Source: an uncultured Pelagibacteraceae bacterium
Lineage (GTDB): Bacteria; Pseudomonadota; Alphaproteobacteria; Pelagibacterales; Pelagibacteraceae
Length of the DNA stretch: 64,000 bases
Direction: 5' to 3'
NCBI GenBank assembly: GCA_902562875.1
Contig: CACEVB010000001.1
Span: forward strand, 62,001-126,000
Shown here: one piece after another, positions 1 through 64,000 of the stretch
Numbering within the stretch: position 1 is the stretch's first letter
How the letters are laid out: every line of letters starts with the position of its first letter
The notes under the pieces: model-generated
The model's database searches: none
What the model was told of the DNA's origin: nothing
Seen by the model: only the letters and a program-made list of their open reading frames with translations
Program-made: the position numbers and the translations under genes

Positions 1-776
1 GTTGGATTATAATTATTATTAATTAGAGAATATGCAAGTGCTAAAACGCATGAGGTAATACCTGAACCGCACGAAAAAACCACATTATCATTATCAATGT
101 CGCTAATAATATTATTAAATATAATTTTCAATTCCTCTTTACCTTTAAATGTTTTGTCATCTTTAATTACATTATTAAATGGTATACAAATTGAATTTTT
201 AATAGAACCATTCCTAACTCCTTCTCGTGGTTCCTTTGTCTTGCCTTCAAACCTGTCTTTACTACGAGCATCTACTAAACTAAATACTTTGTTTTCTATA
301 TTTTGATTTATTTCATCTAAATTTTTAACCATAAATTTATTTTCATCTGCCTTATAGTTTGTCATTTTTGATCTAGTATGATCCTCGGTAATTGGAAAAT
401 TATTTTTCTTCCATTTTTCTAACCCACCATTCAATACACTAACTAATTTTTTACTATGGCCAAAATATAGTAACATATACCAAAGTCTACAGGAGCTAAG
501 AACTTTTGAATTATCGTAAATCACAATTTTATCATTGTTTGATATTCCTATTGATGACATTATTTTTTCCCACATATCTTTATTTGGAAGCATGTGAGGT
601 AAATCAGAGTTCAGATCCGAATTTTTATCTATATCAAAATAAATAGCATTGGGTATATGTTCTGAACTATACTCTTTTAAACCATCTCTATTTTCACTCG
701 GAAGATGCCATGAGCTATCTATAATTTTTACAGTATCTTTATTTTCGAACAACCATTCTGTTGATACTAAAGACAT
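1..776 (-). CDS. sseA: thiosulfate/3-mercaptopyruvate sulfurtransferase, 3' end cut by window edge
   Basis: Open from an ATG at 776 to the window edge, so about 258 residues are visible and the C-terminus is missing. It reads as a tandem rhodanese-domain sulfurtransferase, which moves a sulfane sulfur from mercaptopyruvate or thiosulfate to cyanide or thiols. The N-terminal inactive rhodanese domain comes first (WLFENKD, then an IYFDID segment). The second domain carries the active-site loop CGSGIT with the catalytic Cys near residue 236; this loop type suits SseA-like enzymes. It starts 5 bases after the msrA stop, so the two are probably co-transcribed. The family is clear; the preferred donor cannot be told from sequence. 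Confidence 0.88.
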   Translation of the reverse strand, partial: MSLVSTEWLFENKDTVKIIDSSWHLPSENRDGLKEYSSEHIPNAIYFDIDKNSDLNSDLPHMLPNKDMWEKIMSSIGISNNDKIVIYDNSKVLSSCRLWYMLLYFGHSKKLVSVLNGGLEKWKKNNFPITEDHTRSKMTNYKADENKFMVKNLDEINQNIENKVFSLVDARSKDRFEGKTKEPREGVRNGSIKNSICIPFNNVIKDDKTFKGKEELKIIFNNIISDIDNDNVVFSCGSGITSCVLALAYSLINNNYNP

Positions 777-781
777 TTAAT

Positions 782-1222
782 TTAATTTTCTAAATATTTT
801 TGATGATAATCTTCAGCTTTACAATAATTTTTACTCTCAGAAATATTAGTCACTATCTTTCCATTATATTTACTATTTATTTTATTTAAAATCTTTTGAG
901 CAGCTTGTTTTTGGTTTTCTGATGTATAAAAAATTTCACTTCTATATTGAGTTCCAATATCATATCCTTGTTGATTTAGTGTTGTCGGGTCGTGTATTTC
1001 AAAAAAAAAATTTAATATTTGTTCATAAGAAATGACTTTATCGTCAAACTCAATTTTAACAACCTCAGCATGATTAGTTTTACCAGTGCAAACCTCTTTG
1101 TATGTTGTTTCACAGCTAATTCCTCCGCAGTATCCAACTTCCGTTTTTAATACGCCATTAAGTTTACTGAATTTAATTTCAGGTCCCCAAAAACAACCAG
1201 CTGCAAGTATTGCTATTTCCAT
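782..1222 (-). CDS. msrA: peptide-methionine (S)-S-oxide reductase MsrA
   Basis: MsrA reduces methionine S-sulfoxide in proteins and free methionine, using thioredoxin. The catalytic motif GCFWG lies at residues 9-13 with Cys10 as nucleophile, and the substrate-binding stretch HDPTTLNQQGYDIGTQYRS is well kept. At 146 residues it is a minimal form that ends shortly after the catalytic fold (DYHQKYLEN), without the C-terminal tail that carries resolving cysteines in enzymes such as E. coli MsrA. Extra cysteines occur in GYCGGISC, EVC and NYC, and one of these may serve for recycling (inference). The sulfurtransferase gene follows after 5 bases. A transporter gene diverges 34 bases upstream. Confidence 0.95.
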   Translation of the reverse strand: MEIAILAAGCFWGPEIKFSKLNGVLKTEVGYCGGISCETTYKEVCTGKTNHAEVVKIEFDDKVISYEQILNFFFEIHDPTTLNQQGYDIGTQYRSEIFYTSENQKQAAQKILNKINSKYNGKIVTNISESKNYCKAEDYHQKYLEN

Positions 1223-1256
1223 TGATATAAATTTATATTTGTCTTAAGTTAATTGT

Positions 1257-2138
1257 ATGCTCTCCAAAAATCAATTAGGCTTTTTGTACATGTTTATGTC
1301 AGTTTGTGCCTTTTCTTTAATGGATCTAGTAGTTAAGTGGTCAAATGAGTATCCTTTAGGACAAGTCCTTTTTTTCAGAGGTTTTGTAGGTGCTGTTATA
1401 TATTTTTTAATAATACCAAGAGAGAGAATAAAGAATTTTTATCATACAAAAAGAGCTGGACTACATTTTTTGAGATGTTTCTTTGGTCTTATAGCATTAC
1501 TATCAATATTCACAGCATTAAGAAATTTACCTTTAGCAACAGTCGTGAGTATATCTTTCGCAGCACCTATATTCACAACTATCTTTTCAATTTTCTTTTT
1601 AAGTGAGAATGTAGGAATTTATAGATGGCTTGCAGTATTAATTGGATTTATAGGTATTGTAATTATAGCTGAGCCTGGTTTTACTGAACTAAATATATTT
1701 TATATTTACCCAATCATTTTTTGTCTTGGAATGGCATATGTGGCAATTTCAATAAGACAATTATCTAAAACAGAGCCAGTTTGGTTAATTTCACTTTATT
1801 TCTCTCTCGCCATAACCATTATAAGTTTAATCACTATTCCAAGTGGATGGATCATGCCTAGTTTAAACGATTTAATTATATTGTCTCTTTTAGGAGTATT
1901 CGGAGGAGTTGCAAATTTATGGTTAAGTCAATCATATAAATTTTCAGAGGTGTCCCTAGTCACTCCATTAAAGTATTTGGCACTTGTTTTTGCAATTATA
2001 TTTGGTTACTTTATTTGGGGTGAGGTTCCTACTCTAAAGACACTATCCGGGGCTATTTTAGTGATATTATCCTCAATAATTATTTTTAAAAGAGAAATTC
2101 AATTAAAGAAACAAGTATCAGTTCAAAGCCATGAATAA
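1257..2138 (+). CDS. EamA-family (DMT superfamily) transporter
   Basis: A 293-residue inner-membrane protein with about ten hydrophobic segments arranged as two EamA repeats (roughly residues 8-138 and 150-278), the normal size for the drug/metabolite transporter superfamily. The first repeat ends with the typical pattern of a Gly-rich helix followed by IAEPG. The basic C-terminus (KREIQLKKQ) should face the cytoplasm. Family members export or import small metabolites such as amino acids, riboflavin or S-adenosylmethionine; nothing here fixes the substrate. It overlaps the following glycosylase gene by 8 bases, so the pair is probably one transcript. It diverges from msrA. Confidence 0.88.
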   Translation: MLSKNQLGFLYMFMSVCAFSLMDLVVKWSNEYPLGQVLFFRGFVGAVIYFLIIPRERIKNFYHTKRAGLHFLRCFFGLIALLSIFTALRNLPLATVVSISFAAPIFTTIFSIFFLSENVGIYRWLAVLIGFIGIVIIAEPGFTELNIFYIYPIIFCLGMAYVAISIRQLSKTEPVWLISLYFSLAITIISLITIPSGWIMPSLNDLIILSLLGVFGGVANLWLSQSYKFSEVSLVTPLKYLALVFAIIFGYFIWGEVPTLKTLSGAILVILSSIIIFKREIQLKKQVSVQSHE

Positions 2139-2757
2139 GCCTCCTTATTATTGGAAAAAAGCAAAAAATTATTTGTCTAGAAAAGATAAAGTAATGAGAT
2201 CTTTAATAAGAAAATATGATGATACTACTTTAAGTACTCGAAAGGATGTATTTTATTCTCTTTGTAAAAGCATTATAGGTCAGCAAATAAGTGTAGCTGC
2301 TGCTAATGCAGTTTATAAAAAATTTAGTATTGCCTGTAAAGGGAAGATAACTCCACAAAGTGTCAAAAAACTAGGTATTATTAATTTAAAAAAATGTGGG
2401 CTAAGTAAACAAAAAGCAAAAGGAATAAAGGAACTTTCAATTAAATTTATTAATAAATCTTTTGATCCGAGTTTAATTAAAAAAATGAATGATGAAGAAG
2501 CAATAGAATATTTATCAACTTTAAGACAGATAGGAAGATGGTCTGCAGAAATGATTTTACTATTTACTTTTAATAGGTCGAATATTTGGCCTGTACAGGA
2601 TATAGGTTTATTGAGAGCTATTTCTAATAATTATCATAAAAAATACCTCCCTCCTATGAGTTTTGTGAAAAAATTGTCAAAAATATATTCTCCGTATTGC
2701 TCAGTAGCTACATGGTACTTATGGAGATCTATTGATGATGAGCCTATTCAATATTAA
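2131..2757 (+). CDS. DNA-3-methyladenine glycosylase II (AlkA/HhH-GPD family)
   Basis: A base-excision repair glycosylase that removes alkylated purines. The 208-residue protein carries an HhH-GPD fold: SIIGQQISVAAA near residues 48-58, the helix-hairpin-helix LRQIGRWSAEMIL at 131-143, and the catalytic Asp157 in VQDIGLLRA. It lacks the N-terminal domain of E. coli AlkA and is close to the short bacterial and archaeal type. No Cys cluster for an iron-sulfur centre is present, which separates it from MutY and Nth. The start overlaps the transporter gene by 8 bases, and its 3' end overlaps the convergent DUF1330 gene by 14 bases. Confidence 0.9.
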   Translation: MNKPPYYWKKAKNYLSRKDKVMRSLIRKYDDTTLSTRKDVFYSLCKSIIGQQISVAAANAVYKKFSIACKGKITPQSVKKLGIINLKKCGLSKQKAKGIKELSIKFINKSFDPSLIKKMNDEEAIEYLSTLRQIGRWSAEMILLFTFNRSNIWPVQDIGLLRAISNNYHKKYLPPMSFVKKLSKIYSPYCSVATWYLWRSIDDEPIQY

Positions 2758-3040
2758 AACCCTCAATGATCTGTAAATTTCTTTTTGTAGTGTCTTTTGC
2801 AATATCCCAACATTTTTGATATTCATTTGAACTTTGACATAGAGTTGCTTGTTCAAAATTTGGGAATTCCCATATTACAGTTCTAATAAATTCTTCTCCG
2901 TCAATTAATTGATATTTACCTCCTCTAACTATTGCTTTACCACCAAATTTTTTTATTATAGGTGTTGCTTTTTCCGCATATTCTCTAAGTTTTTTTAAAT
3001 TATCTATTTTTTTATATGTAGCTATCCAGTATGCTTTCAT
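2744..3040 (-). CDS. DUF1330 family protein
   Basis: A small soluble protein of 98 residues matching the DUF1330 pattern: an N-terminal AYWIATYKKI strand, FGGKAIVRGG in the middle, and WEFPNFEQA followed by YQKCWDIA. The family adopts a dimeric alpha/beta ferredoxin-like barrel related to small monooxygenases, but its biochemical role is not established. The start codon overlaps the stop of the upstream glycosyltransferase gene (ATGA), which indicates translational coupling. The 3' end runs 14 bases into the convergent alkA-type gene. Confidence 0.85.
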   Translation of the reverse strand: MKAYWIATYKKIDNLKKLREYAEKATPIIKKFGGKAIVRGGKYQLIDGEEFIRTVIWEFPNFEQATLCQSSNEYQKCWDIAKDTTKRNLQIIEGFNIE

Positions 3041-3927
3041 TGATCAAACCATTCTTTATATTTATCTTTATTTTTATTTATAAAATTTGGCAGAAACGTC
3101 GTATCTACTTTGATAAGATCTTTTCCTTCGCCAAATTTATTAATTTTTTTGTCAACTCCCAAGTCATAAACAGTTTTTCTTTTATTAATAATTTTTTCTA
3201 TATCCTTAGAACTTAACGGATTAACATCAAATTCTCTGTGATGAAGGTATGAAGATAACTTCTCTCTAATCTTACTGGGTTTTTTTAAATTTGTAAAATG
3301 CCAGCCACCGTTTTTAATTAATTTTACATTGATATACTTGTTATCTGATAAAAGTAAGTCAATTCTGAATGGTGAGTATTTTCTACCTTTAACATCTCTT
3401 AACCACTGTGGACTTTTTAAAAATTTTCTTTTACAGCATTTACTTCCTACCCATAAATTAGCTGACATTAAATTAAATTTATAATAAAACATATTTTGTT
3501 CAAACAGTATTATTTTTTCTTTAGAATTTTTTAAATCTACTTTTGTCAAATCTGGTATTTCATCCAAATCTGAAATCAATATTAAGTCTTCTTTATTAGC
3601 TCCATCTAAACCTTTTAAAATAAAGTTTCTTTGCGAATTCTCTCTCAAATATGCATTATTAATAAATTTCTTAGATTTTTCTCCCTCGTTATCATTATTA
3701 TTTATTTTTTTTACACCCAGTGGACTCTCATCGTGAACCAAATATATTATTTTATTTTTAAAATTTTCGTATTTTTTTATATCAAATTTTAATGGTTTCG
3801 ATTTTCCACTATGTGTATATTTACTTTCTACTATTATGAAATAATCAATATATTTATCTAATATATTAAGTCTAATTTCTAGAAGAATGTCTTCGTCAAA
3901 ATACATGAAACAATCAAATATTTTCAT
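3037..3927 (-). CDS. glycosyltransferase family 17 protein
   Basis: A 296-residue predicted GT17 enzyme, the family of beta-1,4-N-acetylglucosaminyltransferase III. Family marks include the N-terminal IFDCFMYFDE, YFIIVESKYTHSG near 29-41, and a DLDEIPD motif with Asp120 and Asp122 in the position of a metal-binding DxD. WHFTNLKKPSKI lies in the C-terminal third. Bacterial members are thought to decorate surface polysaccharide or lipopolysaccharide; the acceptor is unknown here. No signal peptide or membrane helix is evident, so it probably acts on the cytoplasmic side. It is coupled to the DUF1330 gene by a 4-base overlap. Confidence 0.85.
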   Translation of the reverse strand: MKIFDCFMYFDEDILLEIRLNILDKYIDYFIIVESKYTHSGKSKPLKFDIKKYENFKNKIIYLVHDESPLGVKKINNNDNEGEKSKKFINNAYLRENSQRNFILKGLDGANKEDLILISDLDEIPDLTKVDLKNSKEKIILFEQNMFYYKFNLMSANLWVGSKCCKRKFLKSPQWLRDVKGRKYSPFRIDLLLSDNKYINVKLIKNGGWHFTNLKKPSKIREKLSSYLHHREFDVNPLSSKDIEKIINKRKTVYDLGVDKKINKFGEGKDLIKVDTTFLPNFINKNKDKYKEWFDQ

Positions 3928-3969
3928 AAATATATTTAATTTAATTTAATACTATATTAAAAGCTAATA

Positions 3970-4497
3970 ATGGAAAAAAAATTAATTATCTCTTTCGAAA
4001 ATTACCTTAAAGTTGTTGAAAAATTATCAATTCAAATTAGTAAAAGCTATAATCCGACAGTTTTAGTTGGTATTATGAGGGGTGCCGCCCCAATTATAGA
4101 TATATTATCTAGAATATTTAAATTACCTACTGCGTACATTGTAATTCAAAGTTACTCTGGCTTAGGCCAGGAAGATAAACAAGGCGAATTAGTTTTTTCT
4201 AGAGATATCAGTTCGATTGCTAAACCCGAAAATTTTAAAAGAGTTTTATTAGTTGATGATTTGTCTGATACGGGTTTAACGTTAAATAAAAGTATAGATT
4301 GGCTTAAAAATTATAATCCTATAAAAAATCATATTTATGAAATTAAAACAGCATGTCTATGGAAAAAAAAGTCTTCAAAATTTACTCCAGATTTTTGTCC
4401 AATCAAATTAAATAGTGATCCTTGGATAGTTCAACCCACAGAACATTATGAGGAATTGAGAATAGAAGAAATTGTAAAAAAACACAAAAAAGGCTAG
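3970..4497 (+). CDS. purine phosphoribosyltransferase (Gpt/Hpt-like)
   Basis: A type I phosphoribosyltransferase of 175 residues that would join a purine base to PRPP. The PRPP-binding loop VLLVDDLSDTGLT lies at about 92-104, and MRGAAPIIDIL near residue 36 matches the flexible substrate region of xanthine/hypoxanthine enzymes. The downstream DPWIVQPTEHYEE resembles the base-recognition hood of Gpt-like proteins. Its neighbour across a shared terminator is a purine permease of the AzgA type, which supports a purine salvage role. Xanthine, guanine and hypoxanthine remain possible substrates. The stop codon lies inside the stem of the terminator hairpin. Confidence 0.88.
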   Translation: MEKKLIISFENYLKVVEKLSIQISKSYNPTVLVGIMRGAAPIIDILSRIFKLPTAYIVIQSYSGLGQEDKQGELVFSRDISSIAKPENFKRVLLVDDLSDTGLTLNKSIDWLKNYNPIKNHIYEIKTACLWKKKSSKFTPDFCPIKLNSDPWIVQPTEHYEELRIEEIVKKHKKG

Positions 4498-4516
4498 AAA
4501 ACAATTTCTAGCCTTT
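4489..4516. terminator. bidirectional intrinsic terminator
   Basis: A perfect 12-bp stem (AAAGGCTAGAAA / TTTCTAGCCTTT) with the 4-base loop ACAA. T-runs follow on both strands. It sits between two convergent genes that end at 4497 and 4524 and should stop transcription from both sides. The left arm contains the stop codon of the phosphoribosyltransferase gene. Confidence 0.9.
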
Positions 4517-4523
4517 TTTTTAT

Positions 4524-5813
4524 CTATCCTACTATAAAACTTACTACACTTAATGCAGCAACAATCCAAATGGCTGGACTTGTATCATTAAATTTTCCAG
4601 TGAAAATTTTAATTAGTGCGTAAGAAACAAATGCCAAGGCTATTCCATTTGAGATCGAATATGTGAATGGCATCGCAATCATGGCAAGAACAGCAGGAGC
4701 ACTTTCTGCAATATCGTCCCACTCAATATCTGTAATATTTCTTACAAATAAAGTTGCAATATATATTAAGGCTGCACCATCAATTTCTTTTGGCAATGAA
4801 GTTGCTAGCGGACTGAAGAATAAACACGCAAGAAATAGAACACCAATTACTAAAGATGTCATACCTGTTCTACCGCCTGCTTTTACCCCAGCAGCACTTT
4901 CAACATATGTAGTTACCGTTGATGTTCCTAACATAGATCCGGCAACAGTAGAAACACTATCAGATAACATCGCTTTATCGATATCTTTTATTTTTCCATC
5001 TTTACCAATTTTACCAGCTACATTCGCAACACTTGTTAGTGTTCCTGCTGTATCAAAAAAATCAATGAAGAATAGTGTAAAAATAACTGTTACCATAGAT
5101 GCACTTAATGCTGCGCCTAAATCAAAAGTTAATAAGTGTGTCATTGGTGGTGGAGCAGAAACTACACCGTTAAACTTTCCAACACCAGTTAACCAAGCAA
5201 TAGCACTAAAAGCAATAATACCTATAATAATATTTCCTTTGATATTGAACTTTTCCATTACAATCATGGAAATAAAAGCACCTGCACCAAGTAATAACAG
5301 TGGATTTGATAAGTCCCCAAGCTGAACAAGAGTAACCGGGTTATCAGCTGTTAAACCCATTATTTCAAAACCTATAATTGCAAGAAAAAGACCAATACCT
5401 GCTCCAATACCTAGTTTTAAACTTTTAGGAATTGAATTTATTAACCAAGCTCTAATAGGTGTTAATGAAATAATAAGAAACACTACTCCGGCAACTAGTA
5501 CAGCACCCAAAGCTTCGGCAGGTGTATATTTCATCCCAAGGCATACACCATAAGCGACAAAAGCATTTATGCCCATACCTGGAGCCAGGCCTACTGGCCA
5601 AGTCTTCGCGTAAAATGCAGCTATGAAACATGCAATAGCTGTCGCCAGTGCTGTAGCAGTGAACACACCCCCGAAATCGAAACCGCCATCAGCAAGAATA
5701 ACTGGATTTAAGAACATAATATATGCCATTGTCAAAAAAGTTGAAACACCCGCAACCACTTCTGTTCTAAAATCAGTTTTATATTTTTTATAATTAAAAT
5801 AATTGTCTAACAT
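4524..5813 (-). CDS. AzgA-type NCS2 purine permease
   Basis: A 429-residue inner-membrane permease of the AzgA branch of NCS2 transporters (E. coli AdeP, GhxP and relatives), which take up adenine, guanine or hypoxanthine with protons. Marks include EVVAGVSTFLTMAYIMFLNP at residues 18-37, GLAPGMGINAFVAYG near 75-90, and FFDTAGTL in the middle, all typical of the family. About 12-14 hydrophobic segments are visible. A strong GGAGG Shine-Dalgarno 5 bases before the ATG sets the start. The convergent phosphoribosyltransferase gene suggests uptake and salvage of the same bases. No purine riboswitch was recognised in the 156-base leader. Confidence 0.93.
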   Translation of the reverse strand: MLDNYFNYKKYKTDFRTEVVAGVSTFLTMAYIMFLNPVILADGGFDFGGVFTATALATAIACFIAAFYAKTWPVGLAPGMGINAFVAYGVCLGMKYTPAEALGAVLVAGVVFLIISLTPIRAWLINSIPKSLKLGIGAGIGLFLAIIGFEIMGLTADNPVTLVQLGDLSNPLLLLGAGAFISMIVMEKFNIKGNIIIGIIAFSAIAWLTGVGKFNGVVSAPPPMTHLLTFDLGAALSASMVTVIFTLFFIDFFDTAGTLTSVANVAGKIGKDGKIKDIDKAMLSDSVSTVAGSMLGTSTVTTYVESAAGVKAGGRTGMTSLVIGVLFLACLFFSPLATSLPKEIDGAALIYIATLFVRNITDIEWDDIAESAPAVLAMIAMPFTYSISNGIALAFVSYALIKIFTGKFNDTSPAIWIVAALSVVSFIVG

Positions 5814-5984
5814 TGAACCTCCAAAAAAAATAAAGTTAAACGATTCTTGCTCAAAAATCTCATGTTTAATAAAGATATGTGTTATGATTGTTATTAAAGA
5901 TGTCTTTTTTTCAACTTAAAAGTTAATATTTTACTAAGTGCTTGCAGTTAAAATTTTGGACACATTTAGATGTTAGATATTTAT

Positions 5985-6287
5985 ATGAATTATAAATTAT
6001 TATTAATCTGTTTCATAGGTTTGATTTTTGTCAACGGATGTCAAACTATAAAAAATAAATCAGATGAAGTGGCAGACAGAGAAAATGAAAGATTTGGACA
6101 ATTTGTGGGAAAGCAAGCTACAGAGCTTAAAATGGAATTAGGAGCACCCTCAGACGATTTTATAAACAATTTAGGTAATGAGATATTGGTTTATAAAACT
6201 AAAAAGTACGGAATTCCCTGTGAAAGGAAATTTACAATCAATACTAACGGAACTGTGATAGGATTTTCTTCGAGCGGGTGTATTTAA
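5985..6287 (+). CDS. predicted lipoprotein, possibly BamE/OmlA-like
   Basis: A 100-residue protein beginning MNYKLLLICF with a short hydrophobic stretch and the lipobox-like FVNGC, so Cys19 would be lipidated. The in-frame ATG at 5970 would add LDIY with an acidic residue to the signal peptide n-region; I prefer 5985. After a charged linker comes FGQFVGKQATELKMELGAP, which recalls the start of small SmpA/OmlA (BamE) type domains, and two cysteines near the C-terminus (GIPCER, SSSGCI) that could form a disulfide. The family is not certain. Single gene between the permease and a hairpin at 6289. Confidence 0.7.
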   Translation: MNYKLLLICFIGLIFVNGCQTIKNKSDEVADRENERFGQFVGKQATELKMELGAPSDDFINNLGNEILVYKTKKYGIPCERKFTINTNGTVIGFSSSGCI

Positions 6288-6288
6288 T

Positions 6289-6313
6289 ACTTGTGGGAAA
6301 TATTCCCACAAGT
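6289..6313. terminator. hairpin between convergent genes, probable terminator
   Basis: A perfect 11-bp inverted repeat (ACTTGTGGGAA / TTCCCACAAGT) with a 3-base loop, starting just after the lipoprotein stop codon and ending 11 bases before the hsp20 stop. The T-tracts on both sides are weak, so it may act as a bidirectional terminator or simply as an mRNA 3'-end stabiliser. Confidence 0.6.
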
Positions 6314-6324
6314 AAGTTTAATAC

Positions 6325-6771
6325 TTATCTAATCTCTATAAGCTTCTTTTTTTTATGCTCAGGCACTATTCTTTCACAAGCTATCTTTAAAAGTCCATCT
6401 TTCAATTCTGCACCATTTACTTTCACATCATCTGCAATTGTAAATGATCTAGCAAATTGTCTTTGAGATATTCCTTTGTGAATTATTTCGCCATTTACGT
6501 CTTTGTCTTCGGACTTACTAATTTGTTTAGTTCTTACTGTTAACAAATTATCTTCAAACTCAACTTCAACATCTTTCTTATTAAAACCAGCAAGTGCAAC
6601 CTCAATTGAGTAATTGTCCTTACCTGTTTTTCTGATGTTGTATGGCGGGTAATTTGATTGTAAACTTAAATTACCATTACCAAGCATATTCTCAAATTGG
6701 TCAAACATATCGTCGAAACCAATTGAAAAAGGTCTTAGCGAGTTAAATATAGATAGATCCTTACTTGTCAT
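6325..6771 (-). CDS. small heat shock protein, Hsp20 family
   Basis: An ATP-independent holdase of 148 residues that binds unfolding proteins. The N-terminal part has the IbpA-type FSIGFDDMFDQFENML. The alpha-crystallin domain spans about residues 45-135 (PPYNIRKTGKDNYSIEVAL, with GLLKIACER near its end), and a basic tail follows. I place the start at 6771, not at the upstream in-frame ATG at 6810, because a strong AGGAGG lies 4-5 bases before 6771 and because the 6810 ATG is buried in a leader hairpin. The leader looks like a ROSE RNA thermometer, which is the usual control of such genes in rhizobia. Confidence 0.93.
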   Translation of the reverse strand: MTSKDLSIFNSLRPFSIGFDDMFDQFENMLGNGNLSLQSNYPPYNIRKTGKDNYSIEVALAGFNKKDVEVEFEDNLLTVRTKQISKSEDKDVNGEIIHKGISQRQFARSFTIADDVKVNGAELKDGLLKIACERIVPEHKKKKLIEIR

Positions 6772-6822
6772 ATATCCTCCTTTGTTAGCAAGGTTATTAC
6801 GAAGCCCCATAAGGCGACCTCA
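6772..6822 (-). promoter_or_regulatory. ROSE-like RNA thermometer in the hsp20 leader
   Basis: Read on the minus strand, the leader has two hairpins. The first (6801-6821) pairs GAGGTCGCC with GGGGCTTC across a short loop with one bulged G. The second (6776-6793) pairs CCTTGCT with AAGGAGG across AACA and would mask the Shine-Dalgarno. The anti-Shine-Dalgarno contains TTGCT, matching the U(U/C)GCU element known from ROSE thermometers, where a G-G contact opposite the Shine-Dalgarno makes the stem melt easily. The pairing is read directly; temperature response is inference. Confidence 0.6.
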
Positions 6823-6825
6823 ATT

Positions 6826-6856
6826 TTCATATAATTATTAATTTTTAAATTTCAAT
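6826..6856 (-). promoter_or_regulatory. possible RpoH-type promoter of hsp20
   Basis: On the minus strand ATTG (6853-6856) and ATTATATGAA (6826-6835) are 17 bases apart. This resembles the alphaproteobacterial RpoH pattern CTTG-N16-18-CYTATNTNNG, with one mismatch in the -35 and two in the -10 part. Transcription would start around 6819-6823, at the foot of the first leader hairpin. Confidence 0.35.
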
Positions 6857-6867
6857 ACTAATTTGAT

Positions 6868-8943
6868 TTATATTTTACCAGAAACTTTTAAAGCAAATGC
6901 ATAGTCTAATGCTATCTCCTCAATCGCGCCATCTCTTCCAGATTTACCACCATGTCCTGCATTCATTTCTGTTTTTAAAAGAAGTAAATTATTATCAGTT
7001 TTATAGTCTCTAAGTTTTGCAGTAAATTTAAGTGGTTCATCAAATAACACCCTGTTATCGCTCAAACTAGTTGTAATTAAAATGTGAGGATAATTCATTT
7101 TTTTAATATTGTTGTAGGGAGCGTAGGAATAAATATAATCAAAGTGTTCTCTATTTTCTTTGGCATTTCCAAATTCATCAAACTCTCCTATTGTTAGAGG
7201 TAAAGAATGATCAAGATTTGTTGTAAGAGAGTCAACAAATGGAACAGCCATAATAATTGCTAGAAATAAATCTGGATTTTGATTTACCGAAGCCCCCATT
7301 AACAATCCACCAGCTGAGCCCCCAAAACCAATAATTTTTCCTTTTGAGGTATATTTCATTTTACATAAATGTTCTCCAGCTGCTAAATAATCCTCAAATG
7401 TATTTTTTTTATTTAACAACTTTCCTTCCTTCCACCATTTCATACCTCTCTCCATACCGCCTCTAATATGCGCTGTAGCCCAAATTATATCTCTATCTAT
7501 TAAACTTAACTTAGTTGAAGAAAATGAAGGTGACATAGAATTTCCATAAGATCCGTATCCATAAAGAAGTAAATGAGCAGAACCATCTAACTTGGTTTTT
7601 TTGTGTCTTGTTATAGTTATTGGAACTTTTCTTCCGTCGTGCGAAGTACATTCTATTCTCTCAACAATATAATTACTTGGGTAATGTCCAGAAGGTATTT
7701 CTTGTTCTTTTACTAGCTTTCTCTCTTTACTTTTAAGATTGTATAAATATGTCCTATTTTGAGTTTTTGGAGAGGAATAACTTAAATAAATTTGATCGGT
7801 ATTTCTATCTTTCTTAATCAAAGAAATCCCTGGATCAATAACCTTTTCGTCAGTAAATAATATTTCTTCCTCTTCTCCATTTAATATATTTTTTGCAAAA
7901 ACTTTAGCCAAAGCATTTGAAGTTTCAGATCTTAAAATCCAATTATTTAAAAATGTTAAACCGCCTATAAGAACTTCATCTTGAGGAGGTATATAAGTTA
8001 CCCACTTTTGTTTTGATAAATCTTTACAAAAATCTATTTTGAAATCTTCTGCATTTTCGTTTGTATGCATATAGAAGTAACTGTTCCACGAATTTACTGA
8101 ATAAATTATTCCCTTTTTCCTTTTTTTTATCAACTTTGGTTCAGGTTTTTCTTCATCTATTCTAAAATAATATTGCTCCGAGGTGTTGTGATCTGATGTA
8201 GTTATTATAAAAAATTTCTCATCGGAAGTAATTCCTATTCCTACAGTAAAAGCATCACTTTTTTCCTCAAAAATTAGAGTATCTTCACTTACACTATTGC
8301 CAATTTTGTGTCTGTATATTTTTCTTGGTCTATGAAACTCATCGAGCTTAGAATAAAAAATATATTTATCGTCTTGGCTGAAAGTTATGTTTCCAGATGT
8401 ATCTTTGATTTTTTCAGATATTTTTTTTCTCGTTTCTATATCTCTTAAATAAATTGTATAATATTCAGACCCTTTTAAATCAAGAGAGTATCCTAAAATT
8501 TTGTCATTGTTACTCACCTCTAAATCACCAACACCAAAATATTCAGTTTTCAGTTTCTTTTTTTCTTCGTCTCCATTCCAATACTCCTCAATTACCTTAC
8601 CATCAATTCGTCTCCTCAGTTTAATCGAATAATTTCCTTCTTGAGTTGTTTTGGTCCAATATTCATAAACTTTATCTCTAAAAGGAAGAGATTCATCATC
8701 TAGCTTAATACGACCCTTAATTTCATTAAATAATTTCTTTTGACATTCATTTGTATCTTTTAAATGGAAATCTGTAAATTTGTTCTCTTCCTCTAAGTAT
8801 TTCCGTACTTCAGGATCAAGTTTTGAGCTATCTTTTAGAACTTCAAGTATATTTGATTGATGTACCCAACTATAATCATCCTCCCAAGTAGTGTTGTGAC
8901 AAGATTTAAGTTCAGTTTTTTTTTTAAGTTGTGGTATTTTCAT
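6868..8943 (-). CDS. ptrB: oligopeptidase B (prolyl oligopeptidase family S9A)
   Basis: A cytoplasmic serine peptidase of 691 residues that cuts short peptides after basic residues. The N-terminal seven-bladed propeller occupies about residues 75-415. The alpha/beta hydrolase domain follows with the nucleophile Ser543 in GGSAGG, Asp629 in LSDNRV and His664 in GHGGKSGR. The acidic stretch TIGEFDEFGN near 584-593 fits the basic-residue specificity of oligopeptidase B rather than proline specificity. Length agrees with the family (about 680-720). No signal peptide. Transcription diverges from a J-domain gene whose start lies only 15 bases away. Confidence 0.92.
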   Translation of the reverse strand: MKIPQLKKKTELKSCHNTTWEDDYSWVHQSNILEVLKDSSKLDPEVRKYLEEENKFTDFHLKDTNECQKKLFNEIKGRIKLDDESLPFRDKVYEYWTKTTQEGNYSIKLRRRIDGKVIEEYWNGDEEKKKLKTEYFGVGDLEVSNNDKILGYSLDLKGSEYYTIYLRDIETRKKISEKIKDTSGNITFSQDDKYIFYSKLDEFHRPRKIYRHKIGNSVSEDTLIFEEKSDAFTVGIGITSDEKFFIITTSDHNTSEQYYFRIDEEKPEPKLIKKRKKGIIYSVNSWNSYFYMHTNENAEDFKIDFCKDLSKQKWVTYIPPQDEVLIGGLTFLNNWILRSETSNALAKVFAKNILNGEEEEILFTDEKVIDPGISLIKKDRNTDQIYLSYSSPKTQNRTYLYNLKSKERKLVKEQEIPSGHYPSNYIVERIECTSHDGRKVPITITRHKKTKLDGSAHLLLYGYGSYGNSMSPSFSSTKLSLIDRDIIWATAHIRGGMERGMKWWKEGKLLNKKNTFEDYLAAGEHLCKMKYTSKGKIIGFGGSAGGLLMGASVNQNPDLFLAIIMAVPFVDSLTTNLDHSLPLTIGEFDEFGNAKENREHFDYIYSYAPYNNIKKMNYPHILITTSLSDNRVLFDEPLKFTAKLRDYKTDNNLLLLKTEMNAGHGGKSGRDGAIEEIALDYAFALKVSGKI

Positions 8944-8958
8944 TTAGAAATGTAATAT

Positions 8959-9468
8959 ATGAATATTTTTATCATAACACTTGTTATTTTTGTCTTAATA
9001 TACCTTTTTCTTAATTGGTTCGCTAAAAGTTCAACCAAAAGGGTCGCAAAAACTATAAGGTCATCGATTATAATTGTTTCTATACTGTTAGCAGTTTTGA
9101 TGGTTGTTGCTGGCAGATATATATTTTCCTTACCTTTTTTAATGATGGTTCTACCCCTTATAAAAACTAAAGCTGGCTTTACTTTGCTACAAATATTAAG
9201 AGTTTGGGGTTTACTTAGAGTTCTTAAAAATTATGGAAGATATAATTTTGGTAGTTCAAATCAAAGTTTAAATACTCAATCTGTTTCTTTAGAGGAAGCT
9301 TACAAGATTTTAAATTTAAATCCAAAAAAAAAATATAATAAAGAACAAATAATGAGTGCTTACAAAAAAATTATGAAAAAAATTCATCCAGATGTGAGTC
9401 CAGAACTGACAAGATTGGCTTCTATTGTAAATGAAGCAAAAGACATAATTATTAAAGATATTGTTTAA
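8959..9468 (+). CDS. membrane-anchored J-domain protein (TIM14/DjlC-like)
   Basis: A 169-residue co-chaperone candidate. Hydrophobic segments at about 3-19, 35-51 and 56-68 anchor it in the inner membrane, and the C-terminal third (about 111-165) is a shortened J-domain with the HPD motif at 143-145, needed to stimulate DnaK ATPase. The J-domain position at the extreme C-terminus after membrane helices is like mitochondrial TIM14 (Pam18) and alphaproteobacterial type III J-proteins. The client is unknown. The stop codon shares the bases TTAA with the convergent GT9 gene. Confidence 0.82.
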   Translation: MNIFIITLVIFVLIYLFLNWFAKSSTKRVAKTIRSSIIIVSILLAVLMVVAGRYIFSLPFLMMVLPLIKTKAGFTLLQILRVWGLLRVLKNYGRYNFGSSNQSLNTQSVSLEEAYKILNLNPKKKYNKEQIMSAYKKIMKKIHPDVSPELTRLASIVNEAKDIIIKDIV

Positions 9469-10424
9469 TTAATAATTTCCTTATATTTCGCAAAAATTTT
9501 TTCAGGATTAATTTTTTCTTTTCCATTAGTATTATGTGTCACATTTTCAAAACCATCTGGAATAATTGGAAACATTTTAGGACTGTAACTTCCATAAATT
9601 AGTGGAGTATCTGCCATTAGAACTATGGTCTTAATTCCTAAACTAGCGGATAGGTGACTAAAACTTGAGTCGTTACAAATTGAAATATTGCAGTTTTTTA
9701 TTATTGGAAGAATTTCATTTATACTCAAATTATCTAAAGCTATACAACTTTTATTAAGTTCTGTATTAATAATTTCATTTAAAATTGATTGTTCTTCGTT
9801 ACTTCTACCTGTAGCAAGAAAGAATCTGCAATCATATTTCTGATTAACAATTTTCATAAATTTTATAAAAATTTTAGCAGGAACTCTTTTAGTAGGTCCT
9901 GAACCACCAATTCCAAGTAAAATATTTATTTTTTTCTCATTTATTTCAAATTTCTTTTTTGACAGCTCTATAAATTTAGGATTTATAATTATTTTTGGAT
10001 TACTTTCGACATCTAAATTTAATTTTATTTTTAAAAATTCTTTTGCTGTGTTAATTAGATGTTGTTTCTGTTTCTTAAAAAGTGGGTACTGATTAATTTC
10101 TCCTATAGATGATAATCTACATACAATATTATATCTCAAAGATGAATTAAAAATAAATACTTTATCAAACTTATATTTTTTTAACTTCTTAACTAAATTA
10201 AAAGTTCCCAAAAGACCATCATGTTTTCCGTTACCATTTTCTCTATCTAAAATAATTAATTCTTTTATATGTTTATTATCCTTTAAAATTTCATTTGATT
10301 TAGAACTTGCTTTAACAAGGCAAGACACAGAAGTACCAAATTTTTTTGATATCGCCTCTATAAAGGGTAAAAAGATTACCATATCTCCTATACCCATACG
10401 ACTTTGAATTATAAGTATTCTCAT
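9465..10424 (-). CDS. glycosyltransferase family 9 (heptosyltransferase-like)
   Basis: A GT9-type enzyme of 319 residues, likely adding heptose or a related sugar to the lipopolysaccharide core on the cytoplasmic face of the inner membrane. The N-terminus RILIIQSRMGIGDMVIFLP matches the family start (donor site region with a conserved Gly-Asp). In the C-terminal half, ILLGIGGSGPTKRVP and the nucleotide-sugar loop NISICNDSSFSHLSASLG are typical. Length is close to WaaF/WaaC but the acceptor is not determinable. It is a single gene here, away from the main lipid A cluster at 32573-37345. Confidence 0.85.
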   Translation of the reverse strand: MRILIIQSRMGIGDMVIFLPFIEAISKKFGTSVSCLVKASSKSNEILKDNKHIKELIILDRENGNGKHDGLLGTFNLVKKLKKYKFDKVFIFNSSLRYNIVCRLSSIGEINQYPLFKKQKQHLINTAKEFLKIKLNLDVESNPKIIINPKFIELSKKKFEINEKKINILLGIGGSGPTKRVPAKIFIKFMKIVNQKYDCRFFLATGRSNEEQSILNEIINTELNKSCIALDNLSINEILPIIKNCNISICNDSSFSHLSASLGIKTIVLMADTPLIYGSYSPKMFPIIPDGFENVTHNTNGKEKINPEKIFAKYKEIIN

Positions 10425-10474
10425 AATTTACTAAACAACTTTACTAAATTTTTAATTTATATACATTTTTATTA

Positions 10475-11350
10475 ATGTATAAAATTCAAGGCATTTATGG
10501 GGCTTCTTTATCATTATTTAACCAGGATTTATCTTTAAATGTATCAAGAACAATAAATCACGCAGATTTTTTAATTGATAACGGCTGTCATGGCGTTGTC
10601 TTACTCGGAAGCACAGGTCAATCTCAATTGATTTCAATTTCAGAAAAAATAAAATTAGTCAATAATTTGCCAAAAAGTAAAAATTTTAAAAAATTTATAG
10701 TTGGCACAGGATTAAATTCTTTAGGAGATACCATAAAATTAATAAAAATTTCAGTGTCTTTAGGGATAGAATATTTTTTAGTTATGCCACCTGCATATTA
10801 CAAATACAAAGACAAGGACGTTATAAAATATTTTGAACTAATAATAAAAAGTGCAAGCAAATGTAAGATAATACTTTACAATTTTGAAAAGTTATGTGGC
10901 TATAGATTTAGCATTGAATGTATAAAAGAGCTAAAAAAAAAATTTCCAGATCAAATTATTGGTGTTAAAGACAGTAGTTACAATATTTATAGTGATTATA
11001 AAGATAATGATATTTCAATATTTGTTGGATCTGAGGAAAAATTATTAAAAGGTTTAAATTTAGGATGTCAGGGAGCTATCACTGCAACCTGTAATGTAAC
11101 TTCAATTTTAGCAAGAAAGGTTTTTGACGACTTCCACCAAAAAAAAATTCAAACTGTAAATGAAAAACTTTGTAAGGTTAGAAAGGTATTTGAAAAATAT
11201 AATTTAATTTCAGCTTTGCACTCTTTTATGACTAAAAAAGACGATATTTTTAGTAATGTATTGCCAATTTTAGATTTACTATCAATAAATGAAGAAAAAA
11301 AATTATTTGAAGAATTGGAAAAATTAGATTTTAATATTGAATATTTATAA
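10475..11350 (+). CDS. dihydrodipicolinate synthase / N-acetylneuraminate lyase family protein
   Basis: A (beta/alpha)8 class I aldolase of 291 residues. The Schiff-base Lys165 lies in IIGVKDSS and the proton-relay Tyr135 in ILYNFEKLCGY. The N-terminal substrate loop reads GSTGQ rather than the common GTTGE, which weakens a DapA assignment and points to another 2-oxo acid aldolase or lyase of the superfamily. The gene is not near other lysine genes; it precedes cfa by 2 bases, so the two are co-transcribed. Function within the superfamily is left open. Confidence 0.8.
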   Translation: MYKIQGIYGASLSLFNQDLSLNVSRTINHADFLIDNGCHGVVLLGSTGQSQLISISEKIKLVNNLPKSKNFKKFIVGTGLNSLGDTIKLIKISVSLGIEYFLVMPPAYYKYKDKDVIKYFELIIKSASKCKIILYNFEKLCGYRFSIECIKELKKKFPDQIIGVKDSSYNIYSDYKDNDISIFVGSEEKLLKGLNLGCQGAITATCNVTSILARKVFDDFHQKKIQTVNEKLCKVRKVFEKYNLISALHSFMTKKDDIFSNVLPILDLLSINEEKKLFEELEKLDFNIEYL

Positions 11351-11352
11351 TT

Positions 11353-12543
11353 ATGAAATCATTAAATCAATTTTTGCAAAGTCTTATTAAAGACGATGGA
11401 TTTATTCTTATTGATGCAAATGAAAATGAATTCTTAATAGGTAAGCCATTAAAAAATCCTCCAATAAAATTAAAACTGTTAGATAAAAGTCTCCATACTA
11501 AACTTTTACTACTTCCTGATTTATATTTTGGTGAAGCTTACGTAGATGGTTCTGCCGTTATAGAAAATGGCTCTTTGACTGATTTTTTAGAAATCGCAAT
11601 GAAAAATATCAGACGTGGACCCACAAATAATTATGCTACAATAATTAAAAAGTTGATGGGAATTTATAATTACGTAACAAACTTTAATTTTGTAAAAAGA
11701 TCTAAAATAAATGCTGCATATCATTACGATATTTCAGAAAAATTGTATGACTTATTTCTAGACAAAAATAGACAATACTCATGTGCTTACTTTAAAAATG
11801 AAAATGAAACAATAGAACAAGCTCAAGAAAATAAAATGAAACACGTTATCAAAAAACTTCATTTAAAACCAAATTTAAAAGTTTTAGATATAGGGTCTGG
11901 TTGGGGAACTTTAGCATTAGAAATAGCAAAACAAAGTGAATGTGAAGTACTTGGAATTACACTTTCAAAAAACCAATTAGAGTATAGTCAAAAAAAAGCA
12001 AAAGAACTTAATCTTGAAAACCAAGTAAGATTTAAATTAATTGATTATAGGCAGCTTACTGAAAAATTTGATCGTGTAATAAGCGTAGGAATGCTTGAGC
12101 ATGTAGGAAAGAAATTCTATAATAAATATTTTAAATCAGTGTCTAATTTTTTAAATGACGACGGTGTTGCACTTATACATACCATTGGGTCTGTGATGAC
12201 ACCTAGAGACCCACATCCTTGGATTTCAAAGTATATTTTTCCTGGTGGATACACGCCTAGCCTTAGTGAACTTGCAAGACCTATAGAAAATTCAGATTTG
12301 ATTATATCTGATATGGAAGTTTTAAGAATGCATTACTCACATACTCTGAGAAATTGGAAAAAAAGATTTATAGGAAAAAAAGAGGATATCCTTGAAATGT
12401 TTGACGAAAAATTTTTTAGGATGTGGGAATTTTATCTAGCAGGTTGCGAAATGGCTTTTAAATGGGGAGATCAGGTCGTATTTCAATTTCAACTAAGTAA
12501 AAAATTATTATCAACACCAAATACAAGAGACTATATTTATTAG
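11353..12543 (+). CDS. cfa: cyclopropane-fatty-acyl-phospholipid synthase
   Basis: A 396-residue methyltransferase that adds a methylene from S-adenosylmethionine across the double bond of membrane-lipid acyl chains. The N-terminal lipid-binding domain covers about residues 1-110. The catalytic domain contains YSCAYF at 142-147 and the SAM-binding loop VLDIGSGWGTLAL at 177-189, followed by GITLSKNQLEYS and SVGMLEHVG, all typical of Cfa. The C-terminal RNWKKRF and MWEFYLAGCEMAF are also kept. Length is normal. It follows the DapA-family gene by 2 bases. Confidence 0.93.
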   Translation: MKSLNQFLQSLIKDDGFILIDANENEFLIGKPLKNPPIKLKLLDKSLHTKLLLLPDLYFGEAYVDGSAVIENGSLTDFLEIAMKNIRRGPTNNYATIIKKLMGIYNYVTNFNFVKRSKINAAYHYDISEKLYDLFLDKNRQYSCAYFKNENETIEQAQENKMKHVIKKLHLKPNLKVLDIGSGWGTLALEIAKQSECEVLGITLSKNQLEYSQKKAKELNLENQVRFKLIDYRQLTEKFDRVISVGMLEHVGKKFYNKYFKSVSNFLNDDGVALIHTIGSVMTPRDPHPWISKYIFPGGYTPSLSELARPIENSDLIISDMEVLRMHYSHTLRNWKKRFIGKKEDILEMFDEKFFRMWEFYLAGCEMAFKWGDQVVFQFQLSKKLLSTPNTRDYIY

Positions 12544-12570
12544 GTGTTTATTGATAATTTATAGTGCCTA

Positions 12571-13758
12571 ATGAAAAAAAATAAAAAACGTAAAAAAAAA
12601 AAAATTTCTAAAAAAAAAAATAAATATCATAAAAAAAAAGTATTTAGAAAAATTAAGTCTCGCACTCAAACAAAAAAAAGAATAAAAAAAATTAAACGAA
12701 AAATTCGTATAAAAAAAATTAAAAATTATAATTCTGTTAGTACTAAAAAATCCTCGAGACTGCTAATAAATATAATAAGACTTCAAAATAAGTTTAAAGA
12801 TAATTTTACATTTAATTTTAAATTTGATCTTTTTTTACTAGACAAAATAATAGAATCATTCTTTCGAAAAATTGAAAATAAAATTTATGAATATAAAAGA
12901 TTAAAGGCCGATGAGAATAAAAGACTAAAAATTGAAAAACTAGAGATTGAAAGAACCCAAAAAGAATTAATTGAAATTGAAAAAAGAGAGCAGGAAGAAA
13001 AAATATTAAAAGAAAAAATAAAATTAGTCAAACACGAGGAAAGACTTGAAAGAGAACGTGCTAAAGATATCAAAATGTTTTTAAGAAAAGAACAAGCTTT
13101 ATTGAGAAAAGAACAAGCAAACAGGCAGAAAAGATTTCTACAGGAGTTAAGATTAGAACAACAAATTGAAAAATTTAGAGTTCGAGAAGTAAAAGAGTTA
13201 GAAAAATTAGAAAAAATATCTTTAAGGGAAAAAAGAGATGACTATGGAGCTGTACAAGAAAGAATTGATAAACTTAAAGAAAAATACCGATTAATTAGAG
13301 ATCAAAAAATTAGAGAGAGAGTTGAGGCACTTGGAATAAAAACTTTAGAAACAGATGATAGAGAGACTCTTTTAAGAAAAGAAAAAGAATATTCTCTTGA
13401 AAGACAAAAGATTGAGTTGTCTCTAGAGAGTTTTTATAGAAGTGCCGCAAGTTTAGTTTTTCAATTAAATAAACGACATATTACAAGGCATATGTCAATT
13501 TTTAGGTGTGTAGATAGAAGATTTGAAACTGGCGAAATTTTTATTAAATGGGACGAGTCAAATGATGAAGAGTGGTTAATACTTATTTATATTAAGGATA
13601 ATGCACCTGACAAAGGTATTGTAATTGAGGATAAAACTAATCCAGAGAAGAACTTATCTAATGAATATAAATCAAGTGAAATATTTAAAGCCTCAGATGC
13701 AATGGTTGACTCTTTAACTCAACTATTATCAAGAGAACGGTCCAAAAAACAAAATTGA
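12571..13758 (+). CDS. lysine-rich, charged-helix protein of unknown function
   Basis: I do not recognise a family. The 395-residue protein has three parts. Residues 1-55 are more than half Lys/Arg and resemble a histone-like tail. Residues about 100-290 form a long, highly charged helix of alternating Glu and Lys/Arg runs, either a coiled coil or a single stable helix. Residues 290-395 look globular and contain HMSIFRCVDRRFETGEIFIKW and EEWLILIYIKD. No signal peptide or membrane helix is seen. Nucleic-acid or ribosome binding by the tail is only inference. The first codons contain a run of 13 adenines. The stop lies one base from that of the convergent regulator gene. Confidence 0.75.
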   Translation: MKKNKKRKKKKISKKKNKYHKKKVFRKIKSRTQTKKRIKKIKRKIRIKKIKNYNSVSTKKSSRLLINIIRLQNKFKDNFTFNFKFDLFLLDKIIESFFRKIENKIYEYKRLKADENKRLKIEKLEIERTQKELIEIEKREQEEKILKEKIKLVKHEERLERERAKDIKMFLRKEQALLRKEQANRQKRFLQELRLEQQIEKFRVREVKELEKLEKISLREKRDDYGAVQERIDKLKEKYRLIRDQKIRERVEALGIKTLETDDRETLLRKEKEYSLERQKIELSLESFYRSAASLVFQLNKRHITRHMSIFRCVDRRFETGEIFIKWDESNDEEWLILIYIKDNAPDKGIVIEDKTNPEKNLSNEYKSSEIFKASDAMVDSLTQLLSRERSKKQN

Positions 13759-13759
13759 T

Positions 13760-15454
13760 CTATTCTGTGACGTAAACAGAGACACCTCGATTATTTATGT
13801 CTACATCAAATTTTTTGTGGAGTGGAGGAAAAGCTCTTTGTGAACAGTCTAACCTATCACATGTTCTACATGATACTCCGATTGGGATTTCTGATTTTTT
13901 GTCACTAAGGTCCATATATTCAGTGTAAATAAAATCTTTAGCATATTTAGCTTCGCAACCTAAGCCGATTGATAAAATACTTTTTTTTTGACCATATTTT
14001 CCTACTCCTTTTTCAACAGTTCTTGCGATACAAACATATTTTTCACCATTGGTCATTTTGCTCACTGCTGCTTGAATAACACCAGGTCTTGAAAAAGCAG
14101 AGTAAACATTCCAACGAGGACATGCTCCTCCATACCTCGGAATTTCAATTCCAGACAACGAAAATCTTTTAGATATGTTACCTGCTACATCTACCCTTAA
14201 AAAATGAAAAGGAATTCCAGGTAACTTAGGATCTTGTAAACATGTTACTCTATGTGCAATTTGTTCAAATGTACATGCAAATGTATTTTGCAACAATTCT
14301 AAATCATATTTCTGTTTTATACATTCATTATGAAACATTTTATATGGCATTAAAATTGCTGCACCACAGTAATTTAATAGTGCAACTTTTGTTAGTTTTT
14401 TTGACTCTTCGGAAGGAAATTTAAAATTTGAAAGATATTTTTCAATAATATTTATTGCTCCCTCCTGAGCAACTTGAGCTGCAGCGTAAAGTTTTTTGGT
14501 TTCTAAGGCCACATAATCACTTAGCAAAAGTTCTTTATTTTTTTGAACAAAAATTTTAGAAAATGGTTTATTTTCCTCAGGCAAAACATCTTTCACTTTT
14601 ACTTCATATGTTCTTTTAAGATAATTACATAATGATAAATATGTTGCTCTATTATTTATTTTAATTTGATTAAAGACATCTTCAGCAAATTTTTCTAATT
14701 CTGGAAAATAATTTTTATTTTCTTGTAAAAAATCAGAAACTATTTCACCAGGAAATGCTGCTTTTCTTTTATCAATTATTTTGCCTGAGAAATTTTCAAC
14801 CTTATTTACTATTTCAATATCCTTTTGTTTAAAATTATCTCCTAATTTAATTAATGCTTTTGCAATTTTAGGATTTGATGCAACTAAATCTTTTACTTCA
14901 GGTCCTAAAATATCTAGATCTTCAAATAATTCATCACTCAAAAGTTCTGAAATATTATTTTCGAGATTTACATCAGATTTGCTTGTCAAGTCAGAAACAT
15001 TAATTTTTAACTCATTACAAATTTTAATAATTAAATTACTATCAATATTTCTTTTTCCACTTTCAATTAGGTTCAAATAACTAGCTGATATACCTGTTTG
15101 CTCTGCTAGTTTATTTGCCTGTATACCTAGTTGCCTTCTAAATGCTTTAATTTTTGGTCCAATTTTTAAACTTTGAGATTTTAGATCTTTCTTGTTTAAA
15201 TTTTTTGAAATTGCACTTTTAGAGTTATTTATATTTATTAAGTTATCATCAACTAAATCTGAAATCTCAATCCTTAATTCTTGACATACCTTTAAAAGCA
15301 AGTCTCCATCTAATTTTCTTTTTCCACTTTCAATAAGATTTAAATATGTAGGAGAGATATCAACAAGTTCAGCAAGTTTTTTTGCCTGCAATCCAAGCTT
15401 TAGTCTAAAACCCTTAATTTTGTTACCAATTTTACTATCAATATTTTCCTGCAT
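13760..15454 (-). CDS. RamB/ScfR-type XRE-family regulator with two helix-turn-helix domains
   Basis: A 564-residue transcription factor of the short-chain fatty acyl/glyoxylate regulator type (HTH, degenerate IrrE-like region, DUF2083 end). The HTH is present twice: residues about 10-67 and 99-156, each containing YLNLIESGKR, joined by a 30-residue linker; known relatives have one. The C-terminal part has CRTCDRLDCSQRAFPPL near 535-551, matching the Cys-containing tail of the family. RamB controls isocitrate lyase in Corynebacterium, and aceA is the divergent neighbour here. Its ATG directly abuts two TTTACAAA half-sites, so autoregulation is likely (inference). Confidence 0.87.
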   Translation of the reverse strand: MQENIDSKIGNKIKGFRLKLGLQAKKLAELVDISPTYLNLIESGKRKLDGDLLLKVCQELRIEISDLVDDNLININNSKSAISKNLNKKDLKSQSLKIGPKIKAFRRQLGIQANKLAEQTGISASYLNLIESGKRNIDSNLIIKICNELKINVSDLTSKSDVNLENNISELLSDELFEDLDILGPEVKDLVASNPKIAKALIKLGDNFKQKDIEIVNKVENFSGKIIDKRKAAFPGEIVSDFLQENKNYFPELEKFAEDVFNQIKINNRATYLSLCNYLKRTYEVKVKDVLPEENKPFSKIFVQKNKELLLSDYVALETKKLYAAAQVAQEGAINIIEKYLSNFKFPSEESKKLTKVALLNYCGAAILMPYKMFHNECIKQKYDLELLQNTFACTFEQIAHRVTCLQDPKLPGIPFHFLRVDVAGNISKRFSLSGIEIPRYGGACPRWNVYSAFSRPGVIQAAVSKMTNGEKYVCIARTVEKGVGKYGQKKSILSIGLGCEAKYAKDFIYTEYMDLSDKKSEIPIGVSCRTCDRLDCSQRAFPPLHKKFDVDINNRGVSVYVTE

Positions 15455-15546
15455 TTTGTAAATTTTGTAAATTTAATTTTACAAAAAATTTATCAAATTT
15501 ACAAGTATTTCAATGTTTTTTATAGATTTTGTAAATATTGTAAATT
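15455..15546. promoter_or_regulatory. operator array of TTGTAAA half-sites between regulator and aceA
   Basis: Six copies of TTGTAAA or its complement lie in 92 bases. Two tandem pairs (G at 15458 and 15467; G at 15531 and 15540) have the same orientation and exactly 9-base spacing. Two single inverted copies sit between them (C at 15482 and 15502). The motif resembles the TTTGCAAA-type sites of RamB. The right pair overlaps the region before a TATAAA (15546-15551) that could be the -10 for the aceA side; the left pair touches the regulator start codon. Binding is inference. Confidence 0.55.
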
Positions 15547-15557
15547 ATAAAGCCCAT

Positions 15558-15722
15558 ATGAATAACGATAACAATAAAAAAACTCAGGAAAATCAAGGTC
15601 AACAAAGCCATCAAGACACTAGTGATAAAAGGAATAAATCTGGTATTTACTTGAGAGACGATCATTGCGATTGGGGTTCAAGTGGTATGAATGAGTTTAC
15701 TAACGAGTTTAATAATAACTAA
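15558..15722 (+). CDS. small polar ORF upstream of aceA
   Basis: A possible 54-residue protein, very rich in Asn, Gln, Asp and Ser, without hydrophobic segments. Its C-terminal half (GIYLRDDHCDWGSSGMNEFT) looks more protein-like than random AT-rich sequence. I recognise no family. An upstream in-frame ATG at 15513 would translate through the operator array and is unlikely. A TATAAA ends 6 bases before the ATG, so the transcript may start at or near the first codon. The stop is 48 bases before aceA, and the two are probably one transcript. It could instead be part of an untranslated leader. Confidence 0.45.
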   Translation: MNNDNNKKTQENQGQQSHQDTSDKRNKSGIYLRDDHCDWGSSGMNEFTNEFNNN

Positions 15723-15770
15723 TTCATTATCATCTCACTAAATATTCAACATTTAAATTGAGGGGTTTAA

Positions 15771-17048
15771 ATGAGTTCTGAGGCCAAAGTTTCATACGAT
15801 TTAAAAAGATTTGCAGGCATTAAAAGAGATTATACATCAGAAGAGGTAGAGCGTTTAAGAGGTTCAATAAAAATTCAATATTCCATGTGCGAACAGCAAT
15901 CAAAAAAATTGTGGAATCTACTTAACACCGAACCTTACGTAAATACATTAGGATCATTATCAGGAAATCACTCAGTTCAACATGCAAAAGCGGGATTGAA
16001 AGCTATTTATGTTAGCGGGTGGCAAGTAGCTGCTGATGCAAATACAGCTGGAGAGATGTATCCTGATCAATCATTGTATCCTTTTGATAGCGCCCCAAAA
16101 CTTGTGGACAGCATCAACAATGCTTTAGTAAGAGCTGATCAAATACAACACATGGAAATTCAAGATGGTGAAATGAATTCAAAAGATAGAACCGATTATA
16201 TGCTGCCAATCATAGCTGATGGTGAGGCTGGTTTTGGTGGTCCATTAAATGTATTCGAATTAACTAAAAAATTTATAAAAGCGGGGGCAGCCGGAGTGCA
16301 CTTTGAAGATCAGTTAGCAAGTGAAAAAAAATGTGGGCATATGGGCGGAAAAGTTTTAGTGCCAACTGGAACTGCCGTTAGAAATTTGAAAGCAGCAAGA
16401 TTAGCCGCAGATATTGCAGACGTTCCATTAATAATTCTTGCAAGAACTGATGCTAACGCTGCAAAACTAATAACTAACGATCATGATGATAATGATAAAT
16501 CTTTTTTAACTGGAGAAAGATCACCTGAGGGATTTTATTACGTTAAAGCTGGAATAGATCAAGCAATTTCAAGAGGGCTTGCTTACGCTCCTTATGCAGA
16601 CTTAATTTGGTGTGAAACTGCAACCCCTAATTTAGATGAAGCAAAAAAATTTGCTGATGCAATTCACACGAAATTTCCTGGAAAGTTACTAGCTTATAAT
16701 TGTTCCCCATCTTTTAATTGGAAAAAACATTTATCAGATGATGAAATAGGAACTTTTCAAAGAAAAATTGGTGAAATGGGTTACAAGTTCCAATTTATAA
16801 CTTTAGCAGGATTTCATACTCAAAATATAGCTATTTTCGAACTTGCTGAAAAATATAAAAAAGATGGAATGGCCGCATACTCTAAAATCCAACAGCAGGA
16901 ATTCGACAGAGAAAAAGATGGTTACACTAGCGTTAAACATCAAAGAGAGGTAGGTACCTCTTATTTTGATGCAGTATCTAACACTATAAGTGGTGGCAAA
17001 AGTTCTACTACTGCAATGGATGGCTCAACGGAGTCAGAACAATTTTAA
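15771..17048 (+). CDS. aceA: isocitrate lyase
   Basis: The first enzyme of the glyoxylate shunt: it splits isocitrate to succinate and glyoxylate. At 425 residues it has the normal length of the short bacterial type. The catalytic signature KKCGHMGGK starts at residue 186 with the active Cys in [15 protein letters not shown] near 82-91 and NCSPSFNW in the C-terminal half bind Mg-substrate. A GAGGGG Shine-Dalgarno lies 5 bases before the ATG, suggesting strong translation. Malate synthase is not in this window. The divergent RamB/ScfR-type regulator is the likely controller. The stop codon shares TTAA with the convergent gene. Confidence 0.97.
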
Positions 17049-17770
17049 TTATTTTTTAGCTTTTGAACTTGATCCCATGCTGAGTTTATAGCTCTCATTG
17101 TTTTTTTACTTTCCTCTATTACCTCTTGAGGAACTCCTTTACTTAAAAGTAAGTCTGGATGATGTTCCTTGGATAACTTTAAATATCTTTTTCTGATTGT
17201 TTGTATGTCATCTTCTGGACTGCTTTCTAAAACCATATAAGGGTTTAGCTTATCAGATGATTTTCTACTTTCTTTAATACTATTATATTGTGTCTTACTT
17301 AATCCAAAAATATATGCTATTTTTTCGATCATTTTTGTCTCTTCAAGACTTACCTTTCCATCTGACTCTGCTATATAAAATAGAATATTAATAACCTCCT
17401 CTAACACGTTTAAATTACCTTTATAAAACTCTGCAATTTGCTGGGCGTATGGTTCGTATCCAGTGCTCTCCTGTTTTGCTCGATTAAATATTTTACCAAC
17501 TTCGTCTAATTCGTTTTCAGGAATTTTTAATTTATCTTTTACGGCGATTAATTCCTCGCGACTTACTTGGCCATCTGCTTTACTTAGTTTTGCAGATAAA
17601 ACAATTAGTGATAGAGCAAAAATTTTTTGACTTTGACCAATTGCAGAAAAACCCCCTTTATTCCTTGCTCTTGAAATTTTTCCACCTAAAATAGAACCTA
17701 AAAGCATTCCGAAAGGACCCCCTAGTGAAAGACCAATCATCCCTCCTATTAAACTTCCCCAGATAGACAT
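17045..17770 (-). CDS. DjlA-like protein with TerB and J domains
   Basis: A 241-residue co-chaperone candidate. The N-terminus (about 1-30) is a Gly-rich hydrophobic hairpin ([19 protein letters not shown]) that probably inserts in the inner membrane. A TerB-like helical domain covers about 45-165, with two acidic KADGQVS / ESDGKVS loops at 64-70 and 135-141. A C-terminal J-domain follows with the HPD motif at 204-206. This order is that of DjlA, which works with DnaK in envelope stress. The gene converges on aceA with shared stop bases and diverges from a small membrane protein gene 30 bases away. Confidence 0.85.
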
Positions 17771-17791
17771 ATTGTGATTTTCTAATATAAT
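17764..17791 (+). promoter_or_regulatory. sigma-70-like promoter
   Basis: TAGACA (17764-17769, one mismatch to TTGACA), 16 bases, then a perfect TATAAT (17786-17791). The -35 box overlaps the start codon of the divergent djlA-like gene. Transcription would begin near 17798, only about 3 bases before the ATG at 17801, so the message would be almost leaderless. Confidence 0.5.
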
Positions 17792-17800
17792 TTAATTATT

Positions 17801-18097
17801 ATGACCACTACTATTTTTGTATTAATCATTCTTTATGCTATTTATAGATGGTCTATATCTTGGATAGAATATTATAGTAAATTAGATAACAGGCTAGGGG
17901 CATCAATTTGGAAGTATAGCTATGATTATCAAGTAGTAGGCAAAAGAGATGTTACATTAGAAGATGATAAGAATTTAGTAATTTTAAGAAGAAAAAGAAA
18001 TAGAGCTGTTACTTTTATGTATTTTGTTTTTTTCTTAGGTTTTGTAATTTTTATGTCTTTTATAAATCAAATTCTTTTAAGAATTCTTAATATCTAA
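17801..18097 (+). CDS. small inner-membrane protein, two predicted helices
   Basis: An unrecognised 98-residue protein. Hydrophobic segments at about 2-19 and 73-92 flank a basic, polar central region (RRKRNRAV before the second helix). This topology suggests a hairpin in the inner membrane with the loop in the cytoplasm. No enzyme motif is visible. A good promoter lies immediately upstream inside the start of the divergent gene. The stop shares CTAA with the convergent gene. Confidence 0.7.
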   Translation: MTTTIFVLIILYAIYRWSISWIEYYSKLDNRLGASIWKYSYDYQVVGKRDVTLEDDKNLVILRRKRNRAVTFMYFVFFLGFVIFMSFINQILLRILNI

Positions 18098-18813
18098 TTT
18101 TTTTTATAACTTACCACATTATATTCCCAATAACCCATTTTATCATATACAATTTTTAAAATTAAATTTTCTTCTTTGCTGTACCAAATATCAAAATTGA
18201 GTTTTTTATCCTCTGATGTATTGGGGTCTTTAGATATTAATTTATAACGATCGCTTAAATAATATTTATTATTAATAATAACGTTTTCTTTGCCTACAAA
18301 TGTAACTACTTGTTCCTTTATACTTCCAGATAAGGGGCTAATTTGGTAATCTGCTTCTAATATGTCGTGGTTCCACCAGTTACCTACTACACTACTTATA
18401 CCTCCATTTCCTTTATAAGAAGATCCGATAATTTCAAATTCTTTCTTATTTTCACTTAAAATTAAATTTACAAATTTCCTTTTTTTATTTTGAAAAGTTT
18501 CAGAATTGAAAGAAACAAGTAAGTTTTTATAATACTTCTCAGTACCTTCGCTACTAATTGCAAATAACTTAACTCCTAATAGATCTACTTCAAATTTGGT
18601 CTCATTTTTAACTTCAAAAAAATCATCTTTATATTTAAAACTATAGTTACTAAACCCTATTACTTTTCCATCTCTTAAGATTTCCATTTTTATTTCTTTA
18701 AACATTTTATAATCTTGTGGGTGTGAAATTGAACGAATTGGATAGATTAATAGGGTTAATAATATAAGGAAAAATTTAATATATCTATTAACGTAAATAA
18801 TATAACAATTCAT
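18094..18813 (-). CDS. secreted protein, possibly DUF6134-like
   Basis: A 239-residue protein with an N-terminal signal-like stretch (hydrophobic from about residue 12 to 28, then SISHPQD). The remainder is beta-rich with repeated short strands such as VIGFSNYSFKYKDDFFEV and VDLLGVKLFAI, and NWWNHDIL in the middle. This resembles alphaproteobacterial periplasmic proteins of the DUF6134 type, which have a lipid-binding-like half barrel, but I am not certain of the family. It is a single gene between two oppositely directed membrane protein genes; its role is unknown. Confidence 0.7.
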   Translation of the reverse strand: MNCYIIYVNRYIKFFLILLTLLIYPIRSISHPQDYKMFKEIKMEILRDGKVIGFSNYSFKYKDDFFEVKNETKFEVDLLGVKLFAISSEGTEKYYKNLLVSFNSETFQNKKRKFVNLILSENKKEFEIIGSSYKGNGGISSVVGNWWNHDILEADYQISPLSGSIKEQVVTFVGKENVIINNKYYLSDRYKLISKDPNTSEDKKLNFDIWYSKEENLILKIVYDKMGYWEYNVVSYKKN

Positions 18814-18844
18814 AAAAATAATATCAAAAATATATAGTCATAAA

Positions 18845-19498
18845 ATGTTTTTAACTATAAAAAATATACCGAAAGTATCTTGGAGCTCTAAAGAGCCTTT
18901 AAATCTTAGACCAAAATTTAGTACTTTCACCTTTCTTTGCTTAGGATTAACGCTTTTTGGTGTAGGAGAAGGATTACTTCTAGTTTCGTTTACAGGAGCT
19001 TCGCCATGGAGTGTTCTCGCGCAAGGAATTTCAAACTATATTGATCTATCAATTGGAACTATAACCTTTTTAATTAGTGTTTTTGTAATTGCTTTATGGG
19101 TTTTTTTAAATCAAAAGCCAGGAATTGGTACGGTACTAAATGCAATAATTATTGCAGCAATGATTGATGTTTGTTTAAAATATATATCAACACCAGAAAC
19201 TTTTGGATTAAAAATTATCTTAGCAATATTTGCTGTTATAATTACTGGTTTAGGCAGTGGTATTTATCTTATTGCAAATCTAGGTCCAGGTCCTCGAGAT
19301 GGATTAATGACCGGTATTCAAAAAAAAACTAATCTACCTATAGCGTTTGTTCGAGCTTTCTTAGAGATTACGGTAGTTTCTATTGGTTGGTATCTAGGAG
19401 GTACAGTAGGTGTGGGAACCTTATTATTTGCATTTGGAATTGGTCCCTGTGTTGCTTTTGGACTTTATATTGTGGATAAAATTTCTACTAAAAAGTGA
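18845..19498 (+). CDS. YczE/YitT-like membrane protein
   Basis: A 217-residue integral membrane protein with about five or six hydrophobic segments. Motifs LTLFGVGEGLLL near 37-48, GASPWSVLAQGIS near 54-66, and LGPGPRDGLMTGI near 147-159 are those of the YczE group, where GPRDGLM is the hallmark. The function of the family is not known; transport has been suggested. A TATAGT (18833-18838) lies 7 bases before the ATG and could be the -10 of a nearly leaderless message. The gene stands alone and faces typA across a weak hairpin. Confidence 0.85.
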   Translation: MFLTIKNIPKVSWSSKEPLNLRPKFSTFTFLCLGLTLFGVGEGLLLVSFTGASPWSVLAQGISNYIDLSIGTITFLISVFVIALWVFLNQKPGIGTVLNAIIIAAMIDVCLKYISTPETFGLKIILAIFAVIITGLGSGIYLIANLGPGPRDGLMTGIQKKTNLPIAFVRAFLEITVVSIGWYLGGTVGVGTLLFAFGIGPCVAFGLYIVDKISTKK

Positions 19499-19572
19499 TA
19501 AATACAACCTTTTGTTAATGTTATTATTAATTATGTGGTTAATTAAAATAAGACTACATAAATTTATTAGAT

Positions 19573-19603
19573 TAACTTTCCATCCACCGTGAATGGTTAG
19601 TTA
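19573..19603. terminator. imperfect hairpin, possible terminator
   Basis: TAACT-TT-CCAT pairs with ATGG-TT-AGTTA across a 9-base loop, giving two short stems with a T-T internal loop. It lies in the 110-base gap between the convergent yczE-like gene and typA. No strong T-run follows on either strand, so this is a weak call. Confidence 0.3.
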
Positions 19604-19608
19604 TAAAT

Positions 19609-21435
19609 TTAAGTTAAGTTTTTAGATTTTTCAAATCTCTTTCTCTCATTTGCATCAAGAATTAATTTTCTCAATCTACAGGACTTTGGGGTAATTTCTA
19701 ATGCTTCATCACCATTTAAAATACTTAATTGTTCTGCTATTGACATTTTTCTGACTGGCGTAAGTACAATATTTTCATCTGTCCCCTGAGTTCTCATATT
19801 TGTAAGTTTTTTTCCTTTCATAACATTAATTATTAAATCCCCTGGTTTTGGAGCTAATCCTACAATCATACCGCCGTAAACTGGATCGTTATGTGTTACA
19901 AACATCTCACCTCTAGCTTGTAAATTAAATATAGCAAAAGCTACTGCTTTACCTTTATCCATTGAAATTAATGCTCCATTTTTTCTACTATCCATGTCGC
20001 CTTCAAAGTTTCCATACGAGTGAAAAATTCTATTAATAACACCTGTTCCTTTTGTTAGAGTCAAAAATCTACTTGTGTATCCCATTAATCCTCTAGTTGG
20101 TGCATGAAAAATTAGTCTTTTTTTATTTTTTCCAGTATCTTTTAAATCAATTAATTTGCCCTTTCTTTTGTTCATAGAGTCTATAATTTTTGATGAAAAT
20201 TCTTCGTCAAGATCCAATGTTATCTCTTCGATAGGTTCCTGTTTTTCATCTTTATCATTTTTTTTAAATAAAACTTTAGGGGGGCTAACAGTCAGCTCAA
20301 ATCCCTCTCTCCTCATTTGAGTTAATAAGATTTCAAGCATCAATTCTCCTCTTCCGCTTATTTCGAAAGAATCTTTGTTTTTATTTTCAGAAAAAGAAAT
20401 GCCAACATTGTTTTGTGCTTCAGTAATTAACCTCTCTCTTATTTGAGTACTAGTAAGCTTGTTTCCTTCTGTACCAGCAAGTGGAGAACTATTTACAGTA
20501 ATTTGAATTGACATTGTTGGAGGGTCAATTGGAGTAGCTTGTATTGGATTATTTATCTCAAGATCACATATAGTGTCTGCTACATTTGCCTTTTCTAAAC
20601 CAGCAATAACCACAATGTCACCTGCCTCACCTACATCTATGGGGACTTTTTTAGTTCCCTCATATCTAAAAATTTTTGTAAGTCTTCCCTCATCAACTTT
20701 ATTCCCTTTCAAATCTATTGCCTTAATATTTTGATTTGCCTTTGCAGTGCCCTGTGAAATTCGCCCGATTAAACTTCTTCCTAAAAAACTATCTGGATAG
20801 AGAAGGGTTGATAACATAGCAAAAGGTTTTGATTTATCGAACATCGGTGGATTAACATGTTTTATTATTAAGTCCATTAATGGATGAAGATTTTTTCTTT
20901 CTCCATTTATTTCTTCACATGCCCATCCAGATCTTCCACTTGCATATAATACAGGAAAATCTAATTGTTCTTCATTTGCATCTAGATTAACAAATAAATC
21001 AAAAGTTTCGTCAAGCACTTCATCTGCCCTTTGATCTGGTTTATCAAGTTTATTAATTATAACAATTGGTTTTAAACCTTGTTTAAGTGCTTTTGATAAT
21101 ACAAATTTAGTTTGCGGCATTACACCCTCGGCAGAGTCAATTAATAACAAAGCGCCATCAGCCATACTTAGAACTCTCTCAACTTCTGCAGCAAAGTCTC
21201 TGTGACCCGGTGTATCAATTATGTTTATTCTTGAATTTTTCCAATTAATTGATGCAGGCTTTGCAAGAATTGTAATTCCTCTTTCTTTTTCTAATTCGCC
21301 AGAGTCCATCAATCTTTCATCAACTACTTCATTTTCTCTGAATGAACCACTTTGTTTCATCAAACTATCAATTAAAGTAGTTTTACCGTGATCAACGTGA
21401 GCGATGATTGTTATATTTCTTATTTCTGAATTCAT
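19609..21435 (-). CDS. typA: translational GTPase TypA/BipA
   Basis: A ribosome-associated GTPase of 608 residues related to EF-G and LepA, involved in ribosome assembly and stress adaptation. The G motifs are intact: AHVDHGKTTL (G1), RGITI (G2), DTPGHRDF (G3) and NKLDKPDQR (G4). The unique C-terminal TypA part contains RGLMGYTSRFLT and MRTQGTDENI. A GTG two codons upstream (21441) is an alternative start, but the ATG at 21435 gives the usual N-terminus just before the G domain. No Shine-Dalgarno is visible. A small unknown gene lies 68 bases upstream on the same strand. Confidence 0.96.
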   Translation of the reverse strand: MNSEIRNITIIAHVDHGKTTLIDSLMKQSGSFRENEVVDERLMDSGELEKERGITILAKPASINWKNSRINIIDTPGHRDFAAEVERVLSMADGALLLIDSAEGVMPQTKFVLSKALKQGLKPIVIINKLDKPDQRADEVLDETFDLFVNLDANEEQLDFPVLYASGRSGWACEEINGERKNLHPLMDLIIKHVNPPMFDKSKPFAMLSTLLYPDSFLGRSLIGRISQGTAKANQNIKAIDLKGNKVDEGRLTKIFRYEGTKKVPIDVGEAGDIVVIAGLEKANVADTICDLEINNPIQATPIDPPTMSIQITVNSSPLAGTEGNKLTSTQIRERLITEAQNNVGISFSENKNKDSFEISGRGELMLEILLTQMRREGFELTVSPPKVLFKKNDKDEKQEPIEEITLDLDEEFSSKIIDSMNKRKGKLIDLKDTGKNKKRLIFHAPTRGLMGYTSRFLTLTKGTGVINRIFHSYGNFEGDMDSRKNGALISMDKGKAVAFAIFNLQARGEMFVTHNDPVYGGMIVGLAPKPGDLIINVMKGKKLTNMRTQGTDENIVLTPVRKMSIAEQLSILNGDEALEITPKSCRLRKLILDANERKRFEKSKNLT

Positions 21436-21503
21436 AGACACGTTTTATATATATTTATTTATTTCATATTAGTTTTATCTGATTTTTTTGAGCAAAATAA
21501 GGA

Positions 21504-21761
21504 TTACATTATTTTTTCAAGTTTCCACACTTCATCTTTTGCTTTAAACTTGGCATTCCAGTCTTTAGATCTTTGATCTTCAAATAAGGCATAAAATTTT
21601 TCTTCATCGGTGACATTTGCAATAAAAATCATTTTACCTTCACGAATGTGCGACCATTCAAATGATGAGGTACACTTTGCAATTTCATCTTTAAACATAC
21701 TGAATAACTCATCTGCATCTTTTTTAGTTCCTTCATAAGTAGTTGTTCCAACGAGGTTCAT
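21504..21761 (-). CDS. small soluble protein of unknown function
   Basis: An 85-residue protein without signal peptide or membrane segment. It begins MNLVGTTTYEGTKKDADELF and ends in a charged KDEVWKLEKIM. The pattern of an N-terminal strand, a helix, and a middle strand GKMIFIANVTDEEKFYA recalls small alpha/beta-barrel (monooxygenase- or EthD-like) proteins, but this is a guess. A clear AGGAGA Shine-Dalgarno before the ATG sets it apart from most genes here and suggests good expression. It lies upstream of typA on the same strand with a 62-base gap. Confidence 0.65.
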   Translation of the reverse strand: MNLVGTTTYEGTKKDADELFSMFKDEIAKCTSSFEWSHIREGKMIFIANVTDEEKFYALFEDQRSKDWNAKFKAKDEVWKLEKIM

Positions 21762-21954
21762 TAAACATCTCCTTTCAAATATTATATATATAAATTTTAA
21801 ACTGTGAGTATTTTATATTATAAATTTATTAAGTTCTAATTAAAGCTTAGTTTAATTAATATAATATAAATAAAATTCTTGTGTCATGGTTTAATAGCTT
21901 AAAATTTTCTATCTTTTTTTAAAATTGTTCATCACAAATGTTTAAGACGAGCAA

Positions 21955-21984
21955 AAAAAAGGGCAGTAAAAACTGCCCTTTTTT
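21955..21984 (-). terminator. intrinsic terminator of groESL
   Basis: GGGCAGT (21961-21967) pairs with ACTGCCC (21972-21978) across AAAA, extended by six A-T pairs on each side. It lies 25 bases past the groEL stop, with a run of T on the minus strand. It is the best GC-rich hairpin in the window and should end the groESL message. The remaining bases 21762-21954 show no gene, only AT-rich DNA that must hold the promoter of the small gene ending at 21504. Confidence 0.9.
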
Positions 21985-22009
21985 CTAAATTTTGTTGAGT
22001 TTATGGGGA

Positions 22010-23668
<1,659 letters not shown>

Positions 23669-23690
23669 TTAACTTACTCCTTACCTTAAA

Positions 23691-23984
23691 TTATTTACTA
23701 GACGAAATACCCATAATGTCTGACTCTTTCATTATGTTGTATTCTTTACCATCTATTTTAACTTCTGTTCCCGACCATTTACCGAACAATACTTTATCAC
23801 CTACTTTAACATCCATAGGAATAATTTTCCCATCTTCTGTTTTTGCTCCACCACCAACAGCAACAACTTTTCCCTCTTGAGGTTTCTCTTGGGCAGTGTC
23901 AGGTATGATAATTCCTCCAGCAGTTTTTTCGCTACTGTCTAATACTTCAATGAGCACTCTATCGTGCAAAGGTTTAAACTTCAT
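23691..23984 (-). CDS. groES: co-chaperonin GroES
   Basis: The 10-kDa lid of the GroEL chamber, 97 residues. [20 protein letters not shown] opens the fold, and [17 protein letters not shown] around 19-35 is the mobile loop that contacts GroEL. I place the start at 23984: AAAGGAG (23990-23996) sits 5 bases before it, while the longer reading from 24029 adds residues foreign to GroES. The promoter upstream is RpoH-like. No CIRCE repeat is present in the leader. Confidence 0.97.
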
Positions 23985-24006
23985 AAAAACTCCTTTAAAT
24001 ATTGGA

Positions 24007-24038
24007 CACATATAGATACAGTGGAGCATTATTTCAAG
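24007..24038 (-). promoter_or_regulatory. RpoH-type heat-shock promoter of groESL
   Basis: On the minus strand CTTG (24035-24038), 18 bases, then TCTATATGTG (24007-24016). This matches the alphaproteobacterial RpoH consensus CTTG-N16-18-CYTATNTNNG at all but the first base of the -10 part. The first transcribed base should lie near 24000, leaving a leader of about 16-20 bases before groES with a good Shine-Dalgarno. Confidence 0.65.
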
Positions 24039-24107
24039 ATATTTGAAAAATATAATATCCCTAAAAAATCAAGAAAAATGAAATTTTTTGGGTTATATCA
24101 TTATATA

Positions 24108-24917
24108 ATGACAGTAAATTTAGAGCAAAAGGGTCTAAGCTACATCGTCAAAGAATTTGATCTTTTCTTCATCGATATCTGGGGAGTGGTTCATAATGGC
24201 ATTAAGTTATACCCAAACGCAATTGAAGTTTTAGAAAAGTTAAATAATCTGGATAAAGATTACATACTTTTAACAAACGCTCCTAGACCAAATTCAACTG
24301 TTATAAAATTTTTAATTAAAATGGGATTAGCAAAAAGACATTGTAATAAAGTTTATACTTCTGGTGAAGCTGCTTTAGGTTTTTTAAAAAAAACTGGAAA
24401 AAATTCAAAATTTTATCATATTGGACCTCCAAGAGATTTTGATTTATTTTTTTCTTTCAAAGAAAATAAAGTGGAAAATATTAACGATTGCAAATTTTTG
24501 CTGTGCACAGGTCTATTTGATGAGCATTTTGAAGATTTAAATTATTATAAAAATCTATTAAAGAATAAAAAAAATTTAAAAATGATATGCACAAATCCTG
24601 ATTTGATAGTAGACAAAGGTAATAAACGTGAATATTGCGCAGGGACGATAGCAAAAATATTTCAGGAGCAGGGTGGGGAGGTAGAATATTTCGGAAAACC
24701 TTATCCATTAGTATATAGATCATCAGCAGTGATTAAAAATAAAAAAATTTTATGTATTGGGGACAATCTCAATACAGATATTAGAGGTGCAAATTTACAA
24801 AATTTTAGTTCATTATTTATCTCAAGCGGAATTCATAAAAATGAAAGAGATTTAAATGTAGCTTTTAAAAATCACAACGTTAAGGTTGACTATTTACAGT
24901 CATTTTTAAAATGGTAA
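24108..24917 (+). CDS. HAD-superfamily class IIA hydrolase
   Basis: A 269-residue HAD hydrolase of the NagD-like subclass IIA (the alphaproteobacterial TIGR01459 type). The nucleophile motif reads DIWGVVHNG, with the first Asp as phospho-acceptor; LLTNAPRP holds motif II, and CIGDNLNTDIRGA carries the metal-binding aspartates of motif IV. The substrate is unknown, probably a small phosphate ester. An open frame extends back to 23964, but the reading from 24108 gives the usual distance to the first motif and leaves the groESL promoter free. It overlaps ribF by 7 bases; in many Alphaproteobacteria this gene also precedes ribF. Confidence 0.86.
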   Translation: MTVNLEQKGLSYIVKEFDLFFIDIWGVVHNGIKLYPNAIEVLEKLNNLDKDYILLTNAPRPNSTVIKFLIKMGLAKRHCNKVYTSGEAALGFLKKTGKNSKFYHIGPPRDFDLFFSFKENKVENINDCKFLLCTGLFDEHFEDLNYYKNLLKNKKNLKMICTNPDLIVDKGNKREYCAGTIAKIFQEQGGEVEYFGKPYPLVYRSSAVIKNKKILCIGDNLNTDIRGANLQNFSSLFISSGIHKNERDLNVAFKNHNVKVDYLQSFLKW

Positions 24918-25858
24918 ATATTTTAAAAGTATATAAAGATTTTAATATTTCAAAAAAATTTAAAAATTCAATAATATTAATTGGTAATTTTGATGGATTA
25001 CATATTGGTCATCAAAAATTATTTAATATAGCAAAAAAATATAAGTTAAAAAAGAAGCTAAAAATTGGTGTAATAACCTTTGATCCAATACCAAAAATGT
25101 ATTTTAACCCAAATATGAAGAATTATAGAATTTCTAATTTTGAACAAAAATTAGAAACTATGAAATCATATAATATTGATTTTTTAATAAACAAAAAATT
25201 TAATAAGAAATTTTCTAATACTAAATATATTAATTTTATAAGTAATGTTTTACATAAAAAAATAAAACCAAAATATATTTTCGTAAGCAATAATTTTAGA
25301 TTTGGAAATAAAAGAGAAGGAGATGTAAACTCTTTAAAAAAATTTGAGAAAATATACGATTATAAAGTAATCAACCCGCCGCCATTAAAAAAAAATAAAA
25401 AAATAGTTTCCTCCACATTAATTAGAGAAAATTTATCTAAAGGAAAAATAAATGTTGTAAATAAATATTTAAAAAGAAATTGGTCAATAGAGGGAATAGT
25501 TAAAGTTGGGAGAAAAGTAGGTAGAAAAATAGGATTTCCTACATGCAACATAGATTTAGGGGACTACATTATTTCAAAACCGGGTGTTTATGCTGTTAAA
25601 GTTCAAATAGGTAGAAATAGAAAAAAACTCAATGGGATAGCCAATTTAGGATATAGACCTACATTTAATCAAAAAAAAATATTGTTAGAAGTTAATATTT
25701 TTAATTTTTCAAAAAATATTTACAATAAAAAATTGAAAGTAGAGTTTATTAGCTTTATTAGAGGTGAAATAAAATTTAAAAATATCGATCAGCTTAAAAA
25801 ACAAATCGACAAAGACATTTTAGTAAGTAAAAAAGAGTTAAGAAAAAATTATGAGTAA
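24911..25858 (+). CDS. ribF: bifunctional riboflavin kinase / FAD synthetase
   Basis: Makes FMN from riboflavin and FAD from FMN. The N-terminal adenylyltransferase domain (about 1-170) has GNFDGLHIGHQKLF with the HxGH nucleotide-binding motif and SSTLIRENL. The C-terminal flavokinase domain (about 185-310) has GRKIGFPTCNI, PGVYAVKV and LGYRPTF. Length (315) is normal. The coding sequence is especially lysine- and AT-rich. It overlaps the HAD gene by 7 bases and ileS by 8 bases; the ribF-ileS-lspA order is widespread in Proteobacteria. Confidence 0.95.
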   Translation: MVNILKVYKDFNISKKFKNSIILIGNFDGLHIGHQKLFNIAKKYKLKKKLKIGVITFDPIPKMYFNPNMKNYRISNFEQKLETMKSYNIDFLINKKFNKKFSNTKYINFISNVLHKKIKPKYIFVSNNFRFGNKREGDVNSLKKFEKIYDYKVINPPPLKKNKKIVSSTLIRENLSKGKINVVNKYLKRNWSIEGIVKVGRKVGRKIGFPTCNIDLGDYIISKPGVYAVKVQIGRNRKKLNGIANLGYRPTFNQKKILLEVNIFNFSKNIYNKKLKVEFISFIRGEIKFKNIDQLKKQIDKDILVSKKELRKNYE

Positions 25859-28580
25859 AGAACATATAAATTTGCCAAAAACAGTTTTCTCAATGAAGGC
25901 TAATCTGCCAAACAAAGAGCCAAACTTAATCAAATATTGGGATGAGATTAAACTCTACGAAAGTCTACGTAAAAGCACAAAAGGTAAAGAGAAATTTGTT
26001 CTCCACGATGGACCTCCATATGCCAATGGAAATATACATATGGGAACAGCTTTGAATAAAATTTTAAAAGACATAATAACTAAATTTCATCAAATGAATG
26101 GAAAGGACTCAGTTTATGTACCAGGATGGGATTGTCATGGTCTTCCTATAGAGTGGAAAATAGAGGAACAATATAAAAAAAATAAAAAAAATAAGAACGA
26201 TGTACCAATTATTGAATTTAGAAAAGAGTGCAGAGATTTTGCAAATAAGTGGATTAGAACACACAAAGATCAATTTAAAAGATTAGGAGTAGTTGGAGAT
26301 TGGGAAAATTATTATTCAACAATGAGTTTTGATGCAGAGGCTCAAATAGTAAGAGAATTAGGTAAGTTTTTGAAAGAGGGAAGTCTTTACAAAGGATATA
26401 AACCAGTACTTTGGTCAACAGTAGAAAAGACTGCATTATCAGATGCTGAGGTTGAATATATGGATCACACCTCTGATACAATCTATGTTTCTTTCAAAAT
26501 AAAAAAAACAAAATTAAAAGAATTAGAAAATTCAGAAATTATAATATGGACAACAACTCCGTGGACAATTCCAGCAAATAAAGCTTTAGCTTATAATGAA
26601 AATTTAATTTATCAAATTGTTGAATTAAACGATGAAAACGAATTTAAGAATAGAAGAATTGTTGTAGCTAAAGAACTTTTAAAAAATGTTATTAAAGAAT
26701 GTGATATCAAAAACTATAAAGTTATTAAAGAAATAAAAGGTAGTAATTTTAAAGGAACTATTTGTTCGCATCCGTTTATCAATATTGGGTTTGATTACGA
26801 AGTTCCAATGTTAGAAGCACGGTTTGTTACGATTGAACAGGGAACTGGATTCGTACATTGCGCGCCAAGTCATGGTCCTGATGATTTTAATCTTTGTCTC
26901 AAACATGATATTAAAGCATTAGAGACGGTTGATGATGATGGAAAATATACAAAGCATATTCCATTATTTGAGGGACAACATATATTTAAAATAAATCCTG
27001 TAATTATAGAAAAACTTAAAATCGAAAAAAAACTTTTAGCTAACGGTAAACTTAACCATTCATACCCTCATTCTTGGCGATCGAAGGCCCCTTTAGTACA
27101 TAGAGCAACACAACAATGGTTCATTTCTATGGAGAGTCATGGGTTGAGAACAAAAGCATTAAATGCTTTAGACAACACAATATTCTATCCAAGTAAAGGA
27201 AAGGAGAGAATAAAATCAATGATAGAAACTAGACCGGACTGGTGTGTATCAAGACAAAGAGTGTGGGGCGTGCCTTTGCCAATATTTATTTCAAAAAAAA
27301 CTAATGAGGTACTTGTTGATGACAAAGTTTTTGAAAATATTGCAAAAATTTATGAAAAAGAGGGATCTGATTGTTGGTTTTCAGACGATCCACAAAGATT
27401 TTTAGGAGATAAATATAAAGCAGATGAATTTGAAAAATTAAGTGACATTGTTGAGGTATGGTTTGATAGTGGTTCAACACATTCATTTGTTTTAGAAAAA
27501 AGAGAAGATCTTAAATGGCCTGCATCAATGTACCTTGAGGGTTCAGATCAACATAGAGGGTGGTTTCATTCTTCATTACTCCAATCTTGTGGGACTAGAG
27601 GTAAAGCACCTTTTGAAAGCATTTTATCTCACGGTTTTGTAGTTGATGGTAAAGGTCATAAAATGTCAAAATCTGCAGGAAATACAATATTACCTGAGGA
27701 AATATTAAAAAAATATGGTGCTGACATTCTAAGAATTTGGGTAGCAGCCTCTAATTATGCAGAGGATCTTAGAATAGATCACTCCATTTTAGAACAGCAT
27801 GCCGAGGCATACAGAAAAATTAGAAATACTTTTAGGTACATTCTTGGAAATTTAAAAGATGAAGTTATAGATTTAGATTTTAGTAAAATAAATGTTAGTG
27901 AGCTCCCTGAACTTGAACAAATTATGCTAAATAAAATTCAAGTTTTAAATACTAAATTTCATGATAATTTCAATATTTATAATTTTCATAATCTTTACAA
28001 AGAATTATTAAATTTTTGTACAGTAGATTTGTCATCTTTTTACTTTGATATAAGAAAAGATACTCTTTATTGTGATGTAAAATCCTCAAATAAAAGAAAA
28101 AGTTGTATTGAGGTGCTAAACGTAATTATAAATTGTTTAATTAAATGGTTCGCACCTATACTTACTTTTACGACGGAAGAAATTTACAAAATAGTAAATA
28201 AAAATGGAAAAAGTATACACCTTGAAAATTTTCCAGAGGTGCCCGCAGAATGGAAAAATAAATCATTAGAGGATAAGTGGTTAGAGCTTATTAAAATTAG
28301 AAACCATTGCAACATAAGTATAGAAAACAAACGAGCTGAAAAAATAATTGGCTCAAGTTTAGAAGCGAAAGTTGAGATTAAATTAAATAAACAACTATAT
28401 AAAAAATTCCATAATTTTGATTTTGAAGAATTATTAATTACATCAAAAGTTGACGTTTATGAAGATAATTCAATTCAAGATATCTTTGAAGCCTCGACCT
28501 CTAAAGCAAATGGAAAAAAATGCCCTGTATGTTGGAAGATTAGGGAAAAAGAATGCGAAAGACATGGAATTTTGAAATAA
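25851..28580 (+). CDS. ileS: isoleucyl-tRNA synthetase
   Basis: A class I synthetase of 909 residues that charges tRNA-Ile. The HIGH-type signature is GNIHMGTAL (HMGT at 63-66), and KMSKS begins at residue 604. The CP1 editing domain lies between, with WTTTPWTIPANKALA. At the C-terminus CPVCWKIREKECERHG forms a reduced zinc-finger-like site, as in bacterial IleRS. Slightly shorter than E. coli IleRS (938). The stop codon overlaps the lspA start (TAATG). Confidence 0.97.
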   Translation: MSKEHINLPKTVFSMKANLPNKEPNLIKYWDEIKLYESLRKSTKGKEKFVLHDGPPYANGNIHMGTALNKILKDIITKFHQMNGKDSVYVPGWDCHGLPIEWKIEEQYKKNKKNKNDVPIIEFRKECRDFANKWIRTHKDQFKRLGVVGDWENYYSTMSFDAEAQIVRELGKFLKEGSLYKGYKPVLWSTVEKTALSDAEVEYMDHTSDTIYVSFKIKKTKLKELENSEIIIWTTTPWTIPANKALAYNENLIYQIVELNDENEFKNRRIVVAKELLKNVIKECDIKNYKVIKEIKGSNFKGTICSHPFINIGFDYEVPMLEARFVTIEQGTGFVHCAPSHGPDDFNLCLKHDIKALETVDDDGKYTKHIPLFEGQHIFKINPVIIEKLKIEKKLLANGKLNHSYPHSWRSKAPLVHRATQQWFISMESHGLRTKALNALDNTIFYPSKGKERIKSMIETRPDWCVSRQRVWGVPLPIFISKKTNEVLVDDKVFENIAKIYEKEGSDCWFSDDPQRFLGDKYKADEFEKLSDIVEVWFDSGSTHSFVLEKREDLKWPASMYLEGSDQHRGWFHSSLLQSCGTRGKAPFESILSHGFVVDGKGHKMSKSAGNTILPEEILKKYGADILRIWVAASNYAEDLRIDHSILEQHAEAYRKIRNTFRYILGNLKDEVIDLDFSKINVSELPELEQIMLNKIQVLNTKFHDNFNIYNFHNLYKELLNFCTVDLSSFYFDIRKDTLYCDVKSSNKRKSCIEVLNVIINCLIKWFAPILTFTTEEIYKIVNKNGKSIHLENFPEVPAEWKNKSLEDKWLELIKIRNHCNISIENKRAEKIIGSSLEAKVEIKLNKQLYKKFHNFDFEELLITSKVDVYEDNSIQDIFEASTSKANGKKCPVCWKIREKECERHGILK

Positions 28581-29080
28581 TGGTAAAAAAAAATTTCAAA
28601 AATTATTTATTATATTTTTTAATTGTAATTTTAATTTTTATTTCTGATCGTCTCTCTAAGTTATACATAGTAAATATTTATGATAATTTTGGTCAAGTTG
28701 ATATATCAATTAATAATTACATAGATCTTATTCTAATCTGGAATAAAGGCATTGGTTTTGGCTTATTTTCTTTTGATAGCTCTATGATTTATAATTTAAT
28801 TACATTTTTAATTATAACTATTAATATTGTGATTTTGTACTTTGGTATAGTTTCAGATAAAATAAGATCTTTTTTATTCTTTATTATTTTAGGTGGATCA
28901 CTTGGAAATTTGTTCGATAGAGTTTACTATTCTGCTGTACCAGACTTTATAGATCTACATTATGAGCAATTTCATTGGTTTATATTTAATATTGCTGATA
29001 TTTTTATAACTTTAGGTATAATTTCTCTTATTATTTTAGAATTTAAGGACTACGTTTTTAACAAAACTAATGAGCAATAA
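28580..29080 (+). CDS. lspA: lipoprotein signal peptidase (signal peptidase II)
   Basis: An inner-membrane aspartic peptidase of 166 residues that removes signal peptides from prolipoproteins. Four hydrophobic segments are visible. The conserved blocks are WNKGIGFGLF near 54-63, GGSLGNLFDR near 105-114, PDFIDL with Asp122 and FNIADIFITLG with Asp140; the two aspartates form the active site. I prefer the ATG at 28580, which overlaps the ileS stop, over 28553, which lies inside ileS. Lipoprotein substrates in the window include those at 5985 and 29070. Confidence 0.95.
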   Translation: MVKKNFKNYLLYFLIVILIFISDRLSKLYIVNIYDNFGQVDISINNYIDLILIWNKGIGFGLFSFDSSMIYNLITFLIITINIVILYFGIVSDKIRSFLFFIILGGSLGNLFDRVYYSAVPDFIDLHYEQFHWFIFNIADIFITLGIISLIILEFKDYVFNKTNEQ

Positions 29081-29384
29081 AAATATAATTATAGCATTAT
29101 CGATTTTATTATTTGTCACATCATGTGGAGGAGATACATTCACGGGGAAAACAAGATCAGACACGAATGACGAATTTTTAGTAGAGAAAAAAAATCCACT
29201 TTCAATGCCACCTGATTTTAATGATTTACCTGAGCCAGCAGGATTTGAAAATGAGCAAATTTCTGAACAAACAAATGAATTAGAAAAAATCTTAAAAATT
29301 GATAAATCTGATAAAAAGACAAACAATACATCACATAAAAATAAAAGTTTAGAAAATACAATTCTTGAAAAAATTAAGAATTAA
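29070..29384 (+). CDS. DUF3035 lipoprotein
   Basis: A 104-residue predicted lipoprotein: the signal peptide ends in LLFVTSC, so Cys19 would be lipidated. The short conserved stretch NPLSMPPDFNDLPEPA matches the DUF3035 core of alphaproteobacterial lipoproteins that follow lspA; a relative has been described as a BAM-complex partner, but I would not transfer that role. The rest is polar and probably disordered, with many Lys, Asn and Ser. It overlaps lspA by 11 bases and precedes pgi by 2 bases. Confidence 0.8.
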   Translation: MSNKNIIIALSILLFVTSCGGDTFTGKTRSDTNDEFLVEKKNPLSMPPDFNDLPEPAGFENEQISEQTNELEKILKIDKSDKKTNNTSHKNKSLENTILEKIKN

Positions 29385-29386
29385 TT

Positions 29387-30538
29387 ATGTTATCTAAAAG
29401 CATTAAATTAATTAATTTCAAAAAATCCAAAGCCAACTCAAAAAAAATTGATTTTTTGAGGAACAAAAATTGGATAAAAAGTTTTCCCTTACTCAAAAGT
29501 TTTACAGAATATTATAAATATAGTTATTCTAAACAACTAGTAAAAAAATTAAAGAAATATAAAAATTTTAGAATTATTGGTATGGGAGGATCAATATTAG
29601 GAACTAAAGCAATTTATGATTTTTTTGGTAAAAAAATTAAAAAAAACTTTATATTTTTAGATAACTTAAAACCTAATATAGAAAATAAAATAAAAGCAGT
29701 AAATTTAGTAATATCAAAATCTGGTGAAACTTTAGAAACAATATCAAATTTTCATATTTTAAATAAATCAAAAAATTTAAAAAATATTTTTATTACCGAA
29801 AATAAAATTAGTTATTTATCCAATTTAGCAAAACTTTTAAGAGCTGAAATAATAGATCATAAGAATTATATTGGTGGAAGATATTCCGTATTATCAGAGG
29901 TAGGAATGTTACCAGTCGAATTGATGGGTTTAAATGAGAAAAAGTTTAAACAATTTAATTATTTAATTAAAAACAAAAATTTTCTTAATTCCTTAGTTAT
30001 AAATGTTGATTCTATATTAAAATTGCAAAAAAAAGGTAATACTAATTCAATTATATTAAATTACGACGAAAAGTCTGATAATCTTTTTAGGTGGTATCAA
30101 CAACTTGTTTCTGAATCTCTAGGAAAAAAATCTAAAGGGATTATGCCAATTATTTCAAATATGCCTAAAGATAATCACAGTCTTTTACAATTATACTTAG
30201 ACGGGCCAAATAATAATTTTTTCACATTCTTTAACGTAATTAATAAAAATTCTGAAAAACTTCCGAAAAATGTTCTAAAATCAAAATTTTACCTGAAAAA
30301 TAAAAAATTAAGTCAAATAATAAAAATCCAAAAAATAGCTACTGAAAACGTTTTTAGAAAAAAAAAATTACCGTTCCGATCTTTTGAAGTATTTGAAAGA
30401 AATGAGGAGACTTTAGGATGCTTGTTTACATTCTTTGTTCTGGAAACTATTTTAATAGGAGAAGCTCTTAATATTAATCCATTTGATCAACCATCAGTAG
30501 AATTAATAAAAAAAGAGACTAAAAGATTAATCATTTAA
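29387..30538 (+). CDS. pgi: glucose-6-phosphate isomerase, short form
   Basis: Interconverts glucose 6-phosphate and fructose 6-phosphate. The protein has 383 residues against about 550 for E. coli Pgi, so it is a compact form. SIS-type motifs are present: GMGGSILGTKAIY, the phosphate-binding SKSGETLET, GGRYSVLSEVG, and near the C-terminus NPFDQPSVELIK with the likely catalytic Lys. The N-terminal region is much reduced. Short Pgi forms are known in other bacteria. It ends the ribF-ileS-lspA run and overlaps rsmD, which comes from the other side, by 12 bases. Confidence 0.88.
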   Translation: MLSKSIKLINFKKSKANSKKIDFLRNKNWIKSFPLLKSFTEYYKYSYSKQLVKKLKKYKNFRIIGMGGSILGTKAIYDFFGKKIKKNFIFLDNLKPNIENKIKAVNLVISKSGETLETISNFHILNKSKNLKNIFITENKISYLSNLAKLLRAEIIDHKNYIGGRYSVLSEVGMLPVELMGLNEKKFKQFNYLIKNKNFLNSLVINVDSILKLQKKGNTNSIILNYDEKSDNLFRWYQQLVSESLGKKSKGIMPIISNMPKDNHSLLQLYLDGPNNNFFTFFNVINKNSEKLPKNVLKSKFYLKNKKLSQIIKIQKIATENVFRKKKLPFRSFEVFERNEETLGCLFTFFVLETILIGEALNINPFDQPSVELIKKETKRLII

Positions 30539-31090
30539 TTTGTAAAATAAAATCTTTGAAATACCGTATATTTTACATTCTATTTCATTAAAATAACTTG
30601 GAATATTATCTGAACTTTTTTTGTGTCGGTGCAAAATTATTAAACCATTAGTTTTCAAAAACTTATTTTCAAAAGTATGTTTAAACATCTCAGATATTTT
30701 TTCATATTTATAAGGAGGATCAAAAAAAATTACATCAAATTTCTTATCTATTTTCTTTTTTGAAAATTTAAATATTTCCTCGGAGTAAACTTGACAGTAA
30801 TTTTCTAATTTTAAATTTTTAATATTTTTATTTAATATTTTTAACGCAGGAGTATAGTTTTCCAAAAAAGTCAAATTTTTTGCACCCCTCGAAATACATT
30901 CCAAACCAAATGAGCCCGTTCCGGAAAAACAGTCTAGCACTCTTGTATTAACTAAATTTTTTTTAATTCTGCCTGAATGTTTAATTATATTAAATATCGA
31001 TTCTTTTACTAAATCTTTTAGAGGTCTAGTATTTTTATCATTAGGTAGCTCTAATTTTTTTCCTTTTAAGTAACCAGAAATTATTCTCAT
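30527..31090 (-). CDS. rsmD: 16S rRNA (guanine(966)-N(2))-methyltransferase
   Basis: A 187-residue SAM-dependent methyltransferase that modifies G966 of 16S rRNA during 30S assembly. It opens with RIISGYLKGKKLELP and contains the RPLKDLVKESIFNII block, the SAM loop VLDCFSGTGSFGLECISRG and the catalytic DPPYKYE. Length is typical. The start overlaps the purD stop by 4 bases, so the two are coupled. The 3' end runs 12 bases into pgi on the opposite strand. Confidence 0.93.
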   Translation of the reverse strand: MRIISGYLKGKKLELPNDKNTRPLKDLVKESIFNIIKHSGRIKKNLVNTRVLDCFSGTGSFGLECISRGAKNLTFLENYTPALKILNKNIKNLKLENYCQVYSEEIFKFSKKKIDKKFDVIFFDPPYKYEKISEMFKHTFENKFLKTNGLIILHRHKKSSDNIPSYFNEIECKIYGISKILFYKLND

Positions 31091-32355
31091 TTACCAATAA
31101 CTTTAAAACCAATATCTCGTCTATAATATTTGTTCGACCAATCTAATTGGTCAAGTATTTTCAAAGCTCTATATCTAGCATCTGCAAGAGTTTCCGAGAT
31201 TACAGTAGAGTTTAAAACTCTTCCACCATTAGTAAATATTTTGTCTTTTTTACCTTTAATTGTCCCTGCATGAAATAATTGTTGTGTATCATTTTGAACA
31301 ACATCATTAATATTTACTATTTCTTCATTATTAACAAATTTTTTAGGATATCCTTTACTAGCGGCAACTACTGTAATTCCAGGGTTTAAGTTCCAATTTA
31401 TTGTCTTATGAATTAATGTTTCGTTAAAAACAGAAAGAATAATATCTAAAAGATTGCTTTCCATTCTCATCATTAAAACTTGGCATTCTGGATCTCCAAA
31501 TCTTATATTATACTCAATTAATTTAGGTTCTTGGTTATATACCATTAATCCAGCATATAAAATACCTTTGTAGGTTATTCCAATTTTATTTAACCCATCT
31601 AAAGTAGGTTTAATAATATTATCAATAATTTTTTTCTCTAATTTACTATTCATTATTAAAGATGGTGAATATGCACCCATGCCGCCAGTATTTAGTCCTG
31701 TATCGCCTTCTCCAATTCTTTTATGATCTTGTGCAGTACCGATAGTTTTGAAATTTTTACCATCAGTTATAATAAAATAACTTACTTCCTCACCTTGTAA
31801 AAATTCTTCTAACAAAACTTTCTTTGAAGATGAAAATTTTCCGTTTAAAATTTCTTCTACATCATTTATTACTTCTTCCTCATCTTTACAAATAGTAACT
31901 CCTTTACCTCCTGCTAACCCATCTGATTTGACAACTATTGGAAAATTCGTAACTTTTAAAAATTTATTTACATCATCTAAAGATTTTGCCTCTAGAAATT
32001 TTGCTGTTGGAATTAAATTTTTATCACAAAAGTTCTTCAAAAATATTTTTGAGCCCTCTAGTTGGGATGCTTTTTTATTTGGACCAAATATTTTAATGTT
32101 TTTTTTTTCAAAATAATCAACAATTCCTCCTACCAAAGGTAATTCAGGTCCTACGATAATTAATTCAATTTTATTTTTATTTACGAAAGAGTATAACTTA
32201 TCAAAATCACATGGGTCGATATTAACATTTTTTGAAATTGTGCTTGTGCCTGCGTTCCCAGGAAAACAAAAAAGATCAACATTTTTATTTGTTTTTTTTA
32301 TTTTATAACATATCGAATGTTCTCTACCACCGCTTCCAATTATGCCTATCTTCAT
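31087..32355 (-). CDS. purD: phosphoribosylamine-glycine ligase
   Basis: The second enzyme of purine synthesis, joining glycine to phosphoribosylamine with ATP. The 422-residue protein starts KIGIIGSGGREHSICYKI and has an ATP-grasp core: VKSDGLAGGKGVTIC, LLEEFLQGEEVSYF, and the family signature RFGDPECQVLM. Length is normal. It is followed by rsmD with a 4-base overlap and diverges from a DUF2093 gene whose start is 21 bases away. Confidence 0.97.
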   Translation of the reverse strand: MKIGIIGSGGREHSICYKIKKTNKNVDLFCFPGNAGTSTISKNVNIDPCDFDKLYSFVNKNKIELIIVGPELPLVGGIVDYFEKKNIKIFGPNKKASQLEGSKIFLKNFCDKNLIPTAKFLEAKSLDDVNKFLKVTNFPIVVKSDGLAGGKGVTICKDEEEVINDVEEILNGKFSSSKKVLLEEFLQGEEVSYFIITDGKNFKTIGTAQDHKRIGEGDTGLNTGGMGAYSPSLIMNSKLEKKIIDNIIKPTLDGLNKIGITYKGILYAGLMVYNQEPKLIEYNIRFGDPECQVLMMRMESNLLDIILSVFNETLIHKTINWNLNPGITVVAASKGYPKKFVNNEEIVNINDVVQNDTQQLFHAGTIKGKKDKIFTNGGRVLNSTVISETLADARYRALKILDQLDWSNKYYRRDIGFKVIGK

Positions 32356-32376
32356 GTTATACTTTATAAACTAAAA

Positions 32377-32562
32377 ATGTATAAAAAATTAGCAAAATTA
32401 AAATATTTGCCTAACAAATTTGAAGTCATTTCTGAGGGTGATCATGTAGAATGTGCAGTCTCAGGTAAGAAAATATCTTTAGAAAAACTTAGTTATTGGA
32501 ATGTAGAACTGCAAGAACCGTATTTCTCTTATAAAGAGGCCCAAAAAAGAAGAGAATTATAA
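32377..32562 (+). CDS. DUF2093 family protein
   Basis: A small soluble alphaproteobacterial protein of 61 residues. The pattern matches DUF2093: LKYLPNKFEVISEGDHV, then CAVSGKKISLEKLSYWNVELQ, and an Arg-rich end RREL. The function of the family is unknown; the CAVSGK stretch looks zinc-ribbon-like but has only one Cys. I place the start at 32377; a longer frame from 32317 would lie inside purD. A TATAAA ends 6 bases before this ATG, so the message may be leaderless. Confidence 0.82.
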   Translation: MYKKLAKLKYLPNKFEVISEGDHVECAVSGKKISLEKLSYWNVELQEPYFSYKEAQKRREL

Positions 32563-32572
32563 CATACAATAG

Positions 32573-33433
32573 TTATTTCCATCTATCATGAGTCCATATC
32601 CATTGACTTGGATTTTTCATTATTAATCTCTGCAGTATCAAATTTAGTTTATCAGTAATATTTTCTATGCTTTCATTCTCTCCAATATCCAATGGATCAT
32701 AAAAATAAATATTAAAAAAGAATTTATATTTTCTCTCAATGTATACTGGCACAATTTCCATATTATATTTTTTGCATAATTGAGCAGGTATGGTTGTTGT
32801 AAAAGCTGTATCATTAAAAAACTTTGACTTAACTCCTTCACTTACCCTTTGATCAATCATAAGTGCTATTGAATATCCTTGCTTTACCAGTTTGATAATT
32901 TCTCTAGTGCCAGCAATACCTTTTTTTATTTGTTTTTTACAAATATATTTAGTCCTGATGCTTTCCATTTTCTTATTTAAAAAAATATTGTTTAAAGGTC
33001 TGTATATTGCGGCCAAATCAATTCCTTGTTTTGTTATATGCATAGGCATTAACTCAAAATTATTAAAGTGACCTGAGATAAAAACAGCCTTTTTATTTTC
33101 TTTTTGAAGCCGGTCTAAAATTTCTATTCCATATACTTTAACATATTTTTTTGATAATTTTTTATTGAATGATTTAATGAATGGATATTCGCTTAAAATT
33201 CTTCCATAATTTCCCCACATTTCACTTATTAATTTATGTGTCTCTTCACTTTCTATATTGAAATCTGCTTTCTTTAAATTTTTTAATATTATATTTTTAT
33301 TTCTAAAAAAAGGTCCAAACAATTTTCCAATCTTTTCACCTAAATTAGAAGAGGTTTTATAATTTAAAAAATTAAATATAAAAAAAATAATATTTATAAA
33401 TAAAAATTCAAGAAAATATTTAAATAATTTCAT
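32573..33433 (-). CDS. lipid A biosynthesis acyltransferase (LpxL/HtrB family)
   Basis: A 286-residue inner-membrane acyltransferase that adds a secondary acyl chain to Kdo-lipid A or its precursor. One N-terminal hydrophobic helix (about 8-25) precedes the catalytic domain. The HX4(D/E) motif is HFNNFE, in ISGHFNNFELMP, and DQRVSEGVKSKFF follows as in the family. It is the last gene of the run msbA-waaA-lpxK-acyltransferase and overlaps lpxK by 4 bases. Lauroyl or myristoyl specificity cannot be told. Confidence 0.9.
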   Translation of the reverse strand: MKLFKYFLEFLFINIIFFIFNFLNYKTSSNLGEKIGKLFGPFFRNKNIILKNLKKADFNIESEETHKLISEMWGNYGRILSEYPFIKSFNKKLSKKYVKVYGIEILDRLQKENKKAVFISGHFNNFELMPMHITKQGIDLAAIYRPLNNIFLNKKMESIRTKYICKKQIKKGIAGTREIIKLVKQGYSIALMIDQRVSEGVKSKFFNDTAFTTTIPAQLCKKYNMEIVPVYIERKYKFFFNIYFYDPLDIGENESIENITDKLNLILQRLIMKNPSQWIWTHDRWK

Positions 33434-34359
33434 ATTATAAAAGTTTTCAAAAAATTTTTAAAATTATCTATATTTTCTATATTTACTTTTATTTTAATTG
33501 GCTTAACATAATAACGATACTTTTCTTTAAGTCTAAAGTAGTCTTTTTCTGTAGAGACAAGCATAGATTTATTATTCTTAGCTAATTTGATCAATCTGTC
33601 TAACTCTTTATCTAAAAAATTATGATGATCAGAATAACTTAAAGTCTCTATTAAATTTAGATCATTTTCTTTTAGTAAATCAAAAAAATTATTTGGGTTT
33701 CCAATCCCCGCAAAAGCAATAAGTTTTCTATTCATAAATTTTTCTTTTTCAATTAATATATAGCTTGTATAAAATATTCTTATTGATGAATTATATTGTT
33801 TAAGAAAATTTTCTTTTTGTAGATTTTTTTTTCCGTTTATAATTACACACTGAGAGCGTGACAAACTTGATAGCGGTTCTCGTAAAGGTCCTGATGGTAT
33901 CATTTGTCCATTACCAATCCACTGTTTCTCATTAAAACATATTATATTAAGATCTTTTTTAATTGAATTGTCTTGAAAACCATCATCTAGAATAGCAACA
34001 TTATGATTATCTCTAATTAAATTATTTATACAATGTTTTCTATTTTTTGAGGCATAAATCTTGACATAATTTTTTAAAAAATTAATTTCATCTGTTAAAT
34101 AATTGTATTGTTTTTTAACTACAGCAGGCTTTTTACTAAAATCCTCTAAGATTTTACATAATATTTTAACTAAAGGAGTTTTTCCTGTTCCCCCTAAGTA
34201 TAAATTTCCAACACAAATAATTGGTATTTTGTAACTTGATGGTGGTTTAAGTTTGATAATTCGAAAAAAAAAATAATATATAATTGATATTGGATATAAA
34301 ACTATCGAAAATAATGAATTGGTTTTTTTGTCCCAAAATTTTGGTTTTTTATAGTTCAT
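33430..34359 (-). CDS. lpxK: tetraacyldisaccharide 4'-kinase
   Basis: Phosphorylates the 4' position of the lipid A disaccharide at the inner membrane, making lipid IVA. The 309-residue protein has one N-terminal hydrophobic helix (about 16-34) and the Walker A loop VGNLYLGGTGKTPLV near 51-65. VAILDDGFQD and MIPSGPLREPLSSL are further marks of LpxK, and VSTEKDYFRL sits near the C-terminus. It overlaps the acyltransferase gene and waaA by 4 bases each. Confidence 0.95.
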   Translation of the reverse strand: MNYKKPKFWDKKTNSLFSIVLYPISIIYYFFFRIIKLKPPSSYKIPIICVGNLYLGGTGKTPLVKILCKILEDFSKKPAVVKKQYNYLTDEINFLKNYVKIYASKNRKHCINNLIRDNHNVAILDDGFQDNSIKKDLNIICFNEKQWIGNGQMIPSGPLREPLSSLSRSQCVIINGKKNLQKENFLKQYNSSIRIFYTSYILIEKEKFMNRKLIAFAGIGNPNNFFDLLKENDLNLIETLSYSDHHNFLDKELDRLIKLAKNNKSMLVSTEKDYFRLKEKYRYYVKPIKIKVNIENIDNFKNFLKTFII

Positions 34360-35606
34360 TTTAAAAGTCGATTAATTTCAATAAAATTTTTTTTTAATAT
34401 CTTATTTCCAATTATTTTTAATCTAAGTTTGACACTATTTGAAGTCCGATTTGATTTCCTTATCCTCTTAATAATTTTTATTGTTTCTGACTGGGAATTT
34501 ATTTTACTTGATATTTTACATTTTTTTAAAAGATCATAAACCTCTTTGAAATTATTAATATTTGATCCATGAATTATGAAGCACCCATTTCTTGCGGCCT
34601 CTATTGGATTTTGTCCACCGTGTTTAATTAATGAACCACCCAAAAATACAATTTTGCAGTATTTCATAAAAAATTCACTTTCCCCAAAAGTATCAACTAA
34701 ATAAATTTCAGTATTTTCTTTAATCTTACTTTTTATGCTATGACGATGAAATTCGATATCGTGTTTTTTAAATTCATCAATTATTTCATTAATTCTATTA
34801 ATATGTCTTGGAACAATTATTGTGAGAATACCTGGATTATTTTTTTTTAGACCCATATGAATGTTGACACAGAATTCTTCTTCCGTATTGTGAGTACTAA
34901 ACCCTCCAAATATTATTTTTTTCCTTTTTAAAAAATTAATTGTTTTGCCTTCCAAACTTTGAGATTTCCTAAATTTTGACTCTACAAATTTTAAGTTCCC
35001 ATATTTTTTAATATTTTTTGCACCTAATTTATTTAAGAAATATTTTGTCTCATTATTTTGACACAAACAAAGATCAAATTTTCTAAATATATCATTTGCG
35101 AAACCACTAAAAAATTTCCAATTATTATATGTTTTTTCTGTTATCCTAGCGTTAATAAGTACCAAAGGTATTTTTCTCTCATTTATTTTATTTACTAAAT
35201 TCGGCCATATCTCAGATTCAATAAAAATAACCATAAGTGGTTTCCAATAATTTAAAAATTTATCTATTATAAATGAGTGATCAATAGGTAAAAATTGATG
35301 ATGAACATTTCGAAATTTAAATTTTTTAAGCACTTTTGAGGAACTGACAGTATTAGACGTTATTAAAATCTGTATATTTTTTTTTTCACTCTCAATCTTC
35401 TCTATAATAGGTATAATACTTAGAATTTCACCAACACTTGATCCATGAAACCATATCAATTTTTTTTTAGTTTTTTTTCCAGGAAAAAACCCAAATTTTT
35501 CATGAAATCTTTTTGGATCTTCTTTTCCTTTTAGAATTCTATAAATTAATATTATTGGCGAAATTAATAACAATAAACTTAATAGTATTCTATAAACTGC
35601 TAACAT
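34356..35606 (-). CDS. waaA: 3-deoxy-D-manno-octulosonic acid (Kdo) transferase
   Basis: Transfers Kdo from CMP-Kdo to lipid IVA on the inner face of the cytoplasmic membrane. The 416-residue GT30 protein begins with a membrane helix (about 5-24). The N-terminal domain has WFHGSSVGEILSIIP, with the catalytic Glu in SSVGE, and FIESEIWPNLV. The C-terminal domain has the CMP-Kdo site FLGGSLIKHGGQNPIEAA. Length is normal. It shares one base with msbA and overlaps lpxK by 4 bases, forming one transcript. One or two Kdo additions cannot be decided. Confidence 0.95.
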   Translation of the reverse strand: MLAVYRILLSLLLLISPIILIYRILKGKEDPKRFHEKFGFFPGKKTKKKLIWFHGSSVGEILSIIPIIEKIESEKKNIQILITSNTVSSSKVLKKFKFRNVHHQFLPIDHSFIIDKFLNYWKPLMVIFIESEIWPNLVNKINERKIPLVLINARITEKTYNNWKFFSGFANDIFRKFDLCLCQNNETKYFLNKLGAKNIKKYGNLKFVESKFRKSQSLEGKTINFLKRKKIIFGGFSTHNTEEEFCVNIHMGLKKNNPGILTIIVPRHINRINEIIDEFKKHDIEFHRHSIKSKIKENTEIYLVDTFGESEFFMKYCKIVFLGGSLIKHGGQNPIEAARNGCFIIHGSNINNFKEVYDLLKKCKISSKINSQSETIKIIKRIRKSNRTSNSVKLRLKIIGNKILKKNFIEINRLLK

Positions 35607-37345
35607 TAATCTTTTCTTAACTGTTTATTATAAAAGTTTTTATATACCTCTGATCTATTTAATAGTGAAGAATGATCTCCCTCTGCAATAACCTTTCCGC
35701 CATCTATAACATATATTACTTTAGAATTTACAATAGTAGAAAGTCTATGAGCAATAACAAGTGAAGTTCTATTTACAGTTAATAATTTTAATGCATCCTG
35801 AATTTTTTTCTCAGTATCGGAGTCTAATGATGAAGTTGCTTCGTCTAAAAGTATAATTTTACTTTTTTTTAACATAGCTCTAGCAATTGATATTCTTTGT
35901 TTTTCTCCCCCAGACAATCTCACACCATTTTCACCTATTAAAGTTTCAAATTTTTTTGGCATAGTTGAGATAAATTCAGTACAATGAGATAATTCAGCTG
36001 CTTTAATTATTTCATCATCAGATGCATCTAAATTCGCATATCCGATATTATTTTTTATTGTATCATCAAAAAGCGTAACGTCTTGTGTCACCAGTGAAAT
36101 ATTAGATCTCAATGATGAAATTTTTGACTCAAACACTGATTGCCCATCAATAAGAATATCTCCTGAGTCAATATTATAAAACCTTGGTATTAAACTCATT
36201 ATTGAAGATTTTCCTGCCCCACTGTGTCCAACCAAAGATGTCATTTCGCCACCTTCAATTCTTAAATTAATATTTTCTAAAACCTGCTTTTCTTCTTTAT
36301 CGTACTTGAAGTTTACATTCTTAAATTCAATTGAACCTTTATTTAAAATTAAATTTTTACTTGTTTCCTTGTCATAAATTTTATTTTTTATATCAATAAC
36401 TGGCAATATTCTTCGAGCCGCAGAAAGACCTTGATTTATAGCCATATTAAGTGTTGCTAACGATCTTACAGGTTGATAAGCCAACATCATAGCTGCAAGA
36501 AAAGAAAAAAAATTATTTACATCTAACTGCTCTTGAAGAATTAATTTACCTGAAAAATAAATTAAAAGAGCAATCATGCCTCCGGTAAGAGTTTCCATAA
36601 TCGGCGATGCTCTAACCATTATAGTTGCAATTTTGATAGATTTATTTTTTAAGTCATTTATAAATGTCTCAGTTCTAGACAATTCATAATTTTCTTTTTG
36701 GAATATTTTAATAACTTTATGATTCTTAAAAATTTCTAAAAGATATGATGTTAATACACCTGAACTTTCTTGAGCCTGAGTAGAGACTTTACCTATTCTC
36801 CTTCCTAGAGATTTAGCTGCAAAAGAGGCCAAAGGTATCATTATTAATGCAAATAATGCTAATTTCCAATTTTGATAAAACATTACGCCAACCAGACCCA
36901 ACAAAGTTAATGTATCTTTTGCTAGATTAAGAAGAACTGTACTTATTAACGTAGTCATCATTCCTATATCAAAAGTTAAATGAGATATAAACTTTCCTGA
37001 GTGTTTTTTATCAATAATATCAGAGTCGCCTTTTATTACCGATTTCATCAGTTGCAATTGTAAAATTTTAGTCACTTCCTCTGCGACACGAATTAAAATT
37101 GTTTTTGCATAGTACAACGAAAGACCTTTTGAAGCGAATGCTAATAAAACTGCAATCGGAATAATTATTATCAATGACTGATCCTTTTCTATAAATATTT
37201 TCTTTATTGCAGGATCTAATAGCCAAGCAATTGATGAAGTACTCACCGCTACAATAACAGAAAATAATATAGATAAAAATATTTTGGGTAAAAATTTTTT
37301 CGTATATCTATTATATAAAGTTTTAATTATCTGGGTATTATTCAT
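35606..37345 (-). CDS. msbA: lipid A export ATP-binding/permease protein MsbA
   Basis: A homodimeric ABC exporter that flips lipid A-core across the inner membrane. The 579-residue half-transporter has six membrane segments in residues about 20-310 and one nucleotide-binding domain: Walker A GHSGAGKSS, signature LSGGEKQRIS, Walker B IILLDEATSSLD and the H-loop VIAHRLST. Length matches E. coli MsbA (582). It shares a single base with waaA downstream and with ubiA upstream. Other ABC exporters have the same layout, but the lipid A neighbours make MsbA the best name. Confidence 0.93.
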   Translation of the reverse strand: MNNTQIIKTLYNRYTKKFLPKIFLSILFSVIVAVSTSSIAWLLDPAIKKIFIEKDQSLIIIIPIAVLLAFASKGLSLYYAKTILIRVAEEVTKILQLQLMKSVIKGDSDIIDKKHSGKFISHLTFDIGMMTTLISTVLLNLAKDTLTLLGLVGVMFYQNWKLALFALIMIPLASFAAKSLGRRIGKVSTQAQESSGVLTSYLLEIFKNHKVIKIFQKENYELSRTETFINDLKNKSIKIATIMVRASPIMETLTGGMIALLIYFSGKLILQEQLDVNNFFSFLAAMMLAYQPVRSLATLNMAINQGLSAARRILPVIDIKNKIYDKETSKNLILNKGSIEFKNVNFKYDKEEKQVLENINLRIEGGEMTSLVGHSGAGKSSIMSLIPRFYNIDSGDILIDGQSVFESKISSLRSNISLVTQDVTLFDDTIKNNIGYANLDASDDEIIKAAELSHCTEFISTMPKKFETLIGENGVRLSGGEKQRISIARAMLKKSKIILLDEATSSLDSDTEKKIQDALKLLTVNRTSLVIAHRLSTIVNSKVIYVIDGGKVIAEGDHSSLLNRSEVYKNFYNKQLRKD

Positions 37346-38214
37346 TACAATATTTTACCAATTAGAAAACTTACAAAGATCAAAAAACCAAAAAAATTGT
37401 TAGATTTAAATATTTTTAAGCAAGAAACACCATCAGTAATTTTCACTTTATAAATCTGCAAGAAAAATAAATGTATCAAAGGTATAATGAAAAACATAAA
37501 AAAGTATATTTTAAAATTCATTAAGAAGCCAACTAATAGGAATATAAAGCTTGTAATAAAATAGCATACAGTTAAAAAAATCTTTGGGTTTTTTTTAAAT
37601 TTAATAGACGTTGATTTTAAACCTATAATTTCATCATCCTTAATATCTTGATATCCATAAATAGTATCGTAGCCTAATGTCCAAAATATGGCTCCAATAT
37701 AAAATATTATTGGTATTAACGAAATATTATTTTGTGTACTTATCCACCCCAATAATAGACCGTAATTAAATGTTATACCTAAATATAGTTGTGGCCAATA
37801 AGTATACCTTTTCATATATGGATAAGTGAAAGCCAATGGCATCGAAATTAATGCAACAATTATAGTTAATTTATTAAACTGAATTAAAACAAAAAAGGCA
37901 ACTAAACACAAAGATGATGCTAGAGCTAAGCCATTCAAAATAGATATTTTTCCCGAAGCTATTGGTCTGAATTTTGTTCTCTCTACTTTTTTATCATATT
38001 TTCTATCTACAATATCGTTTATTATACATCCTGCAGTTCTCATCAAAACTGACCCAACAAAAAATAAAATCGAATAAAAAATAAATTTATTAAAACTTTG
38101 GTTAAAATCATATGAAATAGTTAGCCCCCAAATACATGGCCAGAATAATAACATGTAACCTATTGGCTTATTAATTCTGGTTAGAAGTATTAAATTTTGC
38201 AATTTTTCTGACAT
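37345..38214 (-). CDS. ubiA: 4-hydroxybenzoate polyprenyltransferase
   Basis: An inner-membrane prenyltransferase of 289 residues that joins the polyprenyl chain to 4-hydroxybenzoate in ubiquinone synthesis. The two Asp-rich motifs for Mg-diphosphate are NDIVDRKYD near 66-74 and DIKDDEIIGLKST near 190-202. About eight hydrophobic helices are visible. RINKPIGYMLLFWPCIWGL at the N-terminus is typical. It shares one base with msbA. Ubiquinone feeds the respiratory chain, including the oxidase at 43816-47621. Confidence 0.95.
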   Translation of the reverse strand: MSEKLQNLILLTRINKPIGYMLLFWPCIWGLTISYDFNQSFNKFIFYSILFFVGSVLMRTAGCIINDIVDRKYDKKVERTKFRPIASGKISILNGLALASSLCLVAFFVLIQFNKLTIIVALISMPLAFTYPYMKRYTYWPQLYLGITFNYGLLLGWISTQNNISLIPIIFYIGAIFWTLGYDTIYGYQDIKDDEIIGLKSTSIKFKKNPKIFLTVCYFITSFIFLLVGFLMNFKIYFFMFFIIPLIHLFFLQIYKVKITDGVSCLKIFKSNNFFGFLIFVSFLIGKIL

Positions 38215-38261
38215 AATTTAATTGTAAATAACAAAGCAAAATAAATTTATCAATCTTTGTT

Positions 38262-38669
38262 ATGAATATAGACTACACGGTCACTGCACTTATGTTTCCC
38301 GCTATACCTCTTATAATGGCTGTTTACAGTAACAGATTTCACACTTTGAGTAATCTTATAAGAAAAATTCATGATGAGTATGTTTTTGAAAAACATACAC
38401 CTCCTGAGTGGCGAAGCCAATTAATTAATTTGAATATTAGGATTAGCGTTTTAAAATTTTCAATACTTTTTGCTGCATTTGGTTTCTTATTTAATATGGG
38501 GACCGTATTTGCTCTTTATTTAAATGAGATATTTATTGCTAGAATTATATTTGCCTCTTGTTGTTTGTCTATGATGATTTCAATAGTATTTTTTATTAGA
38601 GAAATTCAAATATCTACTAGAGCACTAAAGCTACATCTGTCCGATATGGATGTTAAGTTTAAGGAGTAA
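38262..38669 (+). CDS. DUF2721 membrane protein
   Basis: A 135-residue membrane protein with three hydrophobic segments (about 5-22, 66-88 and 94-112). The polar region NRFHTLSNLIRKIHDEY after the first helix and the final REIQISTRALKLHL match the DUF2721 family, whose function is unknown. It is a single gene that diverges from ubiA and overlaps the convergent quinone reductase gene by 11 bases. Confidence 0.85.
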   Translation: MNIDYTVTALMFPAIPLIMAVYSNRFHTLSNLIRKIHDEYVFEKHTPPEWRSQLINLNIRISVLKFSILFAAFGFLFNMGTVFALYLNEIFIARIIFASCCLSMMISIVFFIREIQISTRALKLHLSDMDVKFKE

Positions 38670-39630
38670 TAATTGCTGGACCAATTATTTTTCTACCCTC
38701 TAAATCTCTATGTGCTGTAACAACATCATCTAAAGAGTATTTTTTAAAAAGCTTCACAATTACTTTTTTTGAGTTAATCATATCAAATAGTTTTGCTGAT
38801 GCCTCCTCTAATTCTTTCCTAGTTGATGTATAATGGGCAATACTGGGTCTTGTTAAAAATAAACCCTTTGGAGCTATTAGTTTTCCAACATCAATTAGGT
38901 CAAGTTTACCAGATGCATTTCCAAAAGAGACAAAAGTTCCTCTCATTTTTAAGCACATTAATGACTTTTCCATCGTCACCTTACCAACACCATCGTAGAC
39001 AACTGGAAGACCAACGTTTTTTGTAATTTTCATAACTTCTTTTTGAAAATCATGAGTATTGTAATTAATAACATGTGAACATCCATATTCTTCAGCAATT
39101 TTTTTTTTTTCATCTGATCCAACAGTACCAATAACTTTACAACCTAAGCTTTTCGCCCATTGACAAAAAATTTGACCAACACCACCAGCTGCTGCATGAA
39201 ACAATACAGTTTGTCCCGGTTGTGCCTGATAAGTCTTATGTAAAAGATAAAATGTCGTTAAACCTTTTGTCATGATTGCTGCTACTTCTTCAAGGTCAAT
39301 ACCTTCGGGAACTTTTATTAAACTTTTAATAGGATAAACCCTATGTGTTGCATATGACCCTATTGGTGCAGCTGCATATGCAACTTTATCACCTTCCTTA
39401 AAACCCTTACAATCTGATCCAACTTTTTCAATTATACCTGCGCCTTCTAAACCAATACCTGAAGGAAGTGGTACAGGATAAAGTCCTGACCTATGATAAG
39501 TATCAATGTAGTTTAAGCCAATAGCTACCTGCTTTATTAATACCTCACCTGATTTAGGACTTGAAAGACTTAGATCTTTAAGCTCTATTACCTCAGGGCC
39601 ACCAGTTTTTTTAATTTCAACTGCTTTCAT
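38659..39630 (-). CDS. NADPH:quinone oxidoreductase (MDR superfamily)
   Basis: A 323-residue zinc-independent medium-chain dehydrogenase of the quinone reductase type (E. coli QorA-like). The GroES-like N-terminal domain has GVGLNYIDTYHRSGLYP-type sequence around residue 40 (IGLNYIDTYHRSG). The Rossmann domain has AAAGGVGQIFCQWAKSLG near 149-166, the NADPH-binding loop. No Cys/His set for structural zinc is seen. It shares one base with the upstream pirin gene. Probable role: reducing quinones or reactive enones. Confidence 0.9.
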   Translation of the reverse strand: MKAVEIKKTGGPEVIELKDLSLSSPKSGEVLIKQVAIGLNYIDTYHRSGLYPVPLPSGIGLEGAGIIEKVGSDCKGFKEGDKVAYAAAPIGSYATHRVYPIKSLIKVPEGIDLEEVAAIMTKGLTTFYLLHKTYQAQPGQTVLFHAAAGGVGQIFCQWAKSLGCKVIGTVGSDEKKKIAEEYGCSHVINYNTHDFQKEVMKITKNVGLPVVYDGVGKVTMEKSLMCLKMRGTFVSFGNASGKLDLIDVGKLIAPKGLFLTRPSIAHYTSTRKELEEASAKLFDMINSKKVIVKLFKKYSLDDVVTAHRDLEGRKIIGPAIITP

Positions 39631-40466
39631 TATTTTACAAATGTCCCATTATGAAAATCATTGACTGCATCTAATATTTCAGATTTAGTATTCATCACAA
39701 AAGGACCACCTCTAGCAATTTGTTCATTAATTGGTTTTCCCGAAATTAGTAAGAATTTTGATTTTGCATGAGCTTTAACTAAAAGTTTTTCACCTTTAGA
39801 TAAAAGAATTAGTTTAGAGTGTTTTATTTTTTCATGTTCTTTATCACCTATTTTAATCTCACCTTCAATTAAATATATTAGACTATTATGAGTTAACGGT
39901 ATTTTAAAACTAAATGTTTTATCCTCATTAAGTTCAACATCAAAATAAATTGGCTCCACATTATGTCCAATAATAGGACCTTCTGCATCTTCAAATTTAC
40001 CTGCAATAGTCTTAACTAATTTATCCTCATCTTTGTGAACATTCATTTCCTTTGAATTAATATATATATAATCAGGCTTAGACATCTTCAATTTGGCAGG
40101 CATATTAATCCACAATTGAAAGCCCTGAAGTTTTCCTCCAGTCATAGCTGGCATTTCTGAATGTATTATTCCACTACCAGTTTTCATCCATTGAACATCA
40201 CCCGCTTTCATTCTACCCTTTGAGCCTGTGCTATCTTCGTGCTCAAATTCTCCATGCAGCATATAAGTTACTGTTTCTATACCCCTATGAGGATGAGCTG
40301 GAAAGCCACCAATATAATCATCTTTATCCTCTGATCCAAACTCATCCAACATAAGAAACGGATCATAATAATTTGGTTCAATTCCAATACTTCTTTTTAA
40401 TTTAACCCCTGCGCCATCTGATGAAATTATTGGCTCAATAATTTTTTCTACTTCAATTTTTTTCAT
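39630..40466 (-). CDS. pirin family protein
   Basis: A bicupin of 278 residues. The N-terminal cupin carries the metal ligands in HPHRGIETVTY (about 58-68) and GEFEHEDSTG (about 71-80), with three His and one Glu as in pirins. FQLWINMPAKLKMSKP is also conserved. Some bacterial pirins act as quercetin dioxygenases or bind metabolic enzymes; the role here is unknown. It lies between DoxX and a quinone reductase gene on the same strand, spaced by a few bases, suggesting a redox-related operon. Confidence 0.92.
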   Translation of the reverse strand: MKKIEVEKIIEPIISSDGAGVKLKRSIGIEPNYYDPFLMLDEFGSEDKDDYIGGFPAHPHRGIETVTYMLHGEFEHEDSTGSKGRMKAGDVQWMKTGSGIIHSEMPAMTGGKLQGFQLWINMPAKLKMSKPDYIYINSKEMNVHKDEDKLVKTIAGKFEDAEGPIIGHNVEPIYFDVELNEDKTFSFKIPLTHNSLIYLIEGEIKIGDKEHEKIKHSKLILLSKGEKLLVKAHAKSKFLLISGKPINEQIARGGPFVMNTKSEILDAVNDFHNGTFVK

Positions 40467-40468
40467 TT

Positions 40469-40840
40469 TTATTTTTTATTATCTATACTAAATTTTTTAG
40501 ATCCATTTACTACAATAATTAAAAAACCTCCAGCTAATCCTATATTTTTTAAAAAAGATATAGTCTGCATTTGATTTGAAAAATCTGTATGAAAAACAAA
40601 AGCGGTGGTTAAACAAAAAATTGCCAATAATCCAGCGGCTATTTTTGTCTTATACCCAATAATTACCAATATCGGAGCAGCAATCTCAAGAATAATTGCT
40701 GGAGTTAAAAATATACCTGGCACTCCATAACTCTCCATCCATTCTAATGTTCCGTCATAATTAATTACTTTAAAGTAACCGTTTAGTAAAAATAATAAGG
40801 ATATTAATACTCTTCCCAATAGATCTAAGTAATTTTTCAT
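40469..40840 (-). CDS. DoxX family membrane protein
   Basis: A 123-residue membrane protein with four hydrophobic segments. LLGRVLISLLFLLNGYFKV at the N-terminus, then WMESYGVPG and LEIAAPILVIIGYKTKIAA are typical of the DoxX/SURF4-like family, thought to bind quinones or act in thiol stress. I start it at 40840 (MKNYLDLLGR); a longer frame from 40876 would overlap the upstream gene and add a polar extension. It is followed by the pirin and quinone reductase genes. Confidence 0.85.
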   Translation of the reverse strand: MKNYLDLLGRVLISLLFLLNGYFKVINYDGTLEWMESYGVPGIFLTPAIILEIAAPILVIIGYKTKIAAGLLAIFCLTTAFVFHTDFSNQMQTISFLKNIGLAGGFLIIVVNGSKKFSIDNKK

Positions 40841-40859
40841 ATAAAGAGATTTAATTTTT

Positions 40860-41525
40860 TTATTCAATAATATCAAGTAGACCTTTTAGACTCTGTATTT
40901 CATATTTAGGCTTATAATCTAGATTATCAAATATATTTTTATTTCTATTTACCCAAATAGATTGATATCCGTAATTACCAGCACCAGATACATCCCAGGT
41001 ATTTGCACTTAAAAAAGCAATTTCATTTTTTTTAATTTTATAATTTTTTACGGGTATATCATAAACTTTTGAAGCTGGTTTATAAATTCTAACTTCTTCA
41101 ATAGAAAAAATACTATCAAAAAAATTATCTAAATTGTTACTTTGGACTAACTGACGAAGTAAATTAGGTGTGCCATTAGATAGTATCGCTAATTTATAAT
41201 TATTTACTTTTAGATTTTTTAGTATTTTTTCGACTTCTGAATATGGAGATAAAACTTTATATAAACTCAATAGTTCCTTTTTCATAGAAGGGTCTATTTC
41301 AAATACCCTCATGGATTTATCTAAACTATCTTCAGTTATTTGCCAGAAATCTTTATGTCTGTCCATTATACTTCTCAACCAAGTGTACTCTAGCTGAGTT
41401 GTTCTCCAATAATTTGAAAAAGTCTCCCATTTATTACCTATTTTACTTTTACATTTCTTTGCAGCAGAATTGACATCAAATAAAGTTCCATATGCATCAA
41501 AAATTATTGCTTTAATATTTTTCAT
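40860..41525 (-). CDS. haloacid dehalogenase, type II
   Basis: A 221-residue HAD-family enzyme of the L-2-haloacid dehalogenase type. The nucleophile Asp lies in IIFDAYGTLFDV (residues 7-18), LAILSNGTPNLL holds motif II, and SANTWDVSGAGNYG is the C-terminal motif typical of type II dehalogenases. SKVYDIPVK stands where motif III Lys is expected. Natural substrates in marine bacteria may be halogenated or other 2-substituted acids, but specificity is not proven. It is first of a run of four genes and diverges from rsmE 15 bases away. Confidence 0.88.
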   Translation of the reverse strand: MKNIKAIIFDAYGTLFDVNSAAKKCKSKIGNKWETFSNYWRTTQLEYTWLRSIMDRHKDFWQITEDSLDKSMRVFEIDPSMKKELLSLYKVLSPYSEVEKILKNLKVNNYKLAILSNGTPNLLRQLVQSNNLDNFFDSIFSIEEVRIYKPASKVYDIPVKNYKIKKNEIAFLSANTWDVSGAGNYGYQSIWVNRNKNIFDNLDYKPKYEIQSLKGLLDIIE

Positions 41526-41540
41526 AAATAAACTTATAAA

Positions 41541-42242
41541 ATGAGTTATATTAGATTATTTTTTAAAGAAAACTTATCTCTTAATTTAAATTCAAATCTA
41601 GATAAATCTCAATCCCACTATATTTCAAAAGTTATGAGAATTAAAGAAGGTGAAAACATTTCTTTATTCAATGAAACGGGAGAATGGATTGCAAAAATTA
41701 AGGATATAAAAAAAGGTATTATAAACTTTGTCATACTAGAAAAAATTAGAAATGTAGAAAATGATATGGAAATATGGCTAGCATTTTCACCTATAAAATT
41801 TAATTATTTAAATTTTATGATTCAAAAAGCAACGGAATTAGGTATTACTAGGTTTATTCCAATATTAACTGATAGATCAATTGTAAGAGATATAAATAAA
41901 AACAGAATAAAAAAGATAATAATAGAAGCCTGTGAACAATCTAATAGAACTAAGTTACCTAAATTGGAAAAATTAATAAGATTTAAAGAATTTTTAAAAA
42001 TTTATAATGATACTAATATTGTTTTAGGAGATTTAAATACTAAGGAGGAAAAGATACATTTTAATAAAAAGAGTCCAATATGTATTTTGATAGGTCCTGA
42101 GGGAGATTTTTCTGAAACTGAGAGAGAGCTAATGGGACAATTAAAAAACTTGAGGTCTTTAAGAATTAACAAAAATATTTTAAGAACAGAAACAGCAGCA
42201 ATATCAATGATATCAATATTAACTTTTAAACTTTTATCTTAA
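41541..42242 (+). CDS. rsmE: 16S rRNA (uracil(1498)-N(3))-methyltransferase
   Basis: A SPOUT-class methyltransferase of 233 residues that modifies U1498 in 16S rRNA. The N-terminal PUA-like domain contains HYISKVMRIKEGE. The SPOUT domain has KATELGITRFIPI, EACEQSNRTKLP, the knot motif LIGPEGDFSETE and ILRTETAAISMI near the C-terminus. Length is normal. Its end overlaps the SCO gene of the opposite strand by 9 bases. Confidence 0.94.
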   Translation: MSYIRLFFKENLSLNLNSNLDKSQSHYISKVMRIKEGENISLFNETGEWIAKIKDIKKGIINFVILEKIRNVENDMEIWLAFSPIKFNYLNFMIQKATELGITRFIPILTDRSIVRDINKNRIKKIIIEACEQSNRTKLPKLEKLIRFKEFLKIYNDTNIVLGDLNTKEEKIHFNKKSPICILIGPEGDFSETERELMGQLKNLRSLRINKNILRTETAAISMISILTFKLLS

Positions 42243-42824
42243 TAGTCTATTAATTTTTTTAAACATATCTTTATATTCTGCGTGATGGCTAATTCTATCT
42301 AAATATTTTCCTCCCTTAAGTAATAAAACAGATGAGCTATGATTAATTAGATAGCTGCCACTCTCTGTAAAAATCTTTTCTGAAAGAACACCCCATGATT
42401 GAGATAACAAAAATATTTTTTTTGGGTCTCCAGTAATTCCAAATATTTCATTTTCAAATCCCCCCAAATAATTTTTTATGGTTTCTGGTGTATCTCTCTT
42501 TGGATCTATACTTACAAAAAAAACTTTAAATTTTTGTTTTTTTTTGATGTCTAATTCATTAATCACCAGATCCAAGTTGTATAAAGTCATCGGACATATA
42601 TCTGGACAATTTGTAAATCCGAAAAATATCGCAGTTAGTGGTCCGTCAAATGATTTATCAGTTATAGTATTATTATTAACATCTTTTAATGAAAACTCTG
42701 AACCTTTAAAAGATGCGACCATATCATCTTTTTGCTCTTTAATGTTTAAAAAGACTGGTAACATTAAAAATATAAATAAAAATAAGCACCCAGAAATAAT
42801 TGTAATTGAAGTCTTTAATTTCAT
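42234..42824 (-). CDS. SCO1/SenC copper chaperone
   Basis: A membrane-anchored thioredoxin-fold protein of 196 residues that delivers copper to the CuA centre of cytochrome oxidase. One N-terminal helix (about 8-27) anchors it, with the domain in the periplasm. The copper ligands are CPDIC (Cys73 and Cys77) and His162 in LINHSSS. FVSIDPKRDTPE is typical. It diverges from the oxidase-related genes starting at 42861 and 43816, whose subunit II has a complete CuA site. Confidence 0.94.
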   Translation of the reverse strand: MKLKTSITIISGCLFLFIFLMLPVFLNIKEQKDDMVASFKGSEFSLKDVNNNTITDKSFDGPLTAIFFGFTNCPDICPMTLYNLDLVINELDIKKKQKFKVFFVSIDPKRDTPETIKNYLGGFENEIFGITGDPKKIFLLSQSWGVLSEKIFTESGSYLINHSSSVLLLKGGKYLDRISHHAEYKDMFKKINRLLR

Positions 42825-42860
42825 AGTTGATAATGTTTTATAAATGATTATATAAAATTA

Positions 42861-43541
42861 ATGTCCAGCTTATTAAAGAAATTTTTTGGCACAATTATAG
42901 AAAAACCCTGGGAGGCAGAAAGGGCACAAGTTGACGATGCTCACAGCGGTCAAACCTTTGATTTATCAGTACAAAAATCAGCAGTAATAATTATTTTTGG
43001 CATCGCTACAGTTCTCTTTAGTCTAATTTTTACTGGATATATTTATAGTGTTCCACCGGAACAAGACACAAAATATTTATTAAAACCCAATTTACTTTGG
43101 ATTAATACATTTGTACTGTTGCTCATTTCATTTTATTTTAACAAATTAACCAATGAACTTAAAAAATCAGAAACTTCAAATGTAAAAAAACAATTGTTGA
43201 TAATCGGTGGTTTAAGTTATCTTTTCCTTTTTGGTCAAGTAGCTTTTTGGATTCAATTAATGAAAAGTGGAAATTATGTTCAAACTAACAACTACTTCTC
43301 ATCATTCTATATATTCACAGCTCTTCACGGACTACACTTACTAGGCGGACTGTTTTTTTGGGGTAAAGTCGCGTCGAGAGTTTTAAAAGTAAAAAATGAA
43401 AAAATCTTAGAAGAAGAAAAAAATATATCGGCATTATCAATGTATTGGACATTTCTTCTAATAGTTTGGTTAGCATTCTTTTTAATGATTTATGTTTTTA
43501 ACGATGCATTTATAGAGTGGTGCAAAACTCTTGTGGCCTAA
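42861..43541 (+). CDS. cytochrome c oxidase subunit III-like protein
   Basis: A 226-residue integral membrane protein related to heme-copper oxidase subunit III. Five hydrophobic segments are visible, with FYIFTALHGLHLLGGLFFWG near 149-168 and a C-terminal MYWTFLLIVWLAFFLMIYVF, both typical of the family. It differs strongly from the second subunit III at 46567. It begins with a polar stretch KPWEAERAQVDDAHSG. Having two subunit-III-type genes recalls the Bradyrhizobium coxMNOP oxidase. It is separated from the main operon by a small reverse gene. Confidence 0.85.
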   Translation: MSSLLKKFFGTIIEKPWEAERAQVDDAHSGQTFDLSVQKSAVIIIFGIATVLFSLIFTGYIYSVPPEQDTKYLLKPNLLWINTFVLLLISFYFNKLTNELKKSETSNVKKQLLIIGGLSYLFLFGQVAFWIQLMKSGNYVQTNNYFSSFYIFTALHGLHLLGGLFFWGKVASRVLKVKNEKILEEEKNISALSMYWTFLLIVWLAFFLMIYVFNDAFIEWCKTLVA

Positions 43542-43729
43542 AGAAATAATACCAATATCGAACCGACTGCGGCAACTACAATAAGTAAAATATTTACTGA
43601 CTTTAAGTACCTTTTTGTTTCGGGTTTTACCCCGTCTCTCTTAAATGCCCCAGCCCCAAAAGAGATAACAATAAAGAACAAAAATACGAGAGAAAGAATA
43701 GCTACAAGTATTCCAAATTTTCCTAACAT
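43538..43729 (-). CDS. small twin-helix membrane protein
   Basis: A 63-residue protein with two hydrophobic helices (about 5-27 and 43-62) linked by a basic polar loop FKRDGVKPETKRYLK. The size and shape recall HIG1-type or other twin-transmembrane proteins that sit beside oxidases in Alphaproteobacteria, but the typical Arg pattern of HIG1 is not clear. It is oriented against the surrounding oxidase genes and shares the stop bases CTAA with the subunit-III-like gene. Confidence 0.65.
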   Translation of the reverse strand: MLGKFGILVAILSLVFLFFIVISFGAGAFKRDGVKPETKRYLKSVNILLIVVAAVGSILVLFL

Positions 43730-43815
43730 TTTATGACTTATACAAGCTAATTATAATCATTTTGAAGACATTTTGTCATAGGTTTTTATTAGATTTCTCT
43801 TATATATAAATCTTC

Positions 43816-44691
43816 ATGCATGTAGGAATAATATTTTTTTTGATCATACTAGGTTCAGTTTTATTTCATATTTTCACGCCATGGTATTGGACAGATATAG
43901 CCTCAAATTGGCAAGGCATGGATGATACTATAACACTTACCTTTTGGATAGGTGGAGGTGTTTTTGTAGCAGTATGTTTGTTTATGATCTATTGTCTTTT
44001 TAAATTTTCTTATAAAGAGGGTAGAAAGGTTGAATATAAACCAGAAGATAAAAAATTAGAAAAAATTTTAACTTGGGCAACTACTCTTGGAATTGCGGCT
44101 CTACTCGCTCCAGGACTAATAATTTGGAACCAATATGTAAATGTTCCTAAGAATGCCCTAGAAGTTGACGTTATGGCATGGCAATGGGGATGGCAGTATA
44201 GATTACCAGGAGAAGATGGTAAACTTGGGACAACCAAGGTTACTAATATTAACGACGAAAATCCTTTTGGTATTAATGTCGATGATCCATTTGGAAGAGA
44301 CGACATTCTTGTACAAAGCGATTATATAAATTTAGAAAATAACAAACCAGTAAAAATTTTATTACGGTCTGTTGATGTTCTGCACAACTGGTATGTACCA
44401 CAATTTAGATCAAAAATGGACGCAGTTCCAGGAATAGTGACGTTTTATTGGTTTGAACCAAATAAAATTGGTGAATACGAAGTTTTGTGTGCGGAGTATT
44501 GTGGTGTTGGTCATTATGCTATGAGAGGTGGAGTGGAAGTACAAAGCACTAAAGACTATAACGTATGGTTATCTGAACAAGAGACATTTCAAGATTTAAT
44601 AGCTAAGAATGAGACATTAGAATTTGAGGATAATAAATTAGCAAAAAATAATAATATAAATTTAAAACAAGATATATATAAAGAGGAATAA
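43816..44691 (+). CDS. coxB: cytochrome c oxidase subunit II
   Basis: A 291-residue subunit with two membrane helices (about 2-20 and 36-62, with a third hydrophobic stretch near 86-104) and a periplasmic cupredoxin domain. The CuA ligands are complete: His190 in LHNW, Cys225 and Cys229 in CAEYC with Glu227, His233 and Met236. DVMAWQWGWQYR near 119-130 is the aromatic electron entry region. A CuA site means the electron donor is a cytochrome c, not quinol. No fused cytochrome c domain is present. Followed by subunit I after 3 bases. Confidence 0.95.
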   Translation: MHVGIIFFLIILGSVLFHIFTPWYWTDIASNWQGMDDTITLTFWIGGGVFVAVCLFMIYCLFKFSYKEGRKVEYKPEDKKLEKILTWATTLGIAALLAPGLIIWNQYVNVPKNALEVDVMAWQWGWQYRLPGEDGKLGTTKVTNINDENPFGINVDDPFGRDDILVQSDYINLENNKPVKILLRSVDVLHNWYVPQFRSKMDAVPGIVTFYWFEPNKIGEYEVLCAEYCGVGHYAMRGGVEVQSTKDYNVWLSEQETFQDLIAKNETLEFEDNKLAKNNNINLKQDIYKEE

Positions 44692-44694
44692 TTT

Positions 44695-46557
44695 ATGTCA
44701 GATGAACACGAAAATAAATCAGGTTATCAAGCTCAATCGTCAGAAACGATTCATGCTCAATCTTCCGAAGCAATCACAGGGAGTGGATCAGGTATTGCAC
44801 CTGATATGGATTATGTAAGGCCAGCTGAACTTCCAGAACAAGATTTATATCACCCCCATAGTTTTATTGAAAAATGGGTTTTTTGTCAGGACGCCAAAGT
44901 TATTGGAGTTCAATATTTTTTAACAGCAGTATTTACAGGTATTGTTGGATTAATTTTATCTTGGTTAATGAGATTACAGTTAGGCTTTCCAGGATTGGCA
45001 GGATTTATAACTGCTGAACATTATTATCAATTTGTAACCATGCATGGAATGATCATGGTGGTTTATTTTTTAACAGCGCTATTTTTAGGAGGATTTGGAA
45101 ATTATCTTATTCCTTTAATGGTAGGAGCAAGAGACATGGTCTTCCCATATGTGAATATGTTAAGTTTTTGGATGTTTTTTGTTGCTGTTGTAGTTTTAAT
45201 GGCTAGTTTTTTTGTTCCGGGTGGTCCTACCGGCGCTGGATGGACTTTATATCCTCCACAAACAATCTTAGAGGGAACACCAGGTCATGGCTGGGGTATT
45301 CTATTAATGTTAATCTCTTTATCTCTATTTGTCATTGGTTTCACAATGGGAGGATTAAATTATATGATAACAATACTTCAAGCTAGAACAAGAGGTATGA
45401 CCCTAATGAGAATGCCTTTAACAGTTTGGGGAATATTTACAGCAACAGTCTTAGCAATGCTTGCATTTCCAGCATTATTAGTTAGTTCGATAATGATGAC
45501 ACTAGATAAGCTTTTAGGAACAAGCTTTTTTATGCCAACTATTTTAAAAGCTGGTGAAGTTTTAGAATATGGTGGCGGAAGTCCAATATTATTTCAACAC
45601 CTTTTTTGGTTTTTCGGTCATCCAGAAGTTTATATAGTTGCCCTTCCAGCCTTTGGAATTGTATCTGATTTAATATCTGTTCACGCTAGAAAAAATATCT
45701 TCGGTTACAGAATGATGGTTTGGGCAATTGTTGGAATTGGTGCATTAAGCTTTTTTGTTTGGGCTCATCACATGTACGTTAGTGGTATGAATCCGTGGTT
45801 TGGTTTCTTTTTTGCATCAACAACTCTGATTATCGCAGTTCCTACTGCTATGAAAGTATATAACTGGATATTAACTTTATGGAGAGGAAACATAAGAATT
45901 AATACTGTAATGCTATGGTGTTTAGGTTTCATTGTAACGTTTGTAAATGGTGGTATAACAGGAATATTTTTAGGTAACGTTTCTGTTGATGTTCCTTTAT
46001 CTGATACTTATTTCGTTGTAGCGCATTTCCATATGGTTATGGGTATAGCACCTTTGATGGTTATAATGGGAGCAATTTATCACTGGTTTCCTTTGGTAGC
46101 TGGAAAAATGTTGAATGAGAAATTAGGTAAATGGCATTTTTGGATAACTTTTCTAGGAGCATATTCTATATATTTCCCAATGCACTATTTAGGATTTATT
46201 GGTGTTCCAAGAAGATATTATGAAATGTACGACAGCCCGTATATGACATCGGGTGTTGGATTAAATGAATTCATTAGCACTGCAGCATTTATAGTTGGTG
46301 CCGCTCAATTATTTTTAGTTTTTAATATTATTAAAACAATGAAAACTGGAAAAAAAGCAGAACAAAATCCGTGGAAGGCAAATTCTTTAGAGTGGTATAC
46401 ATCGACAGTTCCACCAGAGCACGGTAATTTTGGTGATAGATTGCCTGTAGTTCATAGATGGCCATACGACTACAATGTACCTGGAGCAGAACAAGACTAT
46501 TTACCACAAACAGCTGCACCAAGTGAAGTTGCACATACTGAGGTAGAAAAAACATAG
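44695..46557 (+). CDS. coxA: cytochrome c oxidase subunit I
   Basis: The catalytic subunit, 620 residues with about 12 helices, holding the low-spin heme and the heme-Cu(B) site. FFGHPEVYIVALPAFG contains the Glu of A-type oxidases and a Cu(B) His; WAHHMYVSGM gives the two further Cu(B) His; and VAHFHMVMG carries the heme ligands. D-channel GARDMVFPYVN and a K-channel Lys in TAMKVYNW are present. The polar N-terminal extension (about 60 residues) and a long C-terminal tail make it longer than many. A GAGGA Shine-Dalgarno precedes the ATG. Confidence 0.96.
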   Translation: MSDEHENKSGYQAQSSETIHAQSSEAITGSGSGIAPDMDYVRPAELPEQDLYHPHSFIEKWVFCQDAKVIGVQYFLTAVFTGIVGLILSWLMRLQLGFPGLAGFITAEHYYQFVTMHGMIMVVYFLTALFLGGFGNYLIPLMVGARDMVFPYVNMLSFWMFFVAVVVLMASFFVPGGPTGAGWTLYPPQTILEGTPGHGWGILLMLISLSLFVIGFTMGGLNYMITILQARTRGMTLMRMPLTVWGIFTATVLAMLAFPALLVSSIMMTLDKLLGTSFFMPTILKAGEVLEYGGGSPILFQHLFWFFGHPEVYIVALPAFGIVSDLISVHARKNIFGYRMMVWAIVGIGALSFFVWAHHMYVSGMNPWFGFFFASTTLIIAVPTAMKVYNWILTLWRGNIRINTVMLWCLGFIVTFVNGGITGIFLGNVSVDVPLSDTYFVVAHFHMVMGIAPLMVIMGAIYHWFPLVAGKMLNEKLGKWHFWITFLGAYSIYFPMHYLGFIGVPRRYYEMYDSPYMTSGVGLNEFISTAAFIVGAAQLFLVFNIIKTMKTGKKAEQNPWKANSLEWYTSTVPPEHGNFGDRLPVVHRWPYDYNVPGAEQDYLPQTAAPSEVAHTEVEKT

Positions 46558-46566
46558 TTAATAAAA

Positions 46567-47277
46567 ATGTCTGACCCAAATATAGAAGGCTTTGAATTAG
46601 AAAAAGGGTTTAAAGGCATGGCCAAAGATACTGGCTCTGACCAAACAATGTTCAAAGGCGTCCACTGGGGCAAGGCGATGATGTGGATATTTCTGTTAAG
46701 TGACACTTTTGTTTTCAGTTGTTTTTTAATAGCTTATATGAAGGGTAGATCTTCAACACCCGCAGAATGGCCAAACCCTAGTGAAGTTTTTGCTTTAGAT
46801 GCTTTTGGAGTACCGGTTCCTTTATTACTTATAGCTTTGATGACATTTGTATTAATAACCAGTAGTGGCACAATGGCTTTAGCTGTAAAATATGGTTACG
46901 AAAAAAATAGAAAAATGTGTGGCTATTTAATTTTAGCTACAGCTTTAGGAGGCTTAACTTTTGTTGGTATGCAGGCATATGAATGGTCCAAGCTTATTCA
47001 TGAAGGTGTCAGACCATGGTCTAATCCTTTTGGCGCAGCCCAATTTGGATCTTTTTTCTTTATGATTACTGGTTTTCATGGAACACATGTATCAATAGGA
47101 GTTATATTCTTATTTATTTATTGTTATAAAGTATTTGCAGGTCATTATGATAAGGGTAAAAGAGGGTGGTTCACAAAGATGAAAGGCGATTATGTTGAAG
47201 TAGAAATTCTTGGACTTTATTGGCATTTTGTTGATTTAGTTTGGGTGTTTATTTTCGCTTTTTTTTACTTATGGTAA
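46567..47277 (+). CDS. coxC: cytochrome c oxidase subunit III
   Basis: A 236-residue integral membrane subunit. The pattern MWIFLLSDTFVFSCFLIAYM at about 38-57, then QAYEWSKLIHEG, TGFHGTHVSIGVIFL and the final VEVEILGLYWHFVDLVWVFIF match the CoxC/CyoC family; the WHFVD block is the family hallmark. Like CyoC it has five helices rather than seven. It lies 9 bases after subunit I and overlaps the subunit IV gene region by a few bases. Confidence 0.95.
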   Translation: MSDPNIEGFELEKGFKGMAKDTGSDQTMFKGVHWGKAMMWIFLLSDTFVFSCFLIAYMKGRSSTPAEWPNPSEVFALDAFGVPVPLLLIALMTFVLITSSGTMALAVKYGYEKNRKMCGYLILATALGGLTFVGMQAYEWSKLIHEGVRPWSNPFGAAQFGSFFFMITGFHGTHVSIGVIFLFIYCYKVFAGHYDKGKRGWFTKMKGDYVEVEILGLYWHFVDLVWVFIFAFFYLW

Positions 47278-47282
47278 AAATA

Positions 47283-47621
47283 ATGGAAGATTCAAAAAAA
47301 AGAGAACAATCTGGTAGCACACATAAAATAGGTATATATCTTTGGATATGGGGACTTCTTTTCGTATTAAGTTTTTTTTCTTATTTAGTAGACTGGTATC
47401 AATTTCAAGGGATGCTTAGATGGTCCTTAATTTTATTTTTCATGTTTTTAAAAGCTGGATTAATCATGGCATTTTTTATGCATTTGTATTGGGAAAGATA
47501 TGCATTAGTTAATGTTCTTTTATGGCCTATGACTGCTATTGTTTGTTTTATATGTTTAATGATAGCAGAAGGAAAATATACCTTATTTTCAAGATTATTT
47601 TACTTTTTTGTTGGAGGATAA
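47283..47621 (+). CDS. cytochrome oxidase subunit IV (CyoD/CoxD-like)
   Basis: A 112-residue membrane protein with three hydrophobic helices and LKAGLIMAFFMHLYWERYAL, the mark of prokaryotic subunit IV, a small structural subunit of the oxidase. The start could be the ATG at 47283 or the one at 47271, which overlaps the coxC stop; the difference is four residues. Its last Gly codons double as the Shine-Dalgarno of the following gene. Order II-I-III-IV is that of bo3-type operons, although subunit II here has CuA. Confidence 0.88.
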   Translation: MEDSKKREQSGSTHKIGIYLWIWGLLFVLSFFSYLVDWYQFQGMLRWSLILFFMFLKAGLIMAFFMHLYWERYALVNVLLWPMTAIVCFICLMIAEGKYTLFSRLFYFFVGG

Positions 47622-47622
47622 A

Positions 47623-47886
47623 ATGGATGGATACGATTATTTAGCTGGTTTTTTAATTTTTTTTCTATTTTTTATTTATATAGTTTGGTTTGGATATACA
47701 GTTAAACAAGAAAAAGAGAAGGAACAGGCTGACAATATAAAAATAAATCCCTATGATAATGTTCCTCTTCACAGAAGATTAATAGATAAAAAAAATCCAA
47801 AAGTAGGATTATTTGATTTAGGTAATCATGTTTTAATTGCAGGCTTTATTCTAGTAGTAATATTTATATCCCTTAATGTAGAATAA
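47623..47886 (+). CDS. small membrane protein in oxidase operon
   Basis: An unrecognised 87-residue protein with two hydrophobic segments (about 5-25 and 66-86) around a charged middle part (KQEKEKEQADN, PLHRRLIDKKNPKVG). The start at 47623 is set by GGAGG (47613-47617) 5 bases upstream, lying inside the end of the subunit IV gene; a frame from 47608 is less likely. It is placed between subunit IV and heme O synthase, so it may be an accessory or assembly protein of the oxidase. Confidence 0.75.
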   Translation: MDGYDYLAGFLIFFLFFIYIVWFGYTVKQEKEKEQADNIKINPYDNVPLHRRLIDKKNPKVGLFDLGNHVLIAGFILVVIFISLNVE

Positions 47887-47888
47887 AA

Positions 47889-48800
47889 GTGATAAGCAAT
47901 ATTTTAAATAAGAGATCAGTTTTTGCTAATACTTTAGTAAATTTAAAATCTTTCCTTCTTCTAATGAAGCCTCGTGTCATGTCATTAGTAATTTTCACAT
48001 GTGCAGTAGGTCTACTAATGTCACCTTCAACTATTCCATTTTATAATTCAATTATCTCAATATTTTTTGTTGCAATAGGTGCTGGAGCGGCAGGAGCACT
48101 TAATATGTGGTATGAAGCTGATTTAGATAAACTAATGACGAGAACCTGTTTGAGACCCATACCTACTGGAAAATTAAATAAGAACCAAGCTTTAGTATTT
48201 GGTATTGCATTATCTTTATTTTCAATAGTAGGATTATATTATTCATCAAATTTACTCTCAGCATTTATATTATTTATAACAATTTCTTTTTATGTTTTCG
48301 TTTATACAATATGGTTAAAAAGAAAGACGCCACAAAACATCGTTATAGGTGGGGCATCAGGAGCTTTGCCACCTGTAATAGGATGGACAATAGCAAATAA
48401 TAGCCTTGCTCTAGAGCCAATAACATTTTTTTTAATAATATTTTTTTGGACACCTTCACATTTTTGGGCATTAAGTTTATTTAAAGCTGATGATTACAAA
48501 AAAGCAAACATTCCAATGTTGCCATTAACAAATGGCATTGAAAATACTAAGAAAAATATATTTATTTATTCAATTTTAATGTTGCCAGTTGTTATAACGC
48601 CTTACTTGATTGAATTTGTAGGCAACTTTTACCTCATAAATTCATTATTATTAACATTTTATTATATATTCATTTGTTATGAACTATATAGTTTCAAAAA
48701 AAATAAATTTGAAATTTCAAAAGCAAAAAAAGTCTTTTCTTACTCAATTTTTTACTTATTTTTACTTTTTGTATTATTCCTTGTAGATAAAATATTTTAG
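47889..48800 (+). CDS. ctaB: protoheme IX farnesyltransferase (heme O synthase)
   Basis: A 303-residue UbiA-fold membrane enzyme that converts heme B to heme O for heme-copper oxidases. Motif NMWYEADLDKLMTRT near 73-87 is the Asp-rich prenyl-diphosphate site, followed by RPIPTGK; WTPSHFWALSLF and a second KADDYKKANIPMLP block are typical. Nine hydrophobic segments are visible. The start codon is GTG at 47889, two bases after the previous stop. It closes the oxidase operon, as cyoE or ctaB does elsewhere. Confidence 0.95.
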   Translation: MISNILNKRSVFANTLVNLKSFLLLMKPRVMSLVIFTCAVGLLMSPSTIPFYNSIISIFFVAIGAGAAGALNMWYEADLDKLMTRTCLRPIPTGKLNKNQALVFGIALSLFSIVGLYYSSNLLSAFILFITISFYVFVYTIWLKRKTPQNIVIGGASGALPPVIGWTIANNSLALEPITFFLIIFFWTPSHFWALSLFKADDYKKANIPMLPLTNGIENTKKNIFIYSILMLPVVITPYLIEFVGNFYLINSLLLTFYYIFICYELYSFKKNKFEISKAKKVFSYSIFYLFLLFVLFLVDKIF

Positions 48801-48821
48801 TTGTAGAAGTTTTCCTAATCC

Positions 48822-50189
48822 ATGAATTATATAAGTACTAGAAATAATAGTAAAAAAGTATCTTTTGAACATGTCTTTTTAAAAGGTTTGTCAGAGGACG
48901 GTGGTCTGTTTATACCAGAAAAATTAAAAAAATTTGATCATAAAGAATTAGAGGATCTATCAAATCTAAGTTATAAAAATCTAGCATTTAATATTATAAA
49001 ATTATTTACTGGCGATTTCATAAGCGAGTTGAATTTAAAAAATTTAATTGATAAATCATATGAAAATTTTAGAGACCGAAATGTTGTAAAAATTAATAAA
49101 ATTAATAAAAATTATTTACTAGAATTATATCATGGTCCAACTCTCGCTTTCAAAGACATTGCTATGCAACTTATTGGTAATTTTTACGAATACTACTTAC
49201 AGAAAAATAATAGAAAAATTAACATCATAGTTGCTACTTCTGGTGATACTGGCGCAGCTGCGATTGACGCAATTAGAGGAAAAAAAAATATAAATATTTT
49301 CGTATTGCACCCACACAACAAAATTTCATTTGTTCAAAGAAAACTTATGACAACTATCGAAGATAATAATGTATACAACCTAGCAGTTGACGGTAATTTT
49401 GATGATTGTCAAAATTTAGTAAAATCTATGTTCTCTGATACTAGTTTTGCGAATACTATAAATATGTCAGGAGTAAATTCTATTAATTGGGCAAGGATAG
49501 TCGCACAAACAGTATATTATTTTTATTCATACTTTCAAATAGGAAAACAGCAAATATGTTTTTCTGTACCTACTGGAAATTTTGGTGATGTATATGCAGG
49601 TTACATCGCTAAACAGATGGGTTTGCCTATAAATAAATTTATAGTTGCTACAAACCAAAATGATATTTTGCACAGAGCAATATCAAATGGAGATTACAAA
49701 TCAAATAAAGTTAAGGAAACTATATCCCCAAGTATGGATATTCAAGTGGCTAGCAACTTTGAGAGATTGCTTTACGACTTATATAATAAAAATTCTGAAA
49801 AGTTAAAAAATATAATGAAGAGTATAAAAGATAATTCATTTAAAATTGAACAGGATAAACTAAAAGACTTACAGAATGATTTTGAGTCAGAAAGTTTAAA
49901 TGAAACCGAAATTATTAATACAATAAAAAAATTTTATAAAGAAAATAAAGTTATTATTGACCCTCATACAGCTATAGGAGTAGGCGCTGTTGAAAAACTA
50001 AATTTAAGTAATGTGGTTATTTTATCAACTGCTCATCCTTGTAAATTTCCTGTGGCAATAGAAAAAGCAATATCAAAAACTGAAAATTTGCCTGAAAGCC
50101 TTGACTATATTTATGATAAGGAAGAAAAATTTGAGGTGATTTCAAACGATTTAGAAAAAGTTAAAGAATATGTATTAAGATCAATATGA
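48822..50189 (+). CDS. thrC: threonine synthase
   Basis: A PLP enzyme of 455 residues that makes threonine from O-phosphohomoserine. The cofactor Lys111 lies in PTLAFKDIAMQL, and the phosphate-binding ATSGDTGAAAIDA is close by. YISTRNNSKKVSFE at the N-terminus is typical of this long (yeast/E. coli-like) class. It overlaps the peroxiredoxin gene by 4 bases. The homoserine kinase gene thrB is only about 1 kb away, on the other strand at 51118. Confidence 0.96.
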   Translation: MNYISTRNNSKKVSFEHVFLKGLSEDGGLFIPEKLKKFDHKELEDLSNLSYKNLAFNIIKLFTGDFISELNLKNLIDKSYENFRDRNVVKINKINKNYLLELYHGPTLAFKDIAMQLIGNFYEYYLQKNNRKINIIVATSGDTGAAAIDAIRGKKNINIFVLHPHNKISFVQRKLMTTIEDNNVYNLAVDGNFDDCQNLVKSMFSDTSFANTINMSGVNSINWARIVAQTVYYFYSYFQIGKQQICFSVPTGNFGDVYAGYIAKQMGLPINKFIVATNQNDILHRAISNGDYKSNKVKETISPSMDIQVASNFERLLYDLYNKNSEKLKNIMKSIKDNSFKIEQDKLKDLQNDFESESLNETEIINTIKKFYKENKVIIDPHTAIGVGAVEKLNLSNVVILSTAHPCKFPVAIEKAISKTENLPESLDYIYDKEEKFEVISNDLEKVKEYVLRSI

Positions 50190-50671
50190 AATTAAAAATA
50201 AATGATCAAATTCCAGATACAGAAATTTACCAATTAGTTAACGGTGAGCCACAAAAAAATAAATTAATAGATATTTTAGGTAAGGATAAAATTATTCTAT
50301 TTGGATTACCTGGCGCTTTTACATCTACTTGTTCTAAACTACATTTACCGGGGTTTGTTGAAAATGCTGAAAATATAAAAGCGAAGGGCATAAAAAATAT
50401 ATTTTGTTTATCTGTGAATGATCCATATGTAATGAATGCTTGGGGAGAGGTAAACAATATAGGTAATAAAATTAAAATGTTGTCTGATCCGTATCTATCA
50501 TTTACCCTTGCAATTGGTGCCGAAGTAGATAGAAATTCAAAAGGGATGGGTATTAGATCAAATCGATATGCAATGGTAGTTGAAAATTTAAAAGTTTTAA
50601 ACTTTCAAGTTGAAAAAGAAACTAAACAATGTGAAGTGTCCTCAGCAGGGACTATTTTAGGTATCCTTTAA
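50186..50671 (+). CDS. peroxiredoxin, Prx5-type
   Basis: A thiol peroxidase of 161 residues. The peroxidatic Cys49 lies in LPGAFTSTCSKLHLPGF, the signature of the Prx5/AhpE-like redoxin group, and VNDPYVMNAWG follows. A second Cys near the C-terminus (KQCEVSSAG) may be the resolving one (inference). It reduces hydrogen peroxide or organic peroxides with glutathione, glutaredoxin or thioredoxin. Coupled to thrC by a 4-base overlap. In many Alphaproteobacteria a peroxiredoxin gene of this type is also found next to rnhA, as here. Confidence 0.92.
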   Translation: MKLKINDQIPDTEIYQLVNGEPQKNKLIDILGKDKIILFGLPGAFTSTCSKLHLPGFVENAENIKAKGIKNIFCLSVNDPYVMNAWGEVNNIGNKIKMLSDPYLSFTLAIGAEVDRNSKGMGIRSNRYAMVVENLKVLNFQVEKETKQCEVSSAGTILGIL

Positions 50672-50698
50672 TTTTTTTACATCTTCTGTGCGCGCAAG

Positions 50699-51121
50699 TT
50701 AATCACTAGCTGATGACCGTGCCAATAAATCAACCTCATTGTTTAATACATCGGTTGAATGTGCTTTTACCCAAATCCACTCGATATCAAATACTTTTGA
50801 TAGATCATCGAGTCTTGTCCAAAGGTCTTTATTTTTAACTTTTTTTTTGTCGGCGGTTTTCCAACCATTTTTCTTCCAATTATGTATCCACTCTGTTATT
50901 CCAGATTTAACATATTTAGAGTCTGTAAAAATTTGAACTTTAGAGCCTTTTGGTATCTCTTTAAGAGCCATTATAGGAGCTGTCAATTCCATCTGATTAT
51001 TTGTTGTGTTTTCTTTGCTACCTTTAATTTCTGTTCTTCCGCTTTCATTTATTATTATAGCAGCCCAACCACCTTTACCTGGATTCTCTAAGCATGATCC
51101 ATCCGTATATACTTTTATCAT
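50699..51121 (-). CDS. rnhA: ribonuclease HI
   Basis: Cuts the RNA strand of RNA-DNA hybrids during replication and R-loop removal. The 140-residue protein has the catalytic carboxylates in YTDGSCLENPG, the Glu in MELTAPI, the Asp in FTDSKYV and the final Asp in NNEVDLLAR. Basic protrusion KKNGWKTADKKKVKN is present as in E. coli. It overlaps thrB by 4 bases and is the last gene of a long minus-strand run. Confidence 0.97.
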   Translation of the reverse strand: MIKVYTDGSCLENPGKGGWAAIIINESGRTEIKGSKENTTNNQMELTAPIMALKEIPKGSKVQIFTDSKYVKSGITEWIHNWKKNGWKTADKKKVKNKDLWTRLDDLSKVFDIEWIWVKAHSTDVLNNEVDLLARSSASD

Positions 51122-52086
51122 CCTAAGTACTCACTAAATTTATTAATCTTTTTATGAAAGTTCAATTTATCTAAATATTCTCTTGGATTTTTTTTCTTAA
51201 TTATCGCATTTTTTGGCGTATTTAAATAGTCATAAGCTCTAGTTAATAGATACCTTAACGCTGAACCTTTGCACAAAGTACTAAATGCATTTTTTTCATT
51301 TTTCAATAATTTTCTTTTGGTCTCATATCCTTTAATTAAGTTATAAGATTTTCTTTTATTAAGAATAAATTTATTTATTTTCTTATCAAAACATAAAGCA
51401 TTTACACATGTAGCTAACTCATATGCATAATAATCTGTGCAGGAAAAATAAAAATCGATAAAACCGTAAAATTTTTTTTTGTAAAAAAAAATATTGTCAA
51501 TAAATAAGTCAGAATGTATCACACCATTTGGCAAACTTTTAGGCCAATTTTTCTTTAATTTCTCTAAATCTGAAACCATATTCGTTTTCAAGTTATTTGA
51601 TAATTTATTAATTTTTTTATCAATTTTATTTGAGATCTTATGTAATAAATTAATTGACAAAGAATTTTTTCTATTAATTTTGAGTTTTTTTGTAGCTTTG
51701 TGTAATGCAGCAACATTTTTACCAATTTGCCTGCAGTCTGATGGACTCAGTTTTTTTTTGTCTTTACCTTTAAGGAAAGTAACTAAACAAGCACTTTTAC
51801 CTTTTATTTTGAACAAATAAGATCCTTTTTTGTTTTTAATTGGACTAGGGCATACAATTTTGAGTTTTGAGAGACCATACATAAGTTTCATAAAAAACGG
51901 TAAATCTTTCTTATCTACCCTTTTTTCAAAAATTGTTAGAATTGTTTTTTTGTTTTTAAATTCTATAAAATAATTGGTATTTTCAATACCTTTTTTTATG
52001 CCATTATATTTTTTAACAATTCCTAAATTAAAATTATTTTCTATTTTATTAATATCTGACTTATCTATCTTGGTAAATACAGCCAT
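51118..52086 (-). CDS. thrB: homoserine kinase, type II
   Basis: Phosphorylates homoserine for threonine synthesis. The 322-residue protein is of the aminoglycoside-phosphotransferase fold (the alphaproteobacterial ThrB), not the GHMP type of E. coli. The catalytic loop is NGVIHSDLFIDNIFF and the metal site GFIDFYFS follows. NTNYFIEF near the N-terminus is the nucleotide-binding strand. The sequence is very lysine-rich. It shares one base with ispH and overlaps rnhA by 4 bases. Its product feeds the threonine synthase encoded at 48822. Confidence 0.94.
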   Translation of the reverse strand: MAVFTKIDKSDINKIENNFNLGIVKKYNGIKKGIENTNYFIEFKNKKTILTIFEKRVDKKDLPFFMKLMYGLSKLKIVCPSPIKNKKGSYLFKIKGKSACLVTFLKGKDKKKLSPSDCRQIGKNVAALHKATKKLKINRKNSLSINLLHKISNKIDKKINKLSNNLKTNMVSDLEKLKKNWPKSLPNGVIHSDLFIDNIFFYKKKFYGFIDFYFSCTDYYAYELATCVNALCFDKKINKFILNKRKSYNLIKGYETKRKLLKNEKNAFSTLCKGSALRYLLTRAYDYLNTPKNAIIKKKNPREYLDKLNFHKKINKFSEYLG

Positions 52087-53030
52087 TAATTCAATTTACC
52101 AGGAATTTTAAATACAACGTCTTCTTTAATTATTTCTGATTCTTCAATAGTAATATTATATTTATTTTTTAGATCATTTATAAATTTTTCAACTAAAATT
52201 TCAGGAGCAGATGCTCCAGAGGCCAAACCAATTGTTTCACAAACGTCTATTTTATCAAATGGAATAAAACTTTCAGAATGCATTAACATAGAATTTGAAC
52301 ATCCCGAGGTTTTCGCGACCTCAACTAGCCTTACAGAATTTGAAGAGTTTCTGCTACCAATGACAAAAAACATGTCACATTTTTTTGCTATATTTTTTAC
52401 AGCTGCTTGTCTATTTGTGGTTGCATAGCAGATATCTTCTTTTTTAGGCTCTTTTATTTCTGGAAATTTTTTTTTAAGCTGTTTTATTATATCTCTAGTA
52501 TCATCTACAGAGAGCGTTGTTTGAGTTACAAAAGCTAATTCTTTGTTTGTTTTTTTCTCATAATTAGATGCATCGTTCAAACTTTCAATTAAATCAATAC
52601 ATCCCTCAGGTATTTGACCCATTGTTCCAACAACTTCAGGATGATTCTTGTGTCCTATTAGTAAAATGTGATAGCCAGTTTTATGTAAATTTTCTGCCTC
52701 TCTATGTACTTTAGAAACTAATGGACAAGTGGCATCTATATATTCCATTTTTAAACTTGAAGCTTCCTCTGGTACATTTTTTGGAACGCCATGAGCCGAA
52801 AAAATCACAGGTCTCGTTTTATCGTCAATTTCACTTAATTCTTCTACAAATATGGCTCCGATTTTTTTTAAACCTTCAACCACATGTTTGTTATGAACTA
52901 TTTCATGTCTAACGTATACAGGTGATCCATACTTCTCTATGCTTTTTTTTACAATCTCTATTGCTCTATCTACTCCAGCACAAAAACCTCTAGGTGCTGC
53001 TAGTAAAATCTTTAAGTTTTTTTTATTCAT
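52086..53030 (-). CDS. ispH: 4-hydroxy-3-methylbut-2-enyl diphosphate reductase
   Basis: The last enzyme of the MEP pathway: an iron-sulfur protein that gives IPP and DMAPP. The 314-residue protein has the three cluster cysteines in APRGFCAGVDRAI, DATCPLVSKVH and, in the second half, EDICYATTNRQ. Acid-base motifs TQTTLS and HPEVVGTMGQ are kept. It lies directly downstream of the retinal-synthesis genes on the same strand and would supply their precursor; the order ispH-thrB-rnhA is common in Alphaproteobacteria. Confidence 0.97.
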   Translation of the reverse strand: MNKKNLKILLAAPRGFCAGVDRAIEIVKKSIEKYGSPVYVRHEIVHNKHVVEGLKKIGAIFVEELSEIDDKTRPVIFSAHGVPKNVPEEASSLKMEYIDATCPLVSKVHREAENLHKTGYHILLIGHKNHPEVVGTMGQIPEGCIDLIESLNDASNYEKKTNKELAFVTQTTLSVDDTRDIIKQLKKKFPEIKEPKKEDICYATTNRQAAVKNIAKKCDMFFVIGSRNSSNSVRLVEVAKTSGCSNSMLMHSESFIPFDKIDVCETIGLASGASAPEILVEKFINDLKNKYNITIEESEIIKEDVVFKIPGKLN

Positions 53031-53033
53031 ACT

Positions 53034-53192
53034 TCAATTTTTTGCTAAAAAAGTTAATAAAATACTAAACATGCCACAAAAAAATATATTGCAAAACATA
53101 GACCAAAAATTTGCAATACCTGATCTTAAAAATCCAATAGCAGAAATTATAGATAAAATCCAAACCAATAAATTTATATTTCTATTTTTCAT
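53034..53192 (-). CDS. 52-residue membrane ORF between blh and ispH
   Basis: An open frame too short for usual cut-offs. It starts with an ATG that overlaps the last 11 bases of blh and ends 3 bases before ispH, filling exactly what would be a 151-base gap in a tight operon. The product begins MKNRNINLLVWILSIISAIG and is hydrophobic throughout, with two likely membrane segments (about 7-24 and 29-49) and two Cys. No family is recognised. A plus-strand frame also crosses the region, but operon fit favours this strand. Confidence 0.5.
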   Translation of the reverse strand: MKNRNINLLVWILSIISAIGFLRSGIANFWSMFCNIFFCGMFSILLTFLAKN

Positions 53193-54084
53193 TTTTTTCG
53201 ATTAAATACTCGAGTAATATATGTGGAAAAGTCAATGACGCCAATCCTATAAAAATTACTTTATATATAGCATTATTTAATTCAAAAAAACTATTAAGAC
53301 TGTAAATGGATATCAAGAAGATTAGAGCAGTAATGAAAGTAAGTGGTAAAGCTTTTTTTACGAATTTTAAAAGTCCAGCTTTAAACTTTTTATCTAATTC
53401 AAAAATTAGTGTCAAACTATGTCTAATAGAGTGTAGAAAACAAAAATAAATTGTAAATGCTAATATTGGATTTAAAAAATAGTTTAATAAAACGATAGAT
53501 GAAAAATCCATAATTGATATCGTGTTATAGTCTATATTTTTTGACTTTGATAAGTATATTCCTGAAATAAAACTAATAAAAAGTAATATAAATAAAATCT
53601 CTTTGGAAATTACAAATTCTGAAAATAAATTAAATTTTAACATTAAAAAAATATTGTTAGTTTTGTCATAATTAAATAACAAGGGTGAAATAATAATCGA
53701 TGAGCCTTTTAAAAGAAATAGAAAATCTTTTTTAGGACCTTTAATATTTGATTTAAAAATAGTATCTTCTTTGCCAAAATGATAACTTGCGATTAGAAGA
53801 AAAATTGTAAGTAAAAAATTTGGCATTATTATCCATGAAATAATTATAAAAATAGACAAACAAATATAAGAAAAGTAAAATTTTTCTATCTTCTTTATTT
53901 TAAAAATTTTTAATAACTTTTTTCCTTTTAAATTATCCAAAGATCCGTGAGATATGCCTATCGACAATATTAAAAATAAACAAACTAATAAATAGTTTTG
54001 ATTTTTTATAAAACTAAAAGACGATAAAAAAATACAAAAATTAAAAAAAACTAATGAATGAATAAAATCTATTTTTTTTAGCAT
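53182..54084 (-). CDS. blh: beta-carotene 15,15'-dioxygenase, Brp/Blh family
   Basis: A polytopic membrane dioxygenase of 300 residues that cleaves beta-carotene into two retinals, the chromophore of proteorhodopsin. About seven to eight hydrophobic segments are present. The iron-binding His candidates are in GISHGSLDN near 42-50, SYHFGKED near 99-106 and FLHSIRHS in the C-terminal half. It starts 2 bases after crtY and ends the set crtI-crtB-crtY-blh. The opsin gene is not in the window, as is common in SAR11, where it lies elsewhere. Confidence 0.93.
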   Translation of the reverse strand: MLKKIDFIHSLVFFNFCIFLSSFSFIKNQNYLLVCLFLILSIGISHGSLDNLKGKKLLKIFKIKKIEKFYFSYICLSIFIIISWIIMPNFLLTIFLLIASYHFGKEDTIFKSNIKGPKKDFLFLLKGSSIIISPLLFNYDKTNNIFLMLKFNLFSEFVISKEILFILLFISFISGIYLSKSKNIDYNTISIMDFSSIVLLNYFLNPILAFTIYFCFLHSIRHSLTLIFELDKKFKAGLLKFVKKALPLTFITALIFLISIYSLNSFFELNNAIYKVIFIGLASLTFPHILLEYLIEKNEK

Positions 54085-54086
54085 AT

Positions 54087-55151
54087 TTAAAATAGTTCTT
54101 TTATAAAAATAGCTTTAGGCATTTTTAGAATTATATTAATATCGTCAACTATATTACTTTTATTAGATAAAAATTTTATAACTTTTTCATTATTTGCAGT
54201 AAACATATTATAAAAAATTTCAGGCATTCGTTCAGGATACTTTGATAAAACTTTTAGGAATATTTTATCCAGATATTTATATTTTTTTTTTATCTTGAAT
54301 TTTTTTATTTTGTCTATGTTTCCAAAATTCTTACAAATATACCTGCTATGATCTTGAATATTTAAGAATGTATATCCTGTACTTAATCTAGTCATCCCTC
54401 CAGCAGTTCCTATAGATATTTCGTTCTTTTTAATAATCGAAGATGTATGAAAGAGTGGTATTTTACCTTGTTCCTCATACAAAATTTTATAATTTTTAAT
54501 TTTTAATTGATTTTTAATGTAGTTTTTGAGTTGGTCATCATAGTTTTTTTCAGTATCATCCATCATGTTAGATAACCAAGTTGTTTCGACTAATGCTTTA
54601 TTTTCAGAATAAGGCAATGTATAAAAAAAATGTACGCTATTTTTTTGGTCACAATCAAAATCCATTAAATTAATAATTTCACTATCAAAAATTTTTTTAT
54701 CAACTTCAATTTCTACACCACCAAAATGTTGCCAAAGATCTTTTTTGTCAGGTTTAATATTCATTAAACTATTGAAAATTATTGATTTACTTACATCTAA
54801 GTCATTCATAGTTTTTAAAAAATTAATATTTTTATTTTTTTTCAATCTACTAATTGTTTTTTTATAAAAAAGACCACTATCAATAGACTGATATGGAGAT
54901 TTACCACAACTGACGTAATTAGTTTTATTTGTAATATTTATAGAAAAATTATTCCAACTTTTAATAACACAATCCTCGAAATTATGAGGACTTACCCTCC
55001 AAAAAGACCAAGTTTTATCCCTATTGTAATTTGTGCGAGGATCAATTATGGCTAAGTTTTTATTTTCAAATTTGTTATTTATATCTAATTCGTAAGCTAG
55101 TGATAAACCAGCGCAGCCTCCTCCAATAATTATATAATCAAAATCTTTCAT
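54087..55151 (-). CDS. crtY: lycopene beta-cyclase
   Basis: A flavoprotein of 354 residues that closes both ends of lycopene to give beta-carotene. The dinucleotide-binding start is DYIIIGGGCAGLSLAYEL (residues 4-21). DKTWSFWRVSPHNF near 45 and QHFGGVEIE are hallmarks of the CrtY type, and GTAGGMTRLSTGYTF near 252-266 is the second conserved block. Length is a little under other bacterial CrtY (about 380-390). It overlaps crtB by 14 bases. Confidence 0.95.
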   Translation of the reverse strand: MKDFDYIIIGGGCAGLSLAYELDINNKFENKNLAIIDPRTNYNRDKTWSFWRVSPHNFEDCVIKSWNNFSINITNKTNYVSCGKSPYQSIDSGLFYKKTISRLKKNKNINFLKTMNDLDVSKSIIFNSLMNIKPDKKDLWQHFGGVEIEVDKKIFDSEIINLMDFDCDQKNSVHFFYTLPYSENKALVETTWLSNMMDDTEKNYDDQLKNYIKNQLKIKNYKILYEEQGKIPLFHTSSIIKKNEISIGTAGGMTRLSTGYTFLNIQDHSRYICKNFGNIDKIKKFKIKKKYKYLDKIFLKVLSKYPERMPEIFYNMFTANNEKVIKFLSNKSNIVDDINIILKMPKAIFIKELF

Positions 55152-55986
55152 TTAATTTTATTTCCTTTTTTATCTCATCATGTCGTAACCCAACCTTACT
55201 ATCATTAGGATTTAAAAAAATTAATATTATAAAATCGTAAATACTTAATAAAGTTTCTTTTACTTTTCCAAATTTTGTGACAAATATTTTCCCCGAATTT
55301 TTATATTCCTCAAAATCTCTCTTTTTTTTTATCTCATTTCCAATTTGCCTATAAACTCTTCGAGCTACCAAGATAGCGAATCTGCAAGATATAGGTATTT
55401 CTTTAATTGATATAAAAGAGCTATTATAAAATATATCAGCCAATTGCAATGTTTCTTTTATTTTGACAAAATCGTTATCAATATATTCTCTATTGCATTT
55501 TTTGTCCTCTATAACATCTCTAGAAATATTTGTTAGCTGCATAGCAATTCCTAAATCAACTGCTGCTTCAAGTGCTCTATCTGAATTTACTTTTAATATT
55601 TTTGCCATCATTAAACCAACAGTTCCAGCAACTCTATACGAATAAATTAATAGTTCTTTTTTAGTTTTTAATTTTACTTTTTCATTTAAATCAGTTTCAA
55701 CTCCATCAAATAAATCTTCTACAATTTTAATTGATATAGAAAATTGATCTATTAAATTCCACATTTTTTTTATCTTGTCTGAACTAAAATCCTTCTCAAA
55801 GAACTTTTTTTTAAATTCTATAAAATTTTTCTTTTTGATATCTAAATTTATTTCGTCATCTACGATATTATCTACAGTTCTACAAAAGTCATATAAATTT
55901 GAACAATTATTATAATTTACTCTTGGTAAAAAAAATCCAGCCCAATTAAATGATTTAGCATAAATTGATAGGTAATTTTTTGACAT
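55138..55986 (-). CDS. crtB: phytoene synthase
   Basis: Condenses two geranylgeranyl diphosphates to phytoene. The 282-residue protein has both Asp-rich motifs for Mg-diphosphate: DNIVDD near 38-43 and DVIED near 160-164 (in NISRDVIEDK). YRVAGTVGLMMAKIL between them is typical of squalene/phytoene synthases. It shares one base with crtI and overlaps crtY by 14 bases. Geranylgeranyl diphosphate synthase (crtE) must be encoded elsewhere. Confidence 0.95.
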   Translation of the reverse strand: MSKNYLSIYAKSFNWAGFFLPRVNYNNCSNLYDFCRTVDNIVDDEINLDIKKKNFIEFKKKFFEKDFSSDKIKKMWNLIDQFSISIKIVEDLFDGVETDLNEKVKLKTKKELLIYSYRVAGTVGLMMAKILKVNSDRALEAAVDLGIAMQLTNISRDVIEDKKCNREYIDNDFVKIKETLQLADIFYNSSFISIKEIPISCRFAILVARRVYRQIGNEIKKKRDFEEYKNSGKIFVTKFGKVKETLLSIYDFIILIFLNPNDSKVGLRHDEIKKEIKLNERF

Positions 55987-57440
55987 TAAATTATTTTATC
56001 TAATACTTTTGCAGATGAAAGAACTCCTGGCACCCCAGCTCCAGGATGAGTTCCGGCACCTACAAAATATAATCCTTTACATATCTCAGATTTATTATGA
56101 AATCTAAAATAAGCTGATTGGCTAAATTTTGGTTGAATAGAAAACCCGGAACCGTATTTAGTATTCAATTCTTTCTCAAAATAATCTGGTGTTAAGTAAA
56201 AATCTTCTACTATGTTCTCTCTTAAATTTGGCAATAAATGATTTTGCATTTTTTCTATAACAAGATTTTTCATTTTATCACCTTCAACCTCCCAATTGAT
56301 TTTAGATTGATTATTGGGAACAGGAACTAAAATGTAAAAACAGTCATGCCCCTCTGGAGCCATAGATTTATCAGTAGCGGAAGGTCTGTGGAGGTAATAA
56401 CTTATATCATTATTCAATTTTTTTTTATCAAAAATATCTTTTAAATGTTCTTCATACTTATTACCAAATTTAATTGTATGATGTGCAACGTTCTTATAAA
56501 CTTTTTTGGTTCCAAAATAATAAACAAATAAACCCATAGAGTAATCCATTCTTCCCCTTTTCCAATTGAATAACGGATTCTCTTTACCATTAATTAATTT
56601 ATCATACACATTAGGAGGATCTGCATTACATATTATATTATCAGCGTTTATTTTTTCCAAATTGTTAATTTCTAATGATTTGATCTTTCCATTTTCGGTA
56701 AAAAATTTTGTAGCTTCCGAATTTTTCAAAATTTTGATGTTTTCTTCTATCATTAATTTTTCTAAACCTTTTATTATTGCACCAGTACCACCCATAGAGT
56801 AATGAATTCCCCATTTTTTTTCTAAATAGAGAATAAGTCCATAAATCGAGGTAGTTGTAAATGGATTTCCTCCAACTAATAAAGGATGCATGCTGAGCAT
56901 TCTCCTTAATTTTTCATTTTCAATATATGATGAAACTAAAGAGTAAACCGACTTATAGCTTTTTAAGTTCAATAAAGAAGGCAGTTGTTTCATCATAAAT
57001 AATGGCTTATCAAAAGGTACATGTGATAATTCAGTAAAACCTTTATCAAATATTTTTTTTGTAAAATCGACAAGATTAGTATACCCAACAACATCTTTTT
57101 TATTTATTTTTTCGATTTGTTTTTTCATTGAATCTTCATCTCCTGAATAATCAAAATTAAATCCATCTTCAAAAATAAATCTATACCAAACATCTAAGGG
57201 TGTAATGTTTATATATTTCGAGGGGTCTTTATTGAAAATTTCAAATAATTCATAAATTAAATGTGGAGCTGTTATTACAGTAGGTCCACCATCAAATTTA
57301 AAACCATTTTTCTCAAAAACCCTAGCTCTACCTCCTAGATCATTCTGTTTTTCTATTAAAGTAACTTCATGACCTTTTGCTCTCATTCTAAGAGCGGCAG
57401 CAATACCTCCAAACCCTGAACCTATTACAAAAGTTTTCAT
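55986..57440 (-). CDS. crtI: phytoene desaturase
   Basis: An FAD enzyme of 484 residues that introduces four double bonds into phytoene to give lycopene. The N-terminal FAD site is VIGSGFGGIAAAL (residues 5-17), followed by KGHEVTLIEKQNDLGGRA. The C-terminal signature GLYFVGAGTHPGAGVPGVL is that of bacterial CrtI. Length is normal. It is the first gene of the retinal operon; a perfect TATAAT lies 20 bases before the ATG, and the upstream F0 ATP synthase genes read in the same direction. Confidence 0.97.
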   Translation of the reverse strand: MKTFVIGSGFGGIAAALRMRAKGHEVTLIEKQNDLGGRARVFEKNGFKFDGGPTVITAPHLIYELFEIFNKDPSKYINITPLDVWYRFIFEDGFNFDYSGDEDSMKKQIEKINKKDVVGYTNLVDFTKKIFDKGFTELSHVPFDKPLFMMKQLPSLLNLKSYKSVYSLVSSYIENEKLRRMLSMHPLLVGGNPFTTTSIYGLILYLEKKWGIHYSMGGTGAIIKGLEKLMIEENIKILKNSEATKFFTENGKIKSLEINNLEKINADNIICNADPPNVYDKLINGKENPLFNWKRGRMDYSMGLFVYYFGTKKVYKNVAHHTIKFGNKYEEHLKDIFDKKKLNNDISYYLHRPSATDKSMAPEGHDCFYILVPVPNNQSKINWEVEGDKMKNLVIEKMQNHLLPNLRENIVEDFYLTPDYFEKELNTKYGSGFSIQPKFSQSAYFRFHNKSEICKGLYFVGAGTHPGAGVPGVLSSAKVLDKII

Positions 57441-57459
57441 AATGTGATTTTATATTATT

Positions 57460-57488
57460 ATTATAAAATGTAACTAAATTAGATACTA
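57460..57488 (-). promoter_or_regulatory. possible promoter of the retinal operon
   Basis: On the minus strand a perfect TATAAT (57460-57465) lies about 20 bases before the crtI start. The best -35 candidate, TTAGTA with an 18-base spacer, is weak (three of six), so an activator or read-through from atpF is also possible. The 45-base gap between atpF and crtI has no terminator hairpin. Confidence 0.4.
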
Positions 57489-57983
57489 AGAATTTATCTT
57501 TTTTAATTCTTCTTTAGTTTCTTTTAAATTTTTTTCGAATAGCGCTTCTAATTTTGATTTATCTACTGATCCAGATATAACTTTTTTCACTGAATCTACA
57601 GCTATTTTTACAGATTTATTTCTTATTTCTTTTATTGCAAATTCTTTCATTTGATTAATTTTGCTTTGTGAAAGAATTTTTTTGTTTTCAGATGATTTAT
57701 GAAATTTATTGTTCATATCTATTATAATCTTTTCAGCTTCTCTGTTTGCTTCCTCTAATATTTTTTCACTTTCAGTGTTTGCACTTTCAAATTTAATTTT
57801 AGACTTATCAAGCAAACTTTTTGACTCTGTTCTTAGTTTTTCACTTTCATCAATTTCATTTTTAATATCATTTATCATTTTATTTAATAAATCATTTACT
57901 TTTTGTGGTATTTTAAAATAAACTAAAACTCCACAGAAAATGAAGAAAGAAATTGCTACCCAAAAAGTAGAGTCAAATGTCAT
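57486..57983 (-). CDS. atpF: ATP synthase F0 subunit b
   Basis: One of two b-type stator subunits, 165 residues. A single N-terminal membrane helix (about 6-23, containing FWVAISFFIFCGVLVYF) is followed by a long charged coiled coil rich in Glu, Lys and Ser that reaches F1. It overlaps the b' gene by 4 bases. The F1 genes (delta, alpha, gamma, beta, epsilon) are not in this window, matching the split F0/F1 arrangement of Alphaproteobacteria. It is the last F0 gene; the crt operon follows. Confidence 0.92.
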   Translation of the reverse strand: MTFDSTFWVAISFFIFCGVLVYFKIPQKVNDLLNKMINDIKNEIDESEKLRTESKSLLDKSKIKFESANTESEKILEEANREAEKIIIDMNNKFHKSSENKKILSQSKINQMKEFAIKEIRNKSVKIAVDSVKKVISGSVDKSKLEALFEKNLKETKEELKKINS

Positions 57984-58561
57984 GAAATTTGTCCGTTTCT
58001 TTTTCTAGATAGGTCTTCTACAATAGCTGAGATATTACTTTTGTTAACCTCGGCTCCAATTAATTGTTTTAATAAATCTGAAGATGTTTCTATTGCAATT
58101 TGATTTATTTTTGCAGGAGATTTATCTATTAGTGACTTAATTTCTTTCTCAGCAGATTTTAGTTCTTTATCGATTTCATTTTCTAATATATCTCGTTTTT
58201 TGTCTATATCTTCAATTAATCTTTTCTTAGCCTCTTTCAAAATATTTTTTGCTTTAATCCTGCTTTCTAAAATAACTTTTTCATATTCTTTATTTAATTT
58301 GTCGCTCTCTGATCTTTGTTTGTCTGCAGTCTCAATATTTTCTACAATCTGAGATTTTCTATTTTCTAAATTTTTACTGATACCTGGTAATATTAATTTA
58401 GATAAAATAACAAATAAAAGACCGAATGTAATAACTAACCAAAATATTTGTGAAATCCAATATTCAGGATCGAGTTGAGGCATACCTCCACTTTCAGCAC
58501 CGATACTTTTTGAAGTAAATATCTGCAAATATAAAATACTCAAAGTTACTTTTTTAATCAT
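57980..58561 (-). CDS. atpG: ATP synthase F0 subunit b'
   Basis: The second b-type subunit, 193 residues, as in photosynthetic bacteria and other Alphaproteobacteria that have b and b' heterodimers. A short signal-like N-terminus precedes the region PQLDPEYWISQIFWLVITF, the hallmark of b', with the membrane helix at about 36-56. The rest is a coiled coil. It lies 3 bases after the c-subunit gene and overlaps atpF by 4 bases. Some annotations call this gene atpF2 or atpX. Confidence 0.9.
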   Translation of the reverse strand: MIKKVTLSILYLQIFTSKSIGAESGGMPQLDPEYWISQIFWLVITFGLLFVILSKLILPGISKNLENRKSQIVENIETADKQRSESDKLNKEYEKVILESRIKAKNILKEAKKRLIEDIDKKRDILENEIDKELKSAEKEIKSLIDKSPAKINQIAIETSSDLLKQLIGAEVNKSNISAIVEDLSRKRNGQIS

Positions 58562-58564
58562 TAA

Positions 58565-58792
58565 TTAAAATGCGAAAAGTATTATTAACGCCACAACTAG
58601 ACCAAAAAGTCCAGTAGCTTCCGCTAAAGCGAAACCCAATAAAAGATTTGGAAATTGCTTTTGTGCTGCAGACGGATTTCTCATCGCGCCAGATAAGTAA
58701 TTACCAAATATAATTCCTATTCCAACCCCTGCGCCTGCAAGAGCAATAGCCGCAAGGCCTGCTCCTATCATCTTTGCTGCTTCTAACTCCAT
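58565..58792 (-). CDS. atpE: ATP synthase F0 subunit c
   Basis: The proteolipid forming the rotating c-ring, 75 residues with two membrane helices. The first has the Gly-rich pattern AGLAAIALAGAGVGIGIIFG, the polar loop is RNPSA, and the proton-binding Glu lies in ALAEATGLFG of the second helix, without the extra residues of sodium-type rings. A strong AAGGAGG Shine-Dalgarno sits before the ATG, consistent with the many copies needed. It lies between atpB and b'. Confidence 0.97.
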   Translation of the reverse strand: MELEAAKMIGAGLAAIALAGAGVGIGIIFGNYLSGAMRNPSAAQKQFPNLLLGFALAEATGLFGLVVALIILFAF

Positions 58793-58809
58793 TATATCCT
58801 CCTTTTAAG

Positions 58810-59544
58810 TTAATGGTGTAAATTTAGTGCATCGTTTAAATAGATGCATGTTAAAATTGCGAAAACATAGGCTTGAAGAAATGCAACTAAAATTTCTAAA
58901 CCAGTTAATGCAACTGAAAAACCAAGAGGTAGCCAACCTCCAACTATTCCTAGGCTAACTACAAAACCCCCAAATACCTTCATCATTGTATGGCCTGCCA
59001 TCATGTTCGCAAACAACCTTACAGATAAACTTATAGGCCTACTTAAATATGAAATTATCTCTATAACTACTATTAAGGGCAAAAGCACCATAGGTACTCC
59101 ACTAGGAACAAACAATTTTAAATAACTAAAACCATATTTAATAAAGCCAATAATCGTTACTCCGATAAATATAAAAGCTGCCAATACGAAAGTTACAATG
59201 ATATGACTTGTTACTGTAAAAGAATATGGAATCATGCCCAACATATTACAGAATAAAACAAACATAAATAAAGAGAATATAAATGAAAAATATGGTTTTG
59301 CCTTTGTGCCTGCTGTATCGCTTATCATTTTAGAGACAAAAGAGTAACTTAATTCTGCTAATAATTGTATCTTATTTGGTATTAAACTATTTTTTTTTGA
59401 TCCTAAATTAAATATAAGTAAAATTGACAGTGTGCTTATAACCATAAATAGACTTGCATTAGTAAATGATAAGTCTATTTCGCCTATTTTAATTTCAGGA
59501 CCAATTCTGTAAACGTTAAATTGGTACATTGGATTAGTTGCCAT
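58810..59544 (-). CDS. atpB: ATP synthase F0 subunit a
   Basis: The stator channel subunit, 244 residues, which passes protons to the c-ring. The essential Arg is in SLSVRLFANMMAGH near 170-183, and the last helices carry GLEILVAFLQAYVFAILTCIYL. Five to six hydrophobic segments are present. Length matches alphaproteobacterial AtpB. It starts after the AtpI-like gene with a 13-base gap and precedes atpE by 17 bases. Confidence 0.97.
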   Translation of the reverse strand: MATNPMYQFNVYRIGPEIKIGEIDLSFTNASLFMVISTLSILLIFNLGSKKNSLIPNKIQLLAELSYSFVSKMISDTAGTKAKPYFSFIFSLFMFVLFCNMLGMIPYSFTVTSHIIVTFVLAAFIFIGVTIIGFIKYGFSYLKLFVPSGVPMVLLPLIVVIEIISYLSRPISLSVRLFANMMAGHTMMKVFGGFVVSLGIVGGWLPLGFSVALTGLEILVAFLQAYVFAILTCIYLNDALNLHH

Positions 59545-59557
59545 ATTTCTTTTTTAC

Positions 59558-59833
59558 TTATTTTTGCAATTTTTTTGCAGATTTGAATACATTTAAAATT
59601 CCTGCAATCACTCCTAAAAAAAAAAACATTATTATTAACCATGGTTTAGTACCAAACCATTTGTCTAAAATAAACCCAATAATTGTCCCAACTACAACTG
59701 CTGATACAAGTTCTGTGCTTAGTTTAAATGCTTGACCAATATTTGAGATTGGTACCCTATTATTTTTGGAATATTTGGCTTTAGCTTTATTTTTTGCAAT
59801 TTTTAAGCGAGTTTTAAATGGGTCATTAGACAT
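59558..59833 (-). CDS. AtpI/AtpZ-like ATP synthase assembly protein
   Basis: A 91-residue membrane protein with two helices (about 42-59 and 64-83). The polar N-terminus is basic, and ELVSAVVVGTIIGFILDKWFGTKPW matches the conserved start of the AtpI/AtpZ group in part (AVVVGTIIGFILDKWFG). The family helps c-ring assembly or carries Mg/Ca. I start at 59833 (MSNDPFKTR); a frame from 59869 would overlap the smc gene. It opens the F0 block right after smc. Confidence 0.88.
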   Translation of the reverse strand: MSNDPFKTRLKIAKNKAKAKYSKNNRVPISNIGQAFKLSTELVSAVVVGTIIGFILDKWFGTKPWLIIMFFFLGVIAGILNVFKSAKKLQK

Positions 59834-59834
59834 T

Positions 59835-62231
59835 TCATGCGACCATACTCTCTGCTTTTTGTAAGTCAACAGCCACCAGTTGACTTATTCCCTTTTCAGG
59901 CATCGTAACACCATATAATCTATCCATCTTTGACATAGTTAAAGCATGATGCGTTACTATAATAAATCTAGTATTTGTTATTTTTGTTAATTCCTCAAGC
60001 AATTTACAAAATCTGGTTACATTTGCATCATCAAGGGGGGCATCTACTTCATCTAACACACATATTGGAGAGGGGTTTGTAAGAAACACTGCAAAAATTA
60101 ACGATAAAGCAGTCAATGCTTGTTCTCCACCCGACAACAACGTTATTGATTGAAGTCTTTTTCCTGGGGGACTAACAAGCATTTCCAATCCTGCATCTAG
60201 TGGATCATCAGAATCTACTAATTCTAGTTTCGCACTCCCACCATTAAAAAGCTTTGTGTAAACATCGTTAAACTTTCTATTAACTTTTTCAAAAGCTTCT
60301 AATAGTCTTTCCCTACCTTTTTGGTTTAACTCGGAAATACTCTCTTTAAGTTTTATTATAGCAGTGACCAAATCTTGCCTATCTTGTTCCATTTTTTTTA
60401 TTTCATTTTCGTATTTAGAAGTCTCTTCATCTGCTCTTAGGTTAACAGAACCAAGTTTTTCTCTTTCTCTCTTTTTAGCATCCAATAGTTCTTCTTGGCT
60501 TAATGGGTCTGGAAATTTATCTTGTTTATCTAAATTTGAAAACTCTAATAAATTATTTTCATTTATATTTAATTCATCTTGAACCCTTTCTAATAAATCT
60601 TGCCGCCTTTTATTTAATCCATCAATAGTTGCACTTGAACTAGCTTTTCTTTCTCTTATTTCGATAGAACTTTCTTTTGTTGTGTCAAAATTCTTTCTCA
60701 ACTTTTTAATAGTATTTTCAAGTTCTGTAATAAGGTTTTCGTTTTGATTACGTTCATTTTCAGATATTCTTAAGTTTTCAGAAATTTGTCCTTTTCTTTC
60801 TGCTTGAGATTGAGGTTGATTTTCTAATTCACTTAGTTTTTCTTGAAAATCATTTTTTCTATTACCTAAGTTAGTTAACATTTTTTCTGATTTAGATAAT
60901 AAATTATTCCAGCTGATTATCTCAACTTCAATTGTTTTTATTCTTTCACTTCTTTTTATTGAGTCTTTTTTTATAATCTGATTTTTACTAAAACTTTCAG
61001 CATAATTTTCAATTAATTTTTCTATACTTTCTAACGCTTCGATCGCATTATTTTTTCTGTCAGAATTAATTAAATTTTTAATATTCTCTAATTGATTGTA
61101 AAGTTTAATTTTATTTTCATTAAAATCTAAATTAGAATTTTTTTCTGTGTCGAAATATTTTGTATCGGTATCAATTAGATCATTTTTTTCTTCTCTGAGT
61201 CTCTTTTCATTAGAATTTGCGTCTACTACTGTGCTTTTCTCTTTATCCTCATCTTCATCGATTGTTTTAATTGAACTTTTTATGTTATCAATTTCATCTT
61301 TTATTCTAATACTCTCATCATCAATACTTTTAAGTTCTAGGTTTAGTCGTTGAATCTTAGATAAGTTTTCTATATTTTTTAATCTTACAGGCTCTAATTT
61401 TTCTGAATTCTCATTTATTGAATTTTCAATTTCTTGAATTTTAGAATTAAAGTCAACAACTTCATTTTCTGCATCGATATTTATTTCATTCTCTAATTTT
61501 ATTTCTTGATCTATTTCATTCAATTTTAAAAAATATAATCCTGCTTCAATTTTTTTAATTTCTTCGGAAATAGATTTATACCTCTGAGCCTCTTGAGCTT
61601 GTTTTTGTAAATTTAACAATTGTTTTTCTTGTTGTTTTCTTAGTTCATCGGCTCTTTTAAGGTTATTTTCTGCTGCACCCAATCTTAATTCTGCCTCATG
61701 ACGTCTAACATGTAACCCAGATATACCAGCTGCCTCCTCCAAAATTGCCCTTCTATCGGCAGGTTTAGCGGTTACTAAAGCACCTATCCTTCCTTGGCTT
61801 ATTAACGACGGAGAGTGGGCTCCAGTTGATAAATCAGCAAAAAACATCTGCGCGTCTTTAGCTCTTACTTCTTTATCGTTAATATAAAATTTCGAGCCTT
61901 TATCTTTTTCAATTTTCCTTCTTATTTCTATTTCATCCATATCTTTAAATTGTAAAGGTCCGCCTTTATTCTCATTTGATAAATTAATTGAAACCTCGGC
62001 TATATTTTTAGATGGTTTATTGGAAGTTCCCGAGAAAATCACATCTTCCATACCTGAACCCCTCATACTTTTTGCTGAGGTCTCACCCATGCACCATCTT
62101 AAAGACTCTACTATATTAGATTTACCACATCCATTAGGGCCAACTATTCCTGTTAGGCCATCTTCAATTAAAACATTAGTTTTTTCAGCAAAAGATTTAA
62201 ATCCATTTAATTGAATTTTTTTAAATTTCAT
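59835..62231 (-). CDS. smc: SMC chromosome-segregation ATPase, short form without evident hinge
   Basis: A condensin-type ATPase of 798 residues; most bacterial SMCs have about 1150-1190. The head halves are intact: Walker A GPNGCGKSN at 31-39, the signature LLSGGEQALTAL with Ser700, and Walker B VLDEVDAPLDD with Asp727 and Glu728. Between about 170 and 620 there is only charged coiled-coil sequence; I find no Gly-rich globular hinge, the dimerising part of SMC. The loss is internal, not a frameshift, since both heads are in one frame. scpA and scpB are not in the window. It could be a specialised SMC relative. Confidence 0.88.
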   Translation of the reverse strand: MKFKKIQLNGFKSFAEKTNVLIEDGLTGIVGPNGCGKSNIVESLRWCMGETSAKSMRGSGMEDVIFSGTSNKPSKNIAEVSINLSNENKGGPLQFKDMDEIEIRRKIEKDKGSKFYINDKEVRAKDAQMFFADLSTGAHSPSLISQGRIGALVTAKPADRRAILEEAAGISGLHVRRHEAELRLGAAENNLKRADELRKQQEKQLLNLQKQAQEAQRYKSISEEIKKIEAGLYFLKLNEIDQEIKLENEINIDAENEVVDFNSKIQEIENSINENSEKLEPVRLKNIENLSKIQRLNLELKSIDDESIRIKDEIDNIKSSIKTIDEDEDKEKSTVVDANSNEKRLREEKNDLIDTDTKYFDTEKNSNLDFNENKIKLYNQLENIKNLINSDRKNNAIEALESIEKLIENYAESFSKNQIIKKDSIKRSERIKTIEVEIISWNNLLSKSEKMLTNLGNRKNDFQEKLSELENQPQSQAERKGQISENLRISENERNQNENLITELENTIKKLRKNFDTTKESSIEIRERKASSSATIDGLNKRRQDLLERVQDELNINENNLLEFSNLDKQDKFPDPLSQEELLDAKKREREKLGSVNLRADEETSKYENEIKKMEQDRQDLVTAIIKLKESISELNQKGRERLLEAFEKVNRKFNDVYTKLFNGGSAKLELVDSDDPLDAGLEMLVSPPGKRLQSITLLSGGEQALTALSLIFAVFLTNPSPICVLDEVDAPLDDANVTRFCKLLEELTKITNTRFIIVTHHALTMSKMDRLYGVTMPEKGISQLVAVDLQKAESMVA

Positions 62232-62239
62232 TAAATTCT

Positions 62240-62818
62240 TTATATCATTTTTTTAATAATTTTTTTTATATTTTTAAAATTAATAGTTTTGTCGAATTTT
62301 TCACCATTTATTATTAATGTAGGCGTGCCCTCTATTTCATATTTTTTGTGACCATCGATTCGTTCTTCTAAAACGAAATCCTCAATTTTCTTATTGTTAA
62401 TGCATTCCTCAAAATTAATCTTGAAATTTGAATTTTCTAAAGTTTTTTTTAAATTGTTATTCACTTCTAAAATATTTTTACCCTTTGCCCAACTCTTTTG
62501 ATTATAATATAAATAGTGAAGAATCTTTGAATCACCGTCGTTCATACAATGAGCAAGTTTTGATGCATTTAACGCTGCCAAATCTAATGGAAAATTTTTA
62601 AACTCAATGTTAATTATGCCTTTATCTATAAATTCCTTCTTTAGCTTAGGGTATATATCTTTGTGAAATTTTGCACAGCTAGGACAGGTTAAGGATTCAT
62701 AAATTATAAGATTTATTTTAGCATCCTTGTTTCCATCAATAATATGAACTATTTCATTAGAAAATGAATTAGTTTGAGAGATAAAAAAAATTGTAATTAT
62801 AAATAAAATTTTTCTCAT
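62240..62818 (-). CDS. DsbA-family thiol-disulfide protein
   Basis: A periplasmic thioredoxin-fold protein of 192 residues with a signal peptide (about 1-20, ending NSFSNE). The active site CPSC is at 45-48 in LTCPSCAKFH, and the cis-Pro loop is EGTPTLIING. The insertion with LAHCMNDG and a later EECINN fit the DsbA/DsbG-like thiol oxidoreductases of the Com1 type found in Alphaproteobacteria. It may oxidise or isomerise envelope disulfides. It overlaps the DciA gene by 4 bases and precedes smc by 8 bases. Confidence 0.9.
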   Translation of the reverse strand: MRKILFIITIFFISQTNSFSNEIVHIIDGNKDAKINLIIYESLTCPSCAKFHKDIYPKLKKEFIDKGIINIEFKNFPLDLAALNASKLAHCMNDGDSKILHYLYYNQKSWAKGKNILEVNNNLKKTLENSNFKINFEECINNKKIEDFVLEERIDGHKKYEIEGTPTLIINGEKFDKTINFKNIKKIIKKMI

Positions 62819-63294
62819 TTTTCTTTATATACTTTACTCATTTGCATTAACGAATTTTTAATATTTGAATTATTAATTTCTGAAATTTTTTTCGCAAACT
62901 TACTTTTTGTCACATAATTATTTTTATGATCAACTTCTTCCTTTATTTCGTTTTCAAAAGTATAAATTTTTATTGTTTGAATAACGTCATAACCAAAAAA
63001 ATAATTTATTTTGTCTATAATGATCTTTCTTGAATATTCCAAATCAACTTCATGACCTCTTTTGACCATGATATTTAAACATTTACCTCTCAAATTATTT
63101 TTTTTAAATGATCTGGGAAAACAAACCTGAAACAAATCTTCACCAACTAAAAATTTCCAATTATCTAAAGTTTTTGAGTAAATCTCACCTTTTTTTATTA
63201 TAATTTTTCTAGCTTTTGTGGGTAAAGTATTTTTAAAAGATCTTAATCCTTGAATAGATTTATATCTCTGCATAGTATTGTTTTTTATCTTCAT
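62815..63294 (-). CDS. DciA-like (DUF721) protein
   Basis: A 159-residue protein of the DUF721 family; DciA is the ancestral loader or partner of the replicative helicase DnaB. The conserved part IIKKGEIYSKTLDNWKFLVG with a following Trp-containing helix, then LNIMVKRGHEVDLEYSRKII, gives the KH-like fold. The C-terminal 50 residues are polar. An inner ATG (63273) is a possible alternative start. The start codon and that of the divergent mutY lie back to back in CATATG. Confidence 0.82.
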   Translation of the reverse strand: MKIKNNTMQRYKSIQGLRSFKNTLPTKARKIIIKKGEIYSKTLDNWKFLVGEDLFQVCFPRSFKKNNLRGKCLNIMVKRGHEVDLEYSRKIIIDKINYFFGYDVIQTIKIYTFENEIKEEVDHKNNYVTKSKFAKKISEINNSNIKNSLMQMSKVYKEK

Positions 63295-64000
63295 ATGAAT
63301 AATCAGAACATATCAAATAAAATTTTATTTTGGTATGATAATAACAAGCGTGAACTACCTTGGAGAAAAAGAACATCAACTAAGAATAGAGAATATTATA
63401 CATTAGTAAGCGAATTTATGCTTCAGCAAACTCAAGTAAAAACAGTAGTGCCTTATTTTATAAATTTTATAAATAAATTTCCGAATTTAAGAAAACTCGC
63501 TTACTCTAATGAAAGAAAAATATTAAAAAATTGGGAGGGTCTTGGATATTATTCTAGAGCAAGAAATTTAAAAAAAACTGCCATTAAGTTACTAAAAGAA
63601 TTTAATGGCAAACTGCCTAAAGATATTGAAAAACTAAAATCTCTTCCTGGAATTGGCGAGTATACTTCTAGCTCAATTTTAGCAATTGCTCATAATAAAC
63701 CTTTTATACCAATGGACGGCAATGTTGAAAGAATTCTCAAGAGATTATTTTTACTTAAAAACAAAAACGAGGTTTCGAGGGAAAATCTTAATATAAAAAA
63801 ATCTTTCTTTGGTTTTTCAAAAAGATCCAGTGATTATGCTCAAGCCATTATGGAAATGGGAGCGTTAATTTGTAAACCCATTTTACCTTTATGTTCTCAT
63901 TGTCCATTGGTAGAAAATTGTAAGGCATTTAAAAAAAAAGATTTTGTGATTAAATCTAAAAATAAATATAACAAAGTTAAATATTTTGAAGCAAATGTTT
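63295..64000 (+). CDS. mutY: A/G-specific adenine glycosylase, 3' part beyond window
   Basis: Removes adenine mispaired with 8-oxoguanine. The visible 235 residues hold the whole catalytic domain: SEFMLQQTQVKTVVPYF with the catalytic Glu near residue 42, the helix-hairpin-helix LPGIGEYTSSSIL, the Asp in PMDGNVERIL, and the [4Fe-4S] ligands Cys193, Cys200, Cys203 and Cys209 (spacing 6-2-5). The C-terminal NUDIX-like domain continues past the window edge. mutY beside dciA and smc is a common alphaproteobacterial order. Confidence 0.95.
   Translation, partial: MNNQNISNKILFWYDNNKRELPWRKRTSTKNREYYTLVSEFMLQQTQVKTVVPYFINFINKFPNLRKLAYSNERKILKNWEGLGYYSRARNLKKTAIKLLKEFNGKLPKDIEKLKSLPGIGEYTSSSILAIAHNKPFIPMDGNVERILKRLFLLKNKNEVSRENLNIKKSFFGFSKRSSDYAQAIMEMGALICKPILPLCSHCPLVENCKAFKKKDFVIKSKNKYNKVKYFEANV

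Follow-up and report, generated by a model that had tools for sequence, protein, structure and literature searches.

The ROSE elements of alphaproteobacteria are modelled in Rfam as RF00435, with Bradyrhizobium hspA as founding member, and RF02523 (ROSE_3) presumably comprises the short ROSE-like thermometers of Pseudomonas ibpA. FourU thermometers are defined by UUUU opposite the Shine-Dalgarno (SD) sequence. PMC3669281 and PMC11342760 describe a ROSE-like element by a U(U/C)GCU which, within the 3' hairpin, pairs imperfectly with the SD and leaves a predicted bulged G. The two-hairpin leaders of Pseudomonas ibpA were shown to be thermometers; their SD hairpins have energies of -4.1 to -7.6 kcal/mol, the sigma32-type promoter pattern reads CTTGAA-N(13-18)-CNCCATAT, and over 40 ROSE candidates are cited from Waldminghaus 2005 (all from the accessible part of PMC3669281). 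A 2025 paper (PMC13198564) ranks SAR11 first in abundance among the heterotrophic bacteria of the marine plankton and credits them with two sigma factors and a small number of transcriptional regulators. An earlier report of a SAR11 thermometer was not found in the open-licence papers searched; the Waldminghaus 2005 candidates may include SAR11. The accessible text of PMC2864571, PMC2864753, PMC5069961, PMC6429828 and PMC13198564 makes no mention of one, and the main text of the SAR11 structured-RNA survey PMC2704228 contains none of the terms heat shock, thermometer, thermosensor, hsp20 or ibpA.

The window analysed here is a stretch of 64,000 nucleotides from an uncultured Pelagibacteraceae bacterium (genome G000, contig C1, 197 kb out of 1.07 Mb). 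It contains, on the minus strand, an open reading frame for a small heat-shock protein of 148 amino acids (hsp20, 6325..6771), whose product belongs to the HSP20/alpha-crystallin family (Pfam PF00011, E 4.1e-16). The prolyl oligopeptidase gene 5' of hsp20 ends at 6868, and the 96-base gap between the two genes is filled by a promoter and a leader of ~50 bases with two hairpins, all on the minus strand. In transcript sense the order is TATTGAAA, a spacer, ATTATATG, GAGGUCGCCUUAUGGGGCUUC (hairpin I) and CCUUGCUAACAAAGGAGG (SD hairpin), the final base of which sits four bases 5' of the AUG. In hairpin I (GAGGUC-G-CC UUAU GGGGCUUC, 6801..6821), bases 6821-6813 pair with 6808-6801 and the G at 6815 is bulged. 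In the SD hairpin, the anti-SD strand CCUUGCU (6787..6793), which includes the ROSE motif UUGCU, pairs with the SD AAGGAGG (6776..6782) in the order 6793-6787 to 6782-6776, with G 6789 bulged. A sequence-only reading had described a two-hairpin leader of about 50 bases in which CCTTGCT pairs with AAGGAGG; this observation was confirmed and, moreover, CTTGCT is present in 100 of 100 distinct Pelagibacter hsp20 leaders.

Judged by sequence and predicted folding, this leader is a strong candidate for an RNA thermometer of the ROSE type with two hairpins. Most likely it was inherited as a ROSE element and shortened to these two hairpins; its temperature response is a predicted one. By the published definition it is a ROSE-like element: it precedes a small heat-shock protein gene, its U(U/C)GCU pairs with the SD with a predicted bulged G, and the required minimum of one further hairpin 5' of the sensor is provided by hairpin I; the gathering scores of RF00435, RF01832 and RF02523 are not reached. 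The window and the family f1 leaders have two hairpins and not the three to four of the classical rhizobial ROSE, and the absence of UUUU from 6793-6783 excludes the FourU type. Like RF00435, the SAR11 element has UUGCU opposite the SD and a hairpin I in which a bulged G, two C-G pairs and a loop of UUAU recur (cCgGccGCCuuauGGggCcGg in the model, GAGGUCGCCUUAUGGGGCUUC in the window). Unlike RF00435, it spans ~50 instead of ~94 positions, and neither the window nor the f1 leaders read have the middle hairpin or the lower SD stem (CCAUG/UAUGG in the model). As far as the Pseudomonas ibpA leaders are described in the available text of PMC3669281, they share with the SAR11 leader the two hairpins, the U(U/C)GCU that blocks the SD in hairpin II, the small heat-shock protein gene and the short length (61-62 bases in Pseudomonas, ~50 in SAR11), and the sigma32-type promoter CTTGAA-N(13-18)-CNCCATAT is found in SAR11 relatives. 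The SAR11 SD hairpin differs in that it has no flanking G-C pairs of the kind described for Pseudomonas and is predicted to be weaker. Further differences from Pseudomonas are the bulged G of hairpin I, which is that of alphaproteobacterial ROSE, and a possible additional pairing with codons 2-4.

The promoter was claimed to be RpoH-like. Within 100 bases upstream, every one of the 100 distinct leaders has TTGAA, while 78 have CTTGAA and 73 have CCATAT. The window itself has ATTGAA, with the -35 element TTGAAA at 6850..6855 (minus strand), and the -10 element ATTATATG (6828..6835, minus strand), a weak form of the relatives' common CCCATATA that lacks its CC, so that CCATAT is not present. With a matrix from 140 leaders, the window included, this promoter ranked 12 among 394,094 contig positions, eleven scoring higher. 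Among the leaders containing TTGAA, to which the spacing tally was confined, the distance from -35 to -10 was identical in 128 of 140 and that from -10 to hairpin I in 112 of 140. The strict RpoH pattern had 6 matches in 21 genomes, one of them before an hsp20 (G015) and none in the window's genome. An RpoH gene that scores above the curated cut-off is present in this genome (G000:C1:172052-172858) and in 15 of 21 genomes, many of which are incomplete. An RpoH-type promoter is clear in the relatives, and that of the window is weaker, the CC of its -10 having been lost. Because the distance from -10 to hairpin I is the same in most leaders, the 5' end of the transcript is likely to lie at the foot of hairpin I, which is where RpoH-type transcription would start.

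For the comparison of leaders, 109 sequences were obtained from 110 loci (79 of 80 from genome contigs and 30 from whole genomes; L016, which lacks upstream sequence, was not counted), of which 100 were distinct. RNAalifold found hairpin I with its bulged G unaided in the MAFFT alignment of these Pelagibacter leaders; an SD hairpin was not predicted in the same alignment. In the 100 distinct leaders, 98.1% of the hairpin I cells were paired and double changes occurred at 5 of 9 pairs; out of 500 shuffles, none reached the paired percentage, none the covariation score and 20 the number of double-change pairs. In a more diverse set of 48 leaders from genera g1-g5, double-sided changes were seen at 7 of 9 pairs (reached by 1 of 500 shuffles), again with 98.1% paired cells and with a covariation score of 0.493 (each reached by 0 of 500). 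The number of double-change cells was 44, compared to a shuffle average of 9.1, and versions of the hairpin slid along the alignment were at most 53% paired. The bulged G is an invariant column in the 48-leader set, the bulged-G shape of the hairpin is that of hairpin I in the Rfam ROSE model, and the top of the hairpin is nearly invariant. The check for compensatory changes, proposed with the sequence-only reading, was thus strongly positive for hairpin I (7 of 9 pairs), but the SD stem is nearly invariant and offered one informative change, from U to C in genus g3.

A nearly invariant hairpin top would also suit a protein-binding site. Hsp20 could bind its own 5' UTR and repress translation, the hairpins being the protein site and temperature acting via the protein, and self-repression of IbpA through the 5' UTR is indeed reported for E. 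coli and gamma-proteobacteria (available text of PMC10474464). The title of that paper ties the effect to a conserved arginine and to gamma-proteobacteria, and it extends to SAR11 only by analogy. We consider such autoregulation unlikely as the explanation of the leader; besides, it is compatible with a thermometer and does not exclude one. As part of a thermometer, hairpin I would remain folded on warming and probably guards the 5' end or aids folding.

In the SD hairpin both strands are nearly invariant and, therefore, little covariation can be expected from it. All 116 distinct family f1 leaders allow 5 to 7 standard SD pairs with one G bulged, which is consistent with the thermometer model but does not count as covariation. 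The energy of the SD hairpin at 15 °C was calculated with ViennaRNA to be -4.4 kcal/mol in the window and -2.6 kcal/mol as the mean of 100 leaders. Between 5 and 42 °C, the predicted exposure of the SD in the window rises from 0.08 to 0.33. Its mean over the 100 leaders is flat (0.59 to 0.61), because the anti-SD strand often prefers a rival pairing with codons 2-4; when the upstream sequence was shuffled, the mean exposure was lower still (0.49 to 0.52). In the proposed mechanism, CCUUGCU would pair imperfectly with AAGGAGG in the cold, with G 6789 bulged or in a G-G pair, and block ribosome binding; warming would melt the weak SD hairpin, and translation of Hsp20 would begin. If functional, the leader would be a direct RNA temperature sensor in SAR11 and a testable handle on the response of SAR11 to warming. 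For the ibpA gene of Ca. P. ubique (SAR11_0181), a study of sulfur limitation lists a 3.69-fold change of the mRNA in one condition and changes of 3.74- and 7.63-fold of the protein in two (PMC5069961). These figures are unrelated to temperature and, if orthology with hsp20 is assumed, hint at compatibility with translational control.

The folding energy of the window leader is ordinary (z -0.74; 40 of 200 shuffles were equally stable), and the case therefore rests on conservation. An ordinary folding energy is what would be seen if an ordinary SD had met an accidental upstream complement, without any regulation. However, the anti-SD is invariant in 100 distinct leaders, hairpin I covaries, ROSE models match at the same spot in relatives and the motif is common in the class, so that we regard a chance origin as highly improbable. 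Contig C1 has 254 ORFs of 80 or more amino acids, and in only 37 of these does an SD-like 4-mer lie before the start. The SD of hsp20 is a long one (AAGGAGG), and hsp20 is the sole member of the 37 with a U(U/C)GCU at a distance of up to 22 bases on the 5' side of the SD-like 4-mer (~0.03 expected per start).

A search with the Rfam ROSE models had also been suggested. At gathering level no match was obtained in the window, and an E-value scan of 6700-6900 gave no ROSE. In a tighter scan of 81 bases, RF00435 matched the window leader with 12.0 bits (cut-off 45, E 7.3), behind a miRNA family; in this alignment, hairpin I lies on ROSE hairpin I and UUGCU on UUGCU. The sole RF00435 match in 21 genomes at E up to 10 was an hsp20 leader. 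In 101 Pelagibacter genomes, the two strongest matches to RF02523 were hsp20 leaders, namely those of G056 (35.1 bits of the 43 bits required for gathering, E 7.7e-6) and G029 (E 3.5e-4), and five others (E 0.2-0.9) lay away from hsp20 leaders; at E up to 1 the model detected just these 2 leaders, though hsp20 was found in 82 of the 101 genomes. When the 101-base leader of G002 was compared with 4227 Rfam families, ROSE_3 and ROSE were the top two with 19.3 bits each (E 0.027 and 0.33). Ten relatives scanned jointly gave one ROSE match (L171, E 0.19) with unrelated matches of similar strength beside it, and unrelated miRNA families had better E-values elsewhere. Sub-threshold matches were obtained in control genomes, too, with ROSE_3 in 6 of 14 and with RF00435 in 3 of 14. 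The suggested search therefore had no result at gathering score and sub-threshold results on the window leader and on a few leaders of relatives. RF01832 was discarded, having scattered weak matches only, in 13 of 21 genomes vs 12 of 14 controls.

A covariance model built from 30 SAR11 leaders, the window among them (R1), found on the 197-kb contig the hsp20 leader alone (66.4 bits; next 10.7). Outside SAR11 it had weak matches (E 0.003-0.1) in 13 of 289 genomes, 4 of the 13 directly before hsp20 and 9 not. In the order, stretches from 60 genomes with an hsp20 match were surveyed. CTTGCT is kept in genera g2 (2 leaders), g4 (1) and g5 (15). The two leaders of genus g3 have CTCGCT with the SD GGAGA, a U-to-C change opposite G which preserves the SD pairing; in one of them (L169) this pairing amounts to -5.8 kcal/mol at 15 °C vs -0.8 kcal/mol for the rival codon pairing, which is nearly lost. 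The leader of family f2, the second family of the order (16 rows, one incomplete), is a different one; the full rows contain AAUCGCUUAAGGAGGAUU, and UCGCU once more precedes the SD. For 8 of these 16 rows the fold predicted at 15 °C is an extended SD hairpin with a bulged G; in the remainder other folds are favoured, and folds with further hairpins appear. One f2 leader (L177:181-228) has a weak match to the Rfam Hsp17 thermometer around its SD hairpin (19.8 bits, E 6.2). A divergent hsp20 with 55% identity (L188, G057:C12) has a leader with UUGCU and a bulged G in both hairpins; it may be a paralogue, a transfer or a contaminant.

In the class, RF00435 matched 21 of 142 genomes at E up to 0.1, and 0 of 142 reached the gathering score of 45 bits. 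Of the loci fetched via RF00435, 18 of 20 hold an hsp20 match, and 15 hits abut or overlap the hsp20 start. The class set comprised 53 loci, twenty of them chosen via these ROSE hits; two had no hsp20 match (L233, L234) and two no SD-like start (L221, L256), which left 49 leaders (43 distinct). U(U/C)GCU lies at most 60 bases from the start in 46 of the 49, and in 27 of the 28 leaders that were picked by protein match alone (closest hsp20 proteins; one from SAR11). Since no genome reaches the RF00435 cut-off and yet 46 of 49 leaders carry the motif, the data suggest that many hsp20 leaders of alphaproteobacteria escape the Rfam ROSE cut-offs; rebuilding the model would be an option. A bulged-G 5' hairpin was found in 24 of the 43 distinct class leaders (0.6 expected); it was dropped as a new class-wide motif, since the Rfam ROSE consensus already contains such a hairpin. 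The SAR11 element appears to be the form that a system common in its class takes in this group.

The statement that SAR11 retains a ROSE-like leader is supported by the invariant CTTGCT, the covariation of hairpin I and the U(U/C)GCU in the class leaders; the outcomes of the covariation check and of the model search did not refute it. For the thermometer we counted, in addition to these three, the SD pairing that all distinct f1 leaders allow and that g3 keeps, the UCGCU in f2, the position of the best ROSE_3 and RF00435 matches on hsp20 leaders, the RpoH gene and the layout shared with Pseudomonas ibpA. Counted against it were the lack of a gathering-level Rfam match, the sparse ROSE_3 matches, the matches in controls, the flat mean SD exposure, the weak SD hairpin with its little covariation and the degraded -10 of the window.

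The rival pairing involves the first codons of hsp20. Across 103 distinct genes, codons 2-4 (ACA AGT AAG) do not differ in a single nucleotide. Of the 110 conserved amino-acid positions in these genes, just five have an invariant codon, and three of the five are codons 2, 3 and 4. Lys 4 is AAG in all 103, but Lys in hsp20 is AAA in 1073 of 1467 cases. Codon 5 varies (GAT/GAC), and the invariant block stops where complementarity to the anti-SD strand stops: AAGUAAG complements CUUGCUU, and in the window AGUAAGG pairs with CCUUGCU, the complementary segment AAGUAAGG lying in codons 2-5 (6759..6766, minus strand). At 15 °C the mean energies calculated with ViennaRNA were -3.5 kcal/mol for the codon pairing and -2.6 kcal/mol for the SD pairing, and the codon pairing was the better one in 82 of 100 leaders, the codons past the fourth being taken from the window for all leaders.

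Tentatively, the anti-SD strand may thus be shared, its partner being the SD in one fold and codons 2-4 in the other (AAGUAAG, 7 pairs, one of them G-U). The codon pairing would close a loop containing SD and AUG; in either fold the 30S footprint would be blocked, and either would weaken on warming. The invariance of the three codons, the AAG of Lys 4 against the preference for AAA, the end of the invariance at codon 5 and the predicted stability of the codon pairing, on a par with that of the SD pairing and greater in 82 of 100 leaders, argue for such sharing. The codon 2-4 sequence is found in 15 of 15 g5 leaders, is present in g4 and partly in g2, and the single g4 genome keeps AGTAAG although a residue was lost (MSKN). 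On the other hand, its leader favours the SD (-4.2 kcal/mol at 15 °C vs -2.1 kcal/mol for the coding-region pairing), the sequence is absent from g3 and L188, and the pairing is weak or lost in g3, the divergent L188 and family f2. Furthermore, codon 4 is AGA or AGG in 3 of 23 further leaders of genus g1, no compensatory pair was seen, and the third base of ACA is invariant although it is unpaired in CCUUGCU rows. Invariance near the start could also have other causes; in one control gene, a permease with 58 sequences, codons 9 and 10 are always AAA, whereas codons 2-4 are variable. A coding sequence that helps to close the ribosome-binding site is described for the Neisseria fHbp thermosensor, in which, by the available text of PMC4999090, coding sequences are the anti-RBS; in SAR11 they would pair with the anti-SD strand instead.

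A more far-reaching scenario, which we hold to be doubtful, is that SAR11 rebuilt ROSE during streamlining, losing the middle hairpin and the lower SD stem and fixing the first hsp20 codons to pair with the anti-SD. A strand of 7 bases would then toggle between SD and coding region, as a two-state lock lying partly inside the coding sequence and suited to the low and narrow temperature range of the sea.

The start of hsp20 is probably the ATG at 6771-6769. ATG is the start in 103 of 103 distinct genes, and the loci compared match over the full length from residue 1. A second ATG in the loop of hairpin I (6808..6810, minus strand) had been pointed out as a likely source of misannotation. It is in frame and in the loop as described, but the risk applies to this genome only: among 100 distinct leaders, only that of the window has an upstream ATG which is in frame and free of stops; 7 others have no upstream ATG, 76 have it out of frame, and in 16 it is in frame but a stop precedes hsp20. 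The upstream ATG is therefore probably not a start, and 6771 rather than 6810 is likely the true one. A conserved upstream ORF in the leader was rejected, because the reading frames differ among leaders. In G098, two hsp20 matches of equal score lie 5.4 kb apart on one contig (G098:C13:1764-2207 and 7158-7601), either by duplication or by an assembly artefact. Directly past the hsp20 stop of the window, a perfect hairpin (ACTTGTGGGAA/TTCCCACAAGT, 6289-6313) faces a convergent gene (5970-6287). It is probably a shared terminator; in several relatives the sequence of its stem is changed yet paired, e.g. CTTGCGGAG/CTCCGCAAG.
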